26,310 nucleotides of DNA from a virus. Below the pieces are notes generated by a model, which saw only the letters and a list, made by a program, of their open reading frames with translations, did not search any database and had not been told where the DNA came from. The number at the start of each line of letters is the position of its first letter. Within the stretch, counting starts at the first letter, position 1. This document shows positions 1 to 26,310 of the stretch, one piece after another. Location: positions 1-26,310 of IMG/VR virus record IMGVR_UViG_3300025647_000231; one strand, given 5' to 3'. The translations under genes were made by a program, and so were the position numbers.

Positions 1-13
1 CGCGCGCGCCAAG

Positions 14-226
14 ATGCGGATCGCAGAGTTCGCAGAGGAAGCGCTTTATGCTCGGGAGGCATCGAACGGGGCCAAGTTCGCCCTGGAAGTGAACCACGGC
101 TACGGCCGAGAAGATCGAGAAGGCGGCACGGGCGACGGCTTCGAGGTGAAAGTGATCCCGCCCGCATACGGGGAAGCGATCAAGGCGATCCCCAAGTGGC
201 AACCGGAAGGAGACGACGATGAATAG
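14..226 (+). CDS. hypothetical small phage protein, possibly 5'-truncated
   Basis: This is a 70-residue acidic protein ending in a Glu/Asp run, with no family I recognise. The reading frame is open to the left edge of the window and no convincing ribosome binding site precedes the first ATG at 14. The true start may therefore lie outside the window, making this the end of a longer gene. Its stop overlaps the start of the next gene (ATGAATAG), which is typical of phage operons and supports it being coding. Function is unknown. Confidence 0.5.
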   Translation: MRIAEFAEEALYAREASNGAKFALEVNHGYGREDREGGTGDGFEVKVIPPAYGEAIKAIPKWQPEGDDDE

Positions 227-497
227 GGCAGAGAAAGCGCAGGATCGCCGCCAGGATGGCGCGAGACGTGTTTCGGGCATCATGGGTGCCAAGAACAGAG
301 AAGGGCATCCAGCGGCCAGCACAGGAGGAGCAAGTGACTTGCGCTGCCCGCCGTGCAACCACGACTGCAACCAGGGAAGGGATTGCCCGGCTCGGGGTGA
401 GTTCTCGGAGCTGGGACGCGGGCCGGTTGCCTGGCATCTGTTCTGGGTCGCGGTTGGCTTTGTGCTTTGGGGGGCGCTGGCATGGATGATCGCGTGA
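219..497 (+). CDS. small Cys-rich protein with C-terminal membrane anchor
   Basis: This 92-residue ORF starts at an ATG preceded by a strong GGAAGGAG site and overlaps the stop of the gene before it. Residues from about 43 hold a Cys cluster (CPPC, then C-x3-C and C-x5-C type spacing, with NHDCNQGRDC visible) that could bind metal. The last 23 or so residues are strongly hydrophobic and Trp-rich (VAWHLFWVAV onward), reading as a single C-terminal transmembrane segment. The layout is therefore a soluble, basic, Cys-containing N-terminus anchored in the membrane by its tail. I recognise no family. A lysis-related role is possible for small phage membrane proteins, but nothing here proves it. 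The 3' end overlaps the next gene by 16 bases. Confidence 0.6.
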   Translation: MNRAEKAQDRRQDGARRVSGIMGAKNREGHPAASTGGASDLRCPPCNHDCNQGRDCPARGEFSELGRGPVAWHLFWVAVGFVLWGALAWMIA

Positions 498-760
498 AGC
501 AGGAGCTGCGCATCGAGCGCATTGACAGCGGCAGCGAGGAGGCGGTGATCGCCCAGGCGCTCGACCGCGTGGAGCCTGGCGACCTGGTGGTGTATCATCG
601 CGGCACGTCGGGCTCTGCGCCTCGATCCATCAAGGAGGCGGCAATGCTCCTGCATGATCGCGGGCTTTGCCTCTTGACGCATCGGATCACGGCCGAGCGC
701 AACCAGGACGGCGAGCGGATCGTGGATTACCTGGCGATCAAGGCGAGGGGAAAGCGGTGA
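482..760 (+). CDS. hypothetical protein (92 residues)
   Basis: The frame also allows a TTG start at 467. The ATG at 482 is preferred because it starts MDDRVKQE and sits just after a run of Gs able to act as a ribosome binding site. The protein is a mixed alpha/beta-looking 92-residue chain with a central hydrophobic strand (PGDLVVYHRG) and a C-terminal DYLAIKAR. I do not recognise it. It lies two genes upstream of the large terminase, where a small terminase subunit is often found, but I see no clear helix-turn-helix to support that role. Its stop overlaps the GTG start of the next small gene. Confidence 0.6.
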   Translation: MDDRVKQELRIERIDSGSEEAVIAQALDRVEPGDLVVYHRGTSGSAPRSIKEAAMLLHDRGLCLLTHRITAERNQDGERIVDYLAIKARGKR

Positions 761-858
761 CGGGATATCGGATCATTGGACGGGCAACGCTGGCGGTGAC
801 GTGCATCGCTGGCGTTCTCCAGCTCGGGGCCACGGTTCTGGAGCTGTTCGGATGGTGA
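757..858 (+). CDS. very small single-span membrane protein (33 residues)
   Basis: A GTG at 757 follows a good GAGGGGAAA site and overlaps the stop of the previous gene (GTGA). The product is 33 residues: a short polar N-terminus (MTGYRIIGRAT) and one hydrophobic stretch (LAVTCIAGVLQLGATVLELF) long enough to span a membrane. Its stop TGA overlaps the terminase start, so the three genes form a tight overlapping chain. The small size makes it easy to miss. The ribosome binding site and the overlaps at both ends are the reasons to keep it. Function unknown; a regulator of lysis or a small envelope protein is possible. Confidence 0.45.
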   Translation: MTGYRIIGRATLAVTCIAGVLQLGATVLELFGW

Positions 859-2489
859 CGCAGACCTGGACCTACGAGACAAGCCCGGTGGCCTGGGCCT
901 ACAAGCTCGACCGTTCGTTCGCGTCGTTCATCATCGGGCCGGTAGGCTCGGGCAAGTCGGTGCCAAGCCTGCAACGCATCCTCGATCTCGGCCAGGAGCA
1001 AGCGCCCAGCGCCGACGGCAAGAAGCGCAGCCGCTTTGCGATCATCCGCAACACCATGCCCGAGCTGCGATCCACAACGGCCGTGACCTATCAGCAGATT
1101 TACCCGGCCGACGCCTTCGGGGATATCGTCTGGCGATCACCGGCCACGCACATGATCGAGCCGCGCGGATCGAACCTGGAGATCGAGGTCAACCTGGTGG
1201 CGCTCGACAAGCCCAAGGACGTGAAGAAGCTCCTTTCGCTGGAGCTGACCGGGGCCTTCATCAACGAGATGCGCGAGGTGCCGCGATCCGTCATTACCCG
1301 CCTGACCGAGCGTGTCGGCCGGTTCGGGGTGAACGAGCGCCCGACCACCTGGAGCGGCATCTGGGGCGACACCAACCCGCCCGACGCCGATCATTGGCTC
1401 TACGGCTGGCATCACCGCGAGACGCCCGAGGGCTACAGCTTCCACCAGCAACCGCCCGGCGTCCTGGAGGTAAAGCCCAGGGGCGGCGGTGCCGAGATCG
1501 TGGACGAGAATTTCCCCGAGTATCAGGGCGTGCGCCTCACGTCGGCCGAGGTGCTGATCTGGTATCGAGGCAAGGTGCGGCGCGTCGAGTGCCCTATCGA
1601 GGTGATCCGAGCGGCGGATCGGTTCTGGATCGTGAACCCCTGGCAAGAGAACCTGGTCGCGCTGTCCCGCGTCGATGCTGGATCGAACCCGCTCGGGGTG
1701 CGGAGCTACTACGGCCGCGCGCTGGCAGGCAAGACGCTGGAGGAAATCCAGAGCTATCTCCAGGGCGTCTACACCTTCGTGACAGACGGGCGGCGCGTGG
1801 TCCCGCAATACAATGGCCAGGTGCATGGCGTGGATCACCTGCCGATCCTGCCTGACGAGCCGATCTACATCGGGGCCGACATTGGCGGCGGCACGCTCCA
1901 GCCTTCGGCGCTCCTGTTCCAGCGGCATCCCAAGGGCGTGTTGCTCGCGCACCGCGAGGTGGTGTGCTTCGACATGGGGATCAAGCGCTTTGGCGAGCTG
2001 GTGGGCGAGGCCCTGGTCAAGCACTTCCCCGATCACGTCGCCAAGGGGCTGACCGGCAAGGGCTGGGGCGATCCGGCCGGTGGCAAGCGCGACGAGATAT
2101 TCGAGACGGCATCCTTCGACTGGCTGCGCTCGCAACACGGCATCAACCTGGAGCCCGCGCCGACCCAAGACCCGAAGATGCGGATCGCGGCGCTGGCCGG
2201 GCCGTGCGAGCGGATGATCGAGGGCAAGCCAGGGCTCCTGGTCAACAAGCGCAACTGCCCGATGCTGCACAAGGGGCTCATGGGTGCCTGGCACTTCAAG
2301 CGGCTGGCCGTGTCCGGCGAGGATCGCTATGCCGACAAGCCCTCGAAGAACGACGAAAGCCACATCTGCGACGGGGCGGGCTATGGCTTCCTGGGTGTGG
2401 GCGAGTTCGACCGTCTGGGCGGCAGGCAGGACTTCGGGAAAGGACCGGCATCCTTCCAGGCTGATGGCGACTTTGACGTGTTCGCTTGA
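852..2489 (+). CDS. terL: terminase large subunit (TerL)
   Basis: This is the ATP-driven DNA packaging motor and headful or site nuclease, acting at the portal vertex of the procapsid. The 545-residue chain has both expected parts. In the N-terminal ATPase, Walker A is GPVGSGKS (residues 29-36) and a Walker B-like strand ends in GAFINE (134-139, catalytic Glu139, with Asn where Asp is usual). In the C-terminal RNase H-like nuclease, acidic residues sit at Asp343 (IGADIGGG), Asp407 (GWGDPAGG) and Asp507 (SHICDGAGY), matching the usual three-carboxylate pattern. The ATG at 852 is chosen over an upstream GTG at 801 because a GGAG lies 8 bases ahead and it overlaps the stop of the preceding small gene. 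The length is normal for the family. Confidence 0.93.
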   Translation: MVTQTWTYETSPVAWAYKLDRSFASFIIGPVGSGKSVPSLQRILDLGQEQAPSADGKKRSRFAIIRNTMPELRSTTAVTYQQIYPADAFGDIVWRSPATHMIEPRGSNLEIEVNLVALDKPKDVKKLLSLELTGAFINEMREVPRSVITRLTERVGRFGVNERPTTWSGIWGDTNPPDADHWLYGWHHRETPEGYSFHQQPPGVLEVKPRGGGAEIVDENFPEYQGVRLTSAEVLIWYRGKVRRVECPIEVIRAADRFWIVNPWQENLVALSRVDAGSNPLGVRSYYGRALAGKTLEEIQSYLQGVYTFVTDGRRVVPQYNGQVHGVDHLPILPDEPIYIGADIGGGTLQPSALLFQRHPKGVLLAHREVVCFDMGIKRFGELVGEALVKHFPDHVAKGLTGKGWGDPAGGKRDEIFETASFDWLRSQHGINLEPAPTQDPKMRIAALAGPCERMIEGKPGLLVNKRNCPMLHKGLMGAWHFKRLAVSGEDRYADKPSKNDESHICDGAGYGFLGVGEFDRLGGRQDFGKGPASFQADGDFDVFA

Positions 2490-2512
2490 CCGTGCAGCGG
2501 GGCAGGGTGTAT

Positions 2513-2540
2513 GCAATTCCGAACAAAACAAGGGAATTGC
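2513..2540 (+). promoter_or_regulatory. inverted repeat overlapping the ribosome binding site of the next gene
   Basis: Perfect 8-base arms, GCAATTCC (2513-2520) and GGAATTGC (2533-2540), are separated by a 12-base A-rich spacer in otherwise GC-rich DNA. The only credible ribosome binding site for the gene starting at 2545 (AAGGGA, about 2530-2535) runs into the right arm. It could be an RNA hairpin limiting translation or a protein operator. There is no T tract, so it is not a standard terminator. Confidence 0.5.
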
Positions 2541-2544
2541 GATC

Positions 2545-2745
2545 ATGGCCGAGGACGACGTGCAGCGCGAAACCGTGACGCCGCCTTGGAAGCGATTTAC
2601 AAAAGCCGAGGAAGATCAACGGCTTGACGTGTTGGACGCTCGGATCGAGCGCAGAAAAGCGATCCTTGAATGGGATCAGCGCGAGCGAACCAGGATCATG
2701 CACCGGGCGATCCGCCGGATGCGCAGAGCGGAGGGGAAGGAATGA
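2545..2745 (+). CDS. hypothetical small charged protein (66 residues)
   Basis: The ORF is open far upstream, overlapping the terminase, but the ATG at 2545 (MAEDDVQRE) is the first with a usable ribosome binding site (AAGGGA). The product is helical-looking and very rich in Arg, Glu and Asp (KAEEDQRLDVLDARIERR, then RMRRAEGKE), consistent with a short coiled coil. I recognise no family. A 54-base gap carrying an inverted repeat separates it from the terminase. Its stop overlaps the next start as ATGA, implying translational coupling. Confidence 0.6.
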   Translation: MAEDDVQRETVTPPWKRFTKAEEDQRLDVLDARIERRKAILEWDQRERTRIMHRAIRRMRRAEGKE

Positions 2746-2936
2746 AGATCAAGGCCGAGATGGGTGCTTATTCCAGCGTGGTGGGCAACAGCGTCCACCT
2801 GATCGCGGATGATGGGCGGATGATCGGACAGGTGGCGATCCTGTGCCACACTGACGATCTGCGAGGCAAGGAAACGCAGACCGAGCTTTGCCGGGTGATC
2901 TGTGACGCGATCAACGCGGAGGCGACCGATGGGTGA
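2742..2936 (+). CDS. hypothetical protein (64 residues)
   Basis: The start at ATG 2742 follows a strong GAGGGGAAGGA and overlaps the previous stop (ATGA). The protein reads MKIKAEMGAYSS then a beta-type stretch (VHLIADDGRMIGQVAIL) and a short helical end (LCRVICDAINAE). It resembles many short phage accessory proteins of unknown role, and I cannot name a family. Its 3' end overlaps the next small gene by eight bases. Confidence 0.6.
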   Translation: MKIKAEMGAYSSVVGNSVHLIADDGRMIGQVAILCHTDDLRGKETQTELCRVICDAINAEATDG

Positions 2937-3081
2937 CGCGATCTGGAGGGCGTTGGCGATGCTGCCTGGACTGCCCGAGCTGGGGGCGTATCCCACGCCG
3001 CTGGAGTGTGCCGAGGCGGCGGATTACTTCGCTGGGTTCCTCGGGGTGGCGGTGCAATGCTTCGCGGCGGTGTCGGCATGA
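2929..3081 (+). CDS. hypothetical 50-residue protein
   Basis: A short gene between two better-sized ones. The ATG at 2929 has GGAGG six bases upstream and overlaps the preceding stop. Translation gives a 50-residue protein beginning MGDAIWRALAMLPGLP and ending AVQCFAAVSA, with a hydrophobic, Ala-rich C-terminal half. The stop overlaps the next start (ATGA at 3078), which fills what would otherwise be a gap in the overlapping chain. No family recognised; function unknown. Confidence 0.55.
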   Translation: MGDAIWRALAMLPGLPELGAYPTPLECAEAADYFAGFLGVAVQCFAAVSA

Positions 3082-3356
3082 GCGAGGCCATGTTCATCTG
3101 CGAGGGGTGCGGCAAGGTCTATCCCGACACCTGCCCGACGTGCCCAGATCGAGGCGACGGCCGGGGCGTGACGGTCCACCAGATCAAGCAGGCGCTACGC
3201 GACAGCCCGACGGTGGGAGACGTGAACCATGCGGCCAAGCACTACGGGCGGCACGTTGCGATCCTGGTGCGCGAAGGCGGCGATGCTCGAACGATGGCGA
3301 TCCAGATCAAGAACCTGGCAAGCTATCGCCGCTGGGAGTTGGGGTATCGGCCATGA
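3078..3356 (+). CDS. small zinc-ribbon protein
   Basis: This 92-residue protein has an N-terminal CxxC-x7-CxxC pattern (Cys8, Cys11, Cys19, Cys22; CEGCG and CPTC), the signature of a small zinc ribbon. After it comes a helical, basic region (HQIKQALRD, HAAKHYGRHVAIL) that could contact nucleic acid. I chose the ATG at 3078 because it overlaps the previous stop as ATGA, although its ribosome binding site is weak. An ATG at 3060 in the same frame is an alternative. DNA or RNA binding is a reasonable guess from the fold but is not shown. The stop overlaps the start of the nuclease gene. Confidence 0.6.
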   Translation: MSEAMFICEGCGKVYPDTCPTCPDRGDGRGVTVHQIKQALRDSPTVGDVNHAAKHYGRHVAILVREGGDARTMAIQIKNLASYRRWELGYRP

Positions 3357-3769
3357 GTAACCGCATGACAGCCGCCCAGCTCCAGGCGTTCTACAAGGCC
3401 GACGGCGACCACAGCGCGCCGCGCCAGGACCGCGAGGGGCCGATCCACAAGGGCATCCTCCAGCTCCTCGATCTCGCGTTGCCAGGCGATGCGATCTACC
3501 ACCACAGCCCGAACGAGCTGGACATGGCCGGGGCCGAGGCCGCGCGCCAGATCGCCAAGGCTCGCAAGCTGGGCACCAAGCCAGGCTGGCCGGATATCGA
3601 GATCATCTGGCAGGGCCGAGCTTACTTCCTGGAGGTCAAGGCCGACAGCAGCCAAAGCGATGCGCAGAAGGATATCCAGCGCGACCTGGTGCGGGCCGGT
3701 GCGAGCTATGCCGTGGTGCGATCCGTCACCGAGGCCGAGGCGATACTGAAATCCTGGGGGCTTACATGA
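3353..3769 (+). CDS. VRR-NUC-like PD-(D/E)XK nuclease
   Basis: This 138-residue protein matches the small phage VRR-NUC nucleases. It has an N-terminal helix (EGPIHKGILQLLDLAL, about 28-43), the motif GWPD with Asp81, then a strand carrying Glu94-Val-Lys96 (YFLEVKA), followed by a Gln/Asp-containing helix (about 98-110). Asp81, Glu94 and Lys96 are the expected metal-binding and catalytic residues. VRR-NUC enzymes act on branched DNA structures. In a phage this could serve recombination or clean-up of packaging or replication intermediates. The much longer open frame upstream is discarded. ATG 3353 overlaps the previous stop (ATGA) and has GGGAG/GGGG upstream. The nuclease fold is well supported, the exact substrate is not. 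Confidence 0.8.
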   Translation: MSNRMTAAQLQAFYKADGDHSAPRQDREGPIHKGILQLLDLALPGDAIYHHSPNELDMAGAEAARQIAKARKLGTKPGWPDIEIIWQGRAYFLEVKADSSQSDAQKDIQRDLVRAGASYAVVRSVTEAEAILKSWGLT

Positions 3770-4257
3770 CCGATCCCGATCTCGACCTATCCATCCCGTC
3801 GCTGATGCGCGCCTGCAAGGGTAACGTGGCGATGCTGCCGAGCTTCATGGTTCACGACGACGACGTGTGGCCGCGCTCCGGCGTGGTCAGGACCGACAGC
3901 AAGGGCCGCATCCACATGCGCCGCTCGACGTTCATTCGCGCCGTGGTGGGCAAGCTGCCGATCCGCGAGGGCGTTTGGCATCGGATCGACTGCCAGGAGT
4001 TCCACCTGGACCTGAAACCGCACCACCTCCAGGGATCGAGCGACCAGGAGGGAGGCAACCGCAGACTGGCGGCGCGCACCGTGGCGAAAGCCGATTGGGC
4101 CGGACGCATCAAGGGAGATGAAGGCTATGGCAATGCTCCATCCGGGGATCACCGGCAACAGGACGTTGAGCGAGATGTTGCAGAGGCTAAGGCCCGAGGA
4201 ACAAGCGGAAGCGTTGGCTCAACCGTATTTGCCCGAGATGGTGGCGACGACGGCTAA
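3766..4257 (+). CDS. hypothetical protein with an unusual overlapping 3' end
   Basis: The start ATG overlaps the nuclease stop and has GGGGG upstream. The 163-residue product has a compact-looking first 115 residues (LMRACKGNVAMLPSF, GRIHMRRSTFIRAVVGK, EFHLDLKPHHLQ). Its last 45 or so are Gly/Asp/Arg-rich and disordered-looking, read from DNA that also encodes the start of the next protein in another frame. The overlap is about 130 bases, far longer than any other here. Either both frames are used, or the reading frame has lost an earlier stop. No family recognised. Confidence 0.5.
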   Translation: MTDPDLDLSIPSLMRACKGNVAMLPSFMVHDDDVWPRSGVVRTDSKGRIHMRRSTFIRAVVGKLPIREGVWHRIDCQEFHLDLKPHHLQGSSDQEGGNRRLAARTVAKADWAGRIKGDEGYGNAPSGDHRQQDVERDVAEAKARGTSGSVGSTVFARDGGDDG

Positions 4258-4582
4258 GTGGGCCTGGACCCTGGAGGACGATCACGGCGAGTTCGTTGCC
4301 AGCATGGCGATCATGCCCGACGTAAACCGGCGCGGCTGGTTCGTGTCGTATCCCGGCGCTGCAATCCGATCCTCGGCCGAGCTTCGCCCGCTGTTCCGGC
4401 TATACACGATCTTCCGCGACAGCGGCGCGGTGTATGACGAGCTGCGTGCCTGGGTGGCCTCGGAGGACCAAAGAGCGATTAGATTTGCCGAATGGTTCGG
4501 TTTTCGGCTAGATTGCGGGCCAGCGACCGCGTTTTCACCGACGGGTCGGGATATGAGTTTATACCTATGGAGGCGACCATGA
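4127..4582 (+). CDS. GNAT-like phage protein (putative acetyltransferase fold)
   Basis: This 151-residue protein has the flavour of the small GNAT-fold proteins often found next to phage packaging and head genes. It shows an acidic strand pair (WAWTLEDDHGEFVASMAIMP), a central segment with RLYTIFRDSG, and a late motif EDQRAIRFAEWFGF that looks like the GNAT helix-to-strand 'F-GF' end. The classic acetyl-CoA loop (Q/R-x-x-G-x-G/A) is not visible, so catalysis is doubtful. An ATG at 4118 is directly adjacent to the AAGGGAG site and cannot use it. The ATG at 4127 is nine bases away and is chosen. The stop overlaps the next start as ATGA. Confidence 0.55.
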   Translation: MAMLHPGITGNRTLSEMLQRLRPEEQAEALAQPYLPEMVATTAKWAWTLEDDHGEFVASMAIMPDVNRRGWFVSYPGAAIRSSAELRPLFRLYTIFRDSGAVYDELRAWVASEDQRAIRFAEWFGFRLDCGPATAFSPTGRDMSLYLWRRP

Positions 4583-4788
4583 GCGGAATGTTTGGTGGAG
4601 GCGGGGCCAGCAAGGAAGCCGAGAAGCAATCGGCGCAGGCGCGGCGCGAGCGGCAAACCTCGAACGAGGAAGCGAACCGGGCGCAGCAGCGCGGCGAGCG
4701 TGGCGGTGGTGCCGGTGCAGGCACGCGAGGGCGGGACATGCTGATCGGCAACCTGTCACAGCGCCTCAAAGATACGCTTGGGGGCTGA
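4579..4788 (+). CDS. small Gly-rich phage protein of unknown role
   Basis: A 69-residue protein starting MSGMFGGGGASKEAEK. It has a Gly-rich N-terminus, a helical Gln/Arg/Glu middle (SAQARRERQTSNEEANRAQQ), a second Gly/Arg-rich patch, and a short end (LIGNLSQRLKDTLGG). Small proteins opening with a Gly/Phe patch followed by a charged helix are common beside phage head and tail genes, but I cannot assign a job. ATG 4579 is chosen over ATG 4567 because GGAGG at 4569-4573 fits it and it overlaps the previous stop. It sits directly before the portal gene, two bases away. Confidence 0.6.
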   Translation: MSGMFGGGGASKEAEKQSAQARRERQTSNEEANRAQQRGERGGGAGAGTRGRDMLIGNLSQRLKDTLGG

Positions 4789-4790
4789 TC

Positions 4791-6422
4791 GTGGCACAGT
4801 GGGACGTTGAAAAGGCTTGGAAGGCGATAGCCAAGGCCAAGAGCGACAAGGAAGCCTCCGATGATATCTACAAGGAGGCGATGGAGCTGACGTTCCCCGA
4901 CCGCGAGAATTTCGTGAAGCGGAAGGAGGGCCAGCAGAAGGCGGCTTACAACTGGGACAGCACGCCCCAGGTGTCGGTGATCCGCGCGGCGAACCGGCTT
5001 TCATCCGACTTCACACCGCAGTTCCAGGACTGGTTCGAGATCGGCCTGGGGCCAGCGGCCGAGCAAATGCCAGACGAGACGTTCCAGGAGGCCGTGGGCA
5101 AGCCGAAGGACGAAAGCAAGGCCGAGCTGGAGGCGATCACCAAGATCGTGCAGGCCGTGTTCAACGGGCCAGGCTTCCCGACAGCCTCGAACGAAACCTA
5201 CATCGACTGGCACTATGGGCAGGGCGGGATGAAGATCACGCCGAACGACGACTTCCTGGGCGAGCCGGTGGTGTTCCAGGCCATGCCCATGTCGCATTTC
5301 TACGCCTACGAGGGGCCGAACGGGCGGCTGGATCGCTGGTTCTTCTGGCACGAGCTGCGCGCCGATGCGATCACGACGGAATGGCCCGACGCCACGCTGC
5401 CGGAGAAGCTGCAAGAGGAGGCCGCGAAGCCGACGCCGCCGATGGTCAAGCTCGCCTCGGTGGTCTACCGCGACTATGACGAGAAGGAAGCGCCGTTCCG
5501 CTACGAGGTGTTCTGGCAAAAGGGGGCCGACAAGGCCCGCCTGGTCGAGCGCCAGAGCCGCACGTCGCCTTTCGTGACGCCGCGCTACTCCAAGCTGCCC
5601 GGCGAGAACCGGGGCCGGGGTCCGGTGCTGTTCGCCCTGCCCGATATCCGCACCGCCAACAAGATCGTGGAGCTGACCCTTCGCGCCGTGGCCGTGGCCG
5701 TGGCTGGGGTCTACACCGCGACCGACGGGGCGGTGAACGGGCCGATCTCGATCAAGCCCTACTCGATCATCAAGGTGCGCCGCAACGGCGGGCCGGACGG
5801 GCCGAGCCTCCAGCGCCTCGACAACCCCCAGCGGATCGACTTTGGCGAGCTGGTGCTGGACACGCTCCACATGAACATTCGCAAGGTGATCGGTGACAAC
5901 AGCCTGCCGCCCGAGGCTGGCCCGATCCGCACGGCGACCGAGTTCGTGCAGCGTGCCCGCGAGCTGGTGGCAGACCAGGCCGGTGGCCTCGGCCGTCTCT
6001 ATGCCGAGTTCGTGATCCCGTCGGTGCAGCGCGTGGTCGATATCCTGGAGGCGAAGCAAATACTGCCGACCCAGGGGCTCAAGATCGACCAGTTTTTGAT
6101 CGAGGTGCGCATGACAAGCCCGCTCGCGCGGGGCGAGGCCATGCAGGAGGTCGAGAACATCGTGCGCTTCATGGAGATGCTGAAAGCCATTGGCGGCGAT
6201 CAGCTCATGGGGTTTGAGATGGACCTGGAGAAAGTCACGCCGCGCCTTGGCGATCTGATGAACGTGCCGATGGACCTGCGCACCACCAAGGAACAGAAGG
6301 CCAAGCTGAAAGAGGCGGCGGCGGCGCAAGGGGCAGCGGCCCAGGGTGCCGATCCGGCGGTGGCAGCGCAGGCCGTCCAGGAGCAAGAAGCGCAGGAGGC
6401 GCAACGAAATGGCAGACGGTAA
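4791..6422 (+). CDS. portal protein (T7 gp8-like head-tail connector)
   Basis: The dodecameric ring at the unique capsid vertex through which DNA is packaged and ejected, and to which the tail attaches. The 543-residue length is typical of podovirus connectors. The N-terminus has the family-like helix followed by TFPDREN (residues 34-40), then DSTPQVSVIRAANRL and a central beta-rich region. The C-terminal third holds helices with VADQAGGLGRLYAEF and the RMTSPLARGEAMQEVENI segment characteristic of T7-type connectors. The last 45 residues are Ala/Gln-rich (AAAAQGAAAQGAD) and probably flexible. Translation starts at GTG 4791, with a G-run about seven bases upstream. Its end overlaps the start of the Bbp19-like gene. 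Confidence 0.9.
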   Translation: MAQWDVEKAWKAIAKAKSDKEASDDIYKEAMELTFPDRENFVKRKEGQQKAAYNWDSTPQVSVIRAANRLSSDFTPQFQDWFEIGLGPAAEQMPDETFQEAVGKPKDESKAELEAITKIVQAVFNGPGFPTASNETYIDWHYGQGGMKITPNDDFLGEPVVFQAMPMSHFYAYEGPNGRLDRWFFWHELRADAITTEWPDATLPEKLQEEAAKPTPPMVKLASVVYRDYDEKEAPFRYEVFWQKGADKARLVERQSRTSPFVTPRYSKLPGENRGRGPVLFALPDIRTANKIVELTLRAVAVAVAGVYTATDGAVNGPISIKPYSIIKVRRNGGPDGPSLQRLDNPQRIDFGELVLDTLHMNIRKVIGDNSLPPEAGPIRTATEFVQRARELVADQAGGLGRLYAEFVIPSVQRVVDILEAKQILPTQGLKIDQFLIEVRMTSPLARGEAMQEVENIVRFMEMLKAIGGDQLMGFEMDLEKVTPRLGDLMNVPMDLRTTKEQKAKLKEAAAAQGAAAQGADPAVAAQAVQEQEAQEAQRNGRR

Positions 6423-6732
6423 CACCGGGCTCGACGCCCTGTTCGAGAATGGCGACAGCGAAGCCTGGCGCGATCTCATGCGGCGCACCGAGGACCAGGC
6501 ACCGATCCGGCAAGGGGTCGATCCCGAGCTTTACTCGGTGGTGTTCTCGACGCCTGCCGGGCGCGAGGTGCTGGCGGATATGTATAACCGCTACGTCAAC
6601 GTAACACGCTGCATCCCAGGCCAGGGACCGGACGCGGCGTTCTACCGTGAGGGCATGGCGCAAGTCGTGTTCGATATCGTTCACAACATCGCCCTGGCGC
6701 ATGAAGGAGAAGGCAATGGCAAAGAAGGATGA
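6409..6732 (+). CDS. Bbp19-like phage protein
   Basis: A 107-residue protein matching the pattern of the Bbp19 family from Bordetella phage BPP-1 and relatives: VFSTPAGREVLADMYNRY in the middle, then AAFYREGMAQVVFDIVHNI. These proteins lie between portal and scaffold or capsid genes in many podoviruses, exactly as here. Their function is not established, though the position suggests a role in head assembly. The ATG at 6409 has GGAGG eight bases upstream. The frame overlaps both the portal end and the next gene start. Confidence 0.65.
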   Translation: MADGNTGLDALFENGDSEAWRDLMRRTEDQAPIRQGVDPELYSVVFSTPAGREVLADMYNRYVNVTRCIPGQGPDAAFYREGMAQVVFDIVHNIALAHEGEGNGKEG

Positions 6733-7069
6733 TCTGATCGAGGAGGCCAAGGGCCTCGGGATCGAGCTGGACAGCAACGAGACGGTGGCCGACCTGGAGG
6801 CCAAGATCGCAGAGGCCAAGGCGGCGCTGCCCGCTCCGGTCGAGGGCGAGCTGACGCGCTCCAAGGTGAACCGGGGCTCGCGCCGTCGGATCGAGCGCGC
6901 GATCACGCGGCTGAACGAGGAGATGGACGCGGCGATCAAGGAGTTCGACCACCAGGCGTTCGTCGCTGACGAGGACGGCAACCGCACGGCCGAATGGCCC
7001 GCTGTAACACGGCTGCGCGAGGCGAAGATTGAGGTCAACGACCAGGTGAACCAGCTCCTCGCGGGCTGA
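6716..7069 (+). CDS. small protein with N-terminal HeH/SAP-like motif
   Basis: A 117-residue protein. Its first 38 or so residues (KKDDLIEEAKGLGIEL, then ETVADLEAKIAEAKA) fit the helix-extended-helix motif (HeH/LEM/SAP-like) that phage structural genes often carry and that can bind nucleic acid. The remainder is a helical stretch rich in Arg and Glu (RGSRRRIERAITRLNEEMD) ending in VNDQVNQLLAG. ATG 6716 is chosen because AAGGAGA precedes it; an upstream in-frame ATG lacks this site. It overlaps the Bbp19-like gene and ends 41 bases before the scaffold. The role is unknown, but it is probably part of head morphogenesis. Confidence 0.6.
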   Translation: MAKKDDLIEEAKGLGIELDSNETVADLEAKIAEAKAALPAPVEGELTRSKVNRGSRRRIERAITRLNEEMDAAIKEFDHQAFVADEDGNRTAEWPAVTRLREAKIEVNDQVNQLLAG

Positions 7070-7110
7070 TCTGAAAACCCACACCCCAGCGAAACAAGGA
7101 GACGACGTGC

Positions 7111-8115
7111 ATGTGGAAATTCTGGCAATATCACGCCCCCGTTTGGAGCCCGGCCGATGAAGGCTCGGGAGGTTCGGGCGAAGGCAACGGAGACGGCGGC
7201 AGCGGCGGCGAGGGCGAAGGCACTGGCGGCGAAGGTGGAGAAGGCGAAGGAGGTAGCGGTTCCCAGGGCTCCTCGATCCTGGACTTCGCCACCAAGGGCA
7301 AGGCCAAGGAAGGCGAGGGCGACGGTGACGCCTGGAAACTTCCTGACGGTATGGAGCTGCCGGATCATCTGGTTGGTTCGTCGGCTGACGAGACGCTGGC
7401 GAAACTGAGCAAGGCTTACCAGGGCGCGCGGCGCGAGCTGTCCCAGAAGGGCAAGGGCGAGGGCAAGCTGGAAGGCGCGGTGCCCGACGATCCCGACGGC
7501 TACAAATTCGATCCCGATGGCGACGACGACAAGATCGCGGAGGAGCTGAACAGCGAAGCCTCGAAGCCCTATGTCGATGCGTTCCGCAAGGCAGCGCACA
7601 AGCTCGGCATCCCTGACAAGGCGTTCACCCAGCTCATGCGCGAGGGCCTGTCCGGCATCGCGGAGAACGGTATGCCCATCGGCGTGTCGAACGAGGAGGC
7701 AGCGCGGATCAGCGGCGAGCAAGAGATGGCGAGCCTGGTGCAAGAGGTCGGCCAGAAGGAGGCCAGCACCATCGTCAACACCATCGGCACCTATGCCGAG
7801 AAGCTGGCCCAGCGCGGCGTTCTCAAGGACGAGCAGGACATTGCCGAGTTTTCGCAAATGGTCGGCACCGGCCGCGCAGCGCGCATCTTCCACCGCATTC
7901 TGACCGGCGAGATGGGCGAAAAGCCGATCCCTGTGGCAGACGGCGCGGATGGATCGGTGACACCCCAGGAAGCCTATTCCCGGCACGCCCAGGCCAGCAA
8001 GATGAAGCCCGGCGCGGAGAAGGACGCGGCAATGGCAGAGGCACAACGCCTGATGCAAAAGGCGTTTGGCAACTCGCCGCAACCGACTGGCTCGATCCGC
8101 TCCGGCGTGCTATAG
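7111..8115 (+). CDS. capsid scaffolding protein
   Basis: A 334-residue acidic protein immediately upstream of the capsid gene, the standard place for a scaffold. After a short aromatic N-terminus (MWKFWQYHAPVW) come about 40 residues of almost pure Gly/Glu/Ser (17-56), then acidic helical sequence. This includes the scaffold-type segment YVDAFRKAAHKLGI followed by KAFTQLMREGL. The C-terminus (AEAQRLMQKAFGNS) is the part that would contact the capsid protein. Scaffolds guide procapsid assembly and leave on maturation. Start ATG 7111 has AAGGAG nine bases upstream. An intrinsic terminator follows 42 bases after the stop. Confidence 0.82.
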   Translation: MWKFWQYHAPVWSPADEGSGGSGEGNGDGGSGGEGEGTGGEGGEGEGGSGSQGSSILDFATKGKAKEGEGDGDAWKLPDGMELPDHLVGSSADETLAKLSKAYQGARRELSQKGKGEGKLEGAVPDDPDGYKFDPDGDDDKIAEELNSEASKPYVDAFRKAAHKLGIPDKAFTQLMREGLSGIAENGMPIGVSNEEAARISGEQEMASLVQEVGQKEASTIVNTIGTYAEKLAQRGVLKDEQDIAEFSQMVGTGRAARIFHRILTGEMGEKPIPVADGADGSVTPQEAYSRHAQASKMKPGAEKDAAMAEAQRLMQKAFGNSPQPTGSIRSGVL

Positions 8116-8156
8116 GTGCGATGCGGGCGAAAGCCTGTATGAAACCTCCCTGTTGG

Positions 8157-8194
8157 AACGCCCCGGCAATCTCCTCCCGCCGGGGCGTTTTTTT
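8157..8194 (+). terminator. intrinsic terminator after the scaffold gene
   Basis: A perfect 11-base stem, AACGCCCCGGC (8157-8167) with GCCGGGGCGTT (8179-8189), has an 11-base loop and a run of seven T's (8188-8194). It is very strong by inspection. It separates the packaging, portal and scaffold operon from the capsid gene. Confidence 0.93.
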
Positions 8195-8202
8195 ATGCAC
8201 GC

Positions 8203-8231
8203 TTGCCAGATCGCGCGGCTGGTGGCATATT
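8203..8231 (+). promoter_or_regulatory. candidate sigma-70 promoter for the capsid cassette
   Basis: TTGCCA (8203-8208, five of six matches to the -35 consensus) and CATATT (8226-8231, four of six to the -10) are separated by exactly 17 bases. They lie just after the terminator and about 109 bases upstream of the capsid start. With a terminator directly upstream the capsid gene needs its own promoter, and this is the best match in the gap. Predicted only. Confidence 0.5.
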
Positions 8232-8289
8232 GGCGCACAAGATGCAGACCCGCGAGGAACGGCACCCGGCTTAGGCGACAGGCCCGCGA

Positions 8290-8330
8290 CCCTCAAGGCC
8301 CTCGATCTCCCCCGATTGAAACCTTGAAGG
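8290..8330 (+). promoter_or_regulatory. possible leader hairpin covering the capsid ribosome binding site
   Basis: CCCTCAAGG (8290-8298) can pair with CCTTGAAGG (8322-8330) except for one C/A mismatch, across a 23-base loop. The right arm includes most of the GAAGGAG site used by the capsid gene. It may tune translation of the most abundant virion protein. The long loop makes it weak. Confidence 0.25.
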
Positions 8331-8339
8331 AGTGACGCA

Positions 8340-9188
8340 ATGTCCACCTCTCTCTCCACCGCAGCAATCGCCAGCTTCGACGCTGATGTGAAGCACGCCT
8401 ATCAGGATATGGGCAAGCTGCGCGATACCGTGCGGATCAAAACCGGCGTCGTGGGCTCGACCCACCGCTTCCCGAAACTGGCCGCTGGCCTGGCAACCCG
8501 CCGCGTCAAGCAGACCGACGTTGTGCCGATGAACCTCGCGCACACCAACGCGACCGCAACGCTCGAAGATTGGAACGCCGCCGAATACACCGACGTTTTC
8601 GATGATGCGAAAACCAACATCTCCGAGCGCGAGGAGCTGGCCGGTTCCATCGCCAAGGCGATCTCGCGCCGCGAGGATCAGCTTATCATCGACGCGCTCG
8701 AAGCCACCTCCACCACGCTGACCGTGGCAAGCTCCATCGGCGGGGCCAACACGAACCTCAACGTGGACAAGCTGCGCCGTGCATCGCGCCTCCTGGGCGA
8801 CAATGGCGTGGGCGAGGACGAGGATATCACCTATGTCGGTTCCTACGCTGGGCGTGAGGGCCTTCTGGGCGAAACCGAGGCCACCAGCGCGGACTTCAAC
8901 ACGGTGCGCGCCCTGGTCAACGGCGATATCTCGCAGTTTCTCGGCATGTCGTTCAAGTGGATCGCGTCCCGCGCCGAAGGCGGGCTCGACCTGACCGGCG
9001 GCGACCGCACCACCTTCGCCTATGCGAAGTCGGCAATCGGGCACGCAATCGGCATGGATCAGCGGATGGAGGTCAACTACATCCCGACCAAGACGAGCTG
9101 GCTCGCCAACATGCTGTTCTCGGCCGGTTCCATCGAGATCGACGCCGGTGGCGTGGTCGAGATCACCTGCGACGAGGACGGCGCATAA
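8340..9188 (+). CDS. major capsid protein
   Basis: The main shell protein of the head. The 282-residue sequence fits the podovirus capsid family that includes the Bordetella phage BPP-1 type. It opens with SFDADVKHAYQDMGKLRDTV, has STHRFPKL (40-47), then a TDVVPMN / HTNATATLEDW block, EYTDVFDDAK, a helix with SRREDQLIIDAL near residue 110, and a late segment YIPTKTSWLANMLFSAGS. Proteins of this type are expected to have an HK97-like fold, but that is not provable from sequence here. The ATG is preceded by GAAGGAG at a good distance. It is the first gene of a two-gene cassette with its own candidate promoter and flanking terminators. Confidence 0.88.
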   Translation: MSTSLSTAAIASFDADVKHAYQDMGKLRDTVRIKTGVVGSTHRFPKLAAGLATRRVKQTDVVPMNLAHTNATATLEDWNAAEYTDVFDDAKTNISEREELAGSIAKAISRREDQLIIDALEATSTTLTVASSIGGANTNLNVDKLRRASRLLGDNGVGEDEDITYVGSYAGREGLLGETEATSADFNTVRALVNGDISQFLGMSFKWIASRAEGGLDLTGGDRTTFAYAKSAIGHAIGMDQRMEVNYIPTKTSWLANMLFSAGSIEIDAGGVVEITCDEDGA

Positions 9189-9196
9189 GCGCCACC

Positions 9197-9223
9197 AGGG
9201 GGCGGGCCTAGCGCTCGCCCTCT
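9197..9223 (+). other. stable hairpin between capsid and head-protein genes
   Basis: Eleven base pairs (two G-T) form between 9197-9207 and 9213-9223 with a 5-base loop. There is no T tract. A second small palindrome, GGCGC-ATAA-GCGCC (9180-9193), has the capsid stop codon in its loop. Together they could protect the capsid mRNA end or reduce read-through into the next gene. Confidence 0.5.
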
Positions 9224-9249
9224 CCTGAAACTTTACCTGGAGAAGCAAC

Positions 9250-9498
9250 ATGGCTTTCAACCTGCAAGGACTGGAGAACCACAGTGGCTCCGGCGGTGGC
9301 ATCAAGATTTTCAGCTACAACGCCGGTTCCGACGCGAAAGCGGCCGTCAAGGGCGCGGGATACTTCAACACCGCAGCCGACATTCTGAGTGTTGGCGACC
9401 GCATCCTGATCCACGCCTCGGACGCCGATTTCGACGCTCATGTGTCGGCAATCAGCGCCGGTGTCGTGACCATCGCGGCAATCGACGCCTTCGCCTAA
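9250..9498 (+). CDS. small head protein, putative capsid decoration/stabilisation protein
   Basis: An 82-residue protein directly after the capsid gene and in the same transcription unit. It begins MAFNLQGLENHSG, then reads like a small beta barrel: IKIFSYNAG, GYFNTAADILSVGDRILIHA, VSAISAGVVTIAAI. The GYFN-x7-VGD-type pattern recurs in short proteins that follow capsid genes in many podoviruses and siphoviruses. Position and size suggest a decoration or cement protein, but no function is shown by sequence alone. The start has a CTGGAGAAG site. A strong terminator follows 26 bases after the stop. Confidence 0.65.
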   Translation: MAFNLQGLENHSGSGGGIKIFSYNAGSDAKAAVKGAGYFNTAADILSVGDRILIHASDADFDAHVSAISAGVVTIAAIDAFA

Positions 9499-9524
9499 TC
9501 CGCTGGGGTGTGGATGCGAGGGGC

Positions 9525-9558
9525 GGGCCGGGGCTGTCATGGCCCTGGCCCTTTTTCT
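9525..9558 (+). terminator. intrinsic terminator after the capsid cassette
   Basis: The stem GGGCCGGGGC (9525-9534) pairs with GCCCTGGCCC (9542-9551) over ten pairs, one G-T, with a 7-base loop. It is followed by TTTTTCTT. The next gene starts only 13 bases later, leaving no room for a promoter in between. Confidence 0.85.
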
Positions 9559-9570
9559 TAGGGGGCTGAC

Positions 9571-10209
9571 ATGACGGACAGCAGAGTGGACGTGGCATCG
9601 CAAGCGCTGGCTCGCCTGGGCGAACCGGCGATTTCGTCGTTTGAGGAGGACAGCGACACGGCCGAGAAGGTCAATCAGCTCTATGAGCCGACGATCCTCC
9701 AGCTCTTGAGCTCCTACGACTGGAGCTTTGCCACACGGCGCAAGGTGCTGGCCGAGGACGCGGCGGGCCTGCCGCTGAACGAGTGGAAGCGCGCCTTCCT
9801 TCTGCCGACCCTGCGCACGGATCGCGTCGGCAAGCCTCTGTCCGTGTTCAACTCGACGCAAACCCGCGCGCCGCAGGTGTTCTTCTACGAGATACAGGAG
9901 CGGTGGCTGTTCGCGGACTATGACCAGGTGGTGATCGAATACATCTGGCGCGTGCCGGAAAGCCAATGGCCGGGCTACTTCCACACGCTCGCAATCGAGG
10001 CCATTGCCGCGACCCTGGCGCTGCCCGTCACCGAGAACGCCAGCAAGGAACAGCTCCACCGGCAGATCGCCTATGGCAACCCGAGCGAGTTCGGGCGGGG
10101 CGGCTTGCTTCGCACCGCGACCGAGGCCGACGCCACCGGCGACCCGACACGCTCGCTCCTGGACGATCACGATCCGATCTGGGGCGCGCGCTTCGGAGGA
10201 TATCGGTAA
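9571..10209 (+). CDS. tail tubular protein A (T7 gp11-like)
   Basis: The tail protein that forms a ring under the portal and joins it to the nozzle. At 212 residues it is close to T7 gp11 in size. Family features visible are the N-terminal helix VDVASQALARLGEPAI, then TAEKVNQLYEP, LSSYDWSFATRR, and a middle part with WKRAFLLPT and a DYDQVVIEYIWRVPE strand. These are typical of gp11-like gatekeepers. The start ATG has AGGGGG upstream. It follows the capsid terminator by 12 bases, so its expression must come from read-through or antitermination. Its stop overlaps the next start (TAATG). Confidence 0.85.
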   Translation: MTDSRVDVASQALARLGEPAISSFEEDSDTAEKVNQLYEPTILQLLSSYDWSFATRRKVLAEDAAGLPLNEWKRAFLLPTLRTDRVGKPLSVFNSTQTRAPQVFFYEIQERWLFADYDQVVIEYIWRVPESQWPGYFHTLAIEAIAATLALPVTENASKEQLHRQIAYGNPSEFGRGGLLRTATEADATGDPTRSLLDDHDPIWGARFGGYR

Positions 10210-13200
10210 TGCCGACGAGCCGACACATTCAGACCAGCCTTTCGGCCGGGGAGTTCGACCCGCTCCTTTGGAGCCGCGAGGACGTGTCGTTCTTCTACAA
10301 CTCGGCCAGGATCATCGAGAACGCCGTGCCTCTGCCCCAGGGCGGGGCCAAGCGCCGCGAGGGGTGGCGGTATCGAGCGCTCCAGCGCGGCCCGATCTCG
10401 GAGATTAGCCTGGGCGGCGCAACTGTCACCGGCACCAACGGCGGCACCACCGGCAACCTCACCGACGGCGACGAGACGACGCTTTTCCAGACCGGATCGA
10501 GCAAGACGATCAGCGGCATCTCGAACGCCAACCCGGCAGTGGTGACGGCCACCGGGCACGGCTACTCGACCGGCGACCGCGTGCGGATCGACGGGGTGGA
10601 GGGCATGGGCGTGCCAAGCGGTGTGACCGCCTCGATCACCAACGCGACCCAGGCAAACCCTTGCGTTATCACGGCGGCAGGGCATGGGTTCTCGACTGGC
10701 GACACCATCGAGATCACCGGCATCTCGGGCATGACCGAGCTGAACAACGGCACCTACACGATCACGGTGCTGACCAGCGACACGTTTTCCCTGGACGGCA
10801 CCAACAGCACCGGCTTCACGGCATACTCGACCGGCGGCACGGCCGAGCAAATCCTGGCAACCTCGATCAACGGCCACCAGGGCGCGATCACGGTGCTGAC
10901 GGCCGACACCTTCGAGCTGGATGGCTTCGACAGCTCGGCGCTTGGGGCTTACAGTTCGGGCGGCACGGCCGTGAAGGGCATCGGCACAGCGACCGCATAC
11001 GAGGTGCTGCGCGTCGATCTCGGATCAGCACAGGCGGTTTCCTTGGTGGATGCGCGCGATCTGCGCGTGGTGGAGTTCCCGGCCGGTGTCACGTCGGCCG
11101 ATCTGACCTTGCAGCGCAGCTCCGACGGATCAACCTGGACAGATGCAGACACCTTTGCCGTGGGCAACGTGGCCTATGACCGGCGGTTCGCAGCGGCTCC
11201 AGATCAGCTTCTGGGCACCGCGCGCTATTGGCGCGTGATCGTGGACAACCCGTCGGCCGTCGATCTCAAAGGCGCGACCGTCGAGCTGTCCCAGGTGGAG
11301 ATGCACCTGGAGGCCGGATACAGCAGCGGCGCGACCGTCGGGCAGTTTTCCATTCACCGCCTGACCGCGACGATCCAGGACGAGTATATCCTGGTTCTGA
11401 CGGCCGGGTGCTGCGACGTGTTCCGAGGCAGCGACGGCGCATGGGTGGCCTGCACCGCGATCCCGCACACCGACACCCAGGCGGCAGCGGCCAAGAGCGC
11501 GCCGAACCTGGACACGCTGATCCTCTATCAGCAGGATCAAGCGCCCTGGGTGGTGCAGCGCCTCGGTAGCGACACCGACTGGCGCTCGAACGCCCTGGCC
11601 TTCGACACCATCACCGAGTTCTCCTTCGACAGCGGCAACGTCGGCGGCGGCGAGAATGAAATCCAGTTCCTGCGCTTTGACGACATGGCGAGCGGGCACA
11701 AGCTCCTGGTAGAATACAACGGCGAGGCCAGCGACGAGATCGCCTGGACCAACACGGCATCGACCAACGCGGCCAACCTGGAGGCGGCAATCGAGGGCCT
11801 GACCGATATCACGTCGGTGACGGTGCGCGTAAACCAGGGATCGGGCGCGAACGCGGAGCTGGAGGTCGAGTTTACCGGCAAGGACGGCAAGAAGCCCTGG
11901 CCGATCCTGGTGATCGACATTCTGACCGGCGACGGCACGGTGGTGCTGTCCCGCAAGCAGTTCGGCAAGAAGGACTTTGACGCGCTCTGGAGCGCCACGC
12001 GCGGCTATCCGAGCTGCGGCACGTTCTACCAGGGCAGGCACTGGATGGGCGGCTTCAAGGCGCGGCCCGACGTTCTGGTGGGGAGCCGGGCCGGTGCGCT
12101 GTTCGACTTCAAAGAGGACGCGGACCCGGTGGCGGCATCGCCTATCGTGGTCGCGCCCAACATTGACGATCAGGTGACGATCCAGAACATCTATCCAGGG
12201 CGACACCTCCAGATATTCACCAGCTCGGCCGAGCTTTATGTGCCTGACGAGCCGATCACCATCGACAACATCGCGCTCAAGGTGACGAGCCGCCACGGAT
12301 CGAGCCCACAGGTCAAGCCGGTGGACGTGCAGGGCGGCACCATGTTTGTGGATCGCAACGGCCGGGCGCTGCGCGAATACCTGTTCACCGACACCGAGCA
12401 AAGCTACTCGGCCGAGCCGGTGTCGCTCCTGGCCGGGCATCTCATGTCGTCGCCTCGATCCCTGGTGCTGCGCCGTGCGCGCGACGTGGACGAACCGACG
12501 CTTCTCCTGGCTGCGAATACCGGCATCGACCGGAGCGGCAACGAGGTGCCAGCGGCCATGATCGTGATCGACCGCGCCCAGCAGGTGACGGGGTTTTTCC
12601 GCGTCAAGACCCAGGGCAAGCCGCTGGAGTTCGCCACAACGCAGGGCGGTGATGCGTTCGCGGTGGTCGAGCGCGATCTGGCCGGGGCGAAGTGGCACTT
12701 CCTGGAACAATTCGATGATGCGTCCATGTCGGATTGCAGCGTCTCGATCTCGGGCTCCGGCTCGACCATCGACGTGTCGGCCTATCCTTGGCTGGATGGG
12801 CAGGAGGTCGAGGTGCATGGCGACGGCTTGCCGCTCGGGGCCTTCACGGTTGCCTCGGGCTCCATCGACCTGGGCAACGCCAGCTTTGCCAGCTCGGCCG
12901 AGGTGGGCTTGCGCCAGGTGCCGCGCATTGTGCTGCATCCCTACAAGGGCAAGGGCGACCTCTCCCCGACCATGCAGAACATGCGCGTGTTCCGTGCCCT
13001 GATCCAGCTCGAACGCACCGGCGCGGTGGCGATCACCGGGCACGACGGGGGCAGGCCGCGCCAGGTGTCGCTCCAGAATTACGACAGCGGGTTGATGGAC
13101 CCGACGCTGGAGGAGGTGCTATTCACCGGCCCGAAGCGGATAGGCGGGCTTGGCCGCTGGCAGAAGGAGCCGACGGTGGAGATCACGCAGATCGAGCCTA

Positions 13201-13244
13201 TGCCGTTCCTGATGCGGTCGATAACCTACGACGTGAGATTTTAG
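10209..13244 (+). CDS. tail tubular protein B (T7 gp12-like nozzle) with FCCH-like and discoidin-like inserts
   Basis: The nozzle of the short tail. It is 1011 residues, longer than T7 gp12. The N-terminus (SRHIQTSLSAGEFDPLLWSR, then VPLPQGGAKRREGWRY) is the conserved opening of podovirus gp12-like proteins. Two inserted regions explain the extra size. Residues about 102-255 hold repeats of the E1-FCCH-like beta motif (GHGYSTGD, GHGFSTGD, DTFSLDG, DTFELDG, STGGTA, SSGGTA). Residues about 264-369 resemble an F5/8 type C (discoidin) domain (DLGSAQAVS, LQRSSDGSTWTD, YWRVIVDN). The inserts probably decorate the tail surface and may bind glycans. The start ATG 10209 overlaps the previous stop, with GGAGG ten bases ahead; the longer upstream frame is not used. 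Confidence 0.82.
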   Translation: MPTSRHIQTSLSAGEFDPLLWSREDVSFFYNSARIIENAVPLPQGGAKRREGWRYRALQRGPISEISLGGATVTGTNGGTTGNLTDGDETTLFQTGSSKTISGISNANPAVVTATGHGYSTGDRVRIDGVEGMGVPSGVTASITNATQANPCVITAAGHGFSTGDTIEITGISGMTELNNGTYTITVLTSDTFSLDGTNSTGFTAYSTGGTAEQILATSINGHQGAITVLTADTFELDGFDSSALGAYSSGGTAVKGIGTATAYEVLRVDLGSAQAVSLVDARDLRVVEFPAGVTSADLTLQRSSDGSTWTDADTFAVGNVAYDRRFAAAPDQLLGTARYWRVIVDNPSAVDLKGATVELSQVEMHLEAGYSSGATVGQFSIHRLTATIQDEYILVLTAGCCDVFRGSDGAWVACTAIPHTDTQAAAAKSAPNLDTLILYQQDQAPWVVQRLGSDTDWRSNALAFDTITEFSFDSGNVGGGENEIQFLRFDDMASGHKLLVEYNGEASDEIAWTNTASTNAANLEAAIEGLTDITSVTVRVNQGSGANAELEVEFTGKDGKKPWPILVIDILTGDGTVVLSRKQFGKKDFDALWSATRGYPSCGTFYQGRHWMGGFKARPDVLVGSRAGALFDFKEDADPVAASPIVVAPNIDDQVTIQNIYPGRHLQIFTSSAELYVPDEPITIDNIALKVTSRHGSSPQVKPVDVQGGTMFVDRNGRALREYLFTDTEQSYSAEPVSLLAGHLMSSPRSLVLRRARDVDEPTLLLAANTGIDRSGNEVPAAMIVIDRAQQVTGFFRVKTQGKPLEFATTQGGDAFAVVERDLAGAKWHFLEQFDDASMSDCSVSISGSGSTIDVSAYPWLDGQEVEVHGDGLPLGAFTVASGSIDLGNASFASSAEVGLRQVPRIVLHPYKGKGDLSPTMQNMRVFRALIQLERTGAVAITGHDGGRPRQVSLQNYDSGLMDPTLEEVLFTGPKRIGGLGRWQKEPTVEITQIEPMPFLMRSITYDVRF

Positions 13245-13253
13245 GAGGCGGGC

Positions 13254-13823
13254 ATGGCAACAGTTTTCATGGCAATCGGGACGGCCGTATCCAGCGCCGC
13301 CGCTTCCGTCGGGACGCTCTTTGCAGGAGCTGGTGCAGCAGGGGCCGGGGCAGGTGCTGCGGCGGGCGCTGGGGCCGCTGCGGCGGGCTCCGGTGTCGTC
13401 ACGCTGTCCCAGGTGTTGAGCGCCGGGTCGGCCCTGGCGGCAATCGGGCAGGGCGTGGCCGCGAGCCGGGCCGCGAAGGATCAGGCGGCGTTCGCCAGGG
13501 TGCAGGGGCTCCAGGAGCAAGCCCAGGGCGCGGCGCAATCGCGTGACCTGGCGCGGGAATATGCCGAGCTGACCGGCGAGCAAAAGGTGATCCAGCTCGC
13601 CAACGGCCTCGATATCGGGATCGGCACGCCGGTGAACGTGGCCGAAAGCACCAAGCGCTTGGCCGAGCGGAACCTGGACGTGACCAGGAGCAACGCGGAC
13701 AACCGCGCCGCAATGTCCCGCCTTCGGGCGCGGGGCCTCATGTCCGAGGCGCGATCCTCGATGCTGGCGGGCTTCGGCCGTGCGGCACAGATCGGCGTCG
13801 ATGCGTATCAACTGACGGGGTAA
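13254..13823 (+). CDS. internal virion protein, T7 gp14-like
   Basis: A 189-residue protein, nearly the size of T7 gp14, which is ejected first and forms a pore in the outer membrane. The first 75 residues are hydrophobic and Gly/Ala-rich (MATVFMAIGTAVSSAAASVG onward), suitable for membrane insertion. The rest is an Ala/Arg/Gln-rich helix (ASRAAKDQAAFARVQGLQEQ) followed by DIGIGTPVNVAESTKRLA and a final helix with LMSEARSSMLAGFGRAAQIG, typical of gp14-like proteins. ATG has a strong GGAGG. It heads the ejection gene block and lies nine bases after the gp12-like stop. Confidence 0.75.
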   Translation: MATVFMAIGTAVSSAAASVGTLFAGAGAAGAGAGAAAGAGAAAAGSGVVTLSQVLSAGSALAAIGQGVAASRAAKDQAAFARVQGLQEQAQGAAQSRDLAREYAELTGEQKVIQLANGLDIGIGTPVNVAESTKRLAERNLDVTRSNADNRAAMSRLRARGLMSEARSSMLAGFGRAAQIGVDAYQLTG

Positions 13824-13826
13824 ACC

Positions 13827-16800
13827 ATGCCTTCAATTCGCCGCTACGGCCCTGCCCTTGTCACTCCCCAGGTTTCGCCTCGCGCGGAGCTTGGCCGTGG
13901 GCGCGAGCAGACCTTCGCCGCCTTCCAGGATATCCTTGGATCGGCCAATAGCTTCATCCGCCCGGCCGTCGAGCAGGTGCAGACCGCACGCGGCGAGCAA
14001 GAGGCTTTAGCCGCGGTTGACGAGCGCGGCCCACAGTGGGGCCTGCGGCAGCTCCAGGGGCGCGGCACGTCGGTGACGATGGGCGCGCAGGGGGATGGGC
14101 TCCAGCCTGGCCCTACGCGCGTCAGGGCGGCTATCGCGCGCGCTGGCGAGGCGCACGGCGTCGATCCCGGCGTCTTGTCCGTGATTGCCAGCCTCGAAAG
14201 CAGCTTCGACCCGAACGCCCAGAACCCCAGCAGCTCGGCCGGTGGCCTGTTCCAGTTCATCGACGGCACGGCCGCGCAATACGGGCTCGAAAACCGCTTT
14301 GACGTGGACCAGGCGGCGGATGCGGGCGCGCGCTTCACGCGGGACAATATGTCAACGCTTGCCACGGCGCTGGGCAGACAGCCGACCGTGGGCGAGATTT
14401 ACCTGGCGCACCAGCAGGGCGCGCAAGGCGCGATCAACCTCCTGACGGCACCAGCTCCCATGCTGGCCTCGGCCGTTGTCGGGCGCGAGGCGGTGCGGCT
14501 GAATGGCGGCAACCCCGACACCATGACGGCGCGAGACTTTGCGGCGCTTTGGATCGACAAGGCGAATGAGCGCGCGGGGCGCGAGGGCATCACCGTGACC
14601 GTGCCAGGCACGCCGGAGTATGAGCTGGAGACGCTGAACAGCTCGACCTTCGAGCCTCGTATGCCGTTCACGGTTCGGGACGCAGCGTTCAACCGGGCGG
14701 CGGATCGCGTGATTACAGCTCGGGCGCAATCGGCGCTTGAGGAGGGGATGCGCGCGGCGATGCAGCGGGCCGATGGCGATATCGGCAAACTGCGCGAGGA
14801 GATGGAAAGCGTGCGGGCGCAAGTCATGTCCGAGCTTCCCCAGGAAATGCCGGGCCTGGCAACCGAGCTGCAAGCGCAGTTCGACCGGGGCAGGATCGCA
14901 GCAGAACGCCAGGCAATCGAGCTTTCCCAGCGCCGCGTGATGGCGCGCCAAGAGGAAGCCTTGGGGCAGATCGTCACCACGACGCGCTCCGAGGCCGAGC
15001 GCCTGGCGCTGACCGGCGCGACAGCGGCCGAGCTGGCGGATCACATGGCCCAGGCAACCGACACCCTGGCGCAGTTCGGGCCGCGCGAAGGCTTCGAGAT
15101 CGCCGGGCGCGTCTATCCGGCAGACCCGACACGCGCAGGCACCATGTCGGCCGACGCTATCGCCTCGAACATGGCCGAGATCACGATGGGCGCGCGGCGC
15201 ATGATGATCGAGGCGGACTTCATGCGCTCGGCCGCGCCTGGTCAGTATGTGGACGAGTTCCGGCGGCAGGTGTTCTCCGGCAATTCTCCCCTGCCTGCGG
15301 GCGAAAGCCTGGAGATGCTGCGCTCGATGGAAAGCCGGGCACGCTCGGCCGAAAGCGCGCGACGGACTGCGGCGGAAGCGGAGCGGCGGCGTCTTGAGCA
15401 GGGGATGCGCGACACGATCAACGCCTATGTGTCGATGGGCGAGGCAGGCGTGCCGGTGGCGATCCCGCAAGAGGAGCGCGCGCGCATCCTGGCAGCTCTT
15501 TCCCCGTTCCCCGATCTCCAGCGCGAGGCGCAGATGGAGTTCCAGGTGGCCGACGCCCAGGTGGCAACGCACGGCATGACGGGCGACCAGCTTATGAGCT
15601 ACGTCGAGCGCATCCGTGGCGACATGGCCGACGCAGCCGAACGCGGCGAGCTGGACCTGGGCGGCGCGGCTATCATCGAAAGCCTCCAGGACCGGATCAA
15701 GCAGGTGCAGGACGCGGTGACGGCCGAGACGATTGGCCTGCCGCTGATCGAGCAACTGGCGCTCAACGGCGGCACGGCCGACGAAGTGGATTATGATGGG
15801 CTGCGCGCCCAGGCTGCGGGCAACGAGGAGGTGCTGGCCGCGATCAACGAGGTCGAGGCTTTCCACCGCGACGTTGAAAGCCTGCAAGGCATGAGCGCCG
15901 CCCAGCGTGAGGTGGTGCTGGAGGATGCACGCGGCGCGCTCACTGTTCTGGCTGCGCAGGGGCAGCGCTACGGGGCCGAGGCCCTGACAACCCAGCGCGT
16001 GATCGAGCGATTGAGCGAGTGGTCCGATCACCGGCGCGGCATGGCTGCGGATGATCCGGCGCGCTTCGCCCGTTCGGTCGGCGTCGAGCTGCCGAGCTTC
16101 GAGGGGGCCGAAACGATGGACCAGGTGGGTGCGGTCATTGCCGAGCGCGTCAACCTCCTGGCACCGCACACGCGGCCGGAGGGTGTGGATCATCCGGTGC
16201 CGCTGACCCAGGCCGAGCTGGACCAGATTTCCGAGGTGTTTCAGAACAGCTCGCGCGGGCAGCGGGCAGCGTTCGTTGGCGCGGTGGCCGAGATGGGCGA
16301 GGATCAGGCGATGGCGGTGTTCTCCAGGATCGGGCAAGCCGAGCCGGTGATCTACGCGGCCGGGGCGGTCTACTCGATGGGCAATCAGCAGGCGGCGGGC
16401 GTGATCCTGCGCGGTGCCGTGGACACGCGCCTGGATGGCGGCAGCTCCACCGACCTGGCAACGGCGCGCGAGGTGGCCCTGGGGCCGCTCCTGGAGGCCG
16501 ACATGATCGCGCCCGAGGGCATCCGCGACCTGGACACCACGGCGCTGGCCTACGCGCGCGGCCTCGCGCTGGCAGAGGGTGGCCGAGCTATCGAGGCAAG
16601 CGACCTAGAGACGGGCTACCAGATCGCCCTGGGGCAGCAGGCAGACGGCACCGGCGGCATGGCCGAAACCCGGTATGGCACCACGCTCCTGCCGCCTTCC
16701 TGGGATCGTCGCCGCGTCAACCGGGCAATCGGTGGGCTGACCGACGAGACGCTGACGCAGCTCGCGCGCGGCATGGTGGTGGATCGGTTCGGACGGCCGT

Positions 16801-16958
16801 TTTCGGCGCGCGAGCTGGAGCGCTCCATCGAAGGGCTGCGGCCGTCGCCTGACGATCCGCACATCCTGGTTCCGGTCGATGCTGACGGCAACGTGTTCCT
16901 GACCGACAACGGCGACCAGCGCGGCATCCTGACCTTTGATCTGCGGGAGTTCGAGTGA
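13827..16958 (+). CDS. internal virion protein with lytic transglycosylase (SLT) domain
   Basis: A 1043-residue ejection protein that should cut peptidoglycan so the DNA tunnel can cross the cell wall. A lysozyme-like SLT domain lies at residues about 100-210. The catalytic Glu124 is in ASLESSF, followed by SSSAGGLFQF (135-144) and YLAHQQGAQG (192-201), the usual third SLT motif. The remaining 800 residues are long, Ala/Glu/Arg-rich helices (QSALEEGMRAAMQRADGDIG and similar), fitting a rod- or tube-forming core protein. The start is ATG 13827, three bases after the previous stop, with a G-run and TAA as a weak ribosome binding site. It occupies the gp15/gp16 position of T7-like phages. Confidence 0.85.
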   Translation: MPSIRRYGPALVTPQVSPRAELGRGREQTFAAFQDILGSANSFIRPAVEQVQTARGEQEALAAVDERGPQWGLRQLQGRGTSVTMGAQGDGLQPGPTRVRAAIARAGEAHGVDPGVLSVIASLESSFDPNAQNPSSSAGGLFQFIDGTAAQYGLENRFDVDQAADAGARFTRDNMSTLATALGRQPTVGEIYLAHQQGAQGAINLLTAPAPMLASAVVGREAVRLNGGNPDTMTARDFAALWIDKANERAGREGITVTVPGTPEYELETLNSSTFEPRMPFTVRDAAFNRAADRVITARAQSALEEGMRAAMQRADGDIGKLREEMESVRAQVMSELPQEMPGLATELQAQFDRGRIAAERQAIELSQRRVMARQEEALGQIVTTTRSEAERLALTGATAAELADHMAQATDTLAQFGPREGFEIAGRVYPADPTRAGTMSADAIASNMAEITMGARRMMIEADFMRSAAPGQYVDEFRRQVFSGNSPLPAGESLEMLRSMESRARSAESARRTAAEAERRRLEQGMRDTINAYVSMGEAGVPVAIPQEERARILAALSPFPDLQREAQMEFQVADAQVATHGMTGDQLMSYVERIRGDMADAAERGELDLGGAAIIESLQDRIKQVQDAVTAETIGLPLIEQLALNGGTADEVDYDGLRAQAAGNEEVLAAINEVEAFHRDVESLQGMSAAQREVVLEDARGALTVLAAQGQRYGAEALTTQRVIERLSEWSDHRRGMAADDPARFARSVGVELPSFEGAETMDQVGAVIAERVNLLAPHTRPEGVDHPVPLTQAELDQISEVFQNSSRGQRAAFVGAVAEMGEDQAMAVFSRIGQAEPVIYAAGAVYSMGNQQAAGVILRGAVDTRLDGGSSTDLATAREVALGPLLEADMIAPEGIRDLDTTALAYARGLALAEGGRAIEASDLETGYQIALGQQADGTGGMAETRYGTTLLPPSWDRRRVNRAIGGLTDETLTQLARGMVVDRFGRPFSARELERSIEGLRPSPDDPHILVPVDADGNVFLTDNGDQRGILTFDLREFE

Positions 16959-19900
16959 TGGCAAGACTGGTTCAGCTTCAGCCAATTGATCCTGGCGCAA
17001 CGGCAGGGCCGAGAGCGACGTTTGGTGAAGCCGCTGGCGCAATGTTCGAGCGCGAGCAAATGGTCGGAGAGCTTGGTTCCAGGAACCGATTTCTGAATGA
17101 GGTCTACGATCCGTTCATTGGCTACTTCAACAGCACTATCCGACCAATGGCACCAGACTTGTTTTCCTACGGTGTCGAGAACAGCGCTCGCGCTCCTAAC
17201 AACTCGCCTATTTCGTTGGAGACGTTCCAGGCAATTCAAGATCAAGGATTTCATCCAGACGAGGAAACCCTGACGCGGTTTATAGGGGAGTTGGAGGCGG
17301 CTGGCGTTGCCTATCCTGCCGAGATTGCGCCGTCTGCCTTTTTTGATCGCCGTGAACAAATGGAGCAGGAGCTTTTAGGTCGCGTCGAGCGCGAGGATGA
17401 AATCCTGAGACGGAGCCGGGGCGCATCTGGCCTCGCCGGGCAGCTTGTCGGGGGCTTTGGCGCGGGCTTCGACAACATCGAAAGCATTGTGACCCTGCCC
17501 GTCGGGGCGGCATCGCGGGCTGGCATCCTGGCAACAGCGCTGATCGAGGGCGGGATCAACGCGGCAACCGAGGCCGCGACGACGCCAACCCGCAACCGCT
17601 TCCTGCGCGACCTCGGGCTTCCCGAGGAAAGCATCTTGGAAAACGCGGCCTTCGGTTTTGCGGTCGGCGGCACGCTCGGCGGCGGGCTGCGCTCGATCAC
17701 CAGGCTGGGCGAGGTGGTGCGAGATCGGCGCGCGTCTTTGATCGAGGTGGCAGATGCCTCGGGCGATGCGGAGCTGCAAACTTTGGCACAGGCTGTCAGG
17801 CGCGACGTGGAGGACGAGGAGGCCGGTGCGAGCGATGGCGACCCCACAGGGCTGCGCGAACACCAGGAGCGCGCCCAGACGGCCGCACAGGCGGCGCACG
17901 AGGGTGGCGTGCCCGACATGCCCGACCGGCCGACCTTCGCCACGCCGCGCGCCTCGATCCTGAATGGCGAGATCGAGGAGGTGGACCCGCGCGATCTCCT
18001 GGTGCAAGCCGACGTGTTTCAGTTCAAGAGCGAGATCGTGGGCGAAGGCGGCGTGACGCCCAAGCTCCTCAACGTGACAGAGTGGCGACCCGAGCGCGCG
18101 GGGATCACGCTGGTCTATGAATACGCCGACGGATCGCGGGCAGTGGCCGATGGGCACCAGCGCACGGCGCTTGCCCGGCGGATCATGGAACAGACCGGAG
18201 ACGAGATCAGGCTGGCCGCGCGCGTGTTCCGCGAGATCGACGGCTTTACGGCCGAGGACGTGCGGGTGCTGGCGGCACTCAAGAACATCTCCGAGGCAGC
18301 GGATGGCATGACGGCCGCGATGGCGCGCGATGCTGCCCGCGTGCTGCGCGTTCGGCCCGACGCGATCTCCGAGCTTCCGGCCGGTCCTGGCATCGCCCGA
18401 GCGCAATCGCTGGCGCGGCTGTCCGACGAGGCGTTCGATATGTTCATCAACCAAGTGGTGCCCGAGCGCTTCGCGGAGCTTGTGGGCAGGATGGTGGACA
18501 ATCCCGAGATGCACGCGGCCATGATGCAGCTCTTGCGGCGCACCGGACCCGAGACGACGGCCCAGGCCGAAAGCATATTGAGCCAGGCGCTACAGGCTCC
18601 GGTGTCGCGCGAGATCACGGCCGACCTTTTCGGGGAACAAGAGGTTGTGGAAAGTCTCTACCTGGAGCGGGCCAAGGTGCTGGAGCGGGCCATGCGGATC
18701 ATGCGCGATGATCGCAGCGTGTTCCGCACCCTGGACGAGCGCGCGGATCGCATCCAGGGAACCGGCGGGAACCGCCTGGACACAGCGACGAACAAGCAGA
18801 CCAGGCAGAATGTGGAGCAAGCCCTGGCGGCGGTGCAGCGCCTGGCGCACCGGGCCGGGCCAATATCGGAGGCGTTGAACGATGGCGCGAAAGGCTACAA
18901 AGAAAACGGCCGGCTCAAAGACGCCGCCCAGCGAGTTGCAGATGCTGTCCGACAAGAGGTTGAGCGAAATGGCCTCTCTGGGGCAGGAGCTGGCGCTTCT
19001 GGACGCAATGCAGAACCTGCGCGTGCGAGCGCAGCGGCACCTGATCCCGTCCTCGAAGGCTTCTCGGACCCGGTAAACGGGGCGGGCGTGCGTGCCCAGA
19101 TCGCAAACACCAGGATCGAGCCAGCGGCCGAGCCGAGGATTGAGCGCCTGCCCGACATGGACACGGCCGAGGCGGCGCAGCTCGAAGCCGGATTGAAAGC
19201 AGCCCAGGCGATCCGCGACGTGGATGATCTGATGGAGCGCGGCGCGCGCAACCATGTGGAGCTGACGCGCGAGATCGAGATGGCGGCGCGGGATGCTGGC
19301 GTGACGGCCAGGGCGGCACCGCTCAAGGGGCGCGAGCGCACCGAGCAAAAGGTGCGGGACAAGTATGCGGGCGACGTGAACCGCGTCACCGACGTGGCGC
19401 GCGGTGGTGTCGATGCCCCGACGCCGGAAGCGGCCGAGGAGTTCGTGACGATCCTGGCGCGCCGGTATCGGGTTCTCGATGAAGGCTGGAACGTGGTCGA
19501 GGGGGGATACTTCGACCGCAAGCTGACGGTGGTTTTCGATGATGGGCAGCTCGGGGAAGTTCAGCTCTGGGTGCCGGGCATGTTCGAGGTCAAGGAAGCT
19601 CGGGGGCACAAGCTCTACGAGGTCTACCGCGATCTGTCACGGCCAGAGAATGAGCGGATGCAGGCGCTGGCCGACATGGAAGCGCTCTATGCGGGTGTGA
19701 TGGACAAGCTGCCGCCGCAATGGCGCTCGATCTTGGGTCAGGAAACGCCTGGCATGGAAGCGCCCAGCCGGGCCACGACGGAGACGAACACCTCCTCGGA
19801 CACCTCGGGCGATCCTTCATCGGAAAGAACCTCGGCCGGGGATACGTCCGACCAGGTGCCGTCGGAGCCAAGCAGCAGCATGGAGCCTGGTTCCGGCTCC

Positions 19901-20302
19901 AGCGCAGGGATGGAGCGGTCAACTAGAAAAAATCTCATGGGGGATACCTCCTCTCCTGATGTAAGCAACAATGGTCGGACTGTCAACACGGAGCGGACAA
20001 GCGCCGGTGAGCAGAGCCTGTTCGACGGGATTGAGCCTATCACGGAACGCACCAGGCTTGACCAGCGCGCATCGCAGCCGCTCGGCCGGGGTGGCGGCGC
20101 TGCCGATGATACCGAGATCGGCGGGCTGTTCGATCCGAACGATCCTAGTCGGTTCGACCTGTTCGACGCGGTGCCGGTGGCGCGTGGGTTCGATGATGAA
20201 GGCAACGAGATTGCCGTGGTGAAGTCTCGCGCCGATCTTGCGGCCGAGTTGGATGCTGACGACGAGGCGGTGGCCGTCCTCGATCTCTGCGTGAAAGGGT
20301 AA
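16958..20302 (+). CDS. large polyvalent ejection protein with DdrB-like ParB and RelA/SpoT-like domains
   Basis: A 1114-residue protein in the ejection block. Residues about 158-240 are Gly/Ala-rich and amphipathic (LAGQLVGGFGAGFDNIESIV, FGFAVGGTLGGGL), as in other ejected proteins. Residues about 342-442 match the ParB-superfamily domain of phage P1 DdrB-type proteins: VFQFKSE, LVYEYADGSRAVADGHQRTA, with Asp398-Gly-His-Gln-Arg402. Residues about 785-905 resemble a RelA/SpoT nucleotidyltransferase: Lys790/Lys798, DVARG (Asp812, Arg815), GGYFDRK, the EVQ motif (Glu867) and GHKLYE (His884). A Ser/Thr-rich linker (about 930-1020) leads to a short acidic tail ending in Cys-Val-Lys-Gly. ATG 16958 is preferred to GTG 16955 because GGGAG fits it and it overlaps the previous stop. 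Activity is inferred, not shown. The first 440 bases have lower GC than their surroundings. Confidence 0.75.
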   Translation: MARLVQLQPIDPGATAGPRATFGEAAGAMFEREQMVGELGSRNRFLNEVYDPFIGYFNSTIRPMAPDLFSYGVENSARAPNNSPISLETFQAIQDQGFHPDEETLTRFIGELEAAGVAYPAEIAPSAFFDRREQMEQELLGRVEREDEILRRSRGASGLAGQLVGGFGAGFDNIESIVTLPVGAASRAGILATALIEGGINAATEAATTPTRNRFLRDLGLPEESILENAAFGFAVGGTLGGGLRSITRLGEVVRDRRASLIEVADASGDAELQTLAQAVRRDVEDEEAGASDGDPTGLREHQERAQTAAQAAHEGGVPDMPDRPTFATPRASILNGEIEEVDPRDLLVQADVFQFKSEIVGEGGVTPKLLNVTEWRPERAGITLVYEYADGSRAVADGHQRTALARRIMEQTGDEIRLAARVFREIDGFTAEDVRVLAALKNISEAADGMTAAMARDAARVLRVRPDAISELPAGPGIARAQSLARLSDEAFDMFINQVVPERFAELVGRMVDNPEMHAAMMQLLRRTGPETTAQAESILSQALQAPVSREITADLFGEQEVVESLYLERAKVLERAMRIMRDDRSVFRTLDERADRIQGTGGNRLDTATNKQTRQNVEQALAAVQRLAHRAGPISEALNDGAKGYKENGRLKDAAQRVADAVRQEVERNGLSGAGAGASGRNAEPARASAAAPDPVLEGFSDPVNGAGVRAQIANTRIEPAAEPRIERLPDMDTAEAAQLEAGLKAAQAIRDVDDLMERGARNHVELTREIEMAARDAGVTARAAPLKGRERTEQKVRDKYAGDVNRVTDVARGGVDAPTPEAAEEFVTILARRYRVLDEGWNVVEGGYFDRKLTVVFDDGQLGEVQLWVPGMFEVKEARGHKLYEVYRDLSRPENERMQALADMEALYAGVMDKLPPQWRSILGQETPGMEAPSRATTETNTSSDTSGDPSSERTSAGDTSDQVPSEPSSSMEPGSGSSAGMERSTRKNLMGDTSSPDVSNNGRTVNTERTSAGEQSLFDGIEPITERTRLDQRASQPLGRGGGAADDTEIGGLFDPNDPSRFDLFDAVPVARGFDDEGNEIAVVKSRADLAAELDADDEAVAVLDLCVKG

Positions 20303-20305
20303 GAC

Positions 20306-22777
20306 ATGAGCCTTCGAGACTGTATCAATCGCGCGGTGGCCGGTGGCGAGATGGACCGCGAGCGCGCCCAGCGCGTGCTTCGGGAATACGACAACGCCTT
20401 CCGCGAGTTTCAGCGCAGCATGGGCTACACCCAGGCCGAGATCGAGGCCGCGCGCGCCGTCGCCGGTAAGGCTCGGGCCGAGGCTGCGGAAAAGCGCCGG
20501 GTGATGCAGCTCCAGGCGGCGGCAAGCCAGCGCCAGATCGAGCGCATCCAGCGGCACCGGAATATCCGTGGCGAGCTGGACCCTGGGCAATACCTGCAAG
20601 ACCTGGTGTCAAACACGCGCGGCGCGGCAGGCTCGACCCTGGCGGGCAAGTATGAGGCGGTGCGGCGCAGCTTCCGGCGCGACATGACGCAGGCGGTGCA
20701 GGCGTTCCGTGCGAACCTGGTCGGCAATCGGCGCAAGCCCGAGATGCTGCGCAAGGTGGTGCGCGAGGTGTTTGGCGAGGACAGCGGAGACGCAGGCGCG
20801 CGCGCGATCGCACAATCATGGGCCGGGGTGGCAGAGAAAGCGCGGCTCCGGTTCAATGCGGCTGGCGGGCATGTGGGCAAGCGGGCGGATTGGGGGCTTC
20901 CGCAGGCACACGATGCGGCCAAGGTGCGTAAGGCGAGCTATCAGGAGTGGCGCGATTTCATCATGCCGCGCCTCGATCTCGACGCGATGGGCCGGGACTT
21001 CAACAACGGTCTGGCCTTCACGCCGGAAACGCTGGAGGTGCTGATGAAGGACGCCTACGAGGCGATCCGCACCGACGGCTATTCGCGCCGCTCGCCTGCC
21101 GCGCGCTATGGCTCGGCCATGTATAACCGGCGCGCCGATCATCGGTTCTTCAAGTTCCGCTCGGCCGACGACTGGATGGGATATTCCGAGCGCTTCGGCA
21201 GCGGGCAGGATGCGTTCCGCGTGATGATGGGCCACCTCGACAACATGGCGATGGATATCTCGATGATGGAGGAGATGGGGCCAAACCCATTCCACACCTT
21301 CCGGTATCTGTCCGACGCAGCGCAGCAGCTCGCCAGCCGCTCGGCCGAGCCCGACGCGCTGGACAAGGCTCGGCGCAAGTCGAAGGTGGCCGACGATATG
21401 CTGGACCTGTTCACCGGCCGCTCCAACATGCCCCAGAACGCAGGCTTTGCGCGCGGGGCCTCTGCCCTTCGGAATTACCTGACGAGCGCGCACCTGGGCT
21501 CTGCGGTGATCTCCAGCGTCACGGACTTCAACACCCAGCGGATCGCTGCCGGGTTTGTCGGCATGTCCAAGCTCGGGTTCATGCGCCAGCTCGGACGGCT
21601 TGCCACCTCGCGCGACATGCGCGCCCAGGCAAACGAGGCCGGGCTGATCTTCGAGAACGCGGTCGATATCGGCAACGCGGTGGCGCGCTACGAGATGGAG
21701 GAGATGCACGTCGAGGCGGCGGCGCGCATGGCTGACTTCACGATCCGCGCCTCGGGCCTGGGTTGGCTGACGGAGGTGCAGCGACAATCTTTCGGGCTGG
21801 AGTTCATGTCCCAGGCGTCGAAGTGGAAGGCGGGCTCTTGGGGCGATCTTCCGGCGCGCACGCAGCGCATGTTCAAGAGCTACGGGATCGGGGAGAACGA
21901 CTGGCCGGTGATACAGCGGGCGCGGCTGCACCAGACTGACAACGGGCTCCAGCTCCTGCGCGCCCAGGAGATCGAGGAGGCGGGCGATGCGAGCGTGGCG
22001 GATCGCTACATGGAGGCGATCACCAGCCTGACCGAGTTTGCGGTGCCCAGCACCAACATTTTCGGCAAGGCAATGGTTCTCGGCCGCACGCAGCCTGGCT
22101 CAATCTCGGGCGAGTTCCTGCGCTTCGGGCTACAGTTCAAGAGCTTTCCCGTCACGATGCTGGTAACGCAGTTCGGCCGGATCATGGCAGAAGCCTACCA
22201 GGGACGGCCGGGATCGGCTCTGTCCTACGCGGCCGGGCTCCTGGTCGGCAACACGATCTTGGGCGCGCTGGCGATCCAGATGAAGGAGACGGCCAAGGGA
22301 CGCGATCCGCGCGACATGGGCAGCGCCGAGTTCTGGACGGCCGCGATTGCCCAGGGCGGCGGCGCTGGCATCTTCGGGGATTTCTTCTTCTCTGACGTGA
22401 ACCGCTTTGGAGGCGGGATCGCGGAAACGCTGGCCGGTCCAGGCGTGGGTTTCCTGGATGATATGCTGCGCTTCACGGTCGGCAATGCGCGCGAGCTGGC
22501 GCTTGGCGAGGAGACGCGCGCCGGGCGCGAGTTTGTGCAGCTCTTGCGCAATTACACGCCTGGCGGATCGCTTTGGTATCTGCGCCTGGCCTACGAGCGC
22601 GAGGTGCTGGATCAGCTCCAGCAGGTTCTCGATCCAGATGCAGCGCAGTCGTTCCGTCGCCGCGTTCAGAGCGCGCGCGAGTATGATACTCAATTCTTCG
22701 CGCCGCCCGGTTCCTCTGTTATACAGGGGCGAGGCTCGGTTCGGGCACCAGATGTAGCAAACGCTTTCGGAGGGTAA
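20306..22777 (+). CDS. large internal virion/ejection protein, function unknown
   Basis: An 823-residue protein, largely helical and charged (GKARAEAAEKRRVMQLQAAA), with a recurring pattern seen in phage ejection blocks: LRNYLTSAHLGSAVISSVTD in its middle, then a long Met/Glu-rich region and a hydrophobic stretch near residues 637-660 (LSYAAGLLVGNTILGALAIQ). Near the C-terminus a Gly-rich segment (AETLAGPGVGFLDDM) is followed by NYTPGGSLWYLRLAYER. I know this type only as conserved hypothetical proteins beside portal and polyvalent genes, so the ejection role rests on position and composition. ATG 20306 follows the previous stop by three bases, with AAGGG ahead. Confidence 0.65.
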   Translation: MSLRDCINRAVAGGEMDRERAQRVLREYDNAFREFQRSMGYTQAEIEAARAVAGKARAEAAEKRRVMQLQAAASQRQIERIQRHRNIRGELDPGQYLQDLVSNTRGAAGSTLAGKYEAVRRSFRRDMTQAVQAFRANLVGNRRKPEMLRKVVREVFGEDSGDAGARAIAQSWAGVAEKARLRFNAAGGHVGKRADWGLPQAHDAAKVRKASYQEWRDFIMPRLDLDAMGRDFNNGLAFTPETLEVLMKDAYEAIRTDGYSRRSPAARYGSAMYNRRADHRFFKFRSADDWMGYSERFGSGQDAFRVMMGHLDNMAMDISMMEEMGPNPFHTFRYLSDAAQQLASRSAEPDALDKARRKSKVADDMLDLFTGRSNMPQNAGFARGASALRNYLTSAHLGSAVISSVTDFNTQRIAAGFVGMSKLGFMRQLGRLATSRDMRAQANEAGLIFENAVDIGNAVARYEMEEMHVEAAARMADFTIRASGLGWLTEVQRQSFGLEFMSQASKWKAGSWGDLPARTQRMFKSYGIGENDWPVIQRARLHQTDNGLQLLRAQEIEEAGDASVADRYMEAITSLTEFAVPSTNIFGKAMVLGRTQPGSISGEFLRFGLQFKSFPVTMLVTQFGRIMAEAYQGRPGSALSYAAGLLVGNTILGALAIQMKETAKGRDPRDMGSAEFWTAAIAQGGGAGIFGDFFFSDVNRFGGGIAETLAGPGVGFLDDMLRFTVGNARELALGEETRAGREFVQLLRNYTPGGSLWYLRLAYEREVLDQLQQVLDPDAAQSFRRRVQSAREYDTQFFAPPGSSVIQGRGSVRAPDVANAFGG

Positions 22778-22780
22778 CAG

Positions 22781-25708
22781 ATGGCGGTTTCAGAAAACGA
22801 TCTTGTCGTGGGGCCGCTCACTCCGGCAGCAGGCGTCACCACGATCTCGCTCGACTTCTATTTTGAGCAAGCGTCCTGGCTGGAGGTTTACAAGGCGGGG
22901 TCGGAAACGCCGCTGGTGCTTAATACCGATTACACGGTTGCAGGTGCGGGTTCTAGCTCTGGCGTTGTCACGCTGACCACGGCGGCAAACGGCACCGACG
23001 CCTATTCGATTTATCTGGCCGTCCCGCTCCAGCGCAGCTCCGACATGCAGCTTCGCGGGGAGTTCAAAAGCGAGCCATTCAACATTGAGATGGACAGGAT
23101 TTGGCAGTCGTTGCAGCGCCAAGACACCCTTCTTTCTCGCACGGCGCGGCTGCGCATGACTGCAACATATCCAGCGCCGCTTCTTCCGGTTGATCCTGAA
23201 ACGGGAAAGGCTTTGGTTTGGGGCGCTGACGGAAACCTTATCAACGCGGCGCTGGACACCGGGGATATCGCTGTCGATGTGGCTGCGGCAGCGGCAGCGC
23301 GAGCTGGTGCAGAAACAGCCCAGAGCGCAGCGGAGACGGCGCAAGGGCTTGCCGAGGACGCACAGACAGGGGCGGAAACCGCGCAGGGGCTTGCTGAAAC
23401 GGCGCAGGCCGGGGCCGAGACAGCCGAGACGAACGCGGAGGCTGCGCAAGCAGCGGCAGAGGCCGCGCGGGACGCCGCCTTTGTGAACGCCGACGTTTAT
23501 GCTGACATTGCCACGGGCCGCGCTGCGGTGGCCGATGGCGAGCAGTTCATGGTGGTGTCTGCCGATGGGCTGGAGATCATTCGTTACGAGCGCACCAGCT
23601 CCACAACACAGGACGAGGTAGCGAGGTATCCGTCGAAATCCTTTACTGACAGTCTGTCTTTCTTCCCGAACCGCACCGGATGGTCGGCGGTGGAAATCGC
23701 AGCGCTGCCGCGCATCGAAAGTCTTGTGCTGTTCGGCGCGGACCAGACGAAGCATTACGGCGTCAAGTATCTGTTCTGGAAAGACGTCGGCACCCGCTTC
23801 AACTTGACGATTTACGAGGCGGACGACGACAGCGGGACCAGCGCGGCAGATGCGGCGACCTATTTGGTCGCATCGGGGGCCGATGTTTGGACCGGACGCA
23901 GAGAGATATCTTTGGTGCAGACGGGCGGTTCTGGCATCACGGGCACCGCTGTGATTGACTTTACCGACACCGCCGCGATGGCGGTCAATGCCGCACCTAG
24001 CACGGCGGCGACATATCAACGCCGCGAATTGGCGAACGTCAGCGTTGGCAGCACGGCGCGCACGGCAGACATTGGAGCGCAGGCAGAGGCGCAAATCCCA
24101 ATTCGCAAATCCGGCAGCACAAACCTGTTCATGGTTGGCGGCAACGGCACGCTGACAGGCGCGCGCAATACCGGCCTTGGTTATCTGGCGGCGGATGCGC
24201 TCACGGACGGAAACGACAACACGGCATTCGGCTACAATGCCCTTAGCGGGGTGACGGGGGGTGACTACAATACCGGCGTCGGTTCCGGTGTTATGCCCGC
24301 AGCCACAGGTGACGGAAACGCAGCGGTGGGATACGCCGCTCTGCCGTTACTTACTACGGCCACGCAAAACGCGGCTATTGGCTTTCAGGCCGGATATGGC
24401 CTCACGTCCGGTGGCTACAATGTGGCGCTTGGTTCGAGGGCGCTGTTCTCGTCAACGACCGCGCTCTTCAATGTCGCTATCGGATACAATGCCCTTTTCG
24501 CCAACACGGCCACCGGGAATGTTGGCATCGGTGAAAGCGCCGCATTTGGCGTCACGAGCGCAGCAAACCTCACTGCCGTTGGGCGGCGCGCTGCCTATAC
24601 CAAGACGACCGGCAACGATTGTTCGTTCTTTGGCCACCAAGCCGGTTTTTCTGGGCTTGCTGGCGAAGTGAACACTGGCGAGGGCAACACGCAGATCGGG
24701 GCTTACTCTGGCGGGCACAATACCACTGGCGCATACAATACGGGCGTAGGTCGCGCGTCTCTCTGGTATGGCTCAGCTGGGTCCAACAACTTTGGCGGCG
24801 GCTTCCGCGCGGGATATGGCAACACCGTCGGCAACGATAACGTGTCGCTTGGCTTCTATTCGCGGCACAACCTGAACACCGGATCAAAGCACACCTTCCT
24901 CGGCGCGCGGACAGATGGCTACATCCCCGCGCTTGGGAGTATGGCGGGTGCAGCGGTGGCCGGTTCTGGGCTTGAGATAGGCGTCTATGGCTACCGTGTC
25001 GCCTTCGTCATTGACGGCGTGGAAACGGCAGTCAGCGAGCCTATGCCTGCCGTCACAACGACGAGCGGGAACCAACAGATCGATCTGACAGGCATCCCGA
25101 CTTACTCGGGACCGCGAACCTGTTCTGCGCGGAAAATATACCGCACCAAGGTTGGTGGTGAGAACCTGCTCTACCTGACCGGAACACTGGCAGACAACAC
25201 CACGACCACGCTTTCCGACACGACTGCGGATGCCTCGCTTTCCACGATACCCGTAGCGTTCGATGGATCCATTGCGCTGGGGTATGGGGCGACTGTATTT
25301 GACGAAAAGCAATTTGTTGTTGGTTCCGAATTGGCTCGGATAACGGAAGTTATCATCGGCGGCGGCATTGATGATCCAGTGCCGGAAGCGGTTACAGTTG
25401 GCAGCAGCAACGCCAGCGGAACGAACGTCGACGGCGCTGACTTGCGGCTACGTCCCGGCACCAGCACAGGCAGCGGCAAGCCGGGTGATCTTATCCTGTC
25501 GGCGGCCAAGGCGGGAGCGAACGGCACGGGTCATAACGCTTCGGTTGACTGGATCACGCTGGACGGTCGTGGCTTCCTTAACATTAAGGAAACGACGAGT
25601 GCGGACGTGCCGACACCTGCGGCGGGTTCGGTTAATCTCTTTGTCGAGAGCGGCGCGCTAAAGTTCCGCGACAGCGGCGGCGTCATTTTAACCGTGGCGA
25701 CGTCATAA
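22781..25708 (+). CDS. tail fibre with coiled coil and YadA-like repeat domain
   Basis: The receptor-binding fibre, 975 residues, probably a trimer. Residues 1-130 form the virion-attachment part, matching T7-type fibre N-termini (FYFEQASWLEVYKAG, NTDYTVAG, NIEMDRIWQSLQRQD, then LLSRTARL). Residues about 176-231 are eight Ala-rich heptads (coiled coil). Residues 463-714 are 15 tandem 16-17-residue units with a core like NTAFGYNAL, resembling the left-handed beta-roll of YadA heads. Residues about 717-830 carry a domain with ARKIYRT and DNTTTTLSDTTAD, common as an insert in phage fibres. The end (LRLRPGTSTGSGKPGDLIL, LFVESGALKFRDSGGV) is a typical fibre tip. ATG 22781 has GGAGGG eight bases upstream. 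Codon use is less GC-biased than in the head genes, suggesting exchange. Confidence 0.85.
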   Translation: MAVSENDLVVGPLTPAAGVTTISLDFYFEQASWLEVYKAGSETPLVLNTDYTVAGAGSSSGVVTLTTAANGTDAYSIYLAVPLQRSSDMQLRGEFKSEPFNIEMDRIWQSLQRQDTLLSRTARLRMTATYPAPLLPVDPETGKALVWGADGNLINAALDTGDIAVDVAAAAAARAGAETAQSAAETAQGLAEDAQTGAETAQGLAETAQAGAETAETNAEAAQAAAEAARDAAFVNADVYADIATGRAAVADGEQFMVVSADGLEIIRYERTSSTTQDEVARYPSKSFTDSLSFFPNRTGWSAVEIAALPRIESLVLFGADQTKHYGVKYLFWKDVGTRFNLTIYEADDDSGTSAADAATYLVASGADVWTGRREISLVQTGGSGITGTAVIDFTDTAAMAVNAAPSTAATYQRRELANVSVGSTARTADIGAQAEAQIPIRKSGSTNLFMVGGNGTLTGARNTGLGYLAADALTDGNDNTAFGYNALSGVTGGDYNTGVGSGVMPAATGDGNAAVGYAALPLLTTATQNAAIGFQAGYGLTSGGYNVALGSRALFSSTTALFNVAIGYNALFANTATGNVGIGESAAFGVTSAANLTAVGRRAAYTKTTGNDCSFFGHQAGFSGLAGEVNTGEGNTQIGAYSGGHNTTGAYNTGVGRASLWYGSAGSNNFGGGFRAGYGNTVGNDNVSLGFYSRHNLNTGSKHTFLGARTDGYIPALGSMAGAAVAGSGLEIGVYGYRVAFVIDGVETAVSEPMPAVTTTSGNQQIDLTGIPTYSGPRTCSARKIYRTKVGGENLLYLTGTLADNTTTTLSDTTADASLSTIPVAFDGSIALGYGATVFDEKQFVVGSELARITEVIIGGGIDDPVPEAVTVGSSNASGTNVDGADLRLRPGTSTGSGKPGDLILSAAKAGANGTGHNASVDWITLDGRGFLNIKETTSADVPTPAAGSVNLFVESGALKFRDSGGVILTVATS
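23306..23475 (+). repeat. 21-bp-period repeats encoding Ala-rich heptads
   Basis: Eight consecutive heptads of the form GAETAQS, AAETAQG, LAEDAQT and so on, ending near EAARDAA, within the fibre gene. The 7-residue spacing of Ala and small hydrophobic residues fits a three-stranded coiled coil. The DNA units are similar but not identical. Confidence 0.75.
24167..24922 (+). repeat. 15 tandem YadA-like beta-roll units in the tail fibre
   Basis: The fibre protein shows 15 successive units of 16-17 residues (one is 23), each opening with a core such as NTGLG, NTAFG, NAAVG, NVALG, NVAIG, NTQIG or NVSLG. The DNA has diverged, so the repeat is clear mainly at the protein level. Confidence 0.8.
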
Positions 25709-25719
25709 GGAGATAAAGC

Positions 25720-26310
25720 ATGAAGTTGGCAATCGTAGTAGGGCATAACAGTGCCAGTCAGGGCGCAGTGCGCCAAGACACCGGAGAAAGCGAGTTCGTC
25801 TGGAACGGGCGGCTCGCGCGGCGCATCGAGCGCCTGGCGGGCGACTACGGCCTCCAGGTGCGCACGTTCTTCCGCACGCCGGGGGGCGGATATTCGACCG
25901 AGATCAGGCGCGTCTATGCCGAGGTTGACGCCTGGGGCGCTGACGCGAGCGTGGAGCTGCACTTCAATGGGGCAAGCTCGGCCGAGGCGACCGGCACCGA
26001 AACCCTTTCAAGTGGCACTGCGTTGTCCCTACGCCTGGCCGAAAGCGTGCAGCGCGAGATGGTGCTGGCGCTGGGCCTTCGGGATCGCGGGATCAAGACG
26101 CGCTCCAGATCGGATCGGGGCGGCATGTCTCTGATTTCCGGCCGGGCTCCGGCGATCCTGGTCGAGCCGTTCTTTGGCAGCTCGCCGGTGGGCAACCGAG
26201 CAACCGACGAGGAGACGGAACAGGAGCGCCTGGCCGATGCAATCCTGCGCGGCACGGCCGAGGCGTTCCAGAGCTTCCCGCGCTCGACCCTGACCGGAAG
26301 CCGGACGATC
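25720..26310 (+). CDS. N-acetylmuramoyl-L-alanine amidase (Amidase_3-like), 3' end cut by window
   Basis: A zinc enzyme that cuts the bond between glycan strands and stem peptides in peptidoglycan, most likely the endolysin. The visible 197 residues show the Amidase_3 order: His9 in VVGHNS, a Glu in ESEFVWN (23 or 25), His81 in ELHFN, and Glu149 in ILVEPFF, matching the zinc ligands and catalytic Glu. No signal peptide is seen, so export would need a holin or similar. The start ATG 25720 has AAGGAG that overlaps the fibre stop codon. The frame is still open at the window edge, so the C-terminus, including any cell-wall-binding domain, is not visible. Confidence 0.85.
   Translation, partial: MKLAIVVGHNSASQGAVRQDTGESEFVWNGRLARRIERLAGDYGLQVRTFFRTPGGGYSTEIRRVYAEVDAWGADASVELHFNGASSAEATGTETLSSGTALSLRLAESVQREMVLALGLRDRGIKTRSRSDRGGMSLISGRAPAILVEPFFGSSPVGNRATDEETEQERLADAILRGTAEAFQSFPRSTLTGSRTI

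What the first reader, a model, noticed from the sequence alone, without database searches (positions are those of the whole stretch)
16958..20302. Probable ejected polyvalent protein carrying a DdrB-like ParB domain
The 1114-residue protein sits between two ejection-type proteins and contains the ParB-superfamily signature (VADGHQRTA, Asp398-Gly-His-Gln-Arg402) of the DdrB-like domain known from phage P1 defence proteins and described in polyvalent proteins. Its Gly-rich amphipathic region and long linkers fit a multi-domain cargo moved into the cell with the DNA. That would make it a first-wave effector against host defence, not just a structural part.
Basis: partly seen in the sequence, partly recalled or inferred. 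Interest (0 to 1): 0.68.

Follow-up and report, generated by a model that had tools for sequence, protein, structure and literature searches.

The report
Phage ejection protein with swappable toxins
This phage gene makes a virion protein, probably carried into the cell with the phage DNA, that holds an interchangeable enzyme slot; here the slot has a domain like the bacterial ATP-draining toxin Tas1, and near-identical phages carry a different toxin or nothing.

Summary
The ORF and the DGHQR motif are real. The protein has a ParB-superfamily core, but not a DdrB-like one: Pfam ddrB-ParB finds nothing, while P1 DdrB scores 2e-39, and the predicted fold matches the ParB/Noc layout (ParB N-domain plus helix-turn-helix). 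The core sits in the ejection-protein module of an epsilon15-like podovirus and recurs in the unannotated 2,563-aa protein of Prochlorococcus phages P-SCSP1. It lies in a cargo slot between the core and a constant C-terminal tail. Among 99 distinct homologues the slot holds this domain, a Zeta-toxin kinase, extra domains, or nothing. Phages 97-98% identical on both sides carry different cargo, and some lost it by in-frame deletion. No immunity gene fits: 95 of 97 genes abut or overlap the next virion gene. Polyvalent proteins and MuF-(p)ppApp synthetase toxins are known; this ParB-core, swappable version without adjacent immunity appears undescribed in the papers searched. Virion presence, ejection and enzymatic activity are inferred, not shown.

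The parts
16958..20302 (+). ParB-core ejection-module protein with cargo slot, 1114 aa
16958..17398 (+). aa 1-147: divergent N-terminal segment; several alleles among close relatives
   Evidence: alignment; dN/dS about 0.3 in most pairs
17399..17737 (+). aa 148-260: Gly-rich hydrophobic/amphipathic region, kept in distant homologues
   Evidence: BLAST matches to distant homologues begin at about aa 148; hydropathy
17963..18307 (+). aa 336-450: ParB/Srx-superfamily domain
   Evidence: AlphaFold2 model; ParB/Noc chains Foldseek 7e-5 and VIA Z 8.9-10.8, sulfiredoxin Z 5.6-6.7
18149..18163 (+). DGHQR motif, aa 398-402
18311..18607 (+). aa 452-550: ParB/Noc-like helix-turn-helix DNA-binding domain
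   Evidence: matches Spo0J-parS and Noc-NBS DNA-binding domains, Z 9.1 each
18608..19057 (+). aa 551-700: beta hairpin and helical region, end of the conserved core
19178..19747 (+). aa 741-930: cargo, Tas1/Apk-like alarmone synthetase domain
   Evidence: profile vs PDB 6ox6 5.8e-13; phmmer 3.7e-7; model pLDDT 93.8; VIA Z 16.2 Tas1, 14.9 SaEAS
19391..19393 (+). D812, catalytic Asp position (TDVAR), 57 of 57 distinct sequences
19556..19558 (+). E867 (GEVQ), 56 of 56 sequences with a residue there
19982..20062 (+). aa 1009-1035: TERTSAGEQSLFDGIEPITERTRLDQR linker motif, also in Ruegeria phage 45A6
20108..20299 (+). aa 1051-1114: constant C-terminal tail ending in a conserved Cys motif
13254..13823 (+). 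neighbour: phrog_418 internal virion protein
13827..16958 (+). neighbour: SLT transglycosylase protein (T7 gp16-type function)
20306..22777 (+). neighbour: phrog_684 virion structural protein, epsilon15/phiV10-like

Best explanation
The gene encodes a protein of the podoviral ejection module. Its constant parts are a glycine-rich amphipathic segment, a ParB/Noc-like nucleotide- and DNA-binding core, and a short C-terminal tail; the extreme N-terminus is divergent. Between core and tail is a cargo slot. In this phage the slot holds a Tas1/Apk-like 3'-pyrophosphokinase. Proposed working: the protein is packed in the virion with the SLT protein and the other internal proteins; the core holds it on phage DNA; it enters the cell with the first DNA; once inside, the cargo converts ATP/ADP to (p)ppApp (or, less likely, makes (p)ppGpp or modifies tRNA), draining host ATP and braking host metabolism while the phage takes over. 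Shown here: domain identities (by sequence and predicted fold), intact catalytic residues, purifying selection on the cargo, repeated swapping and loss of the cargo, gene position, no adjacent immunity gene. Inferred: packaging, ejection, the enzymatic product, the benefit to the phage, and a means of keeping the enzyme inactive in the producing cell.
For: Cargo. Core. Position: window order terL, portal, capsid, tail, phrog_418, SLT protein, this gene, phrog_684, fibre/spike, amidase. The same core lies in the gp16-position protein of P-SCSP1 phages; the describers of these phages guessed two internal virion proteins from gene size and place only (PMC9860041). Swaps: L042 (synthetase) and L061 (Zeta) are 97.0% identical over 7.9 kb before and 98.5% over 2.5 kb after the cargo; L039/L052 97.6% and 95.9%. 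13 cargo changes on a tree of 36 cores. Cargo loss with scars: L041 to L054 at a GATGATA repeat; L003-type to L009 with the linker remnant PSSARTSDGDMSNQV kept. Cargo dN/dS 0.08-0.17. Next virion gene within 4 bases or overlapping in 95 of 97 homologues.
Against: No proteomics shows the protein in a virion; ejection rests on gene order and domain company. An active synthetase made late in infection should poison the producing cell, and the characterised phage-borne (p)ppApp toxins have immunity genes; how this one is held inactive is unknown. The core model is of middling confidence (pLDDT 70, pTM 0.50). Homologues without cargo show that it is dispensable. GHQR differs from the GERR of CTP-binding ParBs, so nucleotide binding is uncertain.
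Confidence: 0.6

Rival explanations
1. The cargo acts in the producing cell, not the next one: made late, it shuts host metabolism or excludes superinfecting phages, and its place in an ejection-module gene is only a convenient late-expressed site.
For: Late-gene position; the cargo is dispensable and exchangeable; no delivery experiment exists.
Against: In these loci the cargo is framed by a constant core and a constant tail inside one ejection-module protein; an ATP-draining enzyme in the producing cell would cost progeny.
Confidence: 0.2
2. The cargo is a tRNA 3'-CCA pyrophosphokinase (FaRel2/CapRel type), or makes (p)ppGpp, so that the host is hit through translation or the stringent response and not through ATP loss.
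For: CapRel also matches the fold (Z 12.1) and FaRel2 less well (Z 6.6-7.7); the product cannot be read reliably from sequence; SaEAS, a close fold match, makes both (p)ppApp and (p)ppGpp (PMC12691689).
Against: Sequence and fold both rank Tas1 first or level with SaEAS, and the nearest known phage relatives by tblastn are pneumococcal MuF-position minor head proteins of the kind characterised as Apk2, which make only (p)ppApp (PMC12226406).
Confidence: 0.2
3. One reading: a DdrB-like ParB polyvalent effector against host defence, the ParB domain being the effector.
For: ParB/Srx fold with the conserved Arg; virion neighbourhood.
Against: No PF18763 match at E<=10 where P1 DdrB gives 2e-39; no profile similarity to DdrB; an HTH domain follows as in ParB/Noc.
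Confidence: 0.06
4. The protein is purely structural and the cargo an enzymatically dead passenger.
For: Many homologues have no cargo.
Against: Catalytic Asp and Glu invariant in 57/57 and 56/56 sequences; dN/dS 0.08-0.17 in the cargo; Zeta alternatives keep the P-loop and score above the Pfam cut-off.
Confidence: 0.04

Closest known systems
MuF polymorphic toxins of temperate phages, Apk2 type (PMC5576092, PMC12226406)
   Same: A Tas1/Apk-like (p)ppApp synthetase fused to a phage capsid-associated protein; variable toxin domains on a constant carrier.
   Different: Carrier is MuF, not ParB-HTH; toxin at the very C-terminus; 89% followed by a small, probable immunity ORF, apk2 by iapK and aph1; found in temperate phages. 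Here cargo is internal, a constant tail follows, no adjacent immunity gene fits, and no tyrosine integrase was found.
Polyvalent proteins (Iyer et al. 2017, PMC5512222)
   Same: Large multi-domain virion-linked proteins; ParB, RelA/SpoT, GNAT and ART domains all listed there; Zeta-like kinases noted on MuF proteins and in conjugative elements.
   Different: The ParB core here is not their DdrB-like family; the text read there does not describe one conserved slot with swaps between near-identical phages.
Tas1/Apk1 T6SS effector (PDB 6ox6) and exported alarmone synthetases (PMC12691689)
   Same: Same fold and active site; closest solved relatives of the cargo.
   Different: Delivered by Sec, T7SS, T3SS, MuF, eCIS or Rhs/PAAR carriers in that survey; podoviral ejection proteins are not in its list.
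ParB/Noc CTP-switch DNA-binding proteins
   Same: N-terminal ParB domain followed by HTH in the predicted fold.
   Different: GHQR in place of GERR, no partition context seen in the window, virion module.
P1 DdrB (ddrB-ParB, PF18763)
   Same: ParB superfamily, conserved active-site Arg, phage head association.
   Different: No detectable sequence or profile similarity.

Membership tests
DdrB-like ParB (PF18763) | Match to the curated profile | tested here: not met
   No match at E<=10; P1 DdrB control 2.1e-39, L198 5.7e-32
DdrB-like ParB (PF18763) | ParB/Srx alpha+beta fold | tested here: met
   ParB/Noc chains Z 8.9-10.8, Srx Z 5.6-6.7
DdrB-like ParB (PF18763) | Conserved active-site arginine | tested here: met
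   R402 in 110/110; retrieval patterns contained part of this motif, so conservation is partly by construction
DdrB-like ParB (PF18763) | Asp/Asn at end of strand 2 and an extra helix with a conserved Tyr | tested here: inconclusive
   D398 ends a strand; no conserved Tyr seen after it, but strand numbering could not be matched to the published figure
ParB/Noc | ParB domain followed by HTH DNA-binding domain | tested here: met
   Noc Z 10.8 over 189 residues; HTH alone Z 9.1; model pLDDT about 72-92 in the HTH
ParB/Noc | CTP binding and a cognate DNA site | not testable with these tools
   GHQR instead of GERR; binding not assayable
Tas1/Apk (p)ppApp synthetases | SYNTH fold and sequence homology | tested here: met
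Tas1/Apk (p)ppApp synthetases | Catalytic Asp and Glu | tested here: met
   D812 57/57, E867 56/56
Tas1/Apk (p)ppApp synthetases | Makes (p)ppApp | not testable with these tools
   needs enzyme assay
MuF polymorphic toxins | MuF carrier domain | tested here: not met
   Pfam scan lists no MuF match at E<=1
MuF polymorphic toxins | Small immunity ORF directly downstream | tested here: not met
   Next virion gene overlaps or starts within 4 bases in 95/97 homologues; no HD_4 match in 10 related records, found in pneumococcal phage K13
Polyvalent proteins | Domains of disparate activity in one virion-linked protein | tested here: met
   ParB-HTH plus synthetase; Zeta, GNAT in others
Polyvalent proteins | Injected with the DNA | not testable with these tools
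   inferred from gene context

The most novel reading that the evidence does not exclude
Podoviruses without an immunity gene use one ejection protein as an interchangeable payload carrier: a ParB-like core rides in on the DNA and delivers a host-poisoning enzyme (alarmone synthetase, Zeta kinase, perhaps an ADP-ribosyltransferase) that stays inactive in the producing cell and becomes active only after passage into the next one.
Probability: 0.35. Interest if true: 0.85.

Novelty: new variant of a known kind. Interest (0 to 1): 0.66.

Why it matters
It extends toxin delivery by phage virions from MuF proteins of temperate phages, which carry immunity genes, to ejection proteins of podoviruses that appear to have none next to the toxin. 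It gives natural pairs of near-identical phages that differ mainly in payload, which makes the question 'what does an injected enzyme do for a phage?' directly testable. It also gives a domain annotation to a large unannotated protein of marine cyanophages.

Tried and rejected
DdrB-like assignment: rejected. Pfam RelA_SpoT and ParBc: neither is listed for the window protein; the domain calls rest on PDB profile searches and folds. hmmsearch of the core against PDB sequences found nothing useful, so the ParB call rests on the predicted fold. Stop-codon read-through into the next gene: suggested by L005, where the two genes are fused, but only 10 of 97 homologues have the next gene in frame. Assembly chimaera as the cause of swaps: unlikely, since cargo-less and Zeta types recur in several independent assemblies and the junctions examined are in-frame, microhomology-type joins. 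A covarying immunity gene: none next to the cargo; L039 and L052 contigs differ otherwise only several kb downstream and near contig ends. Proteomics for P-SCSP1u: none found in the two papers searched. Extra ParB-like cargo in L057/L102: by eye only, no Pfam match for L057.

Full report
Observation. The ORF 16958-20302 (+) is real, 1114 aa from ATG, with D398-G-H-Q-R402 as described. It starts inside the stop of an SLT-transglycosylase protein (TGATG) and is followed after three bases by a phrog_684 virion structural protein. The window runs terminase, portal (Head-tail_con), capsid, tail, internal virion protein (phrog_418), SLT protein, this gene, phrog_684, fibre/spike, amidase. The window is a 26,310-base IMG/VR virus record. 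TerL and phrog_684 neighbours place it near Dunaliella viridis virus SI2, with epsilon15/phiV10-type phages further off. A contig in a Rhodobacteraceae MAG carries a core 85% identical; GC is about 65%.

The core. No Pfam family matches residues 330-700; PHROGs gives phrog_10691 (1.9e-46, unknown function). Pfam ddrB-ParB finds nothing at E<=10 in this protein or in six related records, but scores P1 DdrB at 2.1e-39 and a different 1806-aa viral polyvalent protein, L198, at 5.7e-32. hhalign of the core against P1 DdrB gives 0.2% probability. An AlphaFold2 model built from 29 homologues (mean pLDDT 70, better in the domains) matches ParB/Noc structures: Foldseek 7e-5 to Noc; VIA Z 10.8 to Noc over 189 residues, Z 9.1 to the Spo0J-parS and Noc-NBS HTH domains alone, Z 5.6-6.7 to sulfiredoxins. 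So this is a ParB N-domain plus HTH, the layout of chromosomal ParB and Noc. By eye, KNI at 442-444 resembles the ENIQR box of ParB; N443 is present in 111 of 111 sequences and was not part of the retrieval patterns. The same unit lies in the gp16-position 2,563-aa protein of Prochlorococcus phages P-SCSP1 and in a giant protein of Ruegeria phage 45A6 that also has helicase, methyltransferase and GNAT domains. The describers of the P-SCSP1 phages guessed two internal virion proteins from size and position alone (PMC9860041).

The cargo. Residues 741-930 have no Pfam match, but a profile of 16 homologues finds Tas1 (PDB 6ox6) at 5.8e-13, and the window sequence alone finds it at 3.7e-7. The model has pLDDT 93.8 and matches Tas1 (Z 16.2, 2.8 A, 163 residues) and the exported alarmone synthetase SaEAS (Z 14.9), then ppGpp synthetases. 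The Asp (D812) and Glu (E867) of the active site are invariant in 57/57 and 56/56 distinct sequences. dN/dS in the cargo is 0.08-0.17.

The slot. Searches of viral contigs gave 99 distinct complete or nearly complete homologues. By a motif and profile sort, the slot holds the alarmone synthetase alone (42), a divergent form of it (6), the synthetase with an added domain (6), a Zeta-toxin kinase (26), or nothing (19, one of which, L140, on inspection has an ART-like domain that is below the Pfam cut-off). The Zeta assignments checked by Pfam score between 5.1e-15 and 3e-19, above the cut-off. Nearly all homologues end in a short constant tail with a conserved Cys motif. On a tree of 36 cores the cargo state changed at least 13 times. 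Some pairs are almost the same phage: L042 (synthetase) and L061 (Zeta) are 97.0% identical for 7.9 kb before and 98.5% for 2.5 kb after the cargo; L039 and L052 97.6% and 95.9%. Cargo loss leaves scars: L041 to L054 joins at GATGATA; L009 keeps a fragment of the linker of the L003-type allele.

No immunity gene next door. In 95 of 97 homologues the next virion gene starts within 4 bases of the stop or overlaps it. HD_4, the hydrolase family expected of a (p)ppApp-hydrolysing immunity protein, was not found in ten related records, but was found next to the MuF-position synthetase of pneumococcal phage K13. Tyrosine integrase (PF00589) was not found in 11 records including the window. These are mostly fragments, serine integrases were not tested, and immunity elsewhere in the genome cannot be excluded.

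Known context. Polyvalent proteins, including RelA/SpoT and ParB domains, were described in 2017 (PMC5512222). MuF toxins of temperate phages with (p)ppApp synthetase domains and two immunity proteins are characterised (PMC12226406; PMC5576092). The 2025 survey of exported alarmone synthetases lists Sec, T7SS, T3SS, MuF, eCIS and Rhs/PAAR carriers, not this one (PMC12691689). I found no description of this ParB-core carrier in the library searched, which lacks most subscription journals.

Mechanism. Best reading: a DNA-associated ejection protein with an exchangeable enzymatic payload; here a predicted (p)ppApp synthetase. Steps shown: domain identities, conserved active site, selection, swapping, position, absence of an adjacent immunity gene. 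Steps inferred: packaging, ejection, product, purpose. The open puzzle is how a late-made synthetase is kept from poisoning the producing cell.

Limits. Loci were retrieved with patterns from the DGHQ and FQF motifs, so conservation there is partly by construction. The core model is of medium confidence. Cargo counts depend on the contigs held and were sorted by motifs; some related contigs may be near-duplicates.

Noticed in passing
L020 4645-12336 and L073 4961-12652 (Prochlorococcus phages P-SCSP1g, P-SCSP1u): The unannotated 2,563-aa protein after the tail and internal-protein genes carries the same ParB-HTH core (NGHNR in place of DGHQR).
   Followed up: partly
L019 3790-12888 (Ruegeria phage 45A6): A 3,912-aa polyvalent protein with this core, the GEQ linker motif, helicase, methyltransferase and GNAT domains.
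   Followed up: partly
L198 3-5420: A true ddrB-ParB polyvalent protein (PF18763 5.7e-32) that also carries the Tas1-like domain: the same cargo on a different ParB carrier.
   Followed up: partly
window 19982-20062 (aa 1009-1035); also L036, L037, L057, L102, L104, L106, L141, L142, L145, L016: A recurring linker motif like T-x-x-G-E-Q-x-L-I-x-G-V between cargo and tail; function unknown, possibly a processing or joining site.
   Followed up: partly
C-termini of nearly all homologues, window aa 1095-1114: Conserved ending such as EDAMIARLEFCTI or DDEAVAVLDLCVKG with one Cys near the end; perhaps a packaging signal.
   Followed up: partly
L005 2-4630: The stop between this gene and the next virion gene is missing, so the two are fused in one frame.
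   Followed up: partly
L172, L188, L192 cargo slots: Additional unrecognised domains (SRTEGY/TRIEGY type, VYRVG type) beside the synthetase, with no convincing Pfam match.
   Followed up: partly
window 2933-3769: Weak matches to phage endonuclease and Holliday junction resolvase families between terL and portal.
   Followed up: no
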